DNA of 64,000 nucleotides, taken from positions 1 through 64,000 of the forward strand of contig NZ_JADMKU010000002.1 in assembly GCF_018219815.1 (NCBI RefSeq), written 5' to 3'. A program made the position numbers and the translations under genes. Positions 1 to 64,000 of the stretch are shown here, one piece after another. Positions within the stretch are counted from its first letter, which is position 1. The number at the start of each line of letters is the position of its first letter. Source of the stretch: Thalassovita aquimarina. Its GTDB lineage: Bacteria > Pseudomonadota > Alphaproteobacteria > Rhodobacterales > Rhodobacteraceae. The notes under the pieces are model-generated. The model was not told where the DNA came from. It saw only the letters and a program-made list of their open reading frames with translations, and searched no databases.

Positions 1-41
1 ATCATCCCGATGATCTGTTCGTCGCTAAATCTGCGTTTCAT
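1..41 (-). CDS. IS3-family transposase OrfA, N-terminal 13 residues (partial)
   Basis: Reading leftwards from the ATG at 41-39 gives MKRRFSDEQIIGM. This matches the start of OrfA, the helix-turn-helix protein of IS3-family elements, which typically begins with an MK(R)RF-EEQII pattern. An AAAGGATG ribosome site precedes the ATG. The frame runs off the window edge. OrfB, normally made by -1 frameshifting, would lie outside. The fragment is short, so the family call rests on the motif plus the adjacent terminal repeat. Confidence 0.65.
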   Translation of the reverse strand, partial: MKRRFSDEQIIGM

Positions 42-105
42 GGTCCATCCTTTACTTGGACGGATCACTAACACCGCAATGGCCTGAATTCAGGGGGCAA
101 CGTCA
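1..105 (-). mobile_element. End of an IS3-family insertion sequence (partial)
   Basis: The minus strand reads from about 105 inwards with TGACGTTGCCCCC, which resembles the terminal inverted repeat of IS407-group IS3 elements (TGANNTGCCCCC, recalled). A short leader and the start of a transposase frame follow. Only this end lies in the window, so the other end and the target duplication cannot be seen. The outer boundary at 105 is inferred from the repeat-like sequence and could be off by a few bases. The element interrupts the integrase gene that continues to the right. Confidence 0.65.
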
Positions 106-907
106 GAAGGCTTACAGCGAGACCGTCGTTGGTCGCCCTGTCCATGAAAGCATGGAATACACGGGACGCTCTGTGCTGCCCTGGTTCGGTGCCTTCCGCC
201 CCGATCAGATCAGCGTGCAGGACTGCAAGGCCTACATCGCTGACCGCAAGCAGACTGGTATTCAGGACGGAACGATTTGGACGCAGCTCGGCAAACTTAG
301 GACCTGCTTGAACTGGGCCGAGAAGACAGGGTTAATCGAGAGGGCGCCCTACATCGAGCGTCCGAGCAAGCCTGCGCCCAAGGAGCGGTATCTGACGCGT
401 GAGGAGATTGCACAGATACTCGCAGTCGACTGCGCACCTCACATCAAGCTGGCGATCCGGCTGATGTTGTCCACGGCAGCTAGGGTAACGGCCGTGTTAG
501 AGCTCACTTGGGACCGGGTGAACTTCGAGCGCGATCAGATCAACCTCCGCACTGGCGAGGGGCAGAGAAAGGGAAGAGCCATCGTCCCCATGACTCAGAG
601 CCTGCGTGCCGCGCTCATGGAGGCGCGCAGAGCGGCGTTGTCCAACTACGTCGTGGAATGGGCGGGTGGCCCCGTGAAGTCCATCAAGAAGGGCTTCAAA
701 GCGGCCGCAGTTGATGCTGGACTGTCCGACGCATCGCCCCACGTGCTGCGCCACACGGCAGCGGTCCACATGGCCGAAGCGGGCATCCCGATGGACGAGA
801 TCGCTCAGTATCTTGGCCATTCGGATTCGCGGATCACGGCGTCCACCTACGCACGCTACAGCCCGGAGCACCTCCGCAAGGCCGCCAGTGCGTTGGAGTT
901 CGGCTAG
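106..907 (+). pseudogene. Tyrosine recombinase/phage-type integrase, 5' end replaced by an IS
   Basis: The frame encodes a core-binding domain followed by the catalytic domain of a lambda-type integrase. Visible catalytic elements are the first Arg in TAARVTAVLEL, HVLRHTAA (HxxR), GHSD, and the nucleophile Tyr in STYARYSPEH. The open frame continues leftwards into the IS end as far as a TTG at 56, but those first residues are IS sequence. The native start and perhaps 40-60 N-terminal residues are missing, so it is probably inactive. It ends 72 bases from the 3' end of tRNA-Pro, as expected for an integrase of an element inserted at a tRNA gene. Expression from the fusion start cannot be excluded. 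Confidence 0.75.
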
Positions 908-912
908 CGCTC

Positions 913-927
913 AGGTTCAATGAACCT
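913..927. repeat. Perfect 7-bp dyad next to the integrase end
   Basis: AGGTTCA and TGAACCT flank a single A. It lies just after the integrase stop and just before a 12-base copy (929-941 region) of the tRNA-Pro anticodon arm in inverted orientation. It could be part of an attachment or integrase-binding region; that role is inference. Confidence 0.45.
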
Positions 928-951
928 AGGAGCACTGTCTTAAAAACGAAA

Positions 952-971
952 AAGGCGCCCGAAGGCGCCTT
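952..971 (-). terminator. Intrinsic terminator of tRNA-Pro
   Basis: An 8-bp stem AAGGCGCC/GGCGCCTT with loop CGAA. Read on the minus strand it is followed by TTTTTCGTTTTT, and it lies 8 bases beyond the tRNA CCA end. It may also stop plus-strand transcription from the integrase side. Confidence 0.8.
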
Positions 972-978
972 GTTTTAG

Positions 979-1055
979 TGGTCGGAGTGAGAGGATTCGA
1001 ACCTCCGGCCCCTGCCTCCCGAAGACAGTGCTCTACCAGGCTGAGCTACACTCCG
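979..1055 (-). tRNA. tRNA-Pro (CGG anticodon)
   Basis: The minus strand folds as a full cloverleaf of 77 bases including an encoded CCA. The acceptor stem is CGGAGTG/CACTCCG, followed by A73. The D-arm contains AGCTCAGCCTGGTAGAGC. The anticodon stem CTGTC/GGCAG encloses the loop TTCGGGA, giving anticodon CGG. The T-arm is GGAGG TTCGAAT CCTCT. C1-G72 is the usual bacterial tRNA-Pro identity pair. Confidence 0.97.
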
Positions 1056-1122
1056 ATCCGGATCGACGCCCGGGAAACGCAAGCGCGGGAATGCTTGCAG
1101 GCGGCAATCGCGAAGTGGTCGC

Positions 1123-1151
1123 TCTATCGACAATTCGTCAGGCAATGTCAA
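1123..1151 (-). promoter_or_regulatory. Sigma-70 type promoter for tRNA-Pro
   Basis: On the minus strand a perfect TTGACA (1151-1146) is separated by 17 bases from GATAGA (1128-1123). Initiation would fall about 60 bases before the mature tRNA 5' end. No gene other than the tRNA lies downstream. The remaining sequence up to 1355 shows no supported gene. Confidence 0.7.
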
Positions 1152-1355
1152 GCACCCGATCGCGCAAAAACAACGCCCCCCTTCGTACTGGGACAGAATT
1201 CCTAGCGACACGCCCGAACCTTGGAAAATTCGCATGGACTCCCGCGGTAGAATCCGCGCAAAAACGACAAGATTTATTGAAAGCTGCAAAATTGCGGGCG
1301 ATCATCGCCAAACTTTGCGTAGATTGAGTATGGGTAAAGTATCGGGTGCGCTGAA

Positions 1356-3515
1356 ATGATGCAGCAACAAGCAGGTTTCGATTTTTCGCGATCTCTCGAC
1401 CGACATATCAAGACAAGCCGATTTGCCGCCGTTGCCTGGCTCATACTCACGCTTCCCTGGATCGCCTATTTCACCTTCACGCAGGATTTCGAACGGGCCG
1501 GGATTCTGGCCTTCAGCATCGTCAACCAGGTTTTCGCACTGATCCTGTTCCGGCTCGGGCGGCATTACGTGGCACGCGTGTACTGGCTTGCCGTGCAGAT
1601 CGCGACCTTCTTCGTGGGTACCTACTATCTTGGCCGTGTGGGCAACACGGATCTGATCCTGCTGTTCCTGCTTGGCCTGCCGTTCCTGTTCTTTTCCTGG
1701 GAAAAGGAACGCCACACCCTCATCGTGTTCGAGGCAATCGTGCTGCTGGCCGCGACACTGGCATTCGCGTTCGACTGGCTTGATCAGAATACTTCTTGGT
1801 TCGCATACCCCGCGGCACCGCATACCCAGACGTCACCGGAACTGCTGGCGTTCAGCTTGAAGCTCACCATCGCGATCCTGATCATTTCCGAAATCGCCTA
1901 TTTCGTCAGGGTTACCCAGATGGCAACCGATGCTGCTGACAGGGCCTTGCGGCAATCGAAACAGGCGACGCGGGCAAAAGGCGAGTTTCTGGCCAACATG
2001 AGCCACGAAATCCGCACCCCCATGAACGGGCTGGTCGGGATGATCGAGGTGCTGGAAACCACGGATCTGACCGATCAGCAGACGCGGGTTGTCGGAACGA
2101 TCCGCAACTCCGCCTTTTCACTGCTGCGGATCATCGACGACATCCTGGACGCCAGCAAGGTCGACGCGGGCAAGCTCGACCTGGAAACGTCCAAGGTCGA
2201 ACTGCGCCCGCTTGTCGAAGGGGCCGCGCAAACCCTGCAGACAACGTCCGACCAGATGGGTGTTCATATCCGCATGCTGATCGACCCGGATCTGCCGGAA
2301 TGGATAGCGACCGATCCCGGGCGGTTGCGGCAGATCCTTCTCAACCTGCTCAGCAATGGTGTGAAATATTCCTCCAAGGAACTGACAGATCGACAGGGCG
2401 AAGTGAAGATGCTGGCGGAAAAAGGCCCCGGCGGAAACCTGCGCTTCAGCTTCTGCGACAACGGCATCGGCATGAGCCAGGAATTCCTTGCCAAACTATT
2501 CGATCCTTTCACCCAAGCGGATGTTACGTCACACCGGCGCGTCGGCGGCACCGGGTTGGGATTGGTGATCACCCGCAGCCTGATCGAACTGATGGGCGGC
2601 ACCATCGACATCGTCAGCAGCCCCGGTGAAGGGACTTCCGTGACCGTCGACCTGCCGCTGGAAGCCGTCGACGGACCAAGCCGAATGCCTGACCTGTCGG
2701 GGCTGGAAGCAATCTGCTTCGATCTGCTGGACGAAGCCGCGCGCAGCGGCATGGAGCGGCTCTTGTCGAAGGCCGGTGCGCATGTCACCTTTGTTCGGGT
2801 GGTCGAGGACATCGCGCGCCTTGACAAAGCCATCACGCAAAATCCGATCGTCCTGCTGCCGACCACCAACGACGCCCGGTCCAGAGCCCTGCAGATCGCG
2901 GTGACCGCACGGGCCCCGAATGCGAAATTCGTACGGTTTTCCTCCACCCGATCGGCCCGTTACGGGCTGCAGAGCGAAAACTGCTACCTGATCCAGATCT
3001 ACCCGATGATGACCAGCGAACTGCTGCATGCCATTGCCGTTCTCAGCGGGCGCTCCGGAAACATTACCAAACTCCTGCGCGAAGGCGGTGTGCTCAACAC
3101 CAGCGCGATCGAGGAAACCGACACCGGGCTGGCCGAAGCCAAGAACCTGATGATCCTTGTCGCCGAGGACAATGAGATCAACCAGATCGTTCTGAGCAAC
3201 CAGCTGGAAATCCTCGGATACCCGCATGACATCGCGTCGAACGGCCGCGACGCATTGCAGAAATGGAGCAGCGGGCTTTACGATCTGGTCCTGACCGATT
3301 GCCACATGCCGTTGATGGACGGTTTCGAGCTGACCAGCGAAATCAGGCGGCTTGAAGCCGAACGAAACGGCCCCCATACGCCGATCATCGCGATCACCGC
3401 GAATGCGCTCGCGGGCGAAGCGGAAAAATGCATCGGTATGGGCATGGATGGCTACCTGGCGAAACCCGTTGAGATCAGCGCGTTGAGAGACAAGCTCGAC
3501 ACCTTGTTGAGCTGA
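1356..3515 (+). CDS. Membrane hybrid histidine kinase with C-terminal receiver
   Basis: The 719-residue protein has about five or six hydrophobic segments in residues 20-185. A HisKA domain follows with SHEIRTPMNG (phospho-acceptor His217), then HATPase_c boxes LLNLLSNGVKYS (N), DNGIGM (G1) and GTGLGL (G2) around 330-402. Residues 445-565 form a receiver-like region without an obvious aspartate site. A canonical receiver ends the protein, with Asp648 in LTDCHMP and a late Lys in YLAKPV. There is no Hpt domain and no periplasmic sensor domain, so the signal is probably sensed in the membrane. A close paralogue follows in tandem. Output partner and stimulus are unknown. Confidence 0.93.
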   Translation: MMQQQAGFDFSRSLDRHIKTSRFAAVAWLILTLPWIAYFTFTQDFERAGILAFSIVNQVFALILFRLGRHYVARVYWLAVQIATFFVGTYYLGRVGNTDLILLFLLGLPFLFFSWEKERHTLIVFEAIVLLAATLAFAFDWLDQNTSWFAYPAAPHTQTSPELLAFSLKLTIAILIISEIAYFVRVTQMATDAADRALRQSKQATRAKGEFLANMSHEIRTPMNGLVGMIEVLETTDLTDQQTRVVGTIRNSAFSLLRIIDDILDASKVDAGKLDLETSKVELRPLVEGAAQTLQTTSDQMGVHIRMLIDPDLPEWIATDPGRLRQILLNLLSNGVKYSSKELTDRQGEVKMLAEKGPGGNLRFSFCDNGIGMSQEFLAKLFDPFTQADVTSHRRVGGTGLGLVITRSLIELMGGTIDIVSSPGEGTSVTVDLPLEAVDGPSRMPDLSGLEAICFDLLDEAARSGMERLLSKAGAHVTFVRVVEDIARLDKAITQNPIVLLPTTNDARSRALQIAVTARAPNAKFVRFSSTRSARYGLQSENCYLIQIYPMMTSELLHAIAVLSGRSGNITKLLREGGVLNTSAIEETDTGLAEAKNLMILVAEDNEINQIVLSNQLEILGYPHDIASNGRDALQKWSSGLYDLVLTDCHMPLMDGFELTSEIRRLEAERNGPHTPIIAITANALAGEAEKCIGMGMDGYLAKPVEISALRDKLDTLLS

Positions 3516-3529
3516 ACACTCCCGACGCT

Positions 3530-3552
3530 TGCCAATTGCATCCACATTGGCA
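3530..3552. repeat. Inverted repeat TGCCAAT-N9-ATTGGCA between the two kinases
   Basis: Two perfect 7-base arms separated by nine bases lie 15 bases after the first kinase stop. The next kinase begins 119 bases downstream. It could be an operator or a short hairpin in a read-through transcript. No U-tract follows, so it is not an intrinsic terminator. Confidence 0.4.
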
Positions 3553-3670
3553 CTACACAGCATCGTGAGAGCATACGCTACGTCACCGTTAAGAGTACGC
3601 GGAATGTGCCGTAACAAATAAAATCAGACCATCTGAAACAATTATTTCTTCCCGGGCGGCTTTTACATTG

Positions 3671-5818
3671 ATGCTAGGTACGCGATCCCATGCCTTTCCG
3701 AGACTGAACGAGCGGATCAGGCTGAGTAAATTTCACCAGCTTCAGGCCGCGGTCCTGCTGACTTTGTGGCTTGGTTATTTTATCTGGATCGGCAACACCG
3801 ACCTGATAAAGGCCGCCCTTTGGGTGGCAGCGGCCACCCTGCCCGCCTGCATTTTGCATGGGTTGCGATGGGATTACCTGGCCCGGGTGTACTGGAACGT
3901 CGCGAGCGCCCTGGCTGTCCTGAAGATTACGTTTTCCTATGGCGGCGACGCCACGCCCGAAGTTTTCTTTTTCTTTCTGATCGGGTTTCCGTTCCTTCTC
4001 TTTTCCCTGTCCGAGGAACGAAAGACTCTCATTTCGATCGTGGCATTCCAGACCGCAATCGGCTTCTTCGCGCTGAGCATGGATTTCTTCGGATTTCAGA
4101 AGGGGGTTCCAACCCCACCGCTGACCGAGGAACAAGCACGAACAATAGAATGGGGCATCCGCATCACCGTCGCTTCCCTGCTGCTGATACAGATGATGTA
4201 TTCGTCCTTCCTCAACAGCCGCGCCCATGCGCAGGCGAAGGCAGCACTTCGCGAGGCCAACAGCGCGGCCCGCACCAAGGGCGAATTTCTGGCCAATATG
4301 AGCCACGAAATCCGTACGCCGATGAATGGCGTCATTGGCATGATCGAGATTCTGGAAACGATGGATCTCAGTCCGCAGCAAGAGCGGCCGGTCACGACGA
4401 TCCGGAATTCGGCCTTCGCGTTGCTGCGCATCCTCGACGACATTCTCGACGCCAGCAAGATCGATGCCGGCAAACTGAACGTGGAGAAGACCAAGGTCGA
4501 AATCCGGCCCCTGCTAGAAGGCGTATCCCAGACGATGCAGACCATGGCCGATGAAAAGGGCGGGGAACTTCGGCTGCTGATCGACCGGAAACTGCCGGAA
4601 TGGGTCATGGCGGATTCGGGACGGCTGCGCCAGGTCCTACTGAACCTGCTCAGCAATTCGATCAAGTATTCGGCCAAAAACCTGACCGGGCACAAGGGCA
4701 CCGTTGTTCTGAAGGCGCGCAACCACCGCGACAAGCTGCTTGTCATCACGGTCAAGGACAACGGGATCGGGATGAGCGACGAGGTCAAGGAAAACCTGTT
4801 CGAACCCTTCATGCAGGGGGAACAATCCAGCCGTCGCCGCGTCGGCGGGACCGGGCTGGGCCTCGTCATCAGCAAGAATCTGATCCATTTGATGGGCGGC
4901 GATATCAGGATCGAAAGCGAGGAAGGCGAAGGCACCAAGGCCGTCATCACCCTGCCGCTGGAACCTGCCGACGGGCCCAGCCGCCTTCCCGACTTGACCG
5001 GATTGCAGGTGGTCTGCTTCGGCGTCAAGGACGAGCTGATCCGTGAAGGTATGGAACATATTCTGGGTGCCGGCGGAGTTCAGAACGAATTCATCGACGA
5101 CATGGAATACGCCGAGCGGCAGGCCCCCGACCGGATGAACCGCGCGGTCATCATTTTCCCGCCCATGGACGCCACCAAACGCGATCCGCTGCAGAAACGG
5201 TTCGAGGAACTTTTCCCCGGCGCCAGCTTCATCCATTGCAGCCCGGTACGATCAGACCGGTTGGGGCTGATTGCCCCCAACACCTACCGGATCCAGATTT
5301 TCCCGATGATCACGAGCGAGCTTTATCACGCGCTGGCGGAACTGAGCGGCCGCGTGGCGCGCGCATCCGAAACCGCGGAGCACGACACCGCCGGTACCGG
5401 CCCCGATCATGTCCCCGGCGACCACCGTATCCTGGTCGTCGAAGACAACGAAATCAACAAGGCCGTCCTCAGCAAACAGTTGGAAATCCTCGGCTACCCG
5501 CACGAACTGGCCTCTGACGGGATGGAAGGATTTGCCAAGTGGCAGATGGGTGACTTCAGCCTTGTCCTGACCGATTGTCATATGCCGCGCATGGACGGTT
5601 TCGAAATGCTGGCGGCGATCCGCACCGAGGAACGGCAGGCGGATCGGCAAAGGTTGCCCGTCATCGCGATCACCGCCAACGCCCTGCAGGGCGAAGCGGC
5701 AAAATGCATCGCTGCGGGGATGGACGGCTATCTTGCCAAGCCGGTGGAACTCAAGGCTCTCGAATCCCAGATCCTGGCGCTGCTGAACAATCGACAGGAA
5801 CTCCCCATCGCGTCGTGA
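3671..5818 (+). CDS. Membrane hybrid histidine kinase, tandem paralogue
   Basis: This 715-residue protein has the same architecture as the upstream kinase. It has multiple hydrophobic segments to about residue 182, a HisKA motif GEFLANMSHEIRTPMNG (His near 212), ATPase motifs LLNLLSNSIKYS, DNGIGM and GTGLGL, a degenerate receiver-like region, and a true receiver with Asp in LTDCHMPRMDGF. I chose ATG 3671; an in-frame TTG directly precedes it at 3668. The membrane domains diverge more than the kinase and receiver parts, which suggests duplication followed by divergence in sensing. No response-regulator gene is adjacent. Confidence 0.93.
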   Translation: MLGTRSHAFPRLNERIRLSKFHQLQAAVLLTLWLGYFIWIGNTDLIKAALWVAAATLPACILHGLRWDYLARVYWNVASALAVLKITFSYGGDATPEVFFFFLIGFPFLLFSLSEERKTLISIVAFQTAIGFFALSMDFFGFQKGVPTPPLTEEQARTIEWGIRITVASLLLIQMMYSSFLNSRAHAQAKAALREANSAARTKGEFLANMSHEIRTPMNGVIGMIEILETMDLSPQQERPVTTIRNSAFALLRILDDILDASKIDAGKLNVEKTKVEIRPLLEGVSQTMQTMADEKGGELRLLIDRKLPEWVMADSGRLRQVLLNLLSNSIKYSAKNLTGHKGTVVLKARNHRDKLLVITVKDNGIGMSDEVKENLFEPFMQGEQSSRRRVGGTGLGLVISKNLIHLMGGDIRIESEEGEGTKAVITLPLEPADGPSRLPDLTGLQVVCFGVKDELIREGMEHILGAGGVQNEFIDDMEYAERQAPDRMNRAVIIFPPMDATKRDPLQKRFEELFPGASFIHCSPVRSDRLGLIAPNTYRIQIFPMITSELYHALAELSGRVARASETAEHDTAGTGPDHVPGDHRILVVEDNEINKAVLSKQLEILGYPHELASDGMEGFAKWQMGDFSLVLTDCHMPRMDGFEMLAAIRTEERQADRQRLPVIAITANALQGEAAKCIAAGMDGYLAKPVELKALESQILALLNNRQELPIAS

Positions 5819-5892
5819 CCCGGGGTATTGCTTGGTGACAACGCTGCGATGCCAGAACGCGCGAAACCCCGCTTCGTCCCTCTCTGAAACGC

Positions 5893-5921
5893 GAACGGCC
5901 CGCCATCATGGCGGGCCGTTC
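5893..5921. terminator. Strong hairpin between the convergent kinase and leuB genes
   Basis: A perfect 12-bp stem (GAACGGCCCGCC/GGCGGGCCGTTC) with a five-base loop sits 20 bases beyond the leuB stop. U-tracts are weak on both sides (CGCGTTTC on the minus strand, CAAAACC on the plus strand), so it may act in both directions. Confidence 0.65.
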
Positions 5922-5941
5922 AAAACCATCAGGAAGTCAGC

Positions 5942-7048
5942 TTACAGGCTGGCTTCCAGAGCCGCGACGATCGCGTCGCCCATTTCGCTGGTCGACACCG
6001 GGTTGACGCCTTCTTCGCCCAGCAGGTCGGCGGTACGCACACCGTCGGCCAGTACCTTTTCGACCGCCGCTTCCAACCGGTCGGCCTCGGTCCCTTCATC
6101 GAAGCTGTAGCGCAGCGCCATCGCGAAGCTGAGGATACAGGCGATCGGGTTCGCCTTGCCCTGGCCGGCGATGTCGGGAGCGGAGCCGTGCACCGGTTCG
6201 TAAAGCGCCTTCGGGCGACCATTGGCCATCGGCGCGCCGAGGCTGGCCGAGGGCAGCATGCCAAGCGAGCCGGTCAGCATCGCGGCGGCATCCGACAGCA
6301 GGTCGCCGAACAGGTTGTCGGTCACGATCACGTCGAACTGCTTGGGCCAGCGGCACAGCTGCATCGCGCCGGCATCGGCGTACATGTGGCTCAGCTCGAC
6401 GTCGGGGTATTCCTTTTCGTGTACTTCCGACACCACGGCGCGCCACAGGATACCCGATTCCATCACGTTGGCCTTCTCCATCGAGCAGACCTTGTTGTTG
6501 CGCTTGCGGGCCAGTTCGAACGCCGAGCGCGCAACGCGCTCGATCTCGCTCTCGGTATACCGCTGGGTGTTGATGCCGACCCGTTCGTTGCCTTCCTCGA
6601 AGATGCCGCGCGGTTCGCCGAAATAGATGCCCGACGTCAGTTCGCGCACGATCATGATGTCCAGACCGGCCACCACGTCCTTTTTCAGCGACGAAAAATC
6701 GGCCAGCGCGTCAAAACACTGTGCCGGGCGCAGGTTGGCGTAAAGGTCCATTTCCTTGCGCAGGCGCAGCAGCCCGCGTTCCGGCTTCACGCTGAAATCC
6801 AGATCGTCGTATTTCGGACCGCCAACGGCGCCGAGCAGGACCGCGTCCACCTCTTGCGCCTTTTCCATGGTTTCGTCGGTCAGCGGGGTGCCGTGCGCGT
6901 CATAGCTGCAGCCCCCGACCAGACCTTCGCTGACATCGAAATTCAGCCCGCGCTTGTCGCCGTACCAGCCGATGATCTTGCGCACCTCGGCCATCACCTC
7001 GGGGCCGATCCCGTCACCGGGCAGAATAAGAAGCGAAGGGTTGGTCAT
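5942..7048 (-). CDS. leuB: 3-isopropylmalate dehydrogenase
   Basis: LeuB oxidatively decarboxylates 3-isopropylmalate to 2-ketoisocaproate with NAD+, the third step of leucine synthesis in the cytosol. The 368-residue length is normal. Visible family signatures are [13 protein letters not shown] at the N-terminus, [11 protein letters not shown], the substrate-binding [17 protein letters not shown], and the C-terminal [22 protein letters not shown] with [10 protein letters not shown]. It is transcribed like leuCD but lies about 4 kb downstream of leuD, with unrelated genes on both strands between. It probably has its own promoter. Confidence 0.97.
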
Positions 7049-7105
7049 ATCACTGTTCCTCGGTTTTCAATTCAGGCAAACGCCTATCCTTTGCAGCCGG
7101 AAAGA

Positions 7106-7999
7106 TCAAGAAACGAAGGGGGAAAGACCGTCGCTCAGACGGTCCCAGACCGCCGCGATCCGTGGCACGTGGCGCAACGCCTGCGGTGCGGCCAGCCAGA
7201 CCGGAAGCGGAGGGATCGTCACCCCGATATCCAGCGCTTCGACCAGCGGATCGGCATCGATCATGTTGCGCTGACCAAACCCCACACCGCAACCGGACCG
7301 GATCAGCTGCCAATACGCATTCTGATCGTCGCAGCGGGTGGTGAACCAGTCCCGTGTCGCGGGCCACCCCAGATCGCGCATGCCGCGCAGAATCAGTTCG
7401 CTTTGGTCATAACCGACCAGATCATGGTCCATCATGTCCTGCACCGTTTCCGGGCGGCCGTGTTTTTGCAGATAGGATGTCGCGGCACAGACCCCCAACT
7501 GGATTTCACCCAGTTTGCGGGTGACGATCTCCAGCTGCTGCGGCTGATACATGCGCACGGCAATATCGGCTTCGCGGAATAGCAGGTTGTCGCTACGATC
7601 CGAGGCGACCAGATCTATGGTGATCCCCGGCAGGGCATCGCGGATATCGGCAACGATGTCGGGCAGGTAATTCAGCGCCATGATCTCGCTCGCGGTGATC
7701 CTGACAGTGCCGCTGGTTCCGGCATCGCGCCCCGCCACCGCCAGGGCGATTTCGCGCATCGCGTCCTGCATCCGGCGGGCGGCGGGCAGGATCGCCTGCC
7801 CCGCCTCGGTCAGGTCGAATCCGCGCGGTTGCCGGATCAGCAGCGTGACGCCAAGGTCGGTTTCCATCTGCTTGATCTGTCGTCCCAGCGTCGGTTGGCT
7901 CAGCCCCAGTTGCCGCGCCGCCGCCGACAGCGATCCCTGTTCGGCCACGGCAAGGAAACTGCGCACAAGCGCCCAGTCGGTCTGATCGAGGTTTTCCAT
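7106..7999 (-). CDS. LysR-family transcriptional regulator
   Basis: The 297-residue protein starts with a winged helix-turn-helix (about residues 8-65, SLSAAARQLGLSQPTLGRQI), followed by a periplasmic-binding-protein-like effector domain. ATG 7999 (MENLDQTDW) is preferred over an ATG six codons upstream because it fits the usual LysR N-terminus. It is divergent from the NAD-dependent epimerase gene, with 95 bases between start codons. This is the classic layout for a LysR protein controlling its neighbour and itself. The effector is unknown. Confidence 0.92.
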   Translation of the reverse strand: MENLDQTDWALVRSFLAVAEQGSLSAAARQLGLSQPTLGRQIKQMETDLGVTLLIRQPRGFDLTEAGQAILPAARRMQDAMREIALAVAGRDAGTSGTVRITASEIMALNYLPDIVADIRDALPGITIDLVASDRSDNLLFREADIAVRMYQPQQLEIVTRKLGEIQLGVCAATSYLQKHGRPETVQDMMDHDLVGYDQSELILRGMRDLGWPATRDWFTTRCDDQNAYWQLIRSGCGVGFGQRNMIDADPLVEALDIGVTIPPLPVWLAAPQALRHVPRIAAVWDRLSDGLSPFVS

Positions 8000-8094
8000 G
8001 CAGAAATGAATACACAACCTTCGATTTCAGGCAATATCCATTCACATCGGAACAGCCTATTTTGCCCGCAGAGATTTCAGAAAGGAACCCGACT

Positions 8095-8997
8095 ATGGAA
8101 CAGACTGTCCTGATCCTGGGCGCCACTGGCCGCTTCGGCACCAACGCCGCCCAAGCCTTCACCGCCGCTGGCTGGAACGTCCGCACATTCGACCGCAGCC
8201 GCGACAACCTGGCGACAGCGGCACGCGGCGTCGACGTCATCGTGAATGGATGGAATCCGCCCTATCACCAATGGGCAAAACTGGTGCCCGGCCTGCATGA
8301 CCAGGTCCGCAAGGCCGCCCTGACGAATGACGCCACGGTGATCATCCCCGGCAATGTCTATGTCTTCGGTCCCGATGCGCCCTATTGCTGGAAAAGCAGC
8401 ACGCGGCATCTGGCGCAGAACCCGCTGGGCAAAATCCGGATCGAGATGGAACAGGCCTATCGCCGCGACGAGGTGCGCACCATCATCGTGCGATCGGGCG
8501 ATTACCTCGATACCGACGCCTCGGGCAACTGGTTCGACATGATCATGGGCAAAAACCTGGCCAAAGGAAAATTCTCCTATCCCGGTCGCACCGACATCCC
8601 CCATGCCTGGGGCTATCTGCCCGATGTGGCGCGGGCGGCGGTGATGCTGGCGGAAAAGCGGGATCAGCTTGCGCGGTTCGAAGACGTGCCCTTCCCCGGT
8701 TACACCCTGACAGGCGAGGAACTGGTGGCGGCGATTTCGAAGGTTACCGGCCGCGACATCAAGCTGAAGAAAATGGTCTGGTGGCCAATGAACTTCGCCC
8801 GGCCCTTCATGCCGATGCTGAACGGAATCTTCGAAATGCGGTATCTGTGGAACCTGCCGCATCGCCTTGACGGGGAACGGTTCAGCGCCCTGCTGCCGGA
8901 ATTCCGGCCCACCCCGGTCGAAGACGCCCTGGCCAAGGCCGTGGCGCCGCTGCTGCCCGATGACAAACCGTCCCGGATGCAGCGCGCCGCCGCCTGA
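8095..8997 (+). CDS. NAD(P)-binding epimerase/dehydratase-type protein
   Basis: The 300-residue protein begins with a Rossmann glycine motif, VLILGATGRFGTNAA, typical of extended SDR or NmrA-like proteins that act on nucleotide sugars or sense NAD(P). A clear YxxxK is not evident, so the catalytic class is uncertain. The start at 8095 follows AAAGGAAC. An in-frame upstream ATG at 8062 would lengthen it by 11 residues but lacks a better ribosome site. The divergent LysR gene is its probable regulator. Confidence 0.85.
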   Translation: MEQTVLILGATGRFGTNAAQAFTAAGWNVRTFDRSRDNLATAARGVDVIVNGWNPPYHQWAKLVPGLHDQVRKAALTNDATVIIPGNVYVFGPDAPYCWKSSTRHLAQNPLGKIRIEMEQAYRRDEVRTIIVRSGDYLDTDASGNWFDMIMGKNLAKGKFSYPGRTDIPHAWGYLPDVARAAVMLAEKRDQLARFEDVPFPGYTLTGEELVAAISKVTGRDIKLKKMVWWPMNFARPFMPMLNGIFEMRYLWNLPHRLDGERFSALLPEFRPTPVEDALAKAVAPLLPDDKPSRMQRAAA

Positions 8998-9000
8998 GCA

Positions 9001-10029
9001 CTAGTCCGGCACGGCAAGGTCGACCCAGACCAGCCGATGCCGGCTGGCCGCGTCAGTCACCGCCGCGAACGGGTCGCCGGGATCGGGCCACAGAACCCCG
9101 GCACCCAGCACCCGCAAGCCGGCCGAGGGCAAAACATAATCCACCCGCATCGGGCCGGTCGCCTTCCATGAAACCGTTGCGGCATCATGAGATGGGGAAC
9201 GCGGCTGCGGATTTTGCAAGCGCGGATCGCCCAGCAGCGCCCTGATCGCCGGTTTTTGCCCCTCGCCCCTCTCGGGATCGGCATTGGCATCGCCGGCAAG
9301 GACGAACGGCCCGGCCACCGGTTCGCCCATGTCGCCATCCAGATAGGCCGTCCACAGGCGCAGTTCGTCGGCATTGCGATAGCCGTTGCGATCCTCGGCC
9401 CCGTCGAACACCGGGGGCGTCGCATGGAAGGTCATGACCGAAATCCGCCGCTCCCGCGACACCTCCACGGGCACAACCCAATGCCCGACCGAGCTGAGCC
9501 GCTGCACAGTTGCTGCCTCTGCCTCCAGCACGCCAGAGGCCCGTGGTCCCTCGGCGCGGTCCAGATCGGCCCACAACAGCCCGGACAGGTCCTGCACCCC
9601 GTCCCGGTCGATTGGAAAGCGCGACAGAATCGCCATCCCCCCCTGCCCGGCAAACAGCCCATAGCCCTGCGCATCGCGCGGCCCGCCAATCCGCCCATCG
9701 CCATCCAGATCGATCCCGGTCTGCCAGCCACTGTTGGGGCGCAAGGCGAAAAGATGCGGATAATCGGTTCCTGCCTCGGCAATCCGGTCGCGCAATTCTG
9801 ACAGGGCAACAGCGCCGTGATCGTAATCGATCCCCTGCAACGCCACGATGTCGGCCCCGGCCCGGGCCAGAACGGCGGCCACCGCCCGAACCTGCGGATC
9901 ACCCCTGGCGATATCGCGCAGCAACAGGCCGGGTCCTTGCCGGCTCAGCTCGGTATTGAAACTGGCGATGCGGATCGTGTCGGCCATTGCGGCCGCCCCA
10001 GGCAGCACCGGCAAAAGGCAAAGGATCAG
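9001..10029 (-). CDS. Exported endonuclease/exonuclease/phosphatase-family protein
   Basis: The protein has an EEP fold. An RIASFNTELS strand opens the domain, IVALQGIDYD carries the Mg-ligand region (Gln in place of the common Glu), GDANADPERGEG is the central GDFN-like motif, and RHRLVWVDL replaces the usual SDHxPV near the end. A DLDGDGRIGG segment resembles an EF-hand loop. The start is uncertain: CTG 10029 would overlap the upstream stop (CTGA) and give a hydrophobic leader ending PGAAAMA. TTG 10014 and ATG 9987 are alternatives. The leader suggests export, and the substrate is unknown. Confidence 0.8.
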   Translation of the reverse strand: MILCLLPVLPGAAAMADTIRIASFNTELSRQGPGLLLRDIARGDPQVRAVAAVLARAGADIVALQGIDYDHGAVALSELRDRIAEAGTDYPHLFALRPNSGWQTGIDLDGDGRIGGPRDAQGYGLFAGQGGMAILSRFPIDRDGVQDLSGLLWADLDRAEGPRASGVLEAEAATVQRLSSVGHWVVPVEVSRERRISVMTFHATPPVFDGAEDRNGYRNADELRLWTAYLDGDMGEPVAGPFVLAGDANADPERGEGQKPAIRALLGDPRLQNPQPRSPSHDAATVSWKATGPMRVDYVLPSAGLRVLGAGVLWPDPGDPFAAVTDAASRHRLVWVDLAVPD

Positions 10030-10853
10030 GCGACACGCGCCTTGGATTCGGCATAGGCGCGGCGCCGCTTTTCGCCGATCATGTCGGCCACGCGCCCCAA
10101 CGCGATCCCGCGCAGCATCATCAGGCTTGGCAAACAGGCCCATATCGTCACCGACCAGATCAAAGCATGCGGTTCCGCCAGGATTTTCGGCTCCATCCAA
10201 CCCCAGATTCCCTTGACCACCGCGGGGATCAAGAATGGCAAGATGAAGCCTAACATAACGTTAAGCCGGGCATCCCGCGTCAACCGGGTCAGCACGTCTC
10301 CCTGGGTGGGATCGAACATCGGCAGGTTGACCCAGACGTTGAAGGCGCCGTTCCCGCGCGGCCAGTTGCCAAGATGGACGGCGATGAAAAAGAACAGCAC
10401 CGCCATCCCGGAAATCGCATAGGCCATCGCCGCCACCATGCGCAGGGTATCGACCACGTTCGCCGGCGTATCGGGCGCCAGCGTCAGCAAGGCCAGCCGG
10501 ATCGGCGAAAACGGGAAATCCAACAGGTTCCCGAGGATCCGCGCAAAGGCGATCAGCACCAGCGATATCTGCGACGGATAGGCCCCGGCGCGCAGGATCA
10601 TCGCCAGAATGAAAACCACGATCAGAACGGTGGTGAAGCGCAGCCGGTTGAACGGCGCGGCATAGCGGAATTCGATCACGGAAGGATATTCGGCGATATA
10701 TTCGAAGAAGATCATCGCACCCGCGAGGATCGCCACCAGCACGATCAGCGCCGAGGCGTCACCTGCTGTTCCGGGTAACAGCATGGACGGCATAGCGATA
10801 AGAAACGCTACAAGGATTGCGCGGCTTGCCGCGCGTGCCACATGTTCGATCAC
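10026..10853 (-). CDS. Polytopic membrane protein of unknown function
   Basis: The 275-residue protein begins at GTG 10853, preceded by GGGATCGAGAA. It is strongly hydrophobic with about six membrane segments, for example near residues 12-28, 34-50, 75-90, 135-155 and 200-215. A basic tail (GEKRRRAYAESKARVA) is expected to face the cytoplasm. I recognise no catalytic motif. Its stop overlaps the probable start of the exported EEP protein downstream, so the two are likely co-transcribed. A YIP1-like or small transporter fold is possible but not supported. Confidence 0.8.
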   Translation of the reverse strand: MIEHVARAASRAILVAFLIAMPSMLLPGTAGDASALIVLVAILAGAMIFFEYIAEYPSVIEFRYAAPFNRLRFTTVLIVVFILAMILRAGAYPSQISLVLIAFARILGNLLDFPFSPIRLALLTLAPDTPANVVDTLRMVAAMAYAISGMAVLFFFIAVHLGNWPRGNGAFNVWVNLPMFDPTQGDVLTRLTRDARLNVMLGFILPFLIPAVVKGIWGWMEPKILAEPHALIWSVTIWACLPSLMMLRGIALGRVADMIGEKRRRAYAESKARVA

Positions 10854-11181
10854 TTCTCGATCCCTTCAACCTGGCCGGATGCAGTTCTTTGCCGCATCCT
10901 GGTTCCAACTTGATCCCGCTACGTTGGCGGACTGCCTCATTCTTGCCCCAATCCTGCCTTGTTTCGGGCTTCGGCTCAAGAACGGATGGACCAAATGGCT
11001 GAAAACGCACCGTCTTACCGGGTGAAGTGGTGCCGGCTTGCATCATTTCGGCTGCCACAATTGGACTTTTTGGGAATATCTAGGGGGTGGATCGGTTCGG
11101 CCCCATAGGCGGGAAAATCCCCCGGCGGCCCCGATCGAAGGGTAAAAAAAAACGGGGATCACATCCACCCCCGGAAAGAAA
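10854..11181. other. Intergenic region without a supported gene
   Basis: About 330 bases separate the membrane-protein gene from the leuD terminator. Short open frames exist on both strands but lack ribosome sites and recognisable motifs. The region should hold the promoter of the leftward membrane-protein/EEP operon; I could not identify a convincing one. An A9 run occurs near 11150. Confidence 0.5.
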
Positions 11182-11205
11182 AAAGCCGCCCCGGAGGGCG
11201 GCTTT
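11182..11205 (-). terminator. Intrinsic terminator of leuCD
   Basis: A 10-bp stem AAAGCCGCCC/GGGCGGCTTT with a four-base loop lies 10 bases after the leuD stop. The minus-strand transcript continues TTTTCTTTCC. Confidence 0.9.
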
Positions 11206-11214
11206 CGAAGCGGG

Positions 11215-11820
11215 TCAGACCCAAGGCCGTTCCTGCGCCATCTTGTCTTCGTAGGACTTGATCGCGTCGGCCTTTTCCATCGTCAGGCCGATGTCATCCA
11301 AACCGTTCAGCAGGCAATGCTTTTTAAACGCATCCACCTCGAACTTGATCACCTCACCATCCGAGGTGGTGATTTCCTGCGCTTCCAGATCGACGGTCAT
11401 CCGGGCGTTCGCCCCTTTTTCCGCATCCTTCATCAGCAGGTCGACCTGTTCCCGCGGCAGCACGATCGGCAGGATGCCGTTCTTGAAGCAGTTGTTGAAG
11501 AAGATGTCGGCAAAGCTGGTCGAGATCACGCACTTGATGCCGAAATCCTTGATCGCCCAAGGCGCGTGTTCGCGCGACGATCCGCAGCCGAAATTGTCGC
11601 CCGCCACGAGGATCTCGGCGTCGCGATACTGCGGCTTGTTCAGCACGAAATCGGGAATTTCGTTGCCGTCGCGGTCATAGCGCATTTCGTCGAACAGGTT
11701 CACCCCAAGCCCGGACCGCTTGATGGTCTTCAGGAAAATCTTGGGGATGATCATGTCGGTGTCGATATTCACCAGCGGCATGGGCGCCGCGATACCGGTG
11801 AGTTTTTCAAACTTTTCCAT
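11215..11820 (-). CDS. leuD: 3-isopropylmalate dehydratase small subunit
   Basis: LeuD (201 residues) forms the swivel domain of isopropylmalate isomerase with LeuC. The pair converts 2-isopropylmalate to 3-isopropylmalate. The family motif [15 protein letters not shown] (about residues 73-87) and [13 protein letters not shown] near the N-terminus are clear. It follows leuC after 12 bases in the same direction and ends at a strong terminator, so leuCD forms a bicistronic unit. Confidence 0.97.
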
Positions 11821-11832
11821 ATCGCTGGCTCC

Positions 11833-13242
11833 TTACATCAGCTCGCGTACATCGGTCAGCTTGCCGGTCAGCGCGGCAGCGGCGGCCATGGCGGGGCTCA
11901 CCAGATGGGTGCGGCCCTTATAACCCTGACGGCCCTCGAAGTTGCGATTCGAGGTCGAGGCGCAGCGTTCTTCCGGCGCCAGCTGGTCGGGATTCATCGC
12001 CAGACACATAGAACAGCCCGCAAGGCGCCATTCGAACCCGGCTTCGAGGAAGATATCGGCCAGGCCCTCTTCTTCCGCCTGGGCGCGGACAAGACCCGAT
12101 CCCGGCACGATCATCGCGCGGATGCCGTCCTTGATCTTCTTGCCCTTGACCACGTCGGCCACGGCGCGCAGATCCTCGATCCGGCCATTCGTGCAGGATC
12201 CGATGAAAACCGTGTCGATCTCGATATCGGTCAGCTTCTGGCCCGGGGTCAGCCCCATGTATTCGATGGCACGCTTAGCCGCCTCAACCTTGCCCCCCTC
12301 GAAATCCTCGGGAGAGGGAACAACACCGGAAATCGGCAGCACGTCTTCGGGCGAGGTGCCCCAGGTGACGACCGGTTCGATGTCTTCGCCCTTGATGGTC
12401 ACGACCTTGTCGTAATGCGCGCCCTCGTCGGAGAAAAGTGTCTTCCAATAGGCCAGCGCCTGTTCCCACGCTGCGCCTTTCGGCGCATGCGGGCGGCCCT
12501 TGATATATTCGAAGGTGGTTTCGTCCGGTGCGATCAGACCGGCGCGCGCACCGCCCTCGATCGCCATGTTGCAGACGGTCATGCGACCTTCCATCGACAG
12601 GTCGCGGATCGCTTCACCGCAATATTCGATGACGTGGCCGGTACCGCCGGCGGTGCCGGTCTTGCCGATCACCGACAGCGTGATGTCCTTGGCGGTGACA
12701 CCGGGATGCAGCTTGCCGGTGATTTCCACCTTCATGTTCTTGGATTTCTTCTGGATCAGCGTCTGGGTCGCCAGCACGTGTTCCACTTCCGAGGTGCCGA
12801 TACCGTGCGCCAGCGACCCGAAGGCGCCGTGGGTCGCGGTGTGGCTGTCGCCGCAGACCACGGTCATGCCCGGCAGGGTCCAGCCCTGTTCCGGGCCGAC
12901 GATATGCACGATGCCCTGACGAACATCGCTCATCGGGTAATAGTTGATGCCGAAATCCTTGGCGTTCTTGTCCAGAGCGGACACCTGGATGCGGCTGTCC
13001 TCGGTCATCTGCTCGGGATCTTCGCGGCCTGCCGTGGTCGGCACGTTGTGATCCGGAACGGCGATGGTTTTGTCGGGCGCATGCACTTCGCGGCCGGCCA
13101 GGCGCAGGCCTTCGAACGCCTGCGGGCTGGTCACTTCGTGCACCAGGTGGCGGTCGATATAAAGCAGGCAGGTGCCGTCTTCGGCTTCGTCAGCGACGTG
13201 CGCATCCCAGATTTTATCATAGAGTGTCTTCGGGGCGGTCAT
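11833..13242 (-). CDS. leuC: 3-isopropylmalate dehydratase large subunit
   Basis: The 469-residue protein is the aconitase-type catalytic subunit with a [4Fe-4S] cluster. Cluster cysteines are visible in FIGSCTNGR and in [24 protein letters not shown] carries active-site residues. The start at 13242 is supported by GGAGAGGA seven bases upstream. It is first in the leuC-leuD operon and divergent from the MscS gene. Confidence 0.98.
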
Positions 13243-13462
13243 GGTCCTCTCCCGTGGATTGTCTTCGGTGAATATAGGCGTGACAGGGGTGGGCGCGCCT
13301 TATAGGCGGGCCAGAACAGTGTGCATGGCGCCGAAGAACCGCCAGGGCAGGCGCGCGCGATCATCCATGTCGAAAATCCGTGTCATGGACCGGCAAATAG
13401 CCTCTCCGCGCGAGTCTTACAAGTGTCTTGCCCGATCGGGGTCCCCGTGCAACGCTGGCACC

Positions 13463-14800
13463 ATGGAGGAAACCGAAGCCGAAACCGCACTGCCGCAAAG
13501 CACCGAGGAACTGGCGCTCGGGCTGTGGTCGGATGCCGAGCGCTTCATTTCCGGCCTGATGCGACCATGGAACGCCTATCAGATCCTGATCGCGCTTGGC
13601 CTGTTCCTGACCGCCCATCTGCTGATGCACCTGATCGGGCCGCGGCTGCACGACTGGATGCGCAGCAAGGGGCATTGGCCGAACTGGCGGCTGCGTATCC
13701 TTGTGGTGCTGCACCGGCGGCTACGGCTGATCCTGTTCGTCACGCTGATCTGGCCAACGGTCTGGATCATGCGCGAAACCACCTGGCCCAGCCGGTCCTA
13801 CATGCTGGGCATCCTGGCGCAACTGGCCTTCGCCTGGCTGGTCATCGCGGTGCTGACCCGGCTGATCGGCAACAAATTCCTGCGCCAGGTGGTGCGCTAT
13901 TGCGGCTGGATCTGGGTGACGCTGTCGATCCTCGGCCTGACCGAGGATACGCGACTGCTTCTCGACAGCGCCGCGATTGACCTGGGCGGCACGCATTTGT
14001 CAATGTGGCTGCTGCTGCAGGCGGTGGCATCCTTGGCAGTGCTGTTCGCACTGGCCCGTTTCCTGTCCCGCGCAAGCGCCGACAGCATCCGCGGCAACAA
14101 GGAAATCAGCCCCTCGATGCAGGTGTTGCTGATGAAGTTCCTGCAGGTGCTGTTGTATGGCGCGGCGGTGTTCATCGGGCTGCAGGCGGTGGGCGTCGAC
14201 CTGACCGGGCTGGCCTTCCTGTCCGGCGCCATCGGCGTGGGCTTGGGTTTTGGCCTGCAGAAGGTCGTGTCCAACCTGGTGTCCGGCATCATCATCCTGA
14301 TGGACAAGTCGATCAAACCCGGCGACGTGATTTCGCTCGGGACCACCTTCGGCTGGATCGAGGCGCTCGGCGCGCGCTATGTCAGCGTGGTCACCCGCGA
14401 CGGCAAGGAATTCCTGATCCCGAACGAGGACCTGATCACCGGACAGGTGGTGAACTGGTCGCATTCCAACGATTACGTGCGGCTCGATATCCATTTCGGC
14501 ACCGCCTATCACGACGACCCCCACAAGGTGCGCGACATAGCGGTGGCGGCCGCGAAAAGCGTCAACCGGGTGCTGACGATCAAACCGCCGGTCTGTCACA
14601 TCGTCGGCTTCGGCGACAGTTCAGTCGACTACGTCCTGCGGTTCTGGATCGAGGACCCGACCGGCGGGCTGACCAATATCCGCGGCAATGTCTTCCTGGC
14701 CCTGTGGGATGCGTTCCAGGAAAACGGCATCACGATCCCCTTCCCGCAGCGCGAGGTGTCGCTGCTTCCCGGGTCGCAGTTGCAGACAAAGGCGGAGTGA
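13463..14800 (+). CDS. Mechanosensitive ion channel of the MscS family
   Basis: The 445-residue inner-membrane protein has extra N-terminal hydrophobic segments (about 40-60, 85-105, 118-140 and 175-200). The conserved MscS pore helix and beta domain follow, with LSGAIGVGLGFGLQKV and LVSGIIILMDKSIKPGDVI around residues 255-290, and then the soluble vestibule. Such channels release solutes on hypo-osmotic shock. ATG 13463 (MEETEAE) is preferred. An open frame extends upstream to 13241 but would put a non-homologous basic stretch before the protein and overlap the leuC promoter region. Confidence 0.93.
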   Translation: MEETEAETALPQSTEELALGLWSDAERFISGLMRPWNAYQILIALGLFLTAHLLMHLIGPRLHDWMRSKGHWPNWRLRILVVLHRRLRLILFVTLIWPTVWIMRETTWPSRSYMLGILAQLAFAWLVIAVLTRLIGNKFLRQVVRYCGWIWVTLSILGLTEDTRLLLDSAAIDLGGTHLSMWLLLQAVASLAVLFALARFLSRASADSIRGNKEISPSMQVLLMKFLQVLLYGAAVFIGLQAVGVDLTGLAFLSGAIGVGLGFGLQKVVSNLVSGIIILMDKSIKPGDVISLGTTFGWIEALGARYVSVVTRDGKEFLIPNEDLITGQVVNWSHSNDYVRLDIHFGTAYHDDPHKVRDIAVAAAKSVNRVLTIKPPVCHIVGFGDSSVDYVLRFWIEDPTGGLTNIRGNVFLALWDAFQENGITIPFPQREVSLLPGSQLQTKAE

Positions 14801-15015
14801 TCATAAGAGGCGCCCGTTTCCGGGCACGCTGGTTTCGCCGCGCCTTCATGCCGAAACCGTTGGGCCCCGCACGCTGGAATCCCGGGATACACTCAAACAG
14901 AAACGGGACACACACCCATGACCTGACGGCAGCCGCGCGGCTGACGACCGGAAGGAAGTGCCCGGTGCGGCCCACCGCCCACCTGATTTTCCAACAAGAT
15001 TTTTCACCGAATAAA

Positions 15016-15044
15016 TGATCCGTGTTTCACGGCGCCTCGTATTG
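15016..15044 (+). promoter_or_regulatory. Sigma-E type promoter of rpoE-chrR
   Basis: TGATCC (15016-15021), 17 bases, then GTATTG (15039-15044). The same -35, spacing and GTAT start of the -10 recur at three other promoters in the next 4 kb. TGATCC is the recalled -35 element of Rhodobacter sphaeroides sigma-E promoters, including the autoregulated rpoE promoter. Initiation would fall near 15051. Confidence 0.85.
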
Positions 15045-15124
15045 GGGTTATGTTGACACAGACCTTAGACAGCCTGCACCGAAAATCGCGTGTTCCACCG
15101 GTGCACCGTGACGAAAGCAAACTC

Positions 15125-15685
15125 GTGTTGCAAAGCAGAGCCGACATTTCGCAGCAGACCGTCTGGATGATCGCCGTCCGGGACAACCGGGACCGCACTG
15201 CATTTGCCGCGCTCTTTGATCATTTCGCACCGCGTCTCAAAGGTTTCATCATGCGTTCGGGCGCATCAGCCCATCAAGCGGAAGAAATAGTTCAGGACGT
15301 GATGCTGACGATATGGCGCAAGGCGGCGACGTTTGATCCGCACCGCGCACAGGTTTCTGCGTGGATTTATCAGATTGCCCGCAACCGCCAGATCGACATC
15401 GCACGCAAAGAAAACCGCCCGATGCCGGAAGAGCTGAAGGAAGAGGCGGGCACGGACATCGATGCCAGCCAGATCCTGGGCCTCGAACAGGAAGCGGGAC
15501 AATTGAAACAAGCCCTCGCCACGCTCAAGCCCGAGCAGCGAGAAATCATCGAGAAGGCCTATCTGGGCGAACTGACCCATCAGGAGATCAGCGCCCAGAC
15601 CGGCCTTCCGCTGGGAACCATAAAGTCGCGTATCAGGCTTGGCCTGGAACGCCTGAGACATGAGTTAAAGGACCTCAAGTCATGA
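15125..15685 (+). CDS. rpoE: ECF sigma factor RpoE (sigma-E, ChrR-controlled)
   Basis: The protein has sigma region 2 (FAALFDHFAPRLKGFIMRSG through VQDVMLTIWRKAATFDP) and region 4 (LTHQEISAQTGLPLGTIKSRIRLGLERLR). It matches the group of ECF factors held by ChrR-type zinc anti-sigmas, which activate genes against singlet oxygen. I prefer GTG 15125 (186 residues, preceded by GACGAAAG). The longer frame from ATG 15050 (211 residues) begins at the predicted transcription start, and its first 25 residues look unlike the family. It overlaps chrR by four bases (ATGA). Confidence 0.93.
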   Translation: MLQSRADISQQTVWMIAVRDNRDRTAFAALFDHFAPRLKGFIMRSGASAHQAEEIVQDVMLTIWRKAATFDPHRAQVSAWIYQIARNRQIDIARKENRPMPEELKEEAGTDIDASQILGLEQEAGQLKQALATLKPEQREIIEKAYLGELTHQEISAQTGLPLGTIKSRIRLGLERLRHELKDLKS

Positions 15686-16317
15686 GTGCCATAACCCACC
15701 ATACCCCCGACGCCATGTTGGCGGCCTATGCGGCGGGTAACCTTCCGTATGCCTTTGCCGTTGCCGTGGCCAGCCATGTGTCGCTTTGTGCGCAGTGCCG
15801 TGCGGCACTGGAAGCCCATCAGGCCGTCGGCGGCGCCGTTCTGGAAGAAACGGGTGCCGTCGCCGTATCGTCGACGCTTAAGGACAATATCCTTGCCCAG
15901 CTCGATGCTCCGTTCACGCCGGAACCGGTTTATGAACGGAACGGGATCTACCCCGGCCCGGTGATGGAGGCCCTGAAAGGCCGCGCACCGCGCTGGAAGA
16001 AACTGGGCATGGGCGTGCGACAGGACATCATGTCGGCGGATGCCAATGGTTCGGTGCGACTGCTTTATATACCGCCGGGGCAGGCGGTGCCCAATCACAG
16101 CCATAACGGGTTGGAATTGACGCTGGTCCTGCAGGGCAGCTTCAGCGACGAAACCGGGCGCTTCGGCGTTGGCGATCTGGAAATTGCCGACGAAGAACTG
16201 GAGCACACGCCGGTTGCCGACGAGGGAGAGGCCTGTATCTGCTTGGCGGTGACCGACGCGCGCCTGCGCTTTCGCGCGCTGGTGCCTCGGCTGTTGCAGC
16301 CGCTCTTCCGGATCTGA
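15682..16317 (+). CDS. chrR: Anti-sigma factor ChrR, zinc-binding cupin type
   Basis: The 211-residue protein has an N-terminal ZAS anti-sigma domain with HVSLCAQC (HxxxCxxC), which in this family binds zinc and clamps sigma-E. A C-terminal cupin domain contains NHSHNGLELTLVLQGSF, whose His/Glu residues form a second metal site. In R. sphaeroides the cupin domain is needed for release of sigma-E by singlet oxygen (established knowledge). ATGA overlap with rpoE implies translational coupling and matched stoichiometry. Confidence 0.95.
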   Translation: MSAITHHTPDAMLAAYAAGNLPYAFAVAVASHVSLCAQCRAALEAHQAVGGAVLEETGAVAVSSTLKDNILAQLDAPFTPEPVYERNGIYPGPVMEALKGRAPRWKKLGMGVRQDIMSADANGSVRLLYIPPGQAVPNHSHNGLELTLVLQGSFSDETGRFGVGDLEIADEELEHTPVADEGEACICLAVTDARLRFRALVPRLLQPLFRI

Positions 16318-16343
16318 GGCGCACCCATTTCAGGCAGGATTTT

Positions 16344-16373
16344 GAACCACCGATTTTCGGTGGTTCTTTTTTT
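16344..16373 (+). terminator. Intrinsic terminator of rpoE-chrR
   Basis: A 10-bp perfect stem GAACCACCGA/TCGGTGGTTC with loop TTT is followed directly by seven T residues, 26 bases after the chrR stop. Confidence 0.95.
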
Positions 16374-16408
16374 AATTCAATAAGTTAGACCACGAAACCG
16401 TGAGCTTG

Positions 16409-16437
16409 TGATCCACCCGGAGCGCGGCAGCGTATCC
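16409..16437 (+). promoter_or_regulatory. Sigma-E type promoter of the fasciclin gene
   Basis: TGATCC (16409-16414), 17 bases, GTATCC (16432-16437). The architecture is identical to the rpoE promoter. It lies between the chrR terminator and the fasciclin start, giving a leader of roughly 50 bases. Confidence 0.85.
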
Positions 16438-16496
16438 CTTGTACGATCATCAATTGAGACCGGGCGGAACATGCCCATCGACAAGGAGACCTTCGA

Positions 16497-17012
16497 ATGA
16501 AAACCGCTTTCAAAACCGCTGTTGCCGCCGTCGCGCTGAGCCTTACCACCGCCGCCGCCCAGGCCAACAACATCGTTGAAATCGCAGCAGGGGACAAACG
16601 CTTCTCGACACTCGTCGCCGCCGTTAAGGCCGCAGACCTCGCTGAAACCCTGTCCGGGCCGGGCCCGTTCACCGTCTACGCCCCGACGAACGATGCCTTC
16701 GCGGCACTGCCCGAGGGTACCGTGGCAACGCTGCTCCAGCCCGAAAACAAGGACCAGCTGACCAACGTGCTGCTATATCACGTCGATGACCGGAACCTGC
16801 CGTCAGACATGATCCCCGCCGGATCGAACTACTTCAAACCGATCTTGGCAAGCGAACGCCTGTGCATCACGGCAGGGGCGGACGGTGTGAAAATTGCCGA
16901 CGGCACCGGCCAGATGGCGAATGTGATCATCGCAGACATCAAGGCCGACAATGGCGTGATCCACGTGGTCGACAAGGTACTGCTGCCTGGCAAACGCCCT
17001 GCTTGCTCCTAA
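16497..17012 (+). CDS. Secreted fasciclin (FAS1) domain protein
   Basis: The 171-residue protein has a Sec signal peptide (MKTAFKTAVAAVALSLTTAAAQA) followed by one FAS1 domain. Its H1 motif is FTVYAPTNDAFAALPEGTV and its H2-like end is NGVIHVVDKVLLP. FAS1 domains are adhesion or surface-binding modules; bacterial singletons are periplasmic or extracellular with unclear function. AAGGAG lies nine bases before the ATG. The upstream sigma-E promoter and downstream terminator make it a monocistronic member of the stress regulon. Confidence 0.93.
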   Translation: MKTAFKTAVAAVALSLTTAAAQANNIVEIAAGDKRFSTLVAAVKAADLAETLSGPGPFTVYAPTNDAFAALPEGTVATLLQPENKDQLTNVLLYHVDDRNLPSDMIPAGSNYFKPILASERLCITAGADGVKIADGTGQMANVIIADIKADNGVIHVVDKVLLPGKRPACS

Positions 17013-17053
17013 CAACAGGTGCCTGTCAGAACCATCTGACACATAATACGTTT

Positions 17054-17095
17054 GGCCGGTGCGTTCATTTTCTGAACGCATCGGCCTTCGTTTTT
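17054..17095 (+). terminator. Intrinsic terminator of the fasciclin gene
   Basis: A 14-bp stem with one G-T pair (17054-17067 with 17073-17086), a five-base loop, and then TTCGTTTTT. The following 175 bases to the end of the SDR gene hold no supported gene. Confidence 0.92.
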
Positions 17096-17270
17096 CGTGC
17101 AACCTGCAACTCGGCCACCGAGCGCGCACAAGTTACTGCTGAAACATGAAGGCTTCGAAGGGAACTGGCGATCAGGCCCCGATCCACGTGGATGGGTTCA
17201 TGATGGTCCGGCTACTGTGTGGGCCGTCGATTGGACGGGATCGACCGCCTCCGGTTATCCCGCTGGCAGG

Positions 17271-17996
17271 TCATTTTCCGCGATAGGCGATGAAGTCAGG
17301 CAGGTATTCCAAGCTACGGATGAACCATGAAAATGGAGCCGGAAAATCGGTGCGAAAGCGACGTTTGCGCATGGCTTTCAGCACCTTTTCCGCGGCGTCC
17401 TCGGGTGTCATCAGCATCGGCATGCGAAAACTGTTTTTCGAAGTCAGGCGGGTCTTGATAAAGCCGGGATTGACCAGCCGTACCTTCACGCCGCTGCCCT
17501 TGAGATCAAAACGCATGGTTTCGGCCAGGCTGATCAGCGCGGCCTTGCTCGCCCCATAACCGATGGCGGCAGGCAGCCCGCGATACCCAGCCAGCGACCC
17601 AATCAACGTGATGTCGCCTTGTCCTTTTTCTACGAAACCTGGCACGATTTCACCAAGCACGCGCATCGCACCGGTGAAATTGACATCGCACATCGCCAGG
17701 GCCGTATCCCGATCCCACTCGGTGGCGCGCATCGGTTCATAGGATCCGACGTTGTATATAATGCCGTGCAGGTCGCCGGCCTCGGCTGCTGCCCGGCGCA
17801 CGGCGTCGTTATCGGTTACATCCAGCGGCAGAGCGCGCGCATGCTTCAATTCAGCGCTGAGGCTCTCGAGCCGTTCGGCATTGCGGGCCGAAAGGATCAG
17901 CCGCGCCCCTTCGGAACTCAGCTTCTGGGCCAAAGCGCGCCCCAACCCTTCACTGGCACCGATCAACCAAAATGTTTTGCCGGAAAAATCCGTCAT
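17271..17996 (-). CDS. Short-chain dehydrogenase/reductase of the sigma-E lipid cluster
   Basis: The 241-residue protein is a classical SDR. FWLIGASEGLGRALA is the NAD(P)-binding TGxxxGxG-like motif, YNVGS stands for NNAG, and the catalytic triad is visible as Ser in LIGSLAGYRG with YGASKAAL (YxxxK). The start at 17996 overlaps the stop of the DUF1365 gene by four bases (ATGA), so the two form an operon. An SDR is also in the R. sphaeroides sigma-E regulon next to lipid genes (recalled). Its substrate is unknown but may be a lipid-derived carbonyl. Confidence 0.92.
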   Translation of the reverse strand: MTDFSGKTFWLIGASEGLGRALAQKLSSEGARLILSARNAERLESLSAELKHARALPLDVTDNDAVRRAAAEAGDLHGIIYNVGSYEPMRATEWDRDTALAMCDVNFTGAMRVLGEIVPGFVEKGQGDITLIGSLAGYRGLPAAIGYGASKAALISLAETMRFDLKGSGVKVRLVNPGFIKTRLTSKNSFRMPMLMTPEDAAEKVLKAMRKRRFRTDFPAPFSWFIRSLEYLPDFIAYRGK

Positions 17997-18763
17997 TTTC
18001 CTGCACTGCCAAAGGTCTGGCTGTCCGACATCAAACTCTCGGGTTCGGGTTGTTTCTTCAAAAACGGCGCCCGTTTGAGGTAAAGGATGGCGGCCTGCCA
18101 ATGGATCAGGGCAAGAATCCGCAGCGCGCCCATCGGGCGTCGCAGCGCGGCCCACAACAATGAACGACTGGTTGCCGGGCGGCGGTTGCCGCGCAGAGTA
18201 GCCAGCACGCCTTGATCGCCATTCTCGAACGCAATGCGGATATCGATCCCGGTCTCATCCATGGCGAAGTTGAACCGGTATTGACCGGCAACCGTTTGAA
18301 ACGGCGACACGTGCATCAATTTTTCGGCGATCAGAACATCGCTTCTCCGGATCGGGCGAAAATCGTCATGCGCGCAGAAATAGCAGTGGCGGTGACCAAA
18401 GGTATTGTTCACCTCGGCCACAAAGGCGCGCGGCGCCCCATCGACCAGCGCGATCCAGAAACTGACCGGGTTAAAGTGAAACCACAGGAAACTAGGCTGG
18501 GTAAGCAACAGAAGCCGCGCGCCGTCCGTCTGGAAACCATGCTCTCTCAGAACCTCCTTGAACCACGCCGCGCCGCGGCCATCCCCCCGCGGCCCGCCAT
18601 GCCGGCGATCCCAAAGCGACCAAATATTGAAACGGTTGCGCGAGATCAGCCAGGGCTTCGTGGCGCCCAGGTCGGTCAGCACGTAATCTACGCCATAGCT
18701 GAAAGCGTTTTTCAGCGTGCCACGCCGGGCGTGATGGGTTCGAGCTTGAATGTGTTCCAGCAT
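17993..18763 (-). CDS. DUF1365 family protein
   Basis: The 256-residue protein carries DUF1365 signatures: an N-terminal HARRGTLKNAFSYGVDYVL, PSFLWFHFNPVSFW, VAEVNNTFGHRHCYF and EKLMHVSPF. The biochemical function is unknown. Homologues are constantly found beside COG2907 FAD oxidoreductases and Cfa-type methyltransferases, as here across the divergent promoter region. ATG 18763 (MLEHIQ) is the family-like start. The predicted sigma-E promoter places the transcript start only a base or two ahead of it, so the mRNA may be leaderless. Confidence 0.9.
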   Translation of the reverse strand: MLEHIQARTHHARRGTLKNAFSYGVDYVLTDLGATKPWLISRNRFNIWSLWDRRHGGPRGDGRGAAWFKEVLREHGFQTDGARLLLLTQPSFLWFHFNPVSFWIALVDGAPRAFVAEVNNTFGHRHCYFCAHDDFRPIRRSDVLIAEKLMHVSPFQTVAGQYRFNFAMDETGIDIRIAFENGDQGVLATLRGNRRPATSRSLLWAALRRPMGALRILALIHWQAAILYLKRAPFLKKQPEPESLMSDSQTFGSAGK

Positions 18764-18771
18764 GATAGGTC

Positions 18772-18800
18772 TGATACGCGCACGCGTGTCCTTTGGATCA
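18772..18800 (-). promoter_or_regulatory. Sigma-E type promoter of the DUF1365-SDR operon
   Basis: On the minus strand TGATCC (18800-18795), 17 bases, GTATCA (18777-18772). Initiation is expected about seven bases on, at the DUF1365 start codon. Confidence 0.8.
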
Positions 18801-18832
18801 CTTCCCGCATGGATTCTTTTTGCACGCGAATT

Positions 18833-18861
18833 TGATCCGAACCGCCGGACCTCACGTATCC
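18833..18861 (+). promoter_or_regulatory. Sigma-E type promoter of the lipid-modification operon
   Basis: TGATCC (18833-18838), 17 bases, GTATCC (18856-18861), 30 bases before the start of the FAD oxidoreductase gene. It is divergent from the DUF1365 promoter, with -35 boxes about 32 bases apart. Confidence 0.87.
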
Positions 18862-18891
18862 CCTTCATAACGGATACAAGACGAGGACAGT

Positions 18892-20235
18892 ATGTTCGAT
18901 CAAACTCAGGGCCCACGCAAGAAGATCGCCATCGTCGGAGGCGGCATCTCTGGGTTGTCCGCCGCCTATTATCTGGCGCCTCACCATGATGTCACCGTGT
19001 TTGAAGCCGCCCCAAAGCTGGGCGGTCATGCACGCACCGTGATGGCCGGCAAAAACGGGGATCAGCCGGTCGATACCGGCTTCATCGTCTTCAACTACGT
19101 CACCTATCCCTACCTGACCCGTCTTTTCCGCGACCTCGACGTGCCGGTGATCAAAAGCGAAATGAGCTTCGGCGCCAGCATCAATAACGGCCGGCTTGAA
19201 TATGGCCTCAGCAATCTGGGCGCCATCACCGCGCAGAAGGGCAACCTTCTGCGGCCGCAATTTTACAAGATGATCGCCGACATCATGCGTTTTGGCAAAA
19301 GCGCCGAGGCTGCGGCCAAGGACGACGACAAGACCATCGGCGAACTGGTCGACGAACTGAGGTTGGGGGATTGGTTCCGCAACAACTACCTGATGCCCAT
19401 GTGCGGCGCGATCTGGTCAACGCCGGTCGGCGAGGTGGACCAGTTCCCGGCAAGATCACTGGTGCAGTTCTTCCGCAACCACGCCCTTTTGGCCGGTGCG
19501 GGCCGCCATCAATGGTGGACGGTCAAGGGCGGCAGCATCGAATATGTTCGCAGACTGGAGACGGCTCTGATCGCGCGCGGCTGCACCATTCGCACCGGCA
19601 CCCCGGTTCATCATGCCCAGCGCGGCGCGTTTGCGGTCAGCATCAAAGCCGGCGAAGGTCCGTCCGAAACCTTCGACGAACTGATCCTGGCCTGCCACTC
19701 GGATCAGGCGCTGGCCATTTTGGGGGCTGATGCAACGGCGGCAGAATCCGAGGCCCTTGGCAGCATCCGCTATCAGCCCAACAAGGCCGTGCTGCATTGC
19801 GATCCCAGCCAGATGCCCAAGCGCAGATCCTGCTGGTCAAGCTGGGCCTATCGTTCGCAGGACGGTGCCATCGGCGTCACCTACTGGATGAACAAGCTTC
19901 AGAGCATCCCCGAAAGCGACCCGCTTTTCGTCACGCTGAACCCGTCCAGCGAAATCCGGCAAGAGGCGATCTATGATGCGGTCGAATTCGCCCACCCGGT
20001 CTTCGACAAGGCAGCGCTCAAGGCGCAGCGGGATATTCGCCAGATGCAGGGCCAAAACCGGACATGGTTTGCCGGGGCCTGGAACCGTCACGGTTTCCAC
20101 GAAGACGGCATTGCCAGCGCAATGCGCATTGTCCGCATGCTCACCGAAAGCAACCAATTCGAAGGAATGGAAAATGCGTTTGACCAACAAGGCCTTGAAA
20201 TCGAATTTCCTGTCGACCTGCGAGCGTCTGCGTGA
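18892..20235 (+). CDS. FAD-dependent oxidoreductase, COG2907/phytoene-desaturase-like
   Basis: The 447-residue protein opens with the FAD-binding KIAIVGGGISGLSAAYYL (GxGxxG) and a second flavin motif GGHARTV, typical of flavin amine oxidase/desaturase relatives. AGAWNRHGFHEDGIASA near the C-terminus is the matching FAD-site segment. In R. sphaeroides a homologous sigma-E target is linked to furan fatty acid synthesis as the acyl desaturase UfaD; equivalence is inferred. The gene follows a sigma-E promoter, has GAGGA before its ATG, and overlaps the next gene by 62 bases. Confidence 0.9.
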   Translation: MFDQTQGPRKKIAIVGGGISGLSAAYYLAPHHDVTVFEAAPKLGGHARTVMAGKNGDQPVDTGFIVFNYVTYPYLTRLFRDLDVPVIKSEMSFGASINNGRLEYGLSNLGAITAQKGNLLRPQFYKMIADIMRFGKSAEAAAKDDDKTIGELVDELRLGDWFRNNYLMPMCGAIWSTPVGEVDQFPARSLVQFFRNHALLAGAGRHQWWTVKGGSIEYVRRLETALIARGCTIRTGTPVHHAQRGAFAVSIKAGEGPSETFDELILACHSDQALAILGADATAAESEALGSIRYQPNKAVLHCDPSQMPKRRSCWSSWAYRSQDGAIGVTYWMNKLQSIPESDPLFVTLNPSSEIRQEAIYDAVEFAHPVFDKAALKAQRDIRQMQGQNRTWFAGAWNRHGFHEDGIASAMRIVRMLTESNQFEGMENAFDQQGLEIEFPVDLRASA

Positions 20236-21331
20236 AGGGCGACTGACGCTGCGCACGCCACAAGGCGAACGGTACAACTTCGGCACCTCGGGCCCCGAGG
20301 CCGAAATGGTCATTCGCGATTGGTCTGCGGTCTCGGCGATGGCGGCGCACGGCCAGGTGGGGCTTGGCGAAACTTACGTTCAAGGCCTGTGGGACACGCC
20401 CTCGATCGAGACGCTGATGACGTTGGCAATGCGCAATCGCGACCATTTCGGCGCCTACGATCAGGCCAGCCCGTTCAACCGGGCCAAGTTCCGTCTGGTA
20501 GACACCGTGATGCGGGCCAATTCGCGCCGTGGAGCCCGCAAGAACATCCGTTCGCACTATGATGTCGGCAATGAATTCTACGCGCTGTGGCTGGATGATG
20601 GGATGACCTATTCCTCGGGCCTGTTCGAGGGCGCCGACAACGACCTGTCGCGCGCGCAATCCCGTAAGAACGCGCGGGCCCTTTCGCGTTTGGGCGAAGG
20701 GGCACGCACGCTGGAAATCGGCTGTGGCTGGGGCGGGTTCGCCGAACACGCGGCACGGGAAGGCCGCGATGTGACTGGCGTAACCATTTCGCGCAATCAT
20801 CACAGCTATGCCGAATGCCGTCTTGATGGCCGCGCCGATATTCAGCTGCGCGACTATCGCGACGTGCACGGGCAATATGACAACATCGTTTCGATCGAAA
20901 TGATCGAAGCCGTCGGAGCACGCTACTGGCCAAGTTATTTTTCGGTGCTCAAACGAAACCTGGCCGAGGGCGGGCGCGTTCTGCTGCAGGCGATCACCGT
21001 CAAGGATAGCTTTTTCGACGTTTACAAGACCTCGTCGGACTACATTCGCCAATACGTCTTTCCGGGCGGCATGCTGCTGTCGGACAGCGTGTTCGAAAAT
21101 CAGGCCAAGGCGGCCGGTCTTCAGGTCCGCGAAAGTTTCGCCTTCGGGCAGGATTACGCCAAAACCTGCCGGATCTGGGCCGAACGCCTGAGCGCTCAAA
21201 AGCGCCGGATCAAAGACATGAGCTATGGCGAGGATTTCTTTCGCAACTGGCAATACTATCTCGAAATTTGCGCCGTTTCCTTTGCCGTCGGGCACACGAA
21301 TGTCGTCCAGGTGGAGCTGGCGCATGCGTAA
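20174..21331 (+). CDS. Cyclopropane-fatty-acid-synthase-type SAM methyltransferase
   Basis: The 385-residue protein has the Cfa core: IRSHYDVGNEFYALWLDDGMTYS, the SAM-binding LEIGCGWGGFAEHAA, and VSIEMIEAVGARYWP. Such enzymes methylate double bonds of membrane phospholipid acyl chains, either forming cyclopropanes or branched products that lead to furan fatty acids. I chose ATG 20174, preceded by GAAGGAATGG; the open frame continues upstream inside the FAD gene without homology. The N-terminal portion before about residue 130 is divergent. The stop overlaps the next start region, implying coupled translation. Confidence 0.92.
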   Translation: MRLTNKALKSNFLSTCERLREGRLTLRTPQGERYNFGTSGPEAEMVIRDWSAVSAMAAHGQVGLGETYVQGLWDTPSIETLMTLAMRNRDHFGAYDQASPFNRAKFRLVDTVMRANSRRGARKNIRSHYDVGNEFYALWLDDGMTYSSGLFEGADNDLSRAQSRKNARALSRLGEGARTLEIGCGWGGFAEHAAREGRDVTGVTISRNHHSYAECRLDGRADIQLRDYRDVHGQYDNIVSIEMIEAVGARYWPSYFSVLKRNLAEGGRVLLQAITVKDSFFDVYKTSSDYIRQYVFPGGMLLSDSVFENQAKAAGLQVRESFAFGQDYAKTCRIWAERLSAQKRRIKDMSYGEDFFRNWQYYLEICAVSFAVGHTNVVQVELAHA

Positions 21332-21818
21332 TATCGTTCTGTCATCCGCACTAATCCTCGCGCCTGTCTTTGCACAGGACTCCACGGTCGAAGCCGCGCT
21401 GCCCGATGCCGAATTGCGCGGCACCGCGACCTTTCGTTTTGTCGGGCTCCCGATTTATGAGGCGCGGCTGTTCACCGAAGCCGGCGCCCCGCTGGATTGG
21501 AACAAGGATTTCGGTCTCGAGCTGAAGTACCTGCGCAGTCTGTCCGAACGTGACCTCGTCGAAAGCACGATGCGCGAGTTCAAGCGCACAGGGGACGCGG
21601 TGCCGGTGCGTGATCAACTGGAACGTTGCTTCAATGACGTGCGCAAGGGCGATCGCTTTTTCGCCGTGTCCAAGGGCCAAAACCAGATCGGATTCTGGCA
21701 CAACGGAAAACGCGTCTGCACGCTCAGTCATCCGCAGATCAAAACCCGGTTCATGGCGATCTTTCTTGGGGAAAACACCCGTTCGAAGTCTTTCACCCGG
21801 AAACTTAAGGGCGAATGA
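21324..21818 (+). CDS. Exported chalcone-isomerase-like protein
   Basis: The 164-residue protein has a signal peptide (MRNIVLSSALILAPVFA-Q) and the CHI-like core LRGTATFRFVGLPIYEARLF with LKYLRSLSERDLVEST. Bacterial members are periplasmic and rarely catalytic. Plant relatives with this fold bind fatty acids, so a lipid-carrier role in this operon is a reasonable inference. ATG 21324 lies inside the last codons of the methyltransferase gene, with GGTGGAG before it. The end overlaps the transporter start by four bases. Confidence 0.85.
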   Translation: MRNIVLSSALILAPVFAQDSTVEAALPDAELRGTATFRFVGLPIYEARLFTEAGAPLDWNKDFGLELKYLRSLSERDLVESTMREFKRTGDAVPVRDQLERCFNDVRKGDRFFAVSKGQNQIGFWHNGKRVCTLSHPQIKTRFMAIFLGENTRSKSFTRKLKGE

Positions 21819-23044
21819 TGCTTTACCCGCGTGTCAGCCTCTATGCGCTGATGCTGGCTGCGGCCGGCATACCGCTCTATATCCATCTGCCGCGTTTCGC
21901 CTCGGTGAATCTCGGGATCGGGCTGGGCACGATCGGAACCATCCTCTTGGTGATCCGGCTGATTGACCTGGTGCAGGACCCGCTGATCGGCTGGGCGATT
22001 GACCGCTGGCCACGGGCTCAAAGCCTGTTTGCATCTGGCGCCGCCATCGGCTTGGCTATCGGTTTCCCCATGCTCTTCACCCCGCGGTCAGGCCCCTATG
22101 TGACGGCGCAACTTGTGGCGATCCTCGTGCTGCTGTTCTCGGCCTATAGCCTGGGCATGATCCTGCTCTACGGGCGCAGCGCAACCCTTGCCCGAACGCT
22201 GACGCCAGATGCGCTGATGACGCTTGCCGCCTTTCGCGAGGGCGGCATGTTGACAGGCGTTGTGATCGCCGCCATCGCCCCGGCCGTGTTTGTCGCTCTG
22301 GGGGCCGGGGCGCAAGGCTATCCCGCCTTCGGTCTCTTCCTCGGAGCGCTTGCCTTAACCGCGGCCGTCATCTCCATGCCGATCTGGCGCCGCCCGCCCA
22401 TATTGGGGGAACGGCTGTCGCTGGCGGGCCTCGGTCAGGCGGGGGCGCTCCGGCTTTTGGCACTGGCGCTGGTCAACAGCCTGCCCGTTGCCATCACATC
22501 AACCCTGTTCCTGTTCTTCGTCGAAGACCGCCTGCAACTGCCGGGCAAGGCCGGTCCTCTGCTGATCCTCTTCTTCCTCAGCGCCGGTTTGAGCGTACCG
22601 CTCTGGGCGCGGATGAGCCGGCGGGCGGGGCCGAAAACCACGCTGTTGATCGCGATGCCGCTGGCCGTTCTGGGTTTCGTCGGCGCGGCGTTTCTCGCGC
22701 CAGGCAACATGGCGGGATTCGCCCTGGTTTGCCTGGCTTCGGGTTCGGCACTCGGGGCCGACATGGTGATTCTGCCCGCGATGTTCTCCGTTGCGCTAAC
22801 AAAGGCCGGCCTCAAGGCATCGCTGGCCTTCGGCATCTGGTCATTTGCCGGAAAACTCGGTCTGGCGCTTGCCGCCTTTGCGGTTCTCCCGGTGCTGGAG
22901 CGCAGCGGCTTCACCCCCGGCGTACCGAACAGCGCCGAGGCGCTCACAACATTGAACATATCCTACGCCGTCATTCCCTGCATATTGAAACTCGGCGCAT
23001 TGGCCCTCGTCCTTGCGCTTCCCACAGAGGACACAAACTCATGA
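21815..23044 (+). CDS. MFS transporter, GPH (MelB-like) type
   Basis: The 409-residue protein has about twelve hydrophobic segments. The motif VIRLIDLVQDPLIGWAIDRW near residues 45-65 is typical of glycoside-pentoside-hexuronide family symporters, and it recurs in weaker form in the second half (ARMSRRAGPKTTLL). Substrate cannot be read from the sequence. In this context a lipid, lysolipid or oxidised product is more likely than a sugar. ATGA overlaps on both sides tie it to the operon. A homologous MFS protein occurs in the R. sphaeroides sigma-E operon (recalled). Confidence 0.88.
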   Translation: MMLYPRVSLYALMLAAAGIPLYIHLPRFASVNLGIGLGTIGTILLVIRLIDLVQDPLIGWAIDRWPRAQSLFASGAAIGLAIGFPMLFTPRSGPYVTAQLVAILVLLFSAYSLGMILLYGRSATLARTLTPDALMTLAAFREGGMLTGVVIAAIAPAVFVALGAGAQGYPAFGLFLGALALTAAVISMPIWRRPPILGERLSLAGLGQAGALRLLALALVNSLPVAITSTLFLFFVEDRLQLPGKAGPLLILFFLSAGLSVPLWARMSRRAGPKTTLLIAMPLAVLGFVGAAFLAPGNMAGFALVCLASGSALGADMVILPAMFSVALTKAGLKASLAFGIWSFAGKLGLALAAFAVLPVLERSGFTPGVPNSAEALTTLNISYAVIPCILKLGALALVLALPTEDTNS

Positions 23045-23601
23045 AACTCCTCGCTGCCCTGCTCTTTCTCATCGTTCTGGCCATGATCGCCAAGAACATG
23101 TTGTTCAGCTTTCGCGCCCAAAGCCCTGCGGATTATGCCGACACCGGCCCGGCCTTTTCGCTCAAGACGCATCTCTCGGGCGAGATCCTGTCCGAAGGAC
23201 TGATCTATGGGCCGAATGGCAAGATGACCAACAGCTTTGTCGCCCGAATGGTCGGGGAATGGGATGACGACACCGGCACGCTGTCCGAAGAATTCACCTA
23301 TTCCAACGGCAAGCAACAAAGCCGGAAATGGTTTCTGAAACTCGAAGATAGCAATACCTTCACCGCCACGGCCGATGATATCGTCGGCGAAGCGCGCGGC
23401 GTCATCTCCGGTTCGACCATCAAGATGGAATACAAGATCGTATTGCCAGAGGACACGGGCGGTCACACCCTGACGGCCACCGATTGGCTCTACCTCACGG
23501 AAAACGGCGTTATCATGAACAAATCCGAGATGCGCAAATTCGGCGTCAAGGTGGCCGAGCTTGTCGCAACGATACGTCCGGCGCCGGACACGCAGCGCTG
23601 A
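23041..23601 (+). CDS. DUF3833 family protein, membrane-anchored
   Basis: The 186-residue protein starts with an uncleaved-looking hydrophobic anchor (LLAALLFLIVLAMIAKNMLF). The DUF3833 beta-rich domain follows, with HLSGEILSEGLIYGPNGKM, GTLSEEFTYSNGKQQSRKW and TDWLYLTENGVIMNKSEM. The family has a lipocalin-like appearance and no known function. Start and stop follow the ATGA overlap with the transporter. A second, lipoprotein-type DUF3833 gene ends the operon. Confidence 0.9.
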   Translation: MKLLAALLFLIVLAMIAKNMLFSFRAQSPADYADTGPAFSLKTHLSGEILSEGLIYGPNGKMTNSFVARMVGEWDDDTGTLSEEFTYSNGKQQSRKWFLKLEDSNTFTATADDIVGEARGVISGSTIKMEYKIVLPEDTGGHTLTATDWLYLTENGVIMNKSEMRKFGVKVAELVATIRPAPDTQR

Positions 23602-23634
23602 ACACCTCTCGGCTGAGGACAAGGAACGCCTGAC

Positions 23635-24372
23635 ATGATGCAACGGAAATCACCCATTCTCGCGGCTGCGGTTGCGCTGGCTTCAATCGCGTTTGCCCTC
23701 TCTCCGCTCCTCACCCGGGATTTCGCGGGCTACAGGCCCGAGCAGTTTCCCGTATTCTTGGATTTCTGGCCGGTTCAGCCGGCAGGCTGGGCCTTCGGCA
23801 TCTGGGGCGTGATCTACATCTGGCTGATCCTCGGGGCGCTCTGGGGTCTTTTGAATGCGCCACATGATCCGCAGTGGCAAAACATGCGCGGCCCGCTGCT
23901 GGTGAGCCTCGGCATCGGCACCTTCTGGATTGCCGCGGCCAATACTTCGCCCATTCTGGCAACAGTCGTGATATTCGCAATGGCAGCCCTTGCGATCGCC
24001 GCAATGCTGCGCGCCGGGTCCGACACGCCGGTTTGGCAGGCCCGCCCGGTGGCGCTGTATGCCGGTTGGCTGACGGCGGCGACAGGGGTCGGCACCGGTG
24101 TGGTTCTTGGCGGATATGGCGTGCTAACCGCTCAGTCCGCTGCATTGACAATGCTCGCCGCCGTGTTGGTCGCCGCGATGATCGTGCAGTCCTTTCGCCC
24201 GGCAGAATGGGCCTATCCGCTTGCCGTCATGTGGGCTCTTGCCGGGGTGATCGCGGCAAACCTGCCTGCGGGAAACTGGGCCGTGATCGGGCTGTCCGCG
24301 ATCGGCATCCTGGCGCTCGCACTGGGCTACCTGCTGCGCAGGCGACCAAGGCCGGCGCGCCTGACCGAATAG
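23635..24372 (+). CDS. TspO/tryptophan-rich sensory-type membrane protein
   Basis: The 245-residue polytopic protein contains PVQPAGWAFGIWGVIYIWLILGA, which resembles the first helices of TspO/MBR-family proteins, and further Trp-rich membrane helices. It is longer than classical TspO (about 160 residues), so it belongs to an extended branch. TspO proteins bind porphyrins and are tied to oxygen and photo-oxidative stress, which would suit a sigma-E operon. AAGGAACG precedes ATG 23635, and 33 bases separate it from the DUF3833 gene. Confidence 0.75.
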   Translation: MMQRKSPILAAAVALASIAFALSPLLTRDFAGYRPEQFPVFLDFWPVQPAGWAFGIWGVIYIWLILGALWGLLNAPHDPQWQNMRGPLLVSLGIGTFWIAAANTSPILATVVIFAMAALAIAAMLRAGSDTPVWQARPVALYAGWLTAATGVGTGVVLGGYGVLTAQSAALTMLAAVLVAAMIVQSFRPAEWAYPLAVMWALAGVIAANLPAGNWAVIGLSAIGILALALGYLLRRRPRPARLTE

Positions 24373-24427
24373 CGCCGCGGGACCGCCAACAGGTCCGATC
24401 CGGCAATGATCCGAACCGTGAAACGAG

Positions 24428-24970
24428 ATGAAAAGGAACAGGAACAGGAACAAAGCCTTTGCTTTCTTGGTCATCACCGCGCTGACAGCCTGTTCCGGCC
24501 CCCCGGATCTGGGGGACAAACCCCTTTCAGATCGTACACTCAACCTTGAGGAATTCTTTGAGGGCAAATCGGTGGCCCACGGTCAGTTCCAGGATGTGTT
24601 CGGCAACGTCCAACGCCGGTTCGATGTCCAGATCGCCGGCACTTGGGATGGCCGCATTCTGAAACTGGTCGAAGATTTCACGTATGATGATGGCGAAACC
24701 GAGCAGCGCATCTGGACCCTTGAAAAAACCGGTAAAGACACTTGGAAGGGCACCGCGCCCGGTGTGATTGGCAAAGCCACCGGTCAGGAGAACGGCGACA
24801 CGTTCAACTGGACCTATCGTATCGACCTGCCGGTGCGCAAAGGTACGATGCGCGTCGATTTCGATGATTGGATGTGGCTACTGGCCGACGACCGGTTGTT
24901 GAACCGAGCCTATGTTTCGCGGTTTGGCATCCGCATCGGAGAGGCGATAGTCGTCTTTGAAAAGAAATGA
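24428..24970 (+). CDS. DUF3833 family lipoprotein
   Basis: The 180-residue protein has a lipoprotein signal with lipobox LTAC (Cys near residue 22). The DUF3833 domain follows (LEEFFEGKSVAHGQFQDVFG, LKLVEDFTYDDGETEQRIW, DDWMWLLADDRLLNRAYVS). It is a paralogue of the operon's other DUF3833 protein but is anchored by lipid. It is the last gene of the cluster, 55 bases after the TspO-like gene. A lone TGATCC upstream (about 24408) lacks a matching -10, so operon read-through is the likely source of expression. Confidence 0.9.
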   Translation: MKRNRNRNKAFAFLVITALTACSGPPDLGDKPLSDRTLNLEEFFEGKSVAHGQFQDVFGNVQRRFDVQIAGTWDGRILKLVEDFTYDDGETEQRIWTLEKTGKDTWKGTAPGVIGKATGQENGDTFNWTYRIDLPVRKGTMRVDFDDWMWLLADDRLLNRAYVSRFGIRIGEAIVVFEKK

Positions 24971-25332
24971 AGCGCTGAATGCGCGAATTGCACGCGAAGG
25001 GGGCCTGTCCCTCCTGCACGAGCCTTACCGTTTGAGGAGCGCAGCGAACGGGTCTCAACAGACCATGCACCCTCCGAAGGCGAAGTCCCGCCACGCAAAC
25101 CACAGGCCACCCCCCGGACAAAACTGCGCGACCGGCACCGACGCACCGTTTTTCAGGCCTGGCAACGCTTTGCCGGTCCGGTTAGCCCTTGAACCCGACA
25201 TTGAGATTTTCCATATGAAATGGTATTCTGGAAAGGTCCGGCGCCGGGACTGTTTGCGGCGTGTGAAGCAAGGAGGACAATGTCCTGTCTCTTAACCATG
25301 ATGCGGCACGTGCCGCTGAACTGGGGGATCCT
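24971..25332. other. Intergenic region, no supported gene
   Basis: About 360 bases. Short open frames on both strands show no ribosome site or recognisable motif. A small hairpin GGTCT-CAAC-AGACC occurs near 25053. The right part should contain the promoter for the rsfS operon. A structured non-coding RNA is possible but I could not identify one. Confidence 0.4.
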
Positions 25333-25698
25333 GTGACCAAGGCCCCCGCAAGCGTGACAAGCGAGCAACTGCTTGCGCGTATCCTGAGCTCTCTCGAAGA
25401 TGACAAGGCCGAAGACATCGTGCAGATCGACCTGCGCGGGAAGTCTTCGATCGGCGATTACATGGTCGTGTGTTCCGGCCGGTCGTCGCGCCAGGTGGCC
25501 GCCATCGCGGAAAAACTGGTCGACCGCCTGAAGCAGGAAATGGGTCACGCCAGCCGGATCGAGGGCAAGGATACCGGTGACTGGGTGCTGATCGATACCG
25601 GCGACGTGATCGTTCACATCTTCCGGCCCGAGGTGCGCGAGTTCTACCAGATCGAAAAGATGTGGCAGCCCGCCGGGGCGTCCCCCGCCCAGGCCTGA
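25333..25698 (+). CDS. rsfS: Ribosomal silencing factor RsfS
   Basis: The 121-residue protein matches RsfS (Iojap/YbeB): KAEDIVQIDLRGKSSIGDYMVVCSG, TGDWVLIDTGDVIVHIF and REFYQIEKMW. It binds ribosomal protein uL14 and blocks subunit joining in poor nutrient conditions. GTG 25333 with GGGGGAT upstream is the only plausible start seen. It overlaps rlmH by one base (TGATG). The rsfS-rlmH order is conserved in bacteria. Confidence 0.95.
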   Translation: MTKAPASVTSEQLLARILSSLEDDKAEDIVQIDLRGKSSIGDYMVVCSGRSSRQVAAIAEKLVDRLKQEMGHASRIEGKDTGDWVLIDTGDVIVHIFRPEVREFYQIEKMWQPAGASPAQA

Positions 25699-26168
25699 TG
25701 CGGGTTCATATCTGCGCGGTGGGCCGGTTGCGGGCCGGCCCGGAACGCGCGCTGATCGACGATTACCTCACCCGGTTCGACCGCACCGGTCGCGGGTTGG
25801 GGCTGGGGCCTTTGACCATCCACGAAGTCGAAGACAAGAAGGGCGGCGGCATGGCTGCCGAAGCCGCCCTTCTGGAACGCGCGATCCCCAAAGGCGCGGT
25901 GATCTGCACCATGGACGAACGCGGCAAGCTGATGTCTTCGCCCGATTTCGCGAACAAGCTGGCGAACTGGCGCGATGCCGGGCGGGGCGATCTGGCCTTC
26001 GTCATCGGTGGCGCGGACGGGATCGACCCCGCGCTGCGCGCCAAGGCGGATTTTTCGCTGTCCTTCGGCAAGATGGTGTGGCCGCACATGCTGGCGCGGG
26101 TGATGCTGAGCGAACAGCTCTACCGCGCGGCCTCGATCCTGGGCGGAAGCCCGTACCATCGGGTCTGA
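25698..26168 (+). CDS. rlmH: 23S rRNA (pseudouridine1915-N3)-methyltransferase
   Basis: RlmH (156 residues) is a SPOUT methyltransferase that modifies pseudouridine 1915 of 23S rRNA on the assembled 70S ribosome using SAM. The SAM-site segment FVIGGADGIDP and the C-terminal LGGSPYHRV are diagnostic. ATG 25698 overlaps the rsfS stop. An open extension of 12 codons upstream lies in rsfS and is not homologous. Confidence 0.97.
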   Translation: MRVHICAVGRLRAGPERALIDDYLTRFDRTGRGLGLGPLTIHEVEDKKGGGMAAEAALLERAIPKGAVICTMDERGKLMSSPDFANKLANWRDAGRGDLAFVIGGADGIDPALRAKADFSLSFGKMVWPHMLARVMLSEQLYRAASILGGSPYHRV

Positions 26169-26227
26169 ACGCTTGCCCCTTGCGGGCAGGGCCCTTAGAT
26201 AGCGTGTAACTTCACGAAGGGCCGATC

Positions 26228-27745
26228 ATGACACATCCCAAACCCGTTGTTCTGTGCATTCTCGATGGCTGGGGGCTTCGCGCCGAAACGGCAGCCAACG
26301 CTCCGGCGCTGGCCGAGACACCGGTTTTCGACAAGATCATGGCGGAATGCCCGCATAGCCAGCTGATCACCCACGGCCCCGATGTCGGCCTGCCCACCGG
26401 GCAGATGGGCAATTCCGAGGTCGGTCACACCAATATCGGCGCCGGCCGCGTGGTGGCGATGGACCTGGGCCAGATCGACCTGGCGATCGAAGACGGCAGT
26501 TTCTTTTCCAACGAAGCGCTGCAGGGTTTCATCGCCAAGCTGAAGGCGACCGGCGGCACCGCGCATCTGATGGGGCTGGTATCGGATGGCGGGGTGCACG
26601 GGCACCTCAACCACATCATCGCCGCAATCAGGGCGATCACCGACGCCGGCGTTCCGGTTGTGCTGCACGCGGTCACCGACGGGCGCGACGTGGCGCCGAA
26701 ATCGGCCTTTACCTATTTCGGGGAACTGGAAGCGGCATTGCCCGAAGGGGCCAGGATCGGCACCGTCACCGGGCGCTATTTCGCCATGGACCGCGACAAC
26801 CGCTGGGAACGCGTGTCGGAAGCCTACAACGCGATGATCAAGGCCGAGGGCGGTCGTTCGGCCAATGCCCACGCTGCAGTCGACACCGCCTATCAGCGCG
26901 AAGAAAGCGACGAATTCATCACCGCCACCGTGATCGGCGATTACGCGGGCGCCAGGGATGGCGACGGGGTCTTCTGCCTGAACTTCCGCGCAGACCGGGC
27001 GCGGGAAATCCTGCGCGCCGTCGGGGAACCGGGGTTCAGCGAATTTGACACCGGCACCCGGCCCGGCTGGGCCGCGCTGCTGGGGATGGTGGAATATTCC
27101 GAAGGCCATAACGCCTACATGGACACCGTGTTCCCGGCCCGCGACATCGTCAACACGCTGGGCGCCTGGGTCGCCAAGCGGGGCAAACGGCAGTTCCGGT
27201 TGGCCGAGACGGAGAAATACCCCCATGTCACTTTCTTCCTGAACGGCGGCAAGGAAGAACCCGAACAGGGCGAAGACCGCTACATGGCGCCCTCGCCCAA
27301 GGTGGCGACCTACGACCTGCAGCCGGAAATGTCCGCCGGTGAGGTGACCGAACATTTCGTTGGGGCGATCGAGGACGGCTATGACCTGATCGTGACTAAT
27401 TACGCCAATCCCGACATGGTAGGCCATACCGGCGACCTGAACGCCGCGATCAAGGCCTGCGAAGCGGTGGACCAAGGGCTGGGCCAGGTGATCGCGGCGC
27501 TGGAAAAGGCGGGCGGCGCGATGATCGTCACCGCCGATCACGGCAATTGCGAACAGATGTATGATCCCGAAACCGGCGGGCCGCATACCGCCCACACGAT
27601 CAACCCGGTGCCGGTGATCCTGGTCGGCGGGCCGGAGGGTGCCAAGCTGCGCGAGGGCCGTCTGTCCGATCTGGCCCCCACCCTGCTGGAACTGATGGGC
27701 CTGCCGCAGCCGCCCGAAATGACCGGGAAAAGCCTGCTGGAATGA
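26228..27745 (+). CDS. gpmI: 2,3-bisphosphoglycerate-independent phosphoglycerate mutase
   Basis: The 505-residue enzyme interconverts 3- and 2-phosphoglycerate in glycolysis. It is an alkaline-phosphatase-superfamily protein with two metal ions. VLCILDGWGLR provides the first metal Asp, MGNSEVGHTNIGAGR the catalytic Ser, and HGHLNHI, DGRD and TADHGNCEQM further ligands. It overlaps envC by four bases, in a gene order commonly seen in alphaproteobacteria. Confidence 0.98.
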   Translation: MTHPKPVVLCILDGWGLRAETAANAPALAETPVFDKIMAECPHSQLITHGPDVGLPTGQMGNSEVGHTNIGAGRVVAMDLGQIDLAIEDGSFFSNEALQGFIAKLKATGGTAHLMGLVSDGGVHGHLNHIIAAIRAITDAGVPVVLHAVTDGRDVAPKSAFTYFGELEAALPEGARIGTVTGRYFAMDRDNRWERVSEAYNAMIKAEGGRSANAHAAVDTAYQREESDEFITATVIGDYAGARDGDGVFCLNFRADRAREILRAVGEPGFSEFDTGTRPGWAALLGMVEYSEGHNAYMDTVFPARDIVNTLGAWVAKRGKRQFRLAETEKYPHVTFFLNGGKEEPEQGEDRYMAPSPKVATYDLQPEMSAGEVTEHFVGAIEDGYDLIVTNYANPDMVGHTGDLNAAIKACEAVDQGLGQVIAALEKAGGAMIVTADHGNCEQMYDPETGGPHTAHTINPVPVILVGGPEGAKLREGRLSDLAPTLLELMGLPQPPEMTGKSLLE

Positions 27746-28875
27746 TCCGCGCCTGTCTCACCGCCCTCTGCCTTGCCAGCGCTCTGCCCGCCTGGGCAGA
27801 ACCCGACCCGGCTGCGCTGGCCGAAGCGGCGGCGGAACGGCTCGACTCGGCCGCGGCCGCGCTGTCGAAGGCCGACAGCGCCCGCGACCGGGTCAAGGCG
27901 CTGTCCGAAACGCTGCGCGCCTACGAAGACGGACTTGAAGCGATGCGCGAAGGGCTGCGGCGGGTGTCGCTGCGCGAGGCGCAGCTGGCCAACGAACTGC
28001 AAGCCCGTGAGGCCGAAATCGCCCAACTGCTTGGCGCGCTGCAATCGATGTCGGCCACGCCGGCGCCGGTCCTGATGCTGCACCCGGACGGCCCTGCCGA
28101 TACCGCGCGTTCCGGTATGCTGTTGACCGATGTCACCCCGGCCCTGACCGACAAGGCGAACCTTTTGCGCAGACAGCTGGAAGAGGTTTCGACGCTGAGG
28201 GGGCTGCAACAGAACGCGGTGGCGACGCTGGAAAAGGGGCTCGACGGGGTGCAGCAGGCCCGCACCCAGTTGAGCCAGGCGATGGCCGACCGCACTGACC
28301 TGCCACGCCGCTTCACCGAAGATCCGGTGAAAACCGCGATCCTAATCGCCTCGACCGAAACGCTGACGGGCTTTGCCAGCGGGCTGACGGAAATCGCCGA
28401 AAACGAAGCCCCCGGAAGCCTGCCCGATATCGCCCACCGCAAGGGCCAGCTGCAACTGCCGGCGCAGGGGGTCATCCTGCGCCGCGCGGGCGAGGCCGAC
28501 GCCACCGGCATCACCCGGCCCGGCCTCATCCTGGCCACCCGGCCACGCGCTCTGGTCACCACACCGACAGCCGCGACGATCCGCTACCAGGGGCCGCTGC
28601 TTGATTACGGCAATGTGATGATCCTTGAACCCCGGGCCGGACTGTTGTTCGTTTTCGCCGGTCTCGATGTGGTTTATGGAAAAACCGGGCAGGTGCTGCC
28701 CTCGGGGAGCCCGATCGGCCTGATGGGAGGGCAGGATGCCGAAATCGGCGCCATTCTGTCCCAGGCGGACAAGGGGGCTGGTGCCGAGGCGACAGAAACG
28801 CTCTATATAGAGATCAGAGAAGACAACGTACCGGTCGATCCGGAAACGTGGTTCAAAACCGGGAAGGATAACTGA
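27742..28875 (+). CDS. envC: EnvC-like murein hydrolase activator with degenerate LytM domain
   Basis: The 377-residue protein has a signal peptide (cleavage after PAWA), a long coiled coil (about residues 20-190) and a C-terminal LytM/M23 domain. The zinc-binding HxH of active M23 enzymes is replaced (LLFVFAGL where YxLYAHL is expected). It therefore should not cut peptidoglycan itself but activate cell-separation amidases, as EnvC does. It lies between gpmI and ctpA, overlapping gpmI by ATGA and leaving three bases to ctpA. Confidence 0.9.
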   Translation: MIRACLTALCLASALPAWAEPDPAALAEAAAERLDSAAAALSKADSARDRVKALSETLRAYEDGLEAMREGLRRVSLREAQLANELQAREAEIAQLLGALQSMSATPAPVLMLHPDGPADTARSGMLLTDVTPALTDKANLLRRQLEEVSTLRGLQQNAVATLEKGLDGVQQARTQLSQAMADRTDLPRRFTEDPVKTAILIASTETLTGFASGLTEIAENEAPGSLPDIAHRKGQLQLPAQGVILRRAGEADATGITRPGLILATRPRALVTTPTAATIRYQGPLLDYGNVMILEPRAGLLFVFAGLDVVYGKTGQVLPSGSPIGLMGGQDAEIGAILSQADKGAGAEATETLYIEIREDNVPVDPETWFKTGKDN

Positions 28876-28878
28876 GCG

Positions 28879-30210
28879 ATGAAGAAATTCGTCATGGCCG
28901 CGCTTGGCGGCACTCTGGCCGGGTTCATTGCCACCACGCAGGTGGCGGGGCCGCTGCTGGCGCAGGAAGCCGCGAAACAGACGAATGTCTACGAACAGCT
29001 TGACCTGTTCGGCGATATCTTCGAACGCATCCGTGCCCAGTATGTCGAAGAGGTGGACGAGGAAAAGCTGATCGAGGCGGCGATCAACGGCATGTTGACC
29101 TCGCTCGATCCGCATTCCAGCTACCTGTCGCCCGACGATGCCGCAGACATGCGGGTCCAGACCCGCGGCCAGTTCGGCGGCCTTGGAATCGAGGTCACCC
29201 AGGAAGAGGGCTTCGTCAAGGTGGTGTCGCCGATCGACGGCACCCCGGCAGCCGAGGCCGGGATCGAAGCCGGCGATTTCATCACCCATGTCGATGGCGA
29301 AAGCCTGCTGGGGCTGGGGCTCGACGATGCGGTGGACCTGATGCGCGGCCCGGTCGGCAGCGAAATCATCATCACCGTGGTGCGCGAAGGCGAAGCGGAA
29401 CCGTTCGATGTCTCGATCATCCGCGACACCATCAAGCTGCAGGCGGTCCGCACCCGCACCGAAGGCAACACCGTGGTGCTGCGCATCACCACCTTCAACG
29501 ACCAAACCTATCCGGGCCTCGAAGAGGGGCTGAAAAAGGCGGTCGAGGATCTGGGCGGCATGGATAACGTGAACGGCTTCGTTGTCGACCTGCGCAACAA
29601 CCCGGGCGGATTGCTGACCCAGGCGATCCAGGTTTCCGATGCCTTCCTGGAAAGCGGCGAAATCGTTTCGACCCGCGGCCGCAACCCGGCCGAAGGCGAC
29701 CGCTACAACGCCACGCCGGGCGATCTGGCGATGGGCAAACCCGTCGTCGTGCTGATCAATGGCGGTTCGGCCTCGGCCTCGGAAATCGTTTCCGGCGCGC
29801 TTCAGGATCATCACCGTGCCATCGTGGTCGGCACCAAGAGCTTCGGCAAGGGGTCGGTGCAGACGGTGATGCCGCTGCGCGGCGACGGCGCGATGCGGCT
29901 GACCACGGCGCGCTACTACACGCCGTCGGGCCGGTCGATCCAGAACCTGGGCGTGTCGCCCGATATCGTTGTGGAGCAACCCCGCCGCGCCGCCGAGACC
30001 GAAGAGGACGACACCACCCGCCGCACCCGTTCCGAAGCGGACCTGCGCGGCAGCCTGTCCAACGACAGCCTGAGCGAGGACGAGATCAAACAGATCGAGG
30101 ACGAACGCGCCAAGGCCGAAGAGGCCGCCAAGCTGCGCGAGGAAGATTATCAGCTCGCCTATGCGGTCGACCTGCTCAAGGGCCTGTCGAAGATCTCCGA
30201 TCAGGACTGA
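28879..30210 (+). CDS. ctpA: C-terminal processing peptidase, S41 family
   Basis: The 443-residue periplasmic serine protease has an N-terminal signal or anchor, a PDZ domain (about 90-165, [19 protein letters not shown]) and the S41 catalytic core. The nucleophile Ser is in [15 protein letters not shown] and the general-base Lys in [12 protein letters not shown]. Such proteases trim or degrade envelope proteins, including cell-wall hydrolases, which fits the preceding envC. An acidic, charged C-terminal tail follows the protease domain. Confidence 0.96.
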
Positions 30211-30233
30211 TCCTCGCTCCACCATCGCAACCC

Positions 30234-30260
30234 CGCCCCCGCGCCATCGGTGCGGGGGCG
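30234..30260 (+). terminator. GC-rich hairpin after ctpA
   Basis: A 9-bp perfect stem CGCCCCCGC/GCGGGGGCG, extendable to 12 bp, lies 24 bases beyond the ctpA stop. No U-tract follows, so it may only attenuate read-through into rppH or stabilise the mRNA 3' end. Confidence 0.5.
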
Positions 30261-30286
30261 CAATCATCCCGGGATCCAGAACGCCG

Positions 30287-30769
30287 ATGACACCCGAAAC
30301 CATCGCCAAACTGCCTTATCGCCGCTGCGTCGGCGTGATGCTGGTGAACTCCGACGGCCAGGTCTTCGTCGGGCAGCGCATCGACACGCCCGGCCCGGCC
30401 TGGCAGATGCCCCAGGGCGGCATCGACGAGGGTGAAACCCCGCGTCAGGCGGCGCTGCGCGAACTGTGGGAAGAAACCGGCCTCCCCGCCGATCTGGTGC
30501 GGATCGAAGCGGAAACCGAAGGCTGGCTGCCCTACGACCTGCCGCACGATCTGGTGCCCCGCATCTGGCATGGCCAGTATCGCGGCCAGGAACAGAAATG
30601 GTTCCTGGCCCGGTTTCAGGGCCGCGACAGTGACGTGAACATCGAAACCGACCACCCGGAATTTTCCCGCTGGCGCTGGCTGTCGCCAGACCACCTGGTC
30701 GAAAACATCGTGCCGTTCAAGCGCACCGTCTACACCGAATTGCTGAACGCGTTCCGCGAAGCGCTCTAG
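30287..30769 (+). CDS. rppH: RNA pyrophosphohydrolase (Nudix)
   Basis: RppH (160 residues) removes pyrophosphate from triphosphorylated mRNA 5' ends and so triggers decay. The full Nudix box is seen from [20 protein letters not shown] into [17 protein letters not shown] and WQMPQGG are typical of the RppH branch. ATG 30287 is used; the frame extends upstream through the hairpin into ctpA without homology. Confidence 0.95.
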
Positions 30770-30881
30770 GCCTTTCATGACCCAAGGACATTCGCCGAAG
30801 GCGCAAAGGCACCACCCCGGCCGCGCGGCGCGGACCTGACACCATTGGCGGCGCGCCCGCACGTGCGCCGGCCAGTTCGGA

Positions 30882-31877
30882 TCAGCAGAAACCGGCGGCG
30901 CGCCGGATGACCCCGGTTTCGATCCCACGCCAATTGCGGATCGGCGCATTCATCCGCTTCAGGGTCGCCGGATGGTTCGCGTCCAACAGGCCCAGCTTCA
31001 CCAGAATCGCGGCAATCGCGCATTCCGCACCTCGCGTCGATCCGTCTGTGATCTTGAGCGCCACCCCCAGCTTGCGTTCCGGGATGATGGCAATGAAAAA
31101 GGCCTCCGCCCCGGTTTTCAGCGCCACGCGCCCCTGCGCCGCACGCATCAACTCGGTACAGGCGCGGCCCTCCCCCGCCACCAGTTCGGGGTAGGCCACC
31201 ATCGCCCGGCGCAACCGCACCGCCGCCTCGGCGCGTACACCCGGCCTTTCTTCGGCAGCAGCGAAATACGCCATCGCGCGGGCCATGCCCTGCAGCGACA
31301 CGGCGAAATTGGGTGCCGAACACCCGTCGACCACATGTCCCGGGCTTTCTTCGCCGCAGACATCCTCGAACGCCTCAAGGCAGGCTTGCTGCACGGGATG
31401 GCTGATCTCTACATATTCGGACCCGGCGCCCAGGTGCCTGTTCAGGGTCAGGAACCCGGCATGCTTGCCCGAGCAATTGTTGTGAATCTGGCAGGGTTCC
31501 TTCCCCGAACAGATCAGCGCATTGCGCATCTCGATGTCGCGCGGTTCCTGCGCGCCACAGCGGAAATCGTCCTCGGTCCGTCCGATATGGTCGAGCCAGC
31601 CCTGCACCCGTTCGGTATGGATCGCGGCACCATTGTGCGACGCGCAAGCCAGCGCCAGATGCTCATCCCACAACCGGTACGCATCCGCGGCCCCGCTTTC
31701 GACCAGCGGCAGCGCCTGGATCATCTTCGAAGAGGACCGCGGCAGCACAACCGCCTGCGGATCGCCCCAGGCTTCGACGATCTGGCCGCTGTCGTCACAA
31801 ATCACCGCGTGCCCATGATGGACGCTTTCCAAGAAATCGCCACGCCAGATTTCCGCCATCGGGACCGGGTTTGCCAT
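30882..31877 (-). CDS. Asparaginase of the thermolabile AnsA/AspG (rhizobial) family
   Basis: The 331-residue protein hydrolyses asparagine to aspartate and ammonia. It belongs to the family of Rhizobium etli asparaginase, unrelated to the E. coli enzyme. Recognisable segments are LPRSSSKMIQALPLVESGAA, ASHNGAAIHTERV, HNNCSGKHAGFLTL and VDGCSAPNFAVSL, which hold the family's Ser/Lys and Cys residues. ATG 31877 starts the homologous part. The upstream open frame is unsupported. It is divergent from the IalB gene. Confidence 0.9.
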   Translation of the reverse strand: MANPVPMAEIWRGDFLESVHHGHAVICDDSGQIVEAWGDPQAVVLPRSSSKMIQALPLVESGAADAYRLWDEHLALACASHNGAAIHTERVQGWLDHIGRTEDDFRCGAQEPRDIEMRNALICSGKEPCQIHNNCSGKHAGFLTLNRHLGAGSEYVEISHPVQQACLEAFEDVCGEESPGHVVDGCSAPNFAVSLQGMARAMAYFAAAEERPGVRAEAAVRLRRAMVAYPELVAGEGRACTELMRAAQGRVALKTGAEAFFIAIIPERKLGVALKITDGSTRGAECAIAAILVKLGLLDANHPATLKRMNAPIRNWRGIETGVIRRAAGFC

Positions 31878-32055
31878 GCTTTTCCTCGTTTCCAAATCTG
31901 TGCGATTTTCCGCCAATTCCCCTTTCACGGGTGGCGGCTTTCGCGCTAATATATCATTGTCGAGCGCGAAATGCCCTTTCGCCCCAAGACGCCACACCAA
32001 GGCGCGCGAAAAGGCAAGCAGGAATTGAGGCAAAGACAGCTGGAGGCTGGATCGG

Positions 32056-32583
32056 ATGATTTCACGTTTTGTAAGCGGCATTGCCGGGGCCGCGATGGTG
32101 CTGGTCGCCACGGGTGCGTGGGCACAGCAGACGAGCGATAATCAGGTTGCCGCCAAGACGGACTGGAGCGTTTTCGAAGAAAACGACCCGCGCGAATGCT
32201 GGGCGGTGTCGTCGCCGAAGGAAACCGTGAACACCAAGGATGGCCGCGTGGTCGCGGTGCGCCGCAGCGACATCCTGCTGATGGCGTTCTACCGCCCCGG
32301 CGCCGGCGCCAACGGACAGGTCACCTTTACCGGCGGCTATCCCTTCGCCAAGGGATCCAGCGTCAACCTGACCATCGATGAGAGCAGTTACGACCTGTTC
32401 ACCGAAGGCGAATGGGCGTGGCCCGCCTCGCCGTCGGACGACGCAAAGATCATCACCGCGATGAAGCGCGGCAAATCGGCGGTGCTGACCGCCCGGTCGT
32501 CGCGCGGCACCCAGACGAAGGACACGTTTTCGCTGCTGGGTTTCACCGCCGCGGTTGAAGAGGCCGAGAAACGCTGCAAGTAA
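32056..32583 (+). CDS. Invasion-associated locus B (IalB) family protein
   Basis: The 175-residue protein has a signal peptide (cleavage after GAWA) and the IalB-like domain: WSVFEENDPRECWAVSSPKE, LLMAFYRPGAG and a C-terminal Cys in EKRCK that may pair with the earlier Cys. Named from Bartonella, the family is widespread in non-pathogenic alphaproteobacteria with unknown periplasmic function. TGGAGG precedes the ATG. A plausible promoter, TTTCAC-N18-TAATAT (31923-31952), lies about 100 bases upstream. An intrinsic terminator follows. Confidence 0.9.
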   Translation: MISRFVSGIAGAAMVLVATGAWAQQTSDNQVAAKTDWSVFEENDPRECWAVSSPKETVNTKDGRVVAVRRSDILLMAFYRPGAGANGQVTFTGGYPFAKGSSVNLTIDESSYDLFTEGEWAWPASPSDDAKIITAMKRGKSAVLTARSSRGTQTKDTFSLLGFTAAVEEAEKRCK

Positions 32584-32604
32584 GGCAAAGCTGCGCGGCA
32601 GGAC

Positions 32605-32631
32605 AAGGCGGCCTTTCGGGGCCGTTTTTTT
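32605..32631 (+). terminator. Intrinsic terminator after the IalB gene
   Basis: Stem CGGCC/GGCCG (32609-32613 with 32620-32624) with loop TTTCGG is followed directly by seven T residues. Confidence 0.85.
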
Positions 32632-32706
32632 ATGTCGCACTTATCTTTTGGCTTTGCCGTTCGAATCCTATATGAAGCGCATTCATCCCAAAAAGGACCG
32701 CGCAAA

Positions 32707-33897
32707 ATGTCGGCTGACGCCCCGATCACCCAGGATGTAATGACGATCCCCCGGAAACTGCCCGAGGGGCCGGTCAACCTTGTCGGGCTGACCCGCGACA
32801 AGCTGCGCGAGGCGCTGCTGGCGATCGGCACTCCGGAAAAACAGGCCAAGATGCGGGTGAACCAGATCTGGCAGTGGATTTATCAGTGGGGTGTGCGCGA
32901 TTTCGCCGAAATGACCAACCTGGCCAAGGCCTACCGCGCCCAGCTGGCCGAACATTTCGTCATCGAAGTCCCCGAAATGGTGTCGAAACAGGTCAGCGCC
33001 GATGGCACCCGCAAGTACCTTGTGCGCATCGCCGGCGGTCACGAAGTCGAGGTGGTCTATATCCCCGAAACCGATCGCGGTACGCTGTGCGTGTCCAGCC
33101 AGGTCGGCTGCACCCTGACCTGTTCCTTCTGCCATACCGGCACCCAGAAGCTGGTCCGCAACCTGACCGCCGGTGAAATCGTCGGCCAGATCATGATGGC
33201 GCGCGACGATCTGGGCGAATGGCCCGAACCGGGCGTCGGCACCGGCGAGGCGGGCCCGCGGCTTTTGTCCAACATCGTGCTGATGGGCATGGGCGAACCG
33301 CTGTACAATTTCGACAACGTGCGCGACGCGATGAAGATCGCGATGGATGGCGAAGGCATTTCGCTGTCGCGCCGCCGCATCACGCTGTCGACCTCGGGCG
33401 TGGTGCCCGAGATCGCCAAATGCGCCGAGGAAATCGGCTGCCTGCTGGCCGTGTCGTTCCACGCCACCACCGACGAGGTGCGCGACAAACTGGTGCCGAT
33501 CAACAAGCGCTGGAACATCGAAGCGCTGCTCGACGCGCTGCGCGCCTATCCGAAACTGTCCAACAGCGAACGCATCACCTTTGAATACGTGATGCTGAAG
33601 GATGTGAACGACAGCGACGAAGACGCCCGCCGCCTAGTCAAGCTGATCAAGGGCATCCCGGCCAAGATCAATCTGATCCCGTTCAACGAATGGCCCGGGT
33701 CGCCCTATCAGCGGTCCGACTGGGACCGGATCGAAAAATTCGCCGACATCATCTACAAGGCCGGCTATGCCAGCCCGATCCGCACCCCGCGCGGCGAAGA
33801 TATCATGGCGGCCTGTGGCCAGCTGAAATCAGCGACCGAACGAGCCCGGAAATCCCGCGCCCAGATCGCTGCGGAAACGGGAATTTCGCAACAATAA
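32707..33897 (+). CDS. rlmN: 23S rRNA (A2503-C2)/tRNA (A37-C2) methyltransferase, radical SAM
   Basis: RlmN (396 residues) methylates C2 of A2503 in 23S rRNA and of A37 in several tRNAs. The radical-SAM cluster motif CTLTCSFC (CxxxCxxC) is clear. [12 protein letters not shown] and the C-terminal Cys in IMAACGQLK, which carries the methyl group, are also present. ATG 32707 follows AAAGGACC. An upstream in-frame ATG at 32632 overlaps the terminator and is rejected. Confidence 0.97.
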
Positions 33898-34013
33898 GGC
33901 GACCCGGGCGGCGATTGTTTTCCAATTTCACACAATCGCCCTTTTCCGGCGCATTTTCAGCCGCAGTCGGACGGCATCAATCTTCCAGCACTTTTCAACG
34001 CAGGAAGATTGTC

Positions 34014-34229
34014 ATGTTTATCGACGAAGCGAATAGCCCAACCGATCAGAATGCCGAATTGCTGGCCCTGATCCGATCCGAACGGGAAAAATCCCTTTCG
34101 GTCCGTGAATGGAAACACCGGTTGATCGGCTATGGCTATGCCATCCGGAACACCGACCATTGCGACGTGGTTTCCAGGTTCGGATCGCGGGAAGAACTCT
34201 GTGACGTTCCGGCCGAATTGCTGCACTGA
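34014..34229 (+). CDS. Small conserved-looking hypothetical protein (71 aa)
   Basis: A clean frame with AGGAAG seven bases before ATG 34014 encodes a 71-residue soluble, charged protein. It has one Cys pair (DHCDV and EELCDV) and no signal peptide. I do not recognise the family. It is convergent with the LOG-family gene, only three bases from its end. Codon use resembles the neighbours, and an in-frame upstream extension to 33690 is antisense-like and dismissed. Confidence 0.7.
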   Translation: MFIDEANSPTDQNAELLALIRSEREKSLSVREWKHRLIGYGYAIRNTDHCDVVSRFGSREELCDVPAELLH

Positions 34230-34232
34230 CGC

Positions 34233-35078
34233 TCAGCGCCCGGGCATGAAATCGCGCTTGGTTCCGGCCCATCGCCAATCGTTGATGACATCGACTGCTT
34301 CCTGCGCCGTTTCAACGAAGCGGAACAGGTCCAGGTCATCGGGCGAAATCGTCCCGGCGTCCTTCAGCGCTTCCCAGTTTACGATCCGGCGCCAGAAGGA
34401 TTCGCCGAACAACAGGAACGGCACCCGTTCCATCCGGCCGGTCTGAATCAGCGTCAGGCTTTCGAACAGTTCATCCAACGTGCCGAATCCGCCGGGGAAA
34501 ATGCAAACGGCCTTTGCGCGCATCAGGAAATGCATCTTGCGAATGGCGAAGTAGTGGAAATTGAAACACAGGTCCGGCGTGACGTATTCGTTCGGCGCCT
34601 GTTCATGCGGCAGGACCACGTTCAACCCGATGGATATCCCCCCCGCCTCTGCCGCGCCCTTGTTGCCCGCCTCCATCACGCCCGGGCCGCCGCCGGTGCA
34701 GATAACGTAGTCATGCTTGCCGTTACCCAGCCCCTTCAGCGTCATCAGCCGGGAAAATTCACGCGCCTCCTCGTAGTACTTGCTGAGCTCGGCAAGGGTT
34801 TCGGTCTTCGCCGTATCCTTCTTGTCGGGGCTGGGGATGCGCGCGCCGCCGAACAGGACAACGGTACTTTCCACCCCGTATTCGTCCAGCAGCATCTGCG
34901 GCTTCAGCAATTCCAGCTGCAACCGCACCGGGCGAAGTTCGTCGCGGCACAGAAAATCGTCGTCGTTGAATGCCAGCCGGTAGGACGGTGCCCGCGTCTG
35001 CGGTGTATCCGGCACCCCGCGCGAGGTTTCGATATCGCTGGGGGCATCGCGGAATACGCTGCGACGATCGTCTTTCAT
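34233..35078 (-). CDS. LOG-family (TIGR00730) nucleoside-phosphate phosphoribohydrolase-like
   Basis: The 281-residue Rossmann-like protein carries the family motifs GGGPGVMEAGNKGAAEAGG and PGGFGTLDELFE, which bind the phosphoribosyl group in cytokinin riboside 5'-monophosphate phosphoribohydrolases (LOG). Bacterial members often act on AMP or purine nucleotides. The first 60 or so residues are an extra N-terminal segment common in alphaproteobacterial versions. It is divergent from bioR. Confidence 0.9.
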   Translation of the reverse strand: MKDDRRSVFRDAPSDIETSRGVPDTPQTRAPSYRLAFNDDDFLCRDELRPVRLQLELLKPQMLLDEYGVESTVVLFGGARIPSPDKKDTAKTETLAELSKYYEEAREFSRLMTLKGLGNGKHDYVICTGGGPGVMEAGNKGAAEAGGISIGLNVVLPHEQAPNEYVTPDLCFNFHYFAIRKMHFLMRAKAVCIFPGGFGTLDELFESLTLIQTGRMERVPFLLFGESFWRRIVNWEALKDAGTISPDDLDLFRFVETAQEAVDVINDWRWAGTKRDFMPGR

Positions 35079-35221
35079 TGTGCGATCCTCCTTACTGGAA
35101 CCATTTGAGCAACACCTAGCGCGGAACCGCCGGGGAAACCAGCGAAGCCGTGCCCAGATCCCGCGTCAGGGATGCTGATTGTCAGCGCCAATTATTCGCT
35201 TGTGAATGATCTTTCCCAAAA

Positions 35222-35231
35222 TTATAGATAA
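35222..35231. promoter_or_regulatory. BioR box upstream of bioR
   Basis: TTATAGATAA is the palindromic BioR operator described for alphaproteobacteria (TTATMKATAA, recalled). It lies three bases before the bioR start codon, so BioR should repress its own gene. Confidence 0.9.
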
Positions 35232-35234
35232 TCC

Positions 35235-35858
35235 ATGCCAAACACGACCGCCATCACCGCCGACCGCATCTATGATCGCCTGTCCCAACGCATCATCCGG
35301 GGCGAACTGCCCCCGGGGGAAAAGCTGCGGCAGGATCATATCGCGCGTGAATTCGACACCAGCCACGTGCCGGTGCGCGAAGCGCTGCTAAAGCTGCAGG
35401 CCCATGGCCTGGCGGTCAGCGAACCCCGGCGCGGCATGCGGGTGACCGCGCTGGACCCGGCCGAGCTGCGCGAGATCACCGAAATGCGTGTGGCACTGGA
35501 AGACCTGGCCCTGCACCATGCCTGTTTCCAGATGACCAACGCCGATTTCGCCAAGGCTGACGCCGCGCGCAAAGCCTGCGACGCGGCCGAGGACCTGCCA
35601 ACGTGGGAAGCCCGAAACCGCGCCTTTCACCGTGCAATCCTCGCCCCTTGCGGCATGCCGCGGCTGATGGCCACGATCGACGACCTACACATCGCCAGCG
35701 CGCGGCATCTTTTGGCGAGCTGGCAAAGTGGATGGCAGCAGCGCGAAGACAAGGAACACGCTGCAATTCTCATGCTGATGAGGCGCCGCGATGTCGAAGG
35801 TGCAGCCGACCTGTTGCGCCGCCACCTGCGCCGCGCAGACCGGATTTCACGCCGCTAA
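35235..35858 (+). CDS. bioR: GntR-family biotin regulator BioR
   Basis: The 207-residue protein has an N-terminal winged helix (YDRLSQRIIRGELPPGEKLRQ, HVPVREALLKLQAHGL) and a C-terminal FCD ligand domain (about 80-205). Identification as BioR rests on context: it is directly upstream of bioY-bioB, and three TTATNNATAA boxes flank it. BioR represses biotin synthesis and uptake genes when biotin is sufficient. ATG 35235 is used. Confidence 0.9.
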   Translation: MPNTTAITADRIYDRLSQRIIRGELPPGEKLRQDHIAREFDTSHVPVREALLKLQAHGLAVSEPRRGMRVTALDPAELREITEMRVALEDLALHHACFQMTNADFAKADAARKACDAAEDLPTWEARNRAFHRAILAPCGMPRLMATIDDLHIASARHLLASWQSGWQQREDKEHAAILMLMRRRDVEGAADLLRRHLRRADRISRR

Positions 35859-35909
35859 TCCCCTGATCGGGCACGGAATTCCGCCCCTCTCAAATTCCGC
35901 CTTGAAAAA

Positions 35910-35919
35910 TTATCTATGA
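35910..35919. promoter_or_regulatory. BioR box, distal site ahead of bioY
   Basis: TTATCTATGA matches the BioR palindrome at nine of ten positions. It lies 42 bases upstream of the second, perfect copy. Confidence 0.75.
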
Positions 35920-35951
35920 ATGCAATTATACGCCGGATAACGGACGTGAAA

Positions 35952-35961
35952 TTATCTATAA
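35952..35961. promoter_or_regulatory. BioR box, proximal site ahead of bioY
   Basis: TTATCTATAA is a perfect BioR palindrome 13 bases before the bioY start codon. It should overlap the transcription start region and block the bioYB promoter. Confidence 0.9.
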
Positions 35962-35974
35962 AGAGGGATGAGAG

Positions 35975-36559
35975 ATGAATTCCACGCAAAACACCCAATC
36001 CGCCGCTTCTGGCGCTTCACTGACCGGGAAGGCGCTGCGCGTTCTGGCCGGTGTCGCGCTGCTGACCGCGAGCGCCAAGATCCAGGTGCCGTTCTGGCCG
36101 GTGCCGATGACGCTGCAGGTGGCGGCGATGATGTTCCTCGCGGCGGGGTTCGGCCTGCGCCTGGGTACCGCGACCATGCTGGCCTATCTCGCCGCTGGAG
36201 CCGCGGGCCTGCCGGTTTTCGCCGGCACGCCGGAAAAGGGCATCGGACTTGCCTACATGCTGGGCGGCACCGGCGGTTACCTGGCCGGATTCCTGGCCGC
36301 GACCGCAATCGTGGGCTTCGCAGCCGACCGGCTGCCGAAACTGGCCACCCTGCCCGCCATGCTGCTGGGCCTGGGGGCGATCTATGCTCTGGGGCTGGCA
36401 TGGCTGGCGCAATTCGTACCGGCCGACAAGCTGCTGACCTACGGCTTCACCCCGTTCATCGCGGGCGATCTGGTCAAGGTGGCGCTGGCCGCAATGTTGA
36501 TCATGGGCGCGCCCAAGGTGCTGATGGCCAAGCTGCGCGGAACCGGTTCGGATGCTTGA
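35975..36559 (+). CDS. bioY: Biotin transporter substrate-binding component BioY
   Basis: BioY (194 residues) is the S-component of the ECF biotin importer, with six membrane helices. Family signs are [14 protein letters not shown], the Gly-rich [19 protein letters not shown], and [13 protein letters not shown]. No bioMN energising genes are adjacent, so it works alone or with subunits encoded elsewhere. GAGGGATGAGAG precedes the ATG. It overlaps bioB by eight bases. Confidence 0.97.
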
Positions 36560-37517
36560 CCTGACCCAGGACATACGGTCCGACTGGACCGTGGACGAGG
36601 TGGAGGCGCTTTTGCGCCTCCCCTTGCTTGAACTTGTGGGGCGGGCCAGCGAAATCCATCGCCGCCATCACGACCCCGAGGACATCCAGAAAGCCAGCCT
36701 GCTGAGCATCAAAACCGGCGGCTGCCCCGAAGATTGCGCCTATTGCCCGCAATCGGCACATCACAAAGAGGTCGAACTGGACCGCGAAAAACTGATGAAT
36801 CCCGGGCATGTCGTATCGCTGGCCAAGCGCGCGCAACAGGCGGGTGCCGAACGGTTCTGCATGGGCGCGGCCTGGCGCCAGGTCCGCGACGGCGAAGAAT
36901 TCGACAACGTGCTGGACATGGTCCGGGGCGTGCGCAAATTGGGGATGGAGGCCTGCGTCACGCTGGGCATGCTGAAACCGCACCAGGCCCAGGCGCTGGC
37001 CGATGCGGGGCTGACCGCCTACAATCACAACCTCGACACCAGCCCGGAATTCTACGGCGAAATCATCGGCACCCGGACCTACCGGGACCGCTTGGAAACG
37101 CTGTCTTATTGCCGCGATGCAGGGATCGACCTGTGCTGCGGCGGGATCATCGGCATGGGCGAAAGCTGGCGCGACCGCGCCTCGATGCTGCAGGTTCTGG
37201 CGGGTTTCGATCCGCATCCCGAAAGCGTGCCGATCAACGCGCTGATCGCGATTCCCGGCACGCCGCTGGAAGGGCGCGACAAGGTGCAGGCCTTCGACCT
37301 GCTGCGCATGGTCGCCACAGCACGGATCACCATGCCGAAAACCCGTGTCCGGCTGTCCGCCGGACGATCGGATTTTTCCGCGGCCGAACAGGCGCTATGC
37401 TTCCTTGCCGGGGCGAATTCGGTGTTTTACGGCGATGTTCTGCTGACCGCGCCCAATGCGGGCACCGGCGACGACCGCGACATGTTTGCCGCCCTGGGCG
37501 CGCTGCCAGAGGCCTGA
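36552..37517 (+). CDS. bioB: Biotin synthase, radical SAM
   Basis: BioB (321 residues) inserts sulfur into dethiobiotin, the last step of biotin synthesis. The radical-SAM cluster motif CPEDCAYC (CxxxCxxC) is present, with [26 protein letters not shown] and a C-terminal [16 protein letters not shown] that supplies the second-cluster Arg. bioF, bioD and bioA are not in the window. The gene is coupled to bioY under BioR control. Confidence 0.98.
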
Positions 37518-37531
37518 TCGCGCCGCTCTAC

Positions 37532-37561
37532 GCTCAAGGCGCGTCGGTTTGCGCCTTGAGC
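37532..37561 (+). terminator. Hairpin after bioB
   Basis: An 11-bp stem GCTCAAGGCGC/GCGCCTTGAGC with an eight-base loop lies 14 bases past the bioB stop. It lacks a U-tract, so termination is likely but not certain. Confidence 0.6.
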
Positions 37562-37617
37562 CGCGCGGCCAAATCGTTCAAAGACGATGCAACCCATTTC
37601 CGAAGGAGACCGCGATC

Positions 37618-38445
37618 ATGTCGAACGCCCAACTGGAACAAGCGATCGAAGCCGCGTGGGACGCACGCGACACCATCACCCCGGCCACCACCGGCGAAAC
37701 CCGTGAGGCCATCGAAGATACGCTGAACGCGCTGGACAGCGGATCGCTGCGCGTCGCTGAAAAACAGGAAAACGGCGACTGGCACGTGAACCAGTGGGCC
37801 AAGAAAGCGGTCCTGCTGGGCTTCCGGCTGAAGGACATGGAAATCCAGGACGGCGGCCCGCAGGGTTCCGGCTGGTGGGACAAGGTCGACAGCAAGTTCA
37901 AGGGCTGGGGCGAGAACCAGTGGAAGTCCGCGGGCTTCCGCGCGGTGCCGAACTGCGTCGTGCGCAAATCGGCCTTCATCGCACCCGGCGTCGTCCTGAT
38001 GCCGTCCTTCGTCAACCTCGGCGCCTACGTGGATGAAGGCACCATGGTCGACACCTGGGCCACGGTGGGCAGCTGCGCCCAGATCGGCAAGGGCGTGCAC
38101 CTCAGCGGCGGCGTCGGCATCGGCGGCGTTCTGGAACCGATGCAGGCCGGTCCGACCATCATCGAGGACGACTGCTTCATCGGCGCCCGGTCGGAAGTCG
38201 TCGAGGGCTGCATCGTGCGCGAAGGATCGGTCCTGGGCATGGGCGTGTTCATCGGCCAGTCGACCAAGATCGTCGACCGCGAAACCGGCGAAGTCATGTA
38301 TGGCGAAGTGCCGCCCTATTCGGTGGTCGTCGCCGGGTCGATGCCGTCGAAGAACGGCATCAACCTCTACTGCGCGGTGATCGTGAAGCGGGTCGACGAA
38401 AAGACCCGGTCGAAAACCGGCATCAACGAATTGCTGCGCGACTGA
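37618..38445 (+). CDS. dapD: 2,3,4,5-tetrahydropyridine-2,6-dicarboxylate N-succinyltransferase
   Basis: DapD (275 residues) succinylates tetrahydrodipicolinate in the succinylase branch of diaminopimelate/lysine synthesis. The left-handed beta-helix region (about 105-225) shows hexapeptide repeats, with [20 protein letters not shown] and [18 protein letters not shown] precedes ATG 37618. A terminator follows. The pathway partner dapE lies 5 kb downstream. Confidence 0.98.
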
Positions 38446-38469
38446 TCGCAGCCAAATCACGGAATTCGG

Positions 38470-38496
38470 AAAGGGCGGCCTGCGGGGCCGCCCTTT
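38470..38496 (+). terminator. Intrinsic terminator of dapD
   Basis: An 11-bp stem AAAGGGCGGCC/GGCCGCCCTTT with loop TGCGG lies 24 bases after the stop. The stem ends in TTT and continues GCATTT. Confidence 0.88.
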
Positions 38497-38640
38497 GCAT
38501 TTGCAGCATTCCCCTTGACATTTCGCAGCGCGGAAGAAATTTCTAGATATGCGACCCGAGGCCCTTTGCCCGGCGCAACCTGTCCGAAGGCCGCGTTTCA
38601 TTCCTTACCGCCGTGCACCGCGGCAGATCGCGACATTCCG

Positions 38641-39903
38641 ATGAAACCCAAACTGCTCACCACACTGCAGACCTATAACCGTTCCCTGTTCCTGTCCGAC
38701 CTCTTCGCCGGGATCAGCGTTGCCATGGTGGCCCTGCCGCTGAGCATCGCCATCGCCATCGCGTCCGGCGCGGGGCCGGAAAAGGGGCTGATCACCGCCA
38801 TCGTCGCGGGGTTCCTGATTTCGGCCCTGGGCGGCAGCCGGGTGCAGATCGGCGGCCCGACCGGTGCCTTCATCGTGGTGGTCTTCGGCGTGATCGCCGA
38901 ACACGGCTATGACGGGTTGGTGCTGGCCACATTCATGGCCGGAATCATCCTGCTGATCGCCGGGTTACTGCGACTGGGCAACCTGATTCGCCATGTACCG
39001 GAACCGGTGATCGACGGCTTCACCATCGGCATCGCCGTCATCATCGCCACCAGCCAGCTCAAGGACCTGCTGGGCATGCCGCTGCATAAGGTACCCGCCG
39101 ATTTCATCGCCAAGCTGGAAACTCTGTGGGCGGCGCGCGACGGTCTGAGCTTTGCCGCGCTGCTGATCGGGCTGGCGACGATGGCGCTGATCGTGACGCT
39201 GCGCCGGTTGGCGCCGCGCTTCCCGGGGCTGATCCTGGCGGTGGCGGCGACCTCGGCCATCGTGGCGCTGTCCCAGTTGCCGGTCGACACGATCTTCAGC
39301 CGCTACGGCGCACTGCCCAACACGCTGCCCATTCCCGCCCTGCCCGATCTTTCCGCCGAGCGGATCGCCGAATTGCTGCCCTCGGCCTTCGTCATCGCCT
39401 TCCTTGCCGGGGTGGAGTCGCTGCTTTCCGCCATCGTCGCTGACCGGATGAGCGGCGGCAGGCACCGGCCCAATGCCGAAGTGCTGGCGCAGGGCTGGGC
39501 CAATATCGGGTCGTCGCTGTTCACCGGCATGCCCGCGACCGGCGCCATCGCCCGCACCGCCACCAATGTGAACGCGGGCGGCAAGACCCCGGTGGCCGGC
39601 CTGATCCATGCGCTGACCATCCTCGTGGTGATGATGCTGGCCGCGCCGCTTGCCGGTTACCTGGCGATGCCGGCGCTGGCCGGGCTGCTGTTGCTGACGG
39701 CGTGGAACATGAGCGAGCCGCATAAATGGCGCGGTTATTTCAGCATGCGGCGCTCCGATCAGTTGTTACTGGTGCTGACCCTGGTTCTGACCGTGCTGGC
39801 TGATCTGACCGTGGCGATCGGGGTGGGCGTTGCCCTGGGCCTGGCGCTGCGGCTGCGCCGCCGCGAGATCCAGCCGCCCGAATGGACACCGCCGGAACGC
39901 TGA
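38641..39903 (+). CDS. SulP-family anion transporter lacking a STAS domain
   Basis: The 420-residue protein has about 12-14 membrane segments and SulP signatures: DLFAGISVAMVALPLSIAIAIASG, GGPTGAFIVVV and GMPATGAIARTATNVNAGG. It ends at an Arg-rich segment right after the last helix, where a cytosolic STAS domain normally follows. It may carry sulfate, bicarbonate or another anion. ATG 38641 has a poor ribosome site. The frame is open back to 38515 but that part shows no homology. A perfect TTGACA at 38515 has no well-spaced -10. Confidence 0.9.
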   Translation: MKPKLLTTLQTYNRSLFLSDLFAGISVAMVALPLSIAIAIASGAGPEKGLITAIVAGFLISALGGSRVQIGGPTGAFIVVVFGVIAEHGYDGLVLATFMAGIILLIAGLLRLGNLIRHVPEPVIDGFTIGIAVIIATSQLKDLLGMPLHKVPADFIAKLETLWAARDGLSFAALLIGLATMALIVTLRRLAPRFPGLILAVAATSAIVALSQLPVDTIFSRYGALPNTLPIPALPDLSAERIAELLPSAFVIAFLAGVESLLSAIVADRMSGGRHRPNAEVLAQGWANIGSSLFTGMPATGAIARTATNVNAGGKTPVAGLIHALTILVVMMLAAPLAGYLAMPALAGLLLLTAWNMSEPHKWRGYFSMRRSDQLLLVLTLVLTVLADLTVAIGVGVALGLALRLRRREIQPPEWTPPER

Positions 39904-39981
39904 GCCGCCAAAACGAAACACCGGCGCACGATTTGCCCGACCGGCCTTGATCGCAACCCCGGCGCGGCGTATTGGCGGGGC

Positions 39982-40323
39982 ATGAGCGAGAAAAAGCAAA
40001 AGAAACCGTCCCGCCAGCAGGTCTACACCCTGCTGGTGCAGGTGGGCCGAAAAGACGGCGACGGATTGCCCGACGGGGCGACCGGGGCGGCGTTGATGGT
40101 CTATTCCAGCGGCGTGGACGAAGCCGAGGCAGTGCGCGAAACCGTCGCGATCCTGAAACAGGCCGACATGGCGCCGCTGGACGTGACCGGCTACGGCACG
40201 CTGGACGAACGGCTGGAACAGGGCCACGACATCAACGCCGAGGAACGCGAATTGATGGACCGGGCGCTGGCCGAAAACGCGGTGATCGTGGCGCAGATGA
40301 CGCCGTTTTTCGAAGACGAATGA
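39982..40323 (+). CDS. Hypothetical protein (113 aa)
   Basis: A small soluble protein with a Lys-rich N-terminus (MSEKKQKKPSRQQ), a predicted alpha/beta body (VYTLLVQVGRKDGD, GAALMVYSSGVDEAEAV) and an acidic C-terminus. I do not recognise a family. It has a GGCGGGG ribosome-like site before ATG 39982. It is convergent with the Hint operon, 10 bases from its end. Codon use matches neighbours, so it is likely real. Confidence 0.8.
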   Translation: MSEKKQKKPSRQQVYTLLVQVGRKDGDGLPDGATGAALMVYSSGVDEAEAVRETVAILKQADMAPLDVTGYGTLDERLEQGHDINAEERELMDRALAENAVIVAQMTPFFEDE

Positions 40324-40333
40324 GAACCGCGCC

Positions 40334-41428
40334 TCACGCCGCGCGCAGATCGGCCAGCGTGTTCGCCTCGAAATGATCCAGCACCGGGAAGGCTGCCGCG
40401 GCATGTTCGGGCAGGCGCGACCGGTCGTAGCCGGCCAGAAGGCTGGCCCCGATCACGTCGCGCTTGCGTCGCAGCCGCCCCATGAACAGCGTTTCCAGCG
40501 GCGCACCGGCGGCAAGCACCGGTTCGTTGCCCGGCAACAGGAACTGGTAATAGCTCACCGTTTCCACCGCGTCATGGCGGATCGCCGACACGCCATTGAC
40601 CAGATGCCCGGCGGGTACCAGCACGTTCTGCTTGCCGAACAGGTATTCCACCGCCGATCCGCCGATCCGCATCCGTTGCTTGGCGCCCACGACGATATCC
40701 TGCTGCAGCCCAAAATAGGGCGCGCGCAGGCGCACCGGGCTGAACGAACCGCGTGCGGGCACCGTACGCTTGATCACCGCCAACACCGGGTGGTTGCCGA
40801 GCCCCGGTGACCGGATCAGATCGCCGCGCCGGATCTGGCTGGCGGCGCGATACCCCTGAGCGGTCAGCACCGGAACTGACGCCGACAGGCCCGGCATCGG
40901 CCCGACCGGTTCGATTTCGGTGGAAATGGCAAAGAAGGACACGCCGCGATCCACCTGCCGCTGCAGCGGGTCCAGCGTCATCACCCGCAGGTCCGACAGC
41001 AGCAGCGGCTTGGGATCGGAAAGGTCCTGCACGAAAACCTGTCCCGAGGCGATCCGCTCCACCGCCAACCGCCCCCAACGTGCCGGGGCGTCCCAGGAAT
41101 AGGTCACCCGCAAGGTTTCGGCCTGTGACACCGCGCCATGTTCCAGCACGGTGTGGAACACGTCCTTGCCCTGCGCCAGCACCAGAACGATCCCGCCCGA
41201 GGGCAATTCCTGCACCGACAGGCTGCTGACCCATGGGTGTTCGCGGTGATAACCGATCAATTTTCGGGGCCGCCCGTCGCCCGGCAGCTTGGTTTCGAAC
41301 AGGATGCTGCCACTGACCAGCAGGCTGTTCGGGGTCAGGTCCTGCCGAACCCGGCCGCGGTTCCCAACACCGATACCGCTTAGGTCGAAGATCTGTCGGT
41401 TCTGGTCAGACAGCGCGATCCAGCTCAT
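40334..41428 (-). CDS. Hint (Hedgehog/intein)-domain protein with degenerate catalytic start
   Basis: The 364-residue protein has an N-terminal beta-rich region (1-180) and a C-terminal Hint_2-like domain (about 183-345) with YRAASQIRRGDLI, FSPVRLRAPYFG and VLVPAGHLVNG. Where active Hint domains begin with a nucleophilic Cys (CFxxGT), this protein reads SASVPVLTAQGY, so autocleavage should be lost. No signal peptide is seen. It starts directly after the stop of the upstream Hint gene with no gap, which indicates an operon. Confidence 0.82.
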   Translation of the reverse strand: MSWIALSDQNRQIFDLSGIGVGNRGRVRQDLTPNSLLVSGSILFETKLPGDGRPRKLIGYHREHPWVSSLSVQELPSGGIVLVLAQGKDVFHTVLEHGAVSQAETLRVTYSWDAPARWGRLAVERIASGQVFVQDLSDPKPLLLSDLRVMTLDPLQRQVDRGVSFFAISTEIEPVGPMPGLSASVPVLTAQGYRAASQIRRGDLIRSPGLGNHPVLAVIKRTVPARGSFSPVRLRAPYFGLQQDIVVGAKQRMRIGGSAVEYLFGKQNVLVPAGHLVNGVSAIRHDAVETVSYYQFLLPGNEPVLAAGAPLETLFMGRLRRKRDVIGASLLAGYDRSRLPEHAAAAFPVLDHFEANTLADLRAA

Positions 41429-43123
41429 TCAGGCCACCTCGAGCCCCCGGCTGATCAGCCGGGCCTCGTAGCCGCGCAGGGTGCGCCGCGCCGCCGGACC
41501 GTAGCCTTCGCCGCTTTCGGGATCGAGCTCGGGGAACAATTCGCAGATCTCGGTCATGGTGTCGCGTTCGAAGCTGTTACACATCTGCGGCCCCGGCAGG
41601 AAACTTTCGGTTTCCAGCCCCTCGGACCAGATGATCTGATGCTCGTCGAACATGACGTGGACATAGGTCACGCTTTCGCTTTCGACCTGTTGCACCGAAT
41701 GGCCGTTGACCAGTTCCCGGGCGGCGACCAGAACCTCGCGATCGCCGAACAGAAGCTCGCTCAGGCTGTCGCGCACCAACACGCGATGCAGCGGCGACAC
41801 CCAGACTTCGCGGTGATTGCCGAAGGTGTTGCGGACGATCCGGACCGGGGCGTAATCGCCCCGCGCCGCAACCTCGCGCGACCCGACCCAACTGACCGGC
41901 TGGGCACCGTTATCCCGTGTCATCACCAAATCGCCCGGGCGCAACCGCTCCACCGGAACGCCGCCATCCGGTGTCCGGATGCAGGTACCCGCGACGAAAC
42001 AGGGCACTTGGTTGATGGTGACGAAGGCACTGTCGGACACGCCGGTATCCGATTCCACCGTGTAGGAAAAAACTGCGCTTTCCTCGTCGCCATCGGCGAT
42101 CACCGTGATGGTGCCGTCGGCGTTGACCTGCAATTCCTGTCCGCTCGACAGGGTCACCACCGATCCCGCCGTGACCGCCTGACCATTGATATGGGTCAGG
42201 GTCAGGCTGCTGCCCGCGGGCCCATCGTCATTCGCGGTCACATCGACGGCCTTGCTGCCGTCGGGGGCGATATCGACCACGTCGTCGGCGGCGATCAGCG
42301 TGGTCTGAATGCTGCCGCCCGCGATCAGAAGATTGGAATCGTAGGACGAATCCGACACGTCCGCGATGCCGATCCGGATCGAATTCACCTCGCCCGGGTT
42401 GACCGACATGGTCAGGGTCATGGTGGCGGTGAACCCGTCCATTTCCGTGTTGTATTCGTCGTTCAGGTTGGAAATGAACAGGCTTTGGTTGTTGCCGCCA
42501 TTGATGTTGGCGGGATCGATATCGCCATCTCCGATTCCCAGTTGGACGAATTCGTCATTCACCCAGACACCGATGAAATCCTGGTACAGGCTTTCGGTAA
42601 ATTCGGGATATTCCTCGGACGAGAAAACGAACTGGAACGTCATCGTGTCGCCGTCGGGGATGAATTCGACGTCCAGGAAGGAGGCGTCATAGGTATTGGT
42701 CCCGGCGGCCGCGTTGAAATCGGCGTTGTTGTTGACGCCGCTGGTATTGGTCGAGGTGTCGGCGGCCTGGTTGGTGTCGGTGCTGTTGCCGGCATTGCCC
42801 CAGTTGCCGCCATTGCCGTTGCCGTTATTTCCCCAGTTGCCGGAGTTGCCGTTGCTGCCCCAGCCGTTCAAACCGTTCCAACCGCCCCATTGATTGCTGC
42901 TGCCATTGGTAAAATCCGTGGCATGACCGGTGGACAGGATGACCCCGGTATCGCCAGGAGTGACATCGGCCGCCACGCTATCGCCATCTGAATAGATGCC
43001 CGACGACTGGCTGTCGCCGGAATAGGTCGCGCTGACGACCGTGACGCCGTCGCCGAAGATTTCCTCCGCCATCTCGACAGCGGACGCACTGGTGTCGATC
43101 GTAAGTTCCTGCGCCGTTGGCAT
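41429..43123 (-). CDS. Choice-of-anchor L and Hint domain secreted-type protein
   Basis: The 564-residue protein has a choice-of-anchor L domain (about 1-275; VTVVSATYSGDSQSSGIY, GVILSTGHATD, FQFVFSSEEYPEF). The domain is interrupted by an Asn/Gly/Trp-rich insert at 74-115. A cadherin-like repeat (about 280-372) follows, then a Hint domain starting at Cys375 in PCFVAGTCIRTPDGG. No Sec signal is present; such roseobacter proteins are probably exported by type I secretion, which is inference. ATG 43123 is preferred to a longer frame. Hint domains can cleave or attach proteins to other molecules. Confidence 0.88.
   Translation of the reverse strand: MPTAQELTIDTSASAVEMAEEIFGDGVTVVSATYSGDSQSSGIYSDGDSVAADVTPGDTGVILSTGHATDFTNGSSNQWGGWNGLNGWGSNGNSGNWGNNGNGNGGNWGNAGNSTDTNQAADTSTNTSGVNNNADFNAAAGTNTYDASFLDVEFIPDGDTMTFQFVFSSEEYPEFTESLYQDFIGVWVNDEFVQLGIGDGDIDPANINGGNNQSLFISNLNDEYNTEMDGFTATMTLTMSVNPGEVNSIRIGIADVSDSSYDSNLLIAGGSIQTTLIAADDVVDIAPDGSKAVDVTANDDGPAGSSLTLTHINGQAVTAGSVVTLSSGQELQVNADGTITVIADGDEESAVFSYTVESDTGVSDSAFVTINQVPCFVAGTCIRTPDGGVPVERLRPGDLVMTRDNGAQPVSWVGSREVAARGDYAPVRIVRNTFGNHREVWVSPLHRVLVRDSLSELLFGDREVLVAARELVNGHSVQQVESESVTYVHVMFDEHQIIWSEGLETESFLPGPQMCNSFERDTMTEICELFPELDPESGEGYGPAARRTLRGYEARLISRGLEVA
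42779..42904 (-). repeat. Asn/Gly/Trp-rich low-complexity coding repeat
   Basis: This stretch encodes residues 74-115 of the anchor-L/Hint protein, with repeated GNWGN, NGWGS and WNGLNGW units. The DNA repeats TTGCCGTT/CCCCAGTTGCC-like units. The segment interrupts the anchor-L domain and is a likely site of length variation between strains. Confidence 0.75.
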
Positions 43124-43412
43124 GCTCCGCCCCAATCCTCTTGCGGCAGCGCACATACACGGCAGCAAACCAGCGACGCCGGTTCGTTTCTCGAAATTCT
43201 GCTCTCCGGGCCTTTTGGCCTTCGGGTTTATGCGCCCTGCCTCGGGTCAATTTTCCGACGGTATATACCCTAAAGTATACCACGTTAAGTATTTGTTAAT
43301 CGCCAATCCCCGCCCGAGCGGGACAGATGCAATCCGGTAACAGCCGCACCCCGGCCGATTGCGGTTTTCCAGATTTCGCGCTACCCCATATCGCCAAGCC
43401 AGGGAGCCCGCC

Positions 43413-44573
43413 ATGACCCAGAAATTTCCTTCCCCCGTAAATCCCGCGGTACTGACCGCCGACCTGATCCGCTGCCCCTCGGTCACGCCGGAAGAAGGTG
43501 GCGCGCTGCAGCTGTTGCAGGCGCTGCTGGAAGACGCCGGCTTTACCTGCACGAGGGTCGATCGCGAAGGCATCCCGAATCTTTTCGCCCGCTGGGGCGA
43601 CAAGGCACATGAGAAAAGTTTCGGCTTCAACGGCCATACCGACGTTGTGCCGGTGGGGGACGAAGCGGCCTGGACGGTGGGCCCGTTCAGCGCCACGGAA
43701 AAGGACGGCATGATCTGGGGCCGCGGCGCCACCGACATGAAATCGGGCGTTGCGGCCTTTGCCGCGGCGGCGGTTGATTTCGTCCGCGACACGCCGCCCG
43801 ACGGCGCCGTCATCCTGACCATCACCGGGGACGAGGAAGGCGATGCGCTGGACGGCACCACCGCGTTGCTCGACTGGATGACGGAGCAGGGCGAAGCGAT
43901 GTCCGCTTGCCTTGTCGGCGAACCCACCTGCCCCAGCGAAATGGGCGAGATGATGAAGATCGGTCGCCGCGGATCGATGACCGTCTGGTACACTTTCACC
44001 GGCGTTCAGGGCCATTCCGCCTATCCGCACCGGGCCAACAATCCGCTGCCCGCGATGGCGCGGCTGATGGACCGGCTGTCATCTCACGTGCTGGACGAAG
44101 GCACCGATCATTTCGACCCCTCGACGCTGGCGGTGGTGACGATGGATACCGGCAACCCGGCCACCAACGTGATCCCCGCGCGCGCGACCGCGACGGTGAA
44201 CATCCGCTTCAACGACGCCCATTCCAGCGACAGCCTGAGCGAATGGCTGCAGGGCGAAGCGAACCGGATCACCGAGGAATTCGGCGTCGAGGTGGACATG
44301 GAAATCAAGGTATCGGGAGAAAGCTTCCTGACCCCGCCGGGGCCACTTTCCGATCTGGTCGCCAAGTCGGTCGAGGCCGAAACCGGTGTGATCCCGGTTT
44401 TGTCGACCTCGGGCGGCACCTCGGATGCGCGTTTCGTCAAGGATCACTGCCCGGTGGTCGAATTCGGACTGGTGGGCAAGACCATGCACCAGGTCGATGA
44501 ACGGGTGCCGGTCGAACAGATCCACCAGCTCAAGGCGATCTACAGCCGCATCTTGAAGGAATACTTCGGATGA
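43413..44573 (+). CDS. dapE: Succinyl-diaminopimelate desuccinylase
   Basis: DapE (386 residues) is an M20 metallo-hydrolase that releases LL-diaminopimelate. [13 protein letters not shown] and [14 protein letters not shown] hold metal ligands, [13 protein letters not shown] holds the catalytic Glu pair, and [17 protein letters not shown] holds the last His ligand. ATG 43413 follows CAGGGAG. An upstream frame extension of 18 residues has no support. It heads a coupled set with the next two genes. Confidence 0.97.
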
Positions 44574-44992
44574 ACTGGGACATCTCGGAAAGCCAAGACC
44601 TGTCCGCCTGCCACGCATTGCGGCGCGAGGTGTTCATCGAGGAACAGGGGATTGCCGAACCAGATGAATGGGACGATCTGGACGGTCGGGCGCAGCACCT
44701 GCTGGCCACGGTCGGCGGTGTGCCGGTGGGCACGGCGCGGCTGCTGACTGACGGGAGCATCGGCAAGATCGGCCGCATCTGCGTGGTGAAATCGCAGCGC
44801 GGCACAGGGCTCGGCGCGGCGCTGGTGCGGGCGGGGATCGACCGGCTGTCAGCGATGCCGGGGATCGAAACGATCCGGCTCGGCGCGCAGCAACACGCGA
44901 TCGGATTTTACGAAAAGCTGGGCTTCGCGGTCTGCGGCCCGGTCTATGACGATGCCGGCATTCCCCATCGCGACGTGGAGCGCCCGGCGTGA
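44570..44992 (+). CDS. GNAT-family N-acetyltransferase
   Basis: The 140-residue protein has a GNAT fold. [22 protein letters not shown] resembles the ElaA/YjdJ branch, and [21 protein letters not shown] is the acetyl-CoA-binding Q/RxxGxG/A motif. The substrate is unknown. It overlaps dapE and the next gene by four bases each (ATGA, GTGA), so expression is tied to diaminopimelate synthesis. Confidence 0.9.
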
Positions 44993-45576
44993 GGCCGCAA
45001 CTGGTCGTCATGATCAAGGAACCGCGCCCGGGGCGGGTGAAAACCCGGCTGGGCCGCGATATCGGCATGATAGGAGCCGCCTGGTGGTTCCGCCATCAGA
45101 CCGCCCGCCTGCTGCGCCGTCTGCAGGATCCGCGTTGGGATCTGGTGCTGGCCGTCGCACCTGATCACGAAGGCCTGTCCTCGCGCATCTGGCCCGCGCA
45201 TCTGGAACGGATGCCGCAGGGCGCGGGCGATCTGGGCGACCGAATGGCGCGGGTGTTCCGTTCGCGCCCGCCGGGCCCCGTCTGCATCATCGGCGCCGAC
45301 ATTCCCGGCATCACATCGGCCCATATAGCCCGCGCCTTCCGCGCCCTTGGCGATCACGACGCGGTGTTCGGCCCAGCGCCGGACGGCGGCTACTGGCTGG
45401 TCGGGCTGAAACGTGTTGCGCCACCACCCGCCACCTTGTTCCGCGATGTGCGCTGGTCCAGCGAATACGCCTTGGCCGACACCATCGCGACCCTGCCCGG
45501 AATGCGCATCGCGCGGATCGACACGCTGCGCGACGTGGACCGTGCCGCCGACCTGGACGCCGCTCGTCTGCCCTGA
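44989..45576 (+). CDS. DUF2064/TIGR04282-type glycosyltransferase-like protein
   Basis: The 195-residue protein has a GT-A-like nucleotidyl or glycosyl transferase fold: VVMIKEPRPGRVKTRLGRDIG, CIIGADIPGITSAHI (the D-x-D-like site), VFGPAPDGGYWLVGLK and a C-terminal DTLRDVDRAADL. Homologues are annotated near arsenosugar genes, but none are present here. Start is GTG 44989, in a GTGA overlap with the GNAT gene. Function is unproven. Confidence 0.85.
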   Translation: MRPQLVVMIKEPRPGRVKTRLGRDIGMIGAAWWFRHQTARLLRRLQDPRWDLVLAVAPDHEGLSSRIWPAHLERMPQGAGDLGDRMARVFRSRPPGPVCIIGADIPGITSAHIARAFRALGDHDAVFGPAPDGGYWLVGLKRVAPPPATLFRDVRWSSEYALADTIATLPGMRIARIDTLRDVDRAADLDAARLP

Positions 45577-45592
45577 CGGGCTGCCTCGCCGC

Positions 45593-46117
45593 CTAACCGC
45601 GCCGCCGCGCGATTTCCCGGTACAGCGCTTCGCGGCTGACGCCCAGTTCCGCGGCCAGCGCGCTGCGCCCGCCCTTTTCCGGCAGGTCCCCGTTCAGCGT
45701 CAGCCACATGTCCAGCCGTCGTGCCACCGTCTTCAGCCCACGGATTTCAGCCCGCGCCCGGGCCGATTGAATGCCACGCGCAAGATGGGCGATCCACGCG
45801 TTCCTCAGCGCCTCATCCCTGTTCAGAATGTCGAGGAAAATGGGCTTGGGCATTGCCTTGCAGGAACTGGCCTCCAACGCGATCCCGTCGCAATGATAGG
45901 TGTCTGAATAGAGCGACGCCTCGGCCAGAACGGCGCCTTGGCGGGCCGTCTGCATGATCATTTCGGCACCGGTTTCGGCCATCCGCCGCAAGGCAAGGCA
46001 CCCCACCGAAACGCAATAGACCCGCTGCACCGGATCGCCGACATGAAACAGACTTTCGCCTTCAGCGACGACAACCGGCTGTGCCGTTTCAAATAAGCGT
46101 GAAATCGTATCAGACAT
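45593..46117 (-). CDS. Crp/Fnr-family transcriptional regulator
   Basis: The 174-residue protein has a cyclic-nucleotide-binding-like domain (about 5-105, VVAEGESLFHVGDPVQRVYCV) and a C-terminal helix-turn-helix (SALAAELGVSREALYREIA). It lacks the Fnr cysteine cluster at the N-terminus, so it does not use the FNR-type [4Fe-4S] cluster. The ligand is unknown. It is divergent from a secreted His/Met-rich protein, with an FNR-type dyad overlapping its start codon. Confidence 0.9.
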   Translation of the reverse strand: MSDTISRLFETAQPVVVAEGESLFHVGDPVQRVYCVSVGCLALRRMAETGAEMIMQTARQGAVLAEASLYSDTYHCDGIALEASSCKAMPKPIFLDILNRDEALRNAWIAHLARGIQSARARAEIRGLKTVARRLDMWLTLNGDLPEKGGRSALAAELGVSREALYREIARRRG

Positions 46118-46128
46118 GATCATTATCA
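46117..46128. promoter_or_regulatory. FNR-type dyad TGAT-N4-ATCA
   Basis: The sequence ATGATCATTATCAT contains TGAT-CATT-ATCA, the symmetric core recognised by many Crp/Fnr-family regulators (TTGAT-N4-ATCAA). It overlaps the start of the Crp/Fnr gene and lies 57 bases before the divergent gene. Control of both genes is inferred. Confidence 0.65.
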
Positions 46129-46184
46129 TATCGCCTGCAAGACTCCTGCGGCAAGGTCCCGGCGATCATCAAATGGAGCCCATC

Positions 46185-46826
46185 ATGCGACCCCACTTCC
46201 TTTTCCTGTCCTTCGCGATGCTTGCAACACCGGTTTCGGCACAGCAATCGATGCCGATGGATCACGCAGGTCATGGCGAACACATGATGCACGGCCAACA
46301 TCAAGCAGAGGCACCGATGGGCCGTGTCTTCGAACATGAACACAACGGCCACATGATGGGACAGGTTGACGGTTCCGGCCCTCGTGAACCCGGCCAATCC
46401 GCCTTTGCCGCGATCCAGGAAATCGTGAACCTGCTGATGGCCGATCCCGATACAGATTGGGATCAGGTGAATATCGACGCGTTACGCGGCCACCTTGTCG
46501 ATATGGACAATGTCACCCTACATGCCGATGTGAAAGCTGAGGCGATCGAAGGCGGCGCGCGGTTCACCGTGACCTCGCCAAACCCATCCGTGGCCGGGTC
46601 GATTACCCGGATGATCAGTGCCCATGCGGGGACCATGGATGGCGTGACCGGCTGGCGGATGACCGCGATCCCTCTCGACACCGGTACTGAAATGGAGTTC
46701 ACGGGCGACGCCGGGGATAAAGCGAAAATCAGGGCGCTCGGTTTCTTCGGGGTGATGAGTTTCGGAATGCATCATCAGGGCCACCACCTTGCACTGGCCA
46801 CAGGGCACAACCCGCATCGGCACTAG
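46185..46826 (+). CDS. Exported His/Met-rich protein of unknown function
   Basis: The 213-residue protein has a signal peptide (cleavage after PVSA). A His/Met-rich segment follows (MPMDHAGHGEHMMHGQHQ, EHEHNGHMMG) and the protein ends with a His-rich tail (MHHQGHHLALATGHNPHRH). The pattern suggests binding of copper or another soft metal in the periplasm. The central part (residues 80-190) is unrecognised. ATG 46185 is preceded by TGGAGC; ATG 46173 is an alternative. It is the likely target of the divergent Crp/Fnr regulator. Confidence 0.82.
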   Translation: MRPHFLFLSFAMLATPVSAQQSMPMDHAGHGEHMMHGQHQAEAPMGRVFEHEHNGHMMGQVDGSGPREPGQSAFAAIQEIVNLLMADPDTDWDQVNIDALRGHLVDMDNVTLHADVKAEAIEGGARFTVTSPNPSVAGSITRMISAHAGTMDGVTGWRMTAIPLDTGTEMEFTGDAGDKAKIRALGFFGVMSFGMHHQGHHLALATGHNPHRH

Positions 46827-46894
46827 CCCGAACCAGCCGGCTGGCGGTTGTTTTCCCGCGTGACGCCACGCCCGCGCCATGCTACGCCAAAACC

Positions 46895-49150
46895 ATGAGC
46901 AAGCTGCCAACCAAGGACGAAATCCTACAATGGATTTCGGACAACCCGACCCTCACCTCGAAACGCGATTTCGCCAAGGCCTTTGGCATCAAGGGCGCTG
47001 CGCGGATCGACCTCAAGCGCATCCTGAAGGAGCTTGAGGCGGAAGGACATTTGCAGAAACGCAAGAAGACCTACCGCGATCCCGACAAGCTGCCCCCGGT
47101 CAGCGTGCTGCAGATCACCGGCGCGGATGCCGATGGCGATCTTTACGCCCGACCGATGGAATGGCAGGGCGAGGGCAAGGAACCCGTCATCCTGGTGATC
47201 CCGCGTGCCTCGGACCCGGCTTTGGGTGAAGGCGACCGCATCCTTGGCCGGCTGACCGAGGTTAAGGGCGAGAAACACCATTACGAGGCCCGGCTGATCC
47301 GCCGCATCGGCACCAACCCGCACAAGGTTCTGGGCGTGTTCAAGAAAACCGCCGAGGGCGGCCGCATCCTGCCGATAGACAAGGGCGACGGCAAGGAATG
47401 GCAGGTGCCCGCGGGTGCCACCGGCGGCGCCAAGGATGGCGAGTTGGTCGAAGCCGAACAAAGCGGCCCCAAGGGCCGGATGGGCCTGCCGCGCGCGCGC
47501 ATCGTGACCCGGCTGGGCGACCCCACCGCCCCGAAGGCGGTGTCGCTGATCGCGATCCACCAGCACGGCATCCCCGATGATTTCCCAGACGAGGTGATCG
47601 CCGAGGCCGACAAGATGAAACCGGCGGGCCTGTCGGGCCGCGAGGACATGCGCGACATGCCTCTGGTCACCATCGACCCGGTCGATGCGCGAGATCATGA
47701 CGATGCCTGCTGGGCGCATGAGGACGACGATCCGAAGAACGAAGGCGGCTATGTCATCTGGGTCGCCATCGCTGACGTGGCCCATTACGTGACCTCGGGC
47801 AGCGCGCTGGACCGCGAGGCCCGCAAGCGCGGCAATTCCAGCTATTTCCCTGACCGGGTGGTGCCGATGCTGCCCGACCGGCTGTCGGGCGACCTGTGCT
47901 CACTGCATGAAGGCGTGCCGCGCGCCTGCATCGCGGTGCGGATGCAGATCAACGCCGCGGGCGACAAGATCGGCCACCGCTTCGTGCGCGGGCTGATGCG
48001 ATCGGCCGCATCGCTGAATTACCAGGAAGTGCAGGACGCCCGCGACGGCAAGCCCAACGACCAATGCGCCCCCCTGATGGAAGACGTGATCGATCCGCTC
48101 TACGAGGCCTACGCGCTGCTGGTCAAGGCGCGCAACCGGCGCCAGCCGCTGGACCTGGACCTGCCCGAACGCAAAGTGGTGCTGAGCGACGAAGGCAAAG
48201 TGCTGAGCGTCAATTTCCGCGACCGGCTGGATGCGCACAAGCTGATCGAGGAATTCATGATCCTCGCCAATGTCGCCGCCGCCGAAACGCTGGTCACGCG
48301 CCGCTCGCCGCTGCTGTTCCGTGTGCACGAGGAACCGAGCCCCGAAAAGTTAGAAGCGCTGCGCGAAACCGCCCAGGCCTCGGGACTGGTGCTGGCCAAG
48401 GGGCAGGTGTTGCAGACCCGGCATCTCAATCAGCTTCTCGCCGCTGCTGAAGGCACCGACTACGACGAACTGATCAACATGTCGACGCTGCGGGCGATGA
48501 CGCAGGCCTATTACAGCCCGGCCAATTTCGGCCATTTCGGGCTGGCGCTGCAGGCCTATGCGCATTTCACCTCGCCGATCCGGCGCTATTCCGACCTGAT
48601 CGTGCACCGGGCACTGATTACGGCGCATAAATGGGGCAAGGACGGGCTCAGCCCCGGCGATGCCGAGATCCTCGAACAGACCGCAACCCATATCAGCGAA
48701 ACCGAACGCCGTTCGATGATGGCTGAACGCGACACCACCGACCGCTATCTTGCCGCCTTCCTGTCGGAACGGGTGGGCAACGAATTCACCGGCCGGATCA
48801 GCGGCGTGGCCAAGTTCGGCGTCTTCGTGCGGATGGACGATACCGGCGCCGACGGGCTGATTCCGATCCGCACCCTGGGCAGCGAATATTTCCACTTCGA
48901 CGCCGAATCGGGAACCCTGATGGGGGCTGATACCGGGCTGACCCTGTCACTGGGCCAGCGGGTGACGGTGAAACTGACCGAGGCGACCCCGGTCACCGGG
49001 GGCATCGCGCTGGAGCTCGTCAGCCTGGAGGGCGAAACGGTCCCGCGCGGCCCGGCCCGCGGCCGGGGCAAGCCAGCCAAGCGCCGCGCGGTCAAGGCCA
49101 AGCGCAAGGCGGACAAGATCAAGCGCAAGGTCAAACGGACCCGGCGCTGA
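46895..49150 (+). CDS. rnr: Ribonuclease R
   Basis: The 751-residue 3'-5' exoribonuclease degrades structured RNA. An N-terminal helix-turn-helix/cold-shock region is followed by the RNB catalytic core with DPVDARDHDDACWA, YFPDRVVPMLPDRLSGDLCSL and HFTSPIRRYSDLIVHR. An S1 domain (about 640-720, GRISGVAKFGVFVRMDDTGA) and a Lys/Arg-rich tail (KPAKRRAVKAKRKADKIKRK) complete it. All parts expected for RNase R rather than RNase II are present. Confidence 0.96.
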   Translation: MSKLPTKDEILQWISDNPTLTSKRDFAKAFGIKGAARIDLKRILKELEAEGHLQKRKKTYRDPDKLPPVSVLQITGADADGDLYARPMEWQGEGKEPVILVIPRASDPALGEGDRILGRLTEVKGEKHHYEARLIRRIGTNPHKVLGVFKKTAEGGRILPIDKGDGKEWQVPAGATGGAKDGELVEAEQSGPKGRMGLPRARIVTRLGDPTAPKAVSLIAIHQHGIPDDFPDEVIAEADKMKPAGLSGREDMRDMPLVTIDPVDARDHDDACWAHEDDDPKNEGGYVIWVAIADVAHYVTSGSALDREARKRGNSSYFPDRVVPMLPDRLSGDLCSLHEGVPRACIAVRMQINAAGDKIGHRFVRGLMRSAASLNYQEVQDARDGKPNDQCAPLMEDVIDPLYEAYALLVKARNRRQPLDLDLPERKVVLSDEGKVLSVNFRDRLDAHKLIEEFMILANVAAAETLVTRRSPLLFRVHEEPSPEKLEALRETAQASGLVLAKGQVLQTRHLNQLLAAAEGTDYDELINMSTLRAMTQAYYSPANFGHFGLALQAYAHFTSPIRRYSDLIVHRALITAHKWGKDGLSPGDAEILEQTATHISETERRSMMAERDTTDRYLAAFLSERVGNEFTGRISGVAKFGVFVRMDDTGADGLIPIRTLGSEYFHFDAESGTLMGADTGLTLSLGQRVTVKLTEATPVTGGIALELVSLEGETVPRGPARGRGKPAKRRAVKAKRKADKIKRKVKRTRR

Positions 49151-49154
49151 CCCG

Positions 49155-49553
49155 CTACAGGTGATAGGTCAGCCCGTGTCGGATCAGCAGCACGTGGCGC
49201 TCGGGATCGATCTGGCTGGTACGGTCGAACAGGATTGCGCGATTGCCCTCGATCCGGTCCTGTCCCGGGAACGTCGCGGCGAAGGTGGAAATGATCGTGG
49301 TCTGGCAATGGGCATACAGGGCGAAGCCACCGGTTTTCGGGATGCCCAGCCGCAGCGTCGATCCCGATTTGCTGACCGGCGTCAGGTAGGACGGCTGCCC
49401 CCATTTCAACGTCTCTTCCACCGGCCCGATCCCGGGCAGATCGGCGGCGGTTTCGAGGATCAGTTCGCGCAGCCGCAAAACGCCGTCGCGCGCAGCCGGG
49501 GGATAGCTGTCGATCACGTCTTTGACCGCGCTATTGTCGAAAGGATATCTCAT
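49155..49553 (-). CDS. DUF1801 family protein
   Basis: The 132-residue protein has the DUF1801/YdhG-like fold: VKDVIDSYPPAARDGVLRLRELI, VEETLKWGQPSYL and GFALYAHCQTTII. The function is unknown; relatives are small cytosolic proteins. ATG 49553 (MRYPFDNS) begins the homologous part. The longer frame to 49691 overlaps the start of the transglycosylase gene and is rejected. Confidence 0.85.
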   Translation of the reverse strand: MRYPFDNSAVKDVIDSYPPAARDGVLRLRELILETAADLPGIGPVEETLKWGQPSYLTPVSKSGSTLRLGIPKTGGFALYAHCQTTIISTFAATFPGQDRIEGNRAILFDRTSQIDPERHVLLIRHGLTYHL

Positions 49554-49681
49554 CTCCGCCCCAGCCCCCTGCGCCAGCACAGTTCCGCCAAATTCGGCGG
49601 CCCCGATCACGGCATCTTCCTCAAGCCGCGATAGCAAGTTACCATCGCAGTCAAGTTCAGCAATAGAACAGGGCACGGGCA

Positions 49682-50971
49682 ATGAATACACGCAAATTTA
49701 TGATGGGTATCGCGGGCTTGGCGTTGCTGGGACAGGGCGCGCTGGCGAATCCGCTGGGTCAATCCTTGCGGCCGCAACCGAGACCCGAAAGCCTGCAGCA
49801 GGCGACCGTCACGCTGGATGGAAACGCGGCGCGGGTTTCCAGCAAGAACCTTGGCTTTGAACGCTGGATCAGGGGCTTTCGCAAACGTGCTCACGCAGCC
49901 GGGATCAGCGACCGCACCCTGGACCGCGCCTTCCGGGGCGTGAAGTACAATGCCGACGTGATCCAGAAGGACCGCAACCAGTCGGAATTCACCAAGACGA
50001 TCTGGGAATACCTCGACAGCGCCGCTTCGGACACGCGGGTGAAAAACGGCCGCAAGGCGCTGCAGCGGCACGGCCGCACCCTGCGCGCGATCGAGGCCAA
50101 GTACGGCGTCGACAAGGAAGTCGTCGCCGCCGTCTGGGGGCTGGAAAGCGCCTATGGCACCTATCGCGGCTCGACCAACGTGATCGAGGCTTTGGCGACA
50201 CTGGCCTATGACGGGCGGCGCGGGCGGTTCTTCGAAGCGCAGCTGATCGACGCGCTGAAAATCCTGCAATCGGGCGACACGTCACCACGCAACATGACCG
50301 GCAGCTGGGCGGGCGCGATGGGCCATACCCAGTTCATTCCGTCATCCTACCAGGCCTTCGCGGTGGATTTCACCGGCGACGGGCGGCGTGACATCTGGTC
50401 CGACGATCCCGCCGACGCGCTGGCCTCCACTGCCGCCTACCTGGCCCGGCATGGCTGGAAAAAGGGACAGCCCTGGGGGATCGAGGTACAGCTGCCGCGT
50501 GGATTCAACTATGCGCTGGCCAACCGCAAGATTCAGAAAATGCCCTCGGAATGGGCGCGGATGGGGGTCAAGGACATGAATGGCCGGCCGGTGCGCGATT
50601 ACGGTGCGGCCTCGGTCCTGCTGCCGGCAGGGGCGCAGGGCGCCGCCTTCCTGATCTTCAAGAATTTCTCGGTGATCGAACGCTACAACACCGCCGACGC
50701 CTACGTGATCGGGGTCGGGCATCTCAGCGACCGGCTGAAGGGTGGGCCGAAACTCAGATCGAAATGGCCGCGCGGCGACCGCGCGCTGAGTTTCGCCGAA
50801 CGCAAGGAACTGCAGAAGCGGCTGACCAAGCAGGGCTTTGACACCCAAAAGATCGACGGCAAGATCGGGCCGCTGACGATCCAGGCGGTGCGCGGATACC
50901 AACGGTCGATCGGGATGGAACCCGATGGCTACGCTTCGCTCAGCATCCTGAAAAAACTGCGCCGGAACTGA
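49682..50971 (+). CDS. Lytic murein transglycosylase (MltB type) with peptidoglycan-binding domain
   Basis: The 429-residue protein starts with a signal peptide (MNTRKFMMGIAGLALLGQGALA). The SLT_2/MltB catalytic domain follows (about 55-345), with the catalytic Glu in WGLESAYGTYRGSTNV and HTQFIPSSYQAFAVDFTGDG. A C-terminal PG_binding_1 domain ends it (KQGFDTQKIDGKIGPLTIQ). It cleaves glycan strands to 1,6-anhydro products in the periplasm. No lipobox is present, so it is soluble, unlike E. coli MltB. Confidence 0.95.
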   Translation: MNTRKFMMGIAGLALLGQGALANPLGQSLRPQPRPESLQQATVTLDGNAARVSSKNLGFERWIRGFRKRAHAAGISDRTLDRAFRGVKYNADVIQKDRNQSEFTKTIWEYLDSAASDTRVKNGRKALQRHGRTLRAIEAKYGVDKEVVAAVWGLESAYGTYRGSTNVIEALATLAYDGRRGRFFEAQLIDALKILQSGDTSPRNMTGSWAGAMGHTQFIPSSYQAFAVDFTGDGRRDIWSDDPADALASTAAYLARHGWKKGQPWGIEVQLPRGFNYALANRKIQKMPSEWARMGVKDMNGRPVRDYGAASVLLPAGAQGAAFLIFKNFSVIERYNTADAYVIGVGHLSDRLKGGPKLRSKWPRGDRALSFAERKELQKRLTKQGFDTQKIDGKIGPLTIQAVRGYQRSIGMEPDGYASLSILKKLRRN

Positions 50972-51006
50972 TTGCCAAACGCCGCGACGCTTGGCATTGT
51001 CACCCC

Positions 51007-51146
51007 GTTCTCAGGGCGGGGTGAAATTCCCCACCGGCGGTAAGGGGGAAACCCCAAGCCCGCGAGCGCCTTGGCGGTTGCCGCCAAGGGTCAGCAGATC
51101 TGGTGCGAATCCAGAGCCGACGGTCACAGTCCGGATGGAAGAGAAC
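51007..51146 (+). promoter_or_regulatory. FMN riboswitch (RFN element)
   Basis: The conserved RFN landmarks are present in order: GTTCTCAGGGCGGGGTGAAA at the 5' side, CCCCACCGGCGGTAA, AAGCCCGCGAGCG, GATCTGGTGCGAATCCAGAG, GCCGACGGTCACAGTCCGGA and the closing GAGAAC. P1 pairs 51007-51012 with 51141-51146. It lies 77 bases ahead of ribH and should repress it when FMN is plentiful. Confidence 0.97.
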
Positions 51147-51223
51147 GACAGAGGACCGGTCGCCCGGCCCTTTCCTGTCGTCTGCCGCCTTGGGTGACAT
51201 GTGTCGATAGGAAAGGAAAACGC

Positions 51224-51658
51224 ATGACACTCACCCGCTATGCCTTCATCAAGGCGAACTGGCATTCCGATATCGTCGATCAGGCGCTTGTCGGGTTTAC
51301 CGAATTGATTTCCTCAGACCAGGTCGACGTGTTCGACGTGCCCGGCGCCTTCGAAATGCCGCTGGTGGCGCGCGACCTGGCTGAATCGGGGCGCTATGCC
51401 GCCGTCGCAGCGGCCGCCTTCGTGGTCGATGGCGGCATCTACCGGCACGATTTCGTGGCCCAGGCCGTGGTCGACGGGCTGATGCGCGCCGGGATGGATA
51501 GCGGCGTGCCGGTTCTGTCGGTGTCGCTGACCCCGCACCAGTACCAGGAAACCAAGCATCACAACGCGGTCTACCGCGTGCATTTCGTGGAAAAGGGCCG
51601 CGAAGCGGCCCGGGCGGCGCTGATGATCGGCAAGACTCGGGCGCAACTGGCCGCCTGA
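51224..51658 (+). CDS. ribH: 6,7-dimethyl-8-ribityllumazine synthase (RibH2-like)
   Basis: The 144-residue enzyme condenses 5-amino-6-ribitylaminouracil with 3,4-dihydroxy-2-butanone phosphate in riboflavin synthesis. VDVFDVPGAFEMPLVARDLAE and FVVDGGIYRHDFVAQAVVDG are diagnostic. The TPHQYQETKHHN and AARAALMIGKTRAQL segments resemble the Brucella RibH2 (decameric) type rather than the usual RibH. It stands alone behind an FMN riboswitch, with AGGAAAGG before its ATG. Confidence 0.95.
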   Translation: MTLTRYAFIKANWHSDIVDQALVGFTELISSDQVDVFDVPGAFEMPLVARDLAESGRYAAVAAAAFVVDGGIYRHDFVAQAVVDGLMRAGMDSGVPVLSVSLTPHQYQETKHHNAVYRVHFVEKGREAARAALMIGKTRAQLAA

Positions 51659-51664
51659 TTTTCA

Positions 51665-51689
51665 CCCCCGGTCAGGTCCTGGCCGGGGG
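51665..51689 (+). terminator. Terminator-like hairpin after ribH
   Basis: A stem of about 10 bp (CCCCCGGTCA with TGGCCGGGGG, one T-G pair) with a five-base loop, followed by CTTTC. It lies between the convergent ribH and serB genes. Confidence 0.7.
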
Positions 51690-51723
51690 CTTTCGCCGCT
51701 GCCTTTCGGGCGTGTTTGACCGA

Positions 51724-52602
51724 TTACTTGGTGACGAATTCGGCCTTGGCGTAGCCCTGCACGTAAAGCAGCGAAGTCAGGTCGCCGAAATTGATCCGCA
51801 CATCGCATTGTGCCGCCACGGTGGGTTTTGCGTGCAGCGCCACGCCGGTTCCGGCGCGGCCCAGCATGCCCAGGTCGTTGGCCCCGTCGCCCACCGCGAT
51901 GACATCGCTTTCCTCGATCTGCAGGTGCTTGGAAATCCGTTCCAGCGCCTCGACCTTGGCTTCGCGCCCCAGGATCGGGCGGGCCACGTCGCCGGTCAGG
52001 ATACCATCCTCGGCCAGCAGGATATTGGCGTGATTTTCGTCGAAATTCAGTTCTTTGGCGACCTTGCGAGTGAAGGCGGTGAAGCCGCCCGACACCAGCG
52101 CCGCGTAACCGCCCGCCGCCTTCATCGTCGCGATCAGTTCACGCCCGCCGGGCATGAAGGTGATGCGCTCTTTCAGCACCTTGTCGATGACGCTTTCGTG
52201 CAGCCCCTTCAGCAGCCCGACCCGTTCCAGCAGCGCACCTTCGAAGTCCAGTTCGCCGTTCATCGCGCGCGCGGTAATTTCCGACACCCGTTCGCCGACG
52301 CCGGCCTCGTCGGCCAGCTCGTCGATGCATTCCTGCCGGATCATGGTGCTGTCCATATCGGCCAGCAGCATCGTCTTGCGGCGCCCCGCGACCGGCTGCA
52401 CCACCATGTCCAGCCCCATGCGCTGGACATCCTCCCAGACGTCCCAGCGGTTGTCGGGCACCTGCGGAATTTCGAATTCCGCCGCCTCGTCCGGGGCCAG
52501 CCAGACCACGTCACCACCACCCCAGGCATTGCGCAGCGAATCAAGCAAGGAGGCCTGCAGATGCGGCTCATCGGGATTGCTCAGGAGGGTCACGACATAC
52601 AT
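51724..52602 (-). CDS. serB: Phosphoserine phosphatase
   Basis: SerB (292 residues) performs the last step of serine synthesis. HAD motifs are visible: LADMDSTMI (nucleophile Asp), SGGFTAFTRKVA (motif II region) and VGDGANDLGMLGRAGTGVA (motif III/IV). A regulatory-type N-terminal domain of about 75 residues precedes the catalytic part. ATG 52602 (MYVVTLLSNPD) is the family start. The gene is divergent from serC-serA, grouping all three dedicated serine enzymes. Confidence 0.96.
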   Translation of the reverse strand: MYVVTLLSNPDEPHLQASLLDSLRNAWGGGDVVWLAPDEAAEFEIPQVPDNRWDVWEDVQRMGLDMVVQPVAGRRKTMLLADMDSTMIRQECIDELADEAGVGERVSEITARAMNGELDFEGALLERVGLLKGLHESVIDKVLKERITFMPGGRELIATMKAAGGYAALVSGGFTAFTRKVAKELNFDENHANILLAEDGILTGDVARPILGREAKVEALERISKHLQIEESDVIAVGDGANDLGMLGRAGTGVALHAKPTVAAQCDVRINFGDLTSLLYVQGYAKAEFVTK

Positions 52603-52710
52603 GTGAAAGTTTCCGATCGTAGCTGTTTGGGGTCGCAAATCGACGCTCGAGCGGCGCTATAGCGGCATTTTAGCTATTGTGAAAGCGGATCAACGCGACT
52701 ATTTCCGGCA

Positions 52711-52750
52711 GCGGGACACCTCTCCCCAACGAGAGGCGCTTATCTGGAAG
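52711..52750 (+). ncRNA. Candidate serC leader RNA motif
   Basis: Just before serC the leader contains GCGGGACACCTCTCC, a hairpin CCTCTC/GAGAGG (52719-52724 with 52731-52736), and then GCGCTTATCTGGAAGGG next to the start codon. Alphaproteobacterial serC genes are known to carry a conserved serC RNA motif directly upstream (Rfam RF00517, recalled). Match to its consensus was not tested. Confidence 0.5.
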
Positions 52751-52760
52751 GGTAGCATTC

Positions 52761-53906
52761 ATGGCTATTGAACAACCGGCAACGCGGCCGGCCAACCCGC
52801 GTTTTTCCTCTGGCCCCTGCGCCAAGATCCCCACATTCACCCTGGACAAGCTTGCCGACGCCGCACTGGGCCGGTCGCACCGCGCCGCCGTGGGCAAGGA
52901 CAAGCTTAAAGCGGCCATCGAAGGTACGCGCGAAATCCTGGGTATCCCCGCAGATTACAAGATCGGCATCGTTCCCGCCTCGGATACCGGCGCGGTCGAG
53001 ATGGCGCTGTGGTCGCTTCTGGGCGAACGCAAGGTCGAAATGCTGGCATGGGAAAGCTTCGGCTCGGGCTGGGTCACCGACGTGGTGAAACAGCTGAAAA
53101 TCGACGCCGAGGTGAAAACCGCCGAATACGGCGAAATCGTCGACCTGGCTTCGGTCGATTGCAACAACGATGTCGTGTTCACCTGGAACGGCACCACCTC
53201 GGGCGTACGCGTGCCGAACGGCGACTGGATCGCCGATGACCGCGAAGGCCTGACCATCTGCGACGCCACCTCGGCCGCCTTTGCGATGGACCTGCCCTGG
53301 GACAAGCTCGACGTGACCACCTTCTCCTGGCAGAAGGTTCTGGGCGGCGAAGCAGCCCACGGTATGCTGATCCTCAGCCCGCGCGCTGTCGAACGGCTGG
53401 AAAGCTACACCCCGGCATGGCCGCTGCCGAAAATCTTCCGCCTGACCAAGGGCGGCAAGCTGATCGAAGGCATCTTCCGTGGCGAAACCATCAACACGCC
53501 CTCGATGCTGGCCGTGGAAGATTACCTCGTCGCGCTGGACTGGGCGCGTTCGGTCGGCGGGCTGCAGGGCCTGATCGCCCGCGCCAACGCCAACACCAAG
53601 GCGATTGCCGATTTCGTCGAAATGCACGACTGGATCGATTTCCTGGCCCATGACCCGGCCACCGTGTCGAACACCTCCGTCTGCCTGAAGTTCACCGACG
53701 ACCGGATCAAGGACGGCGCGGCGTTCGCCAAGGCTGTGGCCAAGCGGATGGAAGCCGAAGGCGCGGCGCTGGATATCGGCGCCTACCGCGACGCTCCGGC
53801 GGGTCTGCGCATCTGGTGCGGCGGCACGGTTGAGCTCTCGAATATCGAGGCGATGCTGCCCTGGCTCGAATGGGCCTTCCAGACCGAGATCGAAGCGCAA
53901 GCCTGA
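52761..53906 (+). CDS. serC: Phosphoserine aminotransferase
   Basis: SerC (381 residues) transaminates 3-phosphohydroxypyruvate to phosphoserine with PLP. The long alphaproteobacterial type is recognised by [20 protein letters not shown] at the N-terminus. The PLP lysine lies in [14 protein letters not shown] and the phosphate-binding region in [14 protein letters not shown]-like sequence. GGAAGGG lies about 10 bases before the ATG. It is followed by serA after a stem-loop, probably as one operon. Confidence 0.97.
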
Positions 53907-53920
53907 TCACGCCTGATTCA

Positions 53921-53945
53921 GGTGGCGGGCCACGTTCCCGCCACC
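53921..53945 (+). terminator. Stem-loop between serC and serA
   Basis: A perfect 9-bp stem GGTGGCGGG/CCCGCCACC with a seven-base loop lies 14 bases after serC. No U-tract follows, so it more likely modulates the serC:serA mRNA ratio than stops transcription. Confidence 0.5.
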
Positions 53946-53980
53946 CTTCCCTGACATACCATCTTTGAAGGAGAGCCCCG

Positions 53981-55576
53981 ATGGGCCCCAAAGTACTCGT
54001 ATCCGACAAACTGTCCGAAACCGCCGTTCAGATCTTCCGTGATCGCGGCATCGACGTGGATTTCCTGCCCGACGTGGGTAAGGACAAGGAAAAGCTGGCC
54101 GAAATCATCGGTCAGTATGACGGCCTGGCGATCCGCTCGGCCACCAAGGTAACCCCGACCATCCTCGACGCCGCCACCAACCTGAAGGTGATCGGCCGCG
54201 CCGGGATCGGCACCGACAACATCGACAAGGACGCCGCATCGAAAAAGGGCGTGATCGTGATGAACACGCCGTTCGGCAACATGATCACCACCGCCGAACA
54301 CGCCATCGCGATGATGTTCGCCGCCGCCCGCCAGCTGCCCGAGGCCAGCGCCTCGACCCATGCCGGCAAGTGGGAAAAGTCGAAATTCATGGGCACCGAG
54401 CTGACCAACAAGACGCTGGGCGTAATCGGTGCGGGCAATATCGGCGGCATCGTCTGCGACCGCGCCCGCGGCCTGAAGATGAAGGTCATCGCCTATGACC
54501 CCTTCCTGAGCCAGGAAAAGGCCGAGCAGATGCAGGTCGAAAAGGTCGAACTGGACGACCTGCTGGCGCGCGCCGATTTCATCACCCTGCACGTGCCGCT
54601 GACCGACACTACCCGCAACATCCTGAGCCGTGAAAACCTGGCCAAGACCAAGAAGGGCGTGCGCATCATCAACTGTGCCCGCGGCGGCCTGGTCGACGAG
54701 GAAGCGCTGGCCGAACTGCTGAAATCGGGTCACGTGGCAGGCGCCGCCTTCGACGTGTTCTCGGAAGAACCGGCGAAGGAAAACCCGCTGTTCAACCTGC
54801 CCAACGTGGTTTGCACCCCGCACTTGGGCGCGGCAACCACCGAAGCGCAGGAAAACGTCGCCCTGCAGGTGGCCGAGCAGATGTCGAACTACCTGCTGGA
54901 CGGCGCCGTCGAAAACGCGCTGAACATGCCCTCGATGACCGCCGAGGAAGCCAAGGTCATGGGCCCCTGGGTTGCCCTGGCCGGTCACTTGGGCAGCTTC
55001 ATCGGTCAGCTGACCGACGAACCGGTCAAGGCGATCAACATCCTCTATGACGGTGTGGTTTCGGAAATGAACCTGCCGGCGCTGAACTGCGCCGTGGTGG
55101 CGGGGATCATGAAGAAGGTGAACCCGGACGTGAACATGGTGTCGGCCCCGGTCGTCGCCAAGGAACGCGGCATCCAGATTTCGACCACCAACCAGGATAA
55201 ATCCGGCGCCTTCGAAGGCTATATCAAGGTGACCGTCGTGACCCCGGAACGCGAACGCTCGATCGCCGGCACCGTGTTCAGCGACGGCAAGCCTCGCTTC
55301 ATCCAGATCAAGGGCATCAACATCGACGCCGAAGTGGGTGAGCACATGCTTTACACCACCAACGAAGACGTGCCGGGCATCATCGGTACCCTGGGTGGCA
55401 TTCTGGGCGAGAACAACGTCAATATCGCCAACTTCACCCTGGGCCGCACAAAAACCGGTGGCGAAGCCATCGCGCTGCTTTATGTCGATGGCGTGGTGGA
55501 TCAAAAAGTGCTGGACGACCTGGCCGCGACGGGCCTGTTCAAGCAGATCCGGCCGCTGTCCTTCGACGTCGCCTGA
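53981..55576 (+). CDS. serA: D-3-phosphoglycerate dehydrogenase
   Basis: SerA (531 residues) commits 3-phosphoglycerate to serine synthesis with NAD+. The NAD-binding GVIGAGNIGGIVCDRA, the catalytic Arg/Glu/His region (INCARGGLVDEEAL, CTPHLGAATTEAQENV), an intervening allosteric substrate-binding domain (about 320-450) and a C-terminal ACT domain (MLYTTNEDVPGIIGTLGGIL) make it the long form, as in Mycobacterium. Serine feedback through the ACT domain is expected. GAAGGAGA precedes ATG 53981. Confidence 0.98.
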   Translation: MGPKVLVSDKLSETAVQIFRDRGIDVDFLPDVGKDKEKLAEIIGQYDGLAIRSATKVTPTILDAATNLKVIGRAGIGTDNIDKDAASKKGVIVMNTPFGNMITTAEHAIAMMFAAARQLPEASASTHAGKWEKSKFMGTELTNKTLGVIGAGNIGGIVCDRARGLKMKVIAYDPFLSQEKAEQMQVEKVELDDLLARADFITLHVPLTDTTRNILSRENLAKTKKGVRIINCARGGLVDEEALAELLKSGHVAGAAFDVFSEEPAKENPLFNLPNVVCTPHLGAATTEAQENVALQVAEQMSNYLLDGAVENALNMPSMTAEEAKVMGPWVALAGHLGSFIGQLTDEPVKAINILYDGVVSEMNLPALNCAVVAGIMKKVNPDVNMVSAPVVAKERGIQISTTNQDKSGAFEGYIKVTVVTPERERSIAGTVFSDGKPRFIQIKGINIDAEVGEHMLYTTNEDVPGIIGTLGGILGENNVNIANFTLGRTKTGGEAIALLYVDGVVDQKVLDDLAATGLFKQIRPLSFDVA

Positions 55577-55598
55577 TCACCCGCACACGACATTGATT

Positions 55599-55632
55599 GG
55601 CGCCGCTCCCGTCCGGGGCGGCGCCTTTTCTT
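55599..55632 (+). terminator. Intrinsic terminator of serCA
   Basis: An 8-bp stem GGCGCCGC/GCGGCGCC enclosing a further CCC/GGG pairing is followed by TTTTCTTTT, 23 bases after serA. Confidence 0.92.
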
Positions 55633-55637
55633 TTGGA

Positions 55638-56009
55638 TCAGGCCCGTGCGCGCGATTTCAACACCACTGCCAGGAAAATCAGCATCGAAATCAGCGTCAA
55701 AACCGATCCGACCTTGGCAAACGTTTCGCCTTGCTGACGCAGCGCCATAACGATCCCCGGCACCATGGCCGCCACGCCGAAAAACGCGGCGCCCAGATGA
55801 ATTTGGGGCAAGATGCCTTCGGCGGCGGCAGGCACCAGGTGATAGTAAAAGGCAAAAATCGACATCGTCACCCAGCCCACGAGGTTCAAATGCGCATGCG
55901 CCGGTGCCAGGCTGTGATTTTGACTGGCCGACATTTGTATGCCCCAGCCCATCCCGAGCACGACCGCAATAACGGCCAAAATCATGAAATAAAAAGGTAT
56001 CCCTTTCAT
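55638..56009 (-). CDS. Small membrane protein resembling a heme-copper oxidase subunit I fragment
   Basis: The 123-residue protein has four hydrophobic helices. AHAHLNLVGWVTMSIFAFYYHLVP recalls the helix that carries a heme-ligating His in cytochrome oxidase or NO-reductase subunit I. Free-standing proteins of this size are common in proteobacteria and have no proven function. Heme binding is inference. It is a single gene, convergent with serA. The following 350 bases (56010-56360) hold no other supported gene. Confidence 0.8.
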   Translation of the reverse strand: MKGIPFYFMILAVIAVVLGMGWGIQMSASQNHSLAPAHAHLNLVGWVTMSIFAFYYHLVPAAAEGILPQIHLGAAFFGVAAMVPGIVMALRQQGETFAKVGSVLTLISMLIFLAVVLKSRARA

Positions 56010-56360
56010 CGTCCTTCGCTCCTCTGTTGTGATCGATGGCCCGCCGCTGCCGGCCGGCTTTTTTTGGGTATCAATTCAACCGTTCACACACCTTCGGTCT
56101 GGCCCGGATTAATCGCGCTGAACGCCCGCGTTCCGGATCTTTTTGTTCAAAGTGACGCTCTGAATACCATCGGGCCTTGACGCTAAATCCTGTCATCATG
56201 ATGGAATTTCCCATTTCGACCAAGCCAGAGATACGCAGCCGCCCCAAACCACGACCGACGGGTCCAGCAGGACAGGCGGTTCCACCTTGCGATCCTCCCT
56301 TCCGATCCGGATCAATCCGCGATAGCTTCGGCACGGCGAAGAAAACCCCGAGGACAAATA

Positions 56361-57092
56361 ATGACCGAAACCCCGATCTATGCGGTGGGCGATATTCACG
56401 GCTATCTCGAGCAACTGGACTGGGCGATCGACCTGATCGAAAAGGACGGCGGCACGGACGCGACGGTCATTTTCCTCGGCGACATGGTCGATCGCGGCCC
56501 GGACAGCCGCAAGGTGATCGAGCGGCTGATGACGGGGATCGAGACAGGCCGCAACTGGACCGTGATGCGCGGCAATCACGACGAGATGTTCAAGAATTTC
56601 CTCGAAAACGGCGTCGCGGATCATCCCCGCATCCGGCCCGGCATCGACTGGTTCCATGAAAGGGTCGGCGGGCTGGCCACCCTGGCCTCCTACGGGGTGG
56701 AAGACCTGGACCGCCCGCTCGAAAACCTGTGGAAGGACGCGCAGGAACGGGTGCCGCAGCGGCATCTGGATTTCCTGAAATCGCGCCCGTTCAGCAAGGA
56801 AATGGGCCAGTTTCTGTTCGTCCATGCCGGTATCCGACCCGGGGTGGCGCTGGACCGGCAGGACCCGCAGGACATGATCTGGATCCGGAACGAATTCCTG
56901 GAATACGAAGACACGCATCCCTGGCTGGTGGTGCATGGCCACACCCACCGGCCCACCGCCGAACATCACGGCAACCGGGTCAACCTCGACAGCGGGGCGG
57001 GCTATGGCCAGCCGATTACCGCAGCGGTATTCGAAGCGGGCAAAGCCTGGACATTGACGCCACTGGGCCGGCAAGCGCTGCGACCTAGGTAA
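56361..57092 (+). CDS. Serine/threonine protein phosphatase-like metallophosphoesterase
   Basis: The 243-residue protein has all PPP-type motifs: VGDIHGYLEQL (GDxHG), IFLGDMVDRGPDS (GDxVDRG), MRGNHDEMF (GNHD) and VVHGHTHRP for the late His ligands. It resembles the small bacterial PP1/PP2A-like phosphatases (PrpA/ApaH branch). It could dephosphorylate proteins or cleave dinucleoside polyphosphates; which one is not decided by the sequence. GAGGACA precedes ATG 56361. Confidence 0.92.
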   Translation: MTETPIYAVGDIHGYLEQLDWAIDLIEKDGGTDATVIFLGDMVDRGPDSRKVIERLMTGIETGRNWTVMRGNHDEMFKNFLENGVADHPRIRPGIDWFHERVGGLATLASYGVEDLDRPLENLWKDAQERVPQRHLDFLKSRPFSKEMGQFLFVHAGIRPGVALDRQDPQDMIWIRNEFLEYEDTHPWLVVHGHTHRPTAEHHGNRVNLDSGAGYGQPITAAVFEAGKAWTLTPLGRQALRPR

Positions 57093-57184
57093 AACTACGA
57101 TAGCCGGCTTCTGACGGAACGTTCCCACTGTCTTTGCGCGTCCGATCCGCTAGGTTTGCCGCAACCTTGTATGGGAGAGGACAT

Positions 57185-58360
57185 ATGACCGATATCGTAA
57201 TCTTGGACGGTGCACGCACCGCAATCGGCACTTTCGGCGGATCGCTTGCGGGGATTCCCCCGACCGAGCTGGGCGCCATCGCCACCCGCGAAGCGCTGGC
57301 GCGCTCCGGCGTCGAGGCGGCGCAGATCGGCCACGTGGTCTTTGGCCACGTGATCAACACCGAACCGCGCGACATGTATCTTTCGCGCGTGGCGGCGATG
57401 GATGCAGGCATTCCCGACAGCACCCCGGCGATGAACGTGAACCGGCTGTGCGGGTCGGGCGCGCAGGCGATCGTGTCGGCCACGCAGAGCCTGATGCTGG
57501 GCGATGCCGATTTCGCCGTCGCAGGCGGCGCCGAAAACATGAGCCGTTCGCCCTATATCGTGCCGGCGCAACGCTGGGGCCAGAAAATGGGCGACGTCCA
57601 GACGCTCGACATGATGCTGGGGGCGCTGAATTGCCCGTTCGGCACCGGCCATATGGGGGTCACCGCCGAAAACGTCGCCACCGAACACCAAGTCAGCCGC
57701 GAAGACATGGATGCCTTCGCAATGGAAAGCCAGACACGCGCGGCGGCGGCCATCGAAGCGGGGCATTTCAAATCGCAGATCGTACCGGTCGAGGTGAAGC
57801 GCAAGCGCGAGATGGTGATGTTCGATACCGACGAACATCCCAAACCGTCGACGATCGAAGGGCTTGCCGGTCTGCGTCCTGCCTTCCGCAAGGACGGTGC
57901 CGTCACGGCCGGCAACGCCTCGGGCATCAATGACGGCGCGGCGGCGCTGGTCCTGGCCCGCGCCGAGGCGTCGGAAAAGGCCGGGCTGAAGCCCAAGGCG
58001 CGGATCATCGGTTACGCCCATGCGGGTGTGCGCCCCGAGGTGATGGGCATCGGGCCGATCCCGGCGGTGGAAAACCTGCTGAAGAAAACGGGCCTGAAGG
58101 CCAGCGATTTCGACGTGATCGAATCGAACGAAGCCTTCGCCTCGCAGGCCATCGCGGTGAACCGGGGGCTGGATCTGGACCCGGCCAAGGTGAACCCCAA
58201 CGGCGGCGCCATTGCGCTTGGCCACCCGGTTGGCGCCACCGGCGCCCTGATCACAGTCAAGGCGCTCTATGAACTGGAACGCATCGGTGGGTCCAAGGCG
58301 CTGATCACCATGTGCATCGGCGGCGGTCAGGGCATCGCGCTGGCGATCGAGCGTCTGTAA
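57185..58360 (+). CDS. Acetyl-CoA acetyltransferase (thiolase)
   Basis: The 391-residue thiolase carries the acyl-binding Cys in [14 protein letters not shown] (near residue 88), [26 protein letters not shown] (His) and [10 protein letters not shown] (second Cys). It condenses two acetyl-CoA or degrades acetoacetyl-CoA, depending on context. No phaB or fatty-acid genes are adjacent, so the pathway (polyhydroxybutyrate or ketone use) is open. ATG 57185 follows GGGAGAGG; an upstream frame extension is unsupported. Confidence 0.94.
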
Positions 58361-58365
58361 AAAAA

Positions 58366-58392
58366 CCGGGGCGGAAACACCGCCCCGGCTTT
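58366..58392 (+). terminator. Terminator hairpin after the thiolase gene
   Basis: A 9-bp stem CCGGGGCGG/CCGCCCCGG with loop AAACA is followed by CTTTG. It starts five bases beyond the stop codon. Confidence 0.75.
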
Positions 58393-58401
58393 GAAAACGA
58401 T

Positions 58402-58429
58402 AGGCGGGTGCTGCGCACCCGCCTTTTTT
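58402..58429 (+). terminator. Second terminator, overlapping the usp stop codon
   Basis: A 9-bp stem AGGCGGGTG/CACCCGCCT with loop CTGCG is followed by a T6 run on the plus strand. It abuts the end of the convergent universal stress gene, so it can protect that gene from thiolase read-through. Confidence 0.88.
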
Positions 58430-59276
58430 ACTTCATCAGCACCACCGGCACCTTGCAGGTGCGGATCATCTGTTCCGTCGTCGATCCGATGATCAGGCTG
58501 CGGATGCGGGAGTGGCCATAGGCCCCCATCACCAGCAGGTCGAAGCCTTCATCATCGACCAGGTCGCCCAGGGCCGTTTCCGGCTGGCCCTCGACCACCT
58601 TGACGTCGGCCGCGTGGCCACCGGCGGCCAGCGTCGCCTTGGCGTCTTCCAGCCCGCGCTGAACAGCCTCGCTCGGCTTGCCCACCGTCACCACGGTGCA
58701 GGCCAGCCCCGCGAACAGCGGATTGCGGGCGACGTAATCCACCGCCTTCATCGCGCTCACCCCGCCGTCGAAGGCGATCAGCACCTTCTCGATCGGCTTG
58801 AAGGCGCGGTTGGCGACGAAAACCGGCGTCTTGGCCGCCCGCACGATCCGTTCCAGGTTCGACCCAAGATGCATCCGCGCGAAATCCGCCGCCTCGCCAC
58901 GCTTGCCGATCACGATCAGGTCGGCATCCTCTTCCTGGCTGGTCACCGTTTCCACGATATCGCCGATACGCAGATGCGGGGTAATCCCGGACACGCCATC
59001 GGCTTCGATAAGCGCCTTGGCGTCGTCGAGAATTGCACGCCCCTGCGCCTGCGCCAGCTTGGCGCGCTGCGCGTCAAGCTCGGCCAGATCGCTCATGATC
59101 TTTGTCCGCGCGCCAAGCCGCAGGTTGCCGCTCAGATCGCCATTGGTTCCCTCGCGCCGTCCCAGCAAGTGAAACAGGTCGACCGAAGCGCCGATCCGGC
59201 CGGCGATCCAGCCGACATGGTGGCAGACGCTTTCGGAATAATCCGACCCGTCCACCAATGCGATGATCTTGCTCAT
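58428..59276 (-). CDS. Universal stress protein, tandem UspA
   Basis: The 282-residue protein has two UspA domains. Both carry the nucleotide-binding pattern GxxG-x9-GS: GKRGEAADFARMHLGS in the first and GAYGHSRIRSLIIGS in the second, so ATP binding is likely in both. ATG 59276 (MSKIIALVDGS) is the family start. It follows the SulP gene by 10 bases on the same strand, suggesting co-expression with that transporter. Confidence 0.93.
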   Translation of the reverse strand: MSKIIALVDGSDYSESVCHHVGWIAGRIGASVDLFHLLGRREGTNGDLSGNLRLGARTKIMSDLAELDAQRAKLAQAQGRAILDDAKALIEADGVSGITPHLRIGDIVETVTSQEEDADLIVIGKRGEAADFARMHLGSNLERIVRAAKTPVFVANRAFKPIEKVLIAFDGGVSAMKAVDYVARNPLFAGLACTVVTVGKPSEAVQRGLEDAKATLAAGGHAADVKVVEGQPETALGDLVDDEGFDLLVMGAYGHSRIRSLIIGSTTEQMIRTCKVPVVLMK

Positions 59277-59286
59277 ATCCGCCCCC

Positions 59287-60771
59287 TCAATGCGCCAGCA
59301 GCTTGTCCATTGCGCCGGGCTTGTCATGTTCGCCCAGCTTGTCGACGATGGTGTGCGACGCTTCGTTCATCCCGATGATTTCCACCTCGGACCCATCCCT
59401 GCGGAACTTGAGCACAGCCATATCCAGCGCCGCAACCGAAGAAATGTCCCAGATATGCGCGCGACTGACGTCGATCACGACCTTTTCCAGCGCTTCGCGG
59501 AAATCGAAGGCCTTCATGAAATCCTCGGACGACGCGAAAAACAGCTGCCCTTCGACGATGTAGCGTCGTTCGCGGCCATCCTCGGACAGCTCCGAACGGA
59601 CCGCGAAAAGCTGCGCGATCTTCCAGGCAAAGAAAATACCTGACAGTAGCACGCCGACCAGAACCCCGATCGCCAGGTTATGGGTGAAGACCACGAAGAC
59701 CACCGTCGCCACCATCACGATGCTCGACGAGGCCGGATGTTCGCGCAAGCTCTTGATCGAGGACCAGCTGAATGTGCCGACCGACACCATGATCATGATC
59801 GCCACCAATGCGGCCATCGGGATGCGCGCCACCAGGTCGCCCAGGAACACCACCAGGATCAGCAGCACACCGCCCGCGATGAAGGTCGAAAGCCGCCCGC
59901 GCCCGCCCGATTTCACGTTGATCATCGACTGGCCGATCATCGCGCAACCGGCCATGCCGCCGATGAAACCGGTGCAGAAATTCGCCACGCCCTGGCCGAT
60001 GCATTCCTGGTTCTTGTCCGAATTGGTATCGGTCAGCTCGTCCACCAGGTTCTGCGTCATCAGGCTTTCCAGCAGGCCCACTGCAGCCACCGCCGCCGAA
60101 TAGGGCAGGATGATCATCAGCGTTTCCATGTTCAGCGGAATGTCGGGCAACAGGAAGATCGGCAATGTGTCGGGCAGTTCACCCATGTCGCCCACAGTGC
60201 GCAGGTCCAGCCCGAGCCCGAGCGACACGATGGTCAGGATCACGATACAGACCAGCGGCGACGGGATCGCCTTGGTCAAGAGCGGGAAGGTGTAGATAAT
60301 GACCAGCCCGGCGGCGACCATCACATAGGTCAGCGGCGGCACGTCGATCAGTTCCGGCAGTTGCGCCATGAAGATCAGGATCGCCAGCGCGTTGACGAAC
60401 CCGGTCATCACCGAGCGCGACACGAAACGCATCACGTAGCCCAGTCTCAGCAATCCGGCTCCCACCTGCAGCACCCCGGCAAGGATCGTCGCGGCCAGCA
60501 GGTATTGCAAGCCGTGATCCTTCACCAGCGTCACCATCAGCACGGCGGTGGCGGCGGTGGCCGCCGAAATCATCCCCGGACGGCCGCCGACGAAGGCGGT
60601 GATCACGGCGATGGAAAACGACGCGTAAAGCCCCACTTTCGGGTCCACCCCGGCGATAATCGAAAAGGCGATCGCTTCAGGGATCAGCGCAAGGGCTACC
60701 ACCAGACCCGACAGCAGGTCGGCGCGGATGTTTCCGAACCATTCATGCCTGTAGGAAGAAAGGGACATCAT
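59287..60771 (-). CDS. SulP-family anion transporter with STAS domain
   Basis: The 494-residue inner-membrane protein has the SulP core ([53 protein letters not shown]) and a C-terminal STAS domain (about 405-490, [17 protein letters not shown]). Substrates in this family include sulfate, bicarbonate and dicarboxylates. It is first in an operon with the universal stress gene. Unlike the SulP protein at 38641-39903, it keeps its STAS domain. Confidence 0.94.
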
Positions 60772-61093
60772 CGGCCTCCGTTTCCGGCCGCCAAAAGAAG
60801 CGCCGGTTGATCAGTTTCTTTCGAATTCGGCAAATCTGGGCCTTTTTGGGCCCGTTCCCGCACTTGCGGCGCTTATATCCCGCCGTATCAGGATCGCAAC
60901 CCACGCGCCGGGCCAGAGGGGCATTCAAGGGGCAGAAAACGCCAATCGAGACAATTTGAGCCGCCCGTGACGCGTTTCGTGCTATATTGAACAAAGGCCG
61001 GTGTCTTTTCTTACGACCACGCCTTCCTGATCCGAAGTCGCGGCCAACAGCGGTGCACGACACCGGTCTGCCTTGAAAAAGGGAGGACTGACT
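60772..61093. other. Intergenic promoter region between divergent sulP and DUF2189 genes
   Basis: About 320 bases with no supported gene. A TATATT box at 60983-60988 could be a -10 for the rightward gene, but a well-spaced -35 is not clear. A TGATCC at about 61028 lacks the GTAT partner used by the sigma-E promoters. Confidence 0.4.
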
Positions 61094-61957
61094 ATGGTCA
61101 AGACAATCGGAAATCCGCTCAGCTGGGGGGCCGCGGTTCTCTCGGATGCGGGACATGCAATCGAAACAGCCGCCGAAAACATCGGCAGCCACGATCCGGC
61201 GTTGCCGGAAATACGCCCGCTAACGCTGGCCGACATCCGCATGGCGCTGCGCAAGGGCGTCGACGACTTCGCCCATTTCCGCAGCGACGTGATGGTGATG
61301 GTACTGATCTATCCCGCCATCGGAATCCTGCTGGCCTTCATGGCGTTTCAACAAAACATGCTGCACCTGATCTTTCCCATGGCGGCGGGCTTTGCCCTGA
61401 TCGGGCCGTTTGTCGCGATTGGGCTTTACGAACTCAGCCGCCGTCGCGAAGCGGGCGAAACCGTCAACTGGGCGCAGGCGCTCGCGGTGTTTCGCCCCGC
61501 GGTCGCCGGGCCGGTGCTGGTGCTCGGGCTCTACCTGATCGCACTTTATGCGATCTGGCTCTATGCGGCGGCCTGGATCTATCAGGTGACACTTGGCCCG
61601 GAGCTGCCGAGTTCATGGCGCAGCTTCACCACCGCTGTTCTGACCACGTCCGAAGGCTATGCGATGATAACCATCGGGCTTGCCGTCGGTGTCGTCTTCG
61701 CGTTGCTGGTGCTGTTCAGCAGCCTGATTTCGTTTCCGATGCTGATCGATCGCCGCGTCGGCCTGCCCGTCGCCGTGGCGGCCTCTTTCCGGCTCGCCCG
61801 GCAAAGCCCGCGCGCGGTCTGCTTCTGGGGCCTCACCGTCGCGGCAATCCTCATCGTCGCGACGATCCCGGTCTTTCTCGGGCTGATCCTGGCGCTGCCG
61901 ATCCTCGGCCATGCCACCTGGCACCTGTACCGGGCGGCGGTGCGTTTCTCGGACTGA
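61094..61957 (+). CDS. DUF2189 family membrane protein
   Basis: The 287-residue protein has six membrane helices and the DUF2189 signature around residues 40-110: LADIRMALRKGVDDFAHFRSD, YPAIGILLAFMAFQQN and FALIGPFVAIGLYELSRRRE. Such proteins are often near cytochrome oxidase genes but have no proven role. ATG 61094 has GGGAGGACT upstream. Confidence 0.92.
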   Translation: MVKTIGNPLSWGAAVLSDAGHAIETAAENIGSHDPALPEIRPLTLADIRMALRKGVDDFAHFRSDVMVMVLIYPAIGILLAFMAFQQNMLHLIFPMAAGFALIGPFVAIGLYELSRRREAGETVNWAQALAVFRPAVAGPVLVLGLYLIALYAIWLYAAAWIYQVTLGPELPSSWRSFTTAVLTTSEGYAMITIGLAVGVVFALLVLFSSLISFPMLIDRRVGLPVAVAASFRLARQSPRAVCFWGLTVAAILIVATIPVFLGLILALPILGHATWHLYRAAVRFSD

Positions 61958-61995
61958 CCTGCCCTTTTTCTTGGCCGAAATACCCCGGGGTGAAT

Positions 61996-62040
61996 GCGTT
62001 GGAAATCCGCGGATTTTCAACGCAGAGGGGCAGCGCCCCT
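61996..62040. terminator. Paired hairpins between convergent DUF2189 and map genes
   Basis: The first hairpin has 13-bp arms (61996-62008 with 62011-62023, one G-T pair) around a two-base loop. The second is AGGGGC/GCCCCT (62026-62031 with 62035-62040). No U-tracts follow. They may stop converging transcripts or be a dispersed intergenic repeat of this lineage. Confidence 0.6.
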
Positions 62041-62056
62041 TCCACCCCGACCGGTA

Positions 62057-62905
62057 TCAAAGGTCGTAAGTGGGGTGGAACCGGCCCGCCGGCGACAGGG
62101 TGAAGATGTCATAGCCATCCGCCGTGACCCCGATCGAATGCTCGAACTGCGCGCTCAGCGACTTGTCGCGGGTGACCGCGGTCCAGTCATCGGCCAGCAC
62201 CTTGGTTTCCGGCCGCCCCAAGTTCACCATCGGTTCGATGGTGAAGAACATGCCTTCTTCCAGCACCGGGCCGGTGCCGGGACGCCCGTAATGCAACACG
62301 TTGGGCGGCGAATGGAACACCCGGCCCAGCCCGTGACCGCAGAAATCGCGCACCACGCTCATCCGGTGCGCTTCGGCATAGGTCTGAATCGCATGGCCGA
62401 TATCGCCGAACGTATTGCCCGGCTTGACCATCTCGATCCCCTTGAACAGCGCGTCATGGGTCACCTGGATCAACCGCTCGGCCTTGCGGCTCAGCTTGCC
62501 GGCGACATACATCCGGCTGGTATCGCCGAACCAGCCGTCGACGATCACCGTCACGTCGATATTCAGGATGTCGCCATCCTTCAGCTTCTTGTCGCCGGGA
62601 ATGCCGTGGCAGACCACATGGTTGATGCTGATGCAGCTGGCGTGTTTATAGCCCTTGTAGCCGATGGTAGCCGATTTCGCTCCGGCGGCATTCACCTTGT
62701 CTTCGATGATCCGGTCAAGTTCGCCGGTGGTCTGGCCGGGGAACACATGTTCCGCGATCTCGTCGAGGATCTGCGCCGCCAGATGGCCAGCCTTGTGCAT
62801 GCCGGCGAAATCGCCCGCTTCGTGAATGCGAATGCCGTCACGCGTGATACGTCCCTGATGCGTCTCGTTCACCGGGTCCACCTTCTTGCCGTAATCCAAA
62901 ATCAT
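62057..62905 (-). CDS. map: Methionine aminopeptidase, type I
   Basis: Map (282 residues) removes the initiator Met from nascent proteins. The metal ligands are visible as Asp in DILNIDVTVIVDGWFGDTS, His in GHGLGRVFHSPP, Glu in TIEPMVN, and a final Glu in SAQFEHSIGV. The upstream His in CISINHVVCHGIPGD is the substrate-binding residue. It follows sfsA by 79 bases on the same strand. Confidence 0.97.
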   Translation of the reverse strand: MILDYGKKVDPVNETHQGRITRDGIRIHEAGDFAGMHKAGHLAAQILDEIAEHVFPGQTTGELDRIIEDKVNAAGAKSATIGYKGYKHASCISINHVVCHGIPGDKKLKDGDILNIDVTVIVDGWFGDTSRMYVAGKLSRKAERLIQVTHDALFKGIEMVKPGNTFGDIGHAIQTYAEAHRMSVVRDFCGHGLGRVFHSPPNVLHYGRPGTGPVLEEGMFFTIEPMVNLGRPETKVLADDWTAVTRDKSLSAQFEHSIGVTADGYDIFTLSPAGRFHPTYDL

Positions 62906-62984
62906 TGCTCTTACTTAAGACAGTTGATCCGCAAGGACCAGAGGACGAATGCCTCCGCGACTCCCCACGAGGGATCGTGCCAGC

Positions 62985-63686
62985 TCACCCGGTGACGAAG
63001 GGCAGCGGCTTGCCCAGTTCGACCTCCTGCGGCGTAATCCTGCAATCGAAGGCCAGAACCTCGACCCCGGCCGCGCGCGCCCGGGTCAGGCCCGCCGCAT
63101 AGGCCGGGTCGATATCGCCCGCGATGCCGACCCGATCGCAATCGGTGCGCTGCACCAGATACAGCATCACCGCCCGGTCGCCCCCTGCGGCCACCACCGA
63201 CAGTTCGTCCAGATGTTTCAGCCCCCGCGCGGTGACGCTGTCGGGGAATTCGGCAAATCCCGCCTGACGGCTGAGCGTCACCGATTTCACCTCGACAAAG
63301 GCGCGTCTGTCACCATCGGACAGCAGGAAATCGATGCGGCTGTTTTCACCGTATTTCACCTCCGGACGCACCTCGGGGTATTCCAGCCCCGGCACCTCGC
63401 CCGCCATCAGCGAGGCCTTCAGCGCCCGGTTCGGCACCGAGGTGTCGACGCCGGTGAAATCGCCGCCCGCGTGCTCCACCAGCCGCCAGCCATATTTCAG
63501 CTTCTTTTTCGGATCGTCATTGGGTTCCAGCCAGATCCGCATGCCCGGTTCTGCCAGCCCCATCATCGATCCGGGATTGGCGCAATGGGCGGTGATTTCT
63601 CGGCCGTCCTCAAGCCGGGCATCAGCCAGGAACCGCTTGTAGCGGCGGATCAGCACTGCGGGCACAAGAGGGGTTTGAAAGCGCAT
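62985..63686 (-). CDS. sfsA: DNA/RNA nuclease SfsA
   Basis: The 233-residue protein matches SfsA: RRYKRFLADARLEDG, HCANPGSMMGL, NSRIDFLLSDGDRRAFVEVKSVTLS and LPFVTG at the end. The VEVK segment with the upstream Asp forms a restriction-enzyme-like nuclease site. The original name, sugar fermentation stimulation, reflects an E. coli phenotype. It is divergent from the CinA-like gene with 46 bases between start codons. Confidence 0.96.
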   Translation of the reverse strand: MRFQTPLVPAVLIRRYKRFLADARLEDGREITAHCANPGSMMGLAEPGMRIWLEPNDDPKKKLKYGWRLVEHAGGDFTGVDTSVPNRALKASLMAGEVPGLEYPEVRPEVKYGENSRIDFLLSDGDRRAFVEVKSVTLSRQAGFAEFPDSVTARGLKHLDELSVVAAGGDRAVMLYLVQRTDCDRVGIAGDIDPAYAAGLTRARAAGVEVLAFDCRITPQEVELGKPLPFVTG

Positions 63687-63732
63687 GTCCCGCGCCTATA
63701 CCGGGATGTGAGTTTTCGCAAGGAGGGGCGAC

Positions 63733-64000
63733 ATGAGCAACCCAACCGCCGCCATGCTGGTGATCGGCGATGAAATCCTGTCGGGCCGCACCCGCGACAG
63801 CAACATGCACCACCTTGCAGGCGAGCTGACCAAGCACGGCATCACGCTGGCCGAGGCACGTTTCGTCGCCGACGACACCGACGCCATCGTCGCGGCGGTC
63901 CGGGCGCTTTCACAGGCCCACACCCATGTTTTCACCTCGGGCGGGATCGGCCCGACACATGACGACATCACCGCCGATTCCATCGCTGCGGCTTTCGATA
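63733..64000 (+). CDS. Molybdopterin-binding/CinA-like protein, N-terminal part (runs off window)
   Basis: The visible 89 residues form the start of a MoCF_biosynth domain: AAMLVIGDEILSGRTRDSN and VFTSGGIGPTHDDITADS. This fits either a full CinA or the shorter free-standing molybdopterin-binding protein found in many alphaproteobacteria; the missing C-terminus would decide. AGGAGGGG precedes ATG 63733. Confidence 0.93.
   Translation, partial: MSNPTAAMLVIGDEILSGRTRDSNMHHLAGELTKHGITLAEARFVADDTDAIVAAVRALSQAHTHVFTSGGIGPTHDDITADSIAAAFD

Follow-up and report, generated by a model that had tools for sequence, protein, structure and literature searches.

The rpoE-chrR pair and the operons beside it

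We analysed a 64,000-nt stretch of a Thalassovita aquimarina contig, hereafter the window, in which positions 15,016 to 24,970 hold an rpoE-chrR pair and its neighbouring operons, together called the island. An earlier note on this DNA had counted about ten target genes here; ten genes do follow rpoE-chrR, but the last two (starting at 23635 and 24428) lack a sigma-E site of their own and are assigned to the regulon by position only. The features are the following.

15016..15042, + strand: sigma-E promoter of rpoE-chrR, TGATCC-N16-CGTAT (exact match)
15050..15685, + strand: rpoE, ECF sigma factor (PDB 2q1z_A, E 2.1e-56 over core)
15682..16317, + strand: chrR, zinc anti-sigma factor with cupin-like domain (TIGR02451, PDB 2z2s_B)
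16344..16373, + strand: terminator-like hairpin between chrR and the fasciclin gene, 9-bp stem and T run (read by eye)
16390..16403, no strand: operator-like dyad CCACGAAACCGTGA, 5' of the fasciclin promoter (conservation)
16409..16435, + strand: sigma-E promoter of the fasciclin gene (exact match)
16497..17012, + strand: fasciclin-domain protein (PF02469, E 3.1e-31)
17271..17996, - strand: SDR, short-chain dehydrogenase/reductase, RSP_1087 type by family (PF00106, E 1.4e-39)
17993..18763, - strand: ufaO-type DUF1365 protein (PF07103, E 1.3e-62)
18774..18800, - strand: sigma-E promoter of the ufaO-SDR operon (exact match)
18833..18859, + strand: sigma-E promoter of the ufaD operon (exact match)
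18892..20235, + strand: ufaD-type FAD oxidoreductase (PF01593, E 1.7e-20)
20174..21331, + strand: ufaM-type cyclopropane-synthase-like methyltransferase, start codon chosen by hand (PF02353, E 7.9e-74)
21324..21818, + strand: chalcone-isomerase-fold protein with N-terminal hydrophobic helix (PF16036 and predicted fold)
21815..23044, + strand: MFS_2 transporter, RSP_1089 type by family (PF13347, E 4.8e-39)
23032..23601, + strand: DUF3833 protein, first copy (PF12915, E 1.4e-53)
23635..24372, + strand: family-less multi-helix membrane-type protein, no own site (Pfam and fold search)
24428..24970, + strand: DUF3833 protein, second copy, no own site (PF12915, E 4.5e-57)

RpoE has 2q1z_A as its best PDB match, with the runner-up at E 5.7e-22. 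ChrR matches 2z2s_B with E 9.2e-62, scores 205.9 bits for TIGR02451 (cut-off 124.5), lies above the cut-off for PF12973, and is the genome's only match to the ChrR cupin family. Aligned to 2z2s_B, it keeps all eight zinc-ligand positions (H7, H32, C36 and C39; H139, H141, E145 and H175) as they are named in PMC6852236, and all 12 sequences aligned share these residues. Judged by sequence, the two proteins correspond to the R. sphaeroides complex solved as 2q1z/2z2s and are of the ECF11 RpoE-ChrR kind.

The island encodes the families PF02353, PF01593 and PF07103 (UfaM-UfaD-UfaO) together; the ufaO-type gene, which overlaps the SDR gene by 4 bp, is the only PF07103 match in the genome. In R. 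sphaeroides, UfaD is RSP1091, UfaO is RSP1090 with DUF1365, and UfaM is RSP2144 (PMC7380195). Family membership places the island enzymes with UfaD, UfaO and UfaM, which make furan fatty acids; proven enzymes of this pathway are those of R. sphaeroides and R. palustris. The core sigma-E regulon consists of rpoE, chrR, RSP_1087, 1088, 1090, 1091, phr and cfaS, and of its families SDR, RSP_1088-type, UfaO, UfaD and UfaM all lie under island promoters; we take RSP_1088 to be a DUF3833 protein from its size and operon place. The product of 21324..21818 scores 24.1 bits for PF16036, under the cut-off of 27, and its predicted structure resembles those of chalcone isomerases and of the plant fatty-acid-binding protein AtFAP1 (E 1e-7 to 1e-6). 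The membrane-type protein at 23635..24372 has no Pfam match to 0.001 and weak chance matches only to 10; its predicted structure has a pLDDT of 89 and a top PDB match of E 0.98, and 20 of the best 80 related loci (out of 586) carry a homologue. A TspO identity for this protein was rejected, with no such Pfam match even at E 10 and no fold match.

One promoter type and its reach

The earlier note had read TGATCC, 17 bases and GTAT ahead of four operons, and all four sites are exact in the window. All four also read TGATCC-N16-CGTAT, and by sequence the island promoters are the published ECF11 consensus, TGATCC-N16-CGTA (PMC5507510), with support from Shewanella promoters (PMC4336711) and a variant printed as TGATCC(N15)GCGTA (PMC5036791). 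Exact sites and protein families thus bear out the proposal of one promoter type over a ChrR-type sigma-E pair, a fasciclin gene and two divergent operons. Start codons follow CGTA by 8 nt (rpoE), 62 nt (fasciclin), 11 nt (DUF1365) and 33 nt (FAD oxidoreductase). The site at rpoE itself is of the autoregulatory type, and autoregulation is predicted.

TGATCC-N17-GTAT occurs exactly 4 times in the window against 0.04 expected, and 0 of 100 shuffles reach 4. The genome-wide scan that had been suggested finds the motif 6 times in 4.33 Mb, with 4 of these in the island; the other two lie antisense within open frames 568 and 667 codons long, both of which reach the edge of the stretch examined. In its published form (TGATCC-N16-CGTA) the motif occurs 7 times in the genome, 4 times in the island and 3 times inside coding-scoring open frames, while a spacer longer by one base gives 4 genome matches and 0 in the island. 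A reversed-pattern control in the same genome gave 0 matches against 7 true ones; this control is unfair because the reversed pattern contains CTAG, so we relied on spacer controls instead. CTAG is rare in many bacteria. Across 80 related loci (the best 80 of 586 confirmed, close relatives only; 1.53 Mb), the N16 spacer gives 209 sites, and N14, N15, N17 and N18 give 1, 2, 3 and 3. On the strength of shuffles and spacer controls, a chance cluster of motifs was rejected.

The sites also hold their places across these loci. With at most one mismatch in the -35 element, the rpoE site is present in 78 of 81 loci (the window and the best 80 of 586; 3 of 81 have no site). Among the 57 loci with the same arrangement (the window and those among the best 80), the ufaO-SDR promoter has at most one mismatch in 57 and the ufaD promoter in 56, with one lacking the site. 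In 77 of 78 loci an in-frame rpoE ATG with an open frame occupies the same position, and the rpoE mRNA, with its ATG 8 nt past CGTA, is probably leaderless. The fasciclin promoter is more variable: in 27 loci it is exact in 10, with one mismatch in 11, two in 5 and one miss. Degenerate -35 hexamers keep the same spacing, and one locus (L087) has an exact hexamer with a spacer shorter by one. The dyad, TCAC-N6-GTGA, is exact in 20 of the 27 fasciclin upstream regions (the window and the best 80), and 2 further regions, the window among these, carry a CCAC variant. The fasciclin protein has a signal-peptide-like N-terminus, judged by eye.

Beyond the island, a predicted target is rpoHII on a different contig, where TGATCT-N16-CGTAT, one mismatch from the consensus, stands 67 nt 5' of the start codon. 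Of 30 loci examined, 28 retain this site with no more than one mismatch (1 has no site and 1 has two mismatches), and a description of the island as self-contained does not survive it. TGATC-N17-CGTA has 26 genome matches, 4 of them in the island; of the remaining 22, rpoHII alone combines a good position with demonstrated conservation. A candidate site, TGATCG-N16-CGTA, lies between a murI-like gene and ccmE, ~126 nt 5' of ccmE. Five sites (L058, L065, L068, L075 and L077) lie outside coding-scoring frames with no gene start within 150 bp, and small RNAs may be located there. A wider exact-motif regulon was rejected: a search also admitting TGAACC, TGAACT and TGATCT gave 17 matches and added seven places, none convincing. 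The single PF03441 photolyase gene of the genome has no site within 300 bp upstream.

Known systems and diverged effector versions

The closest known system is that of R. sphaeroides, which has the same pair, RpoE (RSP_1092) and ChrR (RSP_1093), and the same promoter consensus. The earlier note had contrasted the island with scattered targets in that species; there, however, RSP_1087-1091 lie immediately upstream of rpoE-chrR (PMC7074977), and they include UfaD, UfaO, a GPH/MFS transporter and an SDR (PMC7074977, PMC7380195). Adjacency of this type is reported for many Rhodobacteraceae, and the fasciclin gene RSP_1409 and rpoHII are also listed RpoE regulon members (PMC7074977). In the window, by contrast, the targets lie downstream of chrR as two divergent operons, and ufaM and the fasciclin gene are within the island, whereas ufaM (RSP2144) and the fasciclin gene (RSP_1409) of R. 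sphaeroides have distant locus numbers (PMC7380195, PMC7074977). The window adds the chalcone-isomerase-fold protein, the membrane protein and a second DUF3833 gene; the families of phrA and folE2, which belong to the R. sphaeroides regulon, are represented in the genome, but with no such promoter within 300 bp upstream.

P. syringae DC3000 has an RpoE-ChrR-like pair (PSPTO_1043/1042) with TGATCC-N16-CGTA, and its phrB-cfa locus (PSPTO_1121-1114) likewise brings together an SDR, an amine oxidase, an RSP_1090-type gene and cfa; unlike the island, this effector locus is led by phrB and stands away from the regulator locus (PMC5507510). In Azospirillum brasilense a fasciclin gene is controlled by RpoE-ChrR (Dubey 2021, cited in PMC10949492), a likeness at the level of description. 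The island is an ordinary, well-preserved example of a system known from Rhodobacter and relatives, with a few extra genes.

Next to a single regulator lineage, deeply diverged forms of the effector operon occur. Among the best 80 of 586 loci, 76 have a ufaD gene adjacent to rpoE-chrR: 56 show the arrangement of the window (type A; ufaO-SDR and ufaD divergent, downstream of chrR), 22 of them with a fasciclin gene, and 20 further loci have ufaD divergent and upstream of rpoE (type B, as in R. sphaeroides-like relatives). The remaining 4 were untypable and left out of the comparison. Type-A loci include those of Ruegeria pomeroyi (L087) and Lentibacter algarum (L084). At ChrR identities of 62-70%, again among the best 80, RpoE has a median identity of 76% between types and 74% within type A, while the effectors fall from 71 to 61% (UfaD), 77 to 60% (UfaM), 65 to 49% (UfaO) and 66 to 41% (SDR). 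Among the sequences included, the UfaO tree has two clades with full support, and the ChrR tree has no clean A/B split: type B is not one clean clade, and one type-A sequence (L105) falls among type B with weak support. The same kind of regulator and the sigma-E promoter pattern are kept in both types. In 20 hand-picked regions, which are no random sample, the R. sphaeroides-like order (ufaD-ufaO-mfs-DUF3833-SDR divergent from rpoE) appears in 14; of the other six, four have different orders or missing genes, one is type A and one has no ufa genes.

A broader reading joins one RpoE-ChrR lineage with interchangeable effector operons, leaderless rpoE and UfaO mRNAs and a second fasciclin regulator; we put it forward tentatively, as possible and slightly on the doubtful side. 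In the open-access literature, covered by titles and the beginnings of abstracts, we found no report of the A/B split, the leaderless rpoE or the fasciclin dyad.

Proposed working and competing explanations

We consider it very likely that the island is a photo-oxidative stress regulon of the ECF11 RpoE-ChrR kind in which the regulator and the core effector genes are neighbours. In unstressed cells ChrR, a zinc protein with an anti-sigma and a cupin-like domain, would hold RpoE. Singlet oxygen or organic peroxides, as established in R. sphaeroides, would lead to loss of ChrR, and freed RpoE would transcribe rpoE-chrR, the fasciclin gene, ufaO-SDR and ufaD-ufaM-chi-mfs-DUF3833, as the sequence and conservation of their promoters suggest. 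RpoE would also act on rpoHII elsewhere in the genome, which would relay the response. From the vaccenoyl chains of membrane phospholipids, UfaM, UfaD and UfaO would make methylated furan fatty acids; the membrane link made in the earlier note fits these enzyme families, which are predicted to act on membrane lipids. In R. sphaeroides, ChrR turnover under singlet oxygen depends on methylated furan fatty acids, and the island would therefore, going by its families, hold a feedback loop.

It is extremely improbable that the four sites cluster by chance or are recognised by another ECF sigma factor. A genome of this size likely has more ECF sigma factors, but the expectation of 0.04 in the window, the dominance of the N16 spacer and the fixed positions in the best 80 loci argue against this explanation, as do the single ChrR cupin family match and a consensus that is the ECF11 group's own (PMC5507510, PMC4336711, PMC5036791). 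We regard as very unlikely a recently assembled, mobile or self-contained island peculiar to this lineage. The window's leuC, mscS, rsfS and gpmI have no tblastn match in the flanks of the best 80 loci (at most 10 kb on either side, less in some), and the chromosomal place is therefore not conserved; G+C, at 59.8%, also lies a little below the 62.2% of the window. Against mobility, the 14 window proteins scanned include no integrase or transposase, the sole tRNA in the window is 14 kb off, the arrangement recurs in 56 of the best 80 loci, and rpoHII, outside, carries the same promoter type. The island is not special to the Thalassovita aquimarina genome.

The nature of the signal is a separate matter. 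The photosynthetic reaction-centre family PF00124 has no match in the genome, in a search whose control was positive in 1 of 14 known genomes (Synechococcus); any singlet oxygen would thus have a source other than that kind of photosystem. This null result favours an ECF11-kind regulator whose main signal here is organic peroxides or other membrane stress rather than singlet oxygen, a possibility we find unlikely. Light acting on endogenous porphyrins or flavins can produce singlet oxygen, and both ChrR domains keep their eight zinc-ligand positions. The C-terminal cupin-like domain is needed for the R. sphaeroides singlet-oxygen response (PMC6852236), a further point against a different signal; in its favour, organic hydroperoxides activate the R. 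sphaeroides, Caulobacter and P. syringae pairs (PMC6852236, PMC5507510), and a ChrR pair is active in oxidative stress of the non-phototroph Shewanella (PMC4336711).

On the photo-oxidative reading, the known R. sphaeroides circuit would be kept in a genome with no reaction-centre gene match, its regulator, promoters and furan-lipid enzyme families forming one compact unit. The chalcone-isomerase-fold, membrane and DUF3833 proteins are candidate factors for the handling or transport of furan lipids. It would be worth comparing the lipid products of the diverged effector versions that accompany one regulator; if effector operons are indeed interchangeable, the sigma-E promoter would act as a portable socket into which whole furan-lipid operons fit, perhaps yielding different lipids.

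Regulator pair, gene content and promoter sites

The window's RpoE matches chain 2q1z_A (E 2.1e-56) and its ChrR matches chain 2z2s_B (E 9.2e-62), both from the R. sphaeroides complex, and the zinc-ligand positions of ChrR are retained in full (8/8). The ChrR cupin family and DUF1365 each have one match in the genome, and the reaction-centre family has none. Downstream of rpoE-chrR, we observed the following genes, with ufa names denoting families only.

Genes downstream of rpoE-chrR
Fasciclin
SDR
DUF1365 (ufaO)
FAD oxidoreductase (ufaD)
Cyclopropane-synthase-like methyltransferase (ufaM)
Then: chalcone-isomerase-like protein
MFS transporter
First DUF3833
Membrane-type protein without a family
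Second DUF3833

With the start codons that we chose, the frames from ufaD through the first DUF3833 gene mutually overlap. The genes for the membrane-type protein and the second DUF3833 are preceded by gaps of 33 and 55 bases, and no promoter of the TGATCC type was found at these last two genes. The predicted fold of the chalcone-isomerase-like protein resembles that of chalcone isomerases and of AtFAP1, a fatty-acid-binding protein of plants, and would suit a lipid-handling role beside UfaM.

The earlier note had placed TGATCC, 17 bases and GTAT ahead of rpoE, the fasciclin gene, and the DUF1365-SDR and FAD-oxidoreductase operons, and all four sites proved exact.

Promoter sites (motif match) and start codons in the window
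15016, exact site ahead of rpoE
15038-15052, CGTA to rpoE start codon, 8 nt
16409, exact site ahead of the fasciclin gene
18761-18778, CGTA to ufaO start codon, 11 nt
18774, minus strand, exact site ahead of ufaO-SDR
18833, exact site ahead of ufaD

Shuffling gave an expectation of 0.04 sites in the window versus the four observed. A scan of the whole genome (4.33 Mb), as the earlier note had proposed, returned two exact matches outside the window, each antisense inside a long open frame. The literature form TGATCC-N16-CGTA occurs seven times in the genome, four times in the window and three times inside coding-scoring frames; lengthening the spacer by one base yields four genome matches, none of them in the window. 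The sequence between chrR and the fasciclin gene contains a terminator-like hairpin, so the latter is probably its own transcription unit.

Conservation of promoters and start codons

Among the best 80 of 586 confirmed related loci, TGATCC-N16-CGTA occurs 209 times, and spacers of 14, 15, 17 and 18 bases occur 1, 2, 3 and 3 times. When one -35 mismatch was allowed and CGTA or GGTA accepted, sites were found ahead of rpoE in 78/81 loci, ahead of ufaD in 76/77 and ahead of ufaO in all 57 loci of the window's arrangement (arrangement A, in which ufaO-SDR and ufaD diverge downstream of chrR), the window being included in each count. In arrangement B, where ufaD diverges upstream of rpoE, ufaO follows ufaD, and 18 of 19 loci have no separate ufaO site. 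Fasciclin sites (n = 27) comprise 10 exact, 11 with one mismatch, five with two and one miss. Across the wider family, a search whose control was biased found one or more exact sites in 145 of 149 genomes.

Exactly 8 nt separate CGTA from the first ATG in 75 of 78 rpoE upstream regions, and an ATG at this distance begins a reading frame that continues into the sigma core in 77 of 78; ufaO starts 8 or 11 nt after CGTA in 52 of 57. Transcription usually begins a few bases past the -10 element. If that distance applies here, the rpoE and ufaO mRNAs are probably leaderless, because their start codons stand 8 and 11 nt after CGTA. Along the N-terminal stretch of RpoE, the codon-position signal is weak (24591, 21909 and 29918 differences at positions 1, 2 and 3).

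A dyad, TCAC-N6-GTGA, lies directly upstream of the fasciclin -35 element (window 16390-16403) and is exact in 20 of 27 loci, or present in 22 of 27, the window among them, when a one-base variant is included. The same dyad occurs at 2/78 rpoE, 1/59 ufaO and 1/76 ufaD promoters. On the 3' side of the fasciclin -10 element (window 16431-16450), many loci share a conserved string resembling CGTA-TCCCTTGTACGA.

Arrangements and effector divergence among relatives

Of 198 genomes from the family, 161 encode a ChrR relative (E 1e-10 or better). The earlier note had set the island apart from a scattered R. sphaeroides regulon; the uniqueness that this implies is not upheld, as the window's arrangement is common: 56 of the best 80 related loci share it, in 20 ufaD lies upstream of rpoE and is transcribed divergently from it, and four are uncalled. 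Gene presence within the 56 window-type loci, some of which are on short contigs, is 22 for fasciclin, 50 for ufaM, 45 for the chalcone-isomerase-like gene, 54 for MFS, 54 for the first DUF3833, 11 for the membrane protein and 10 for the second DUF3833. The membrane-type protein (window 23635-24372) belongs to a family that occurs in both arrangements; its predicted model is confident (pLDDT 89), structure comparison gave a best PDB match of E 0.98, and no Pfam match was found. Of 20 additional regions of our own choosing, 14 show a third, R. sphaeroides-like gene order.

Sequence comparison indicates that a single regulator lineage is accompanied by diverged versions of the effector operons. 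At ChrR identities of 62-70%, RpoE identity is 76% between arrangements versus 74% within A, and the corresponding values are 61% versus 71% for UfaD, 60% versus 77% for UfaM, 49% versus 65% for UfaO and 41% versus 66% for SDR. The UfaO tree has two clades with full support; the ChrR tree has no clean split. Operon exchange beneath a conserved regulator would explain this divergence, as would an old duplication followed by differential loss.

One contig bears the label Nocardioides marinus DP1N28-1; its island is Leisingera-like and groups with Leisingera daeponensis DP1N14-2 in the trees examined, and the assembly is probably mislabelled or mixed. The second rpoE-chrR pair of genome G100 has two TGATCC-N16-CGTA sites, and no ufa match was found within the 20 kb fetched.

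Candidate outside targets and the known circuit

The claim that the island is self-contained was likewise not upheld, as a site-bearing sigma-32 gene sits outside, on contig C55. There, TGATCT-N16-CGTAT (C55:97471-97496) stands 67 nt upstream of the start codon. This gene exceeds the NCBIfam PRK07500 cut-off (438 vs 315 bits), and we call it rpoHII because of this match and its R. sphaeroides counterpart. The gene was found in 46 of 61 genomes; in the best 30 orthologous loci, own genome included, the site has at most one mismatch in 28 (19 exact) and two mismatches in one, and is missing from one. A one-mismatch candidate, TGATCG-N16-CGTA (C11:513479-513504), stands on another contig about 126 nt upstream of ccmE, in the stretch that separates this gene from a murI-like one, and may mark a further outside target. 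Genes of the phrA and folE2 families are present in the genome, with no such site within 300 bp upstream.

In the published furan pathway, UfaM (RSP2144), UfaD (RSP1091) and UfaO (RSP1090, DUF1365) produce methylated furan fatty acids (PMC7380195). The same promoter consensus is reported in PMC5507510, PMC4336711 and PMC5036791, and RpoE targets described in PMC7074977 include RSP_1409 fasciclin and rpoHII. The earlier note's description of R. sphaeroides targets as scattered is only partly true: it suits RSP2144 and RSP_1409, whose locus numbers are distant from rpoE-chrR, and fails for RSP_1090/91, which section 3.3 of PMC7074977 places immediately upstream of rpoE-chrR, an arrangement retained across many Rhodobacteraceae. 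A review describes a core regulon of ~8 genes and ChrR turnover that requires furan-lipid genes (PMC6852236). Because these papers describe the pathway, consensus and targets, the circuit, the promoter and nearly all gene families were already known. The island is a good example of this known system, in which singlet oxygen or peroxides would release RpoE, freed RpoE would drive transcription from the four promoters, and the island enzymes would form furan fatty acids that may feed back on ChrR.
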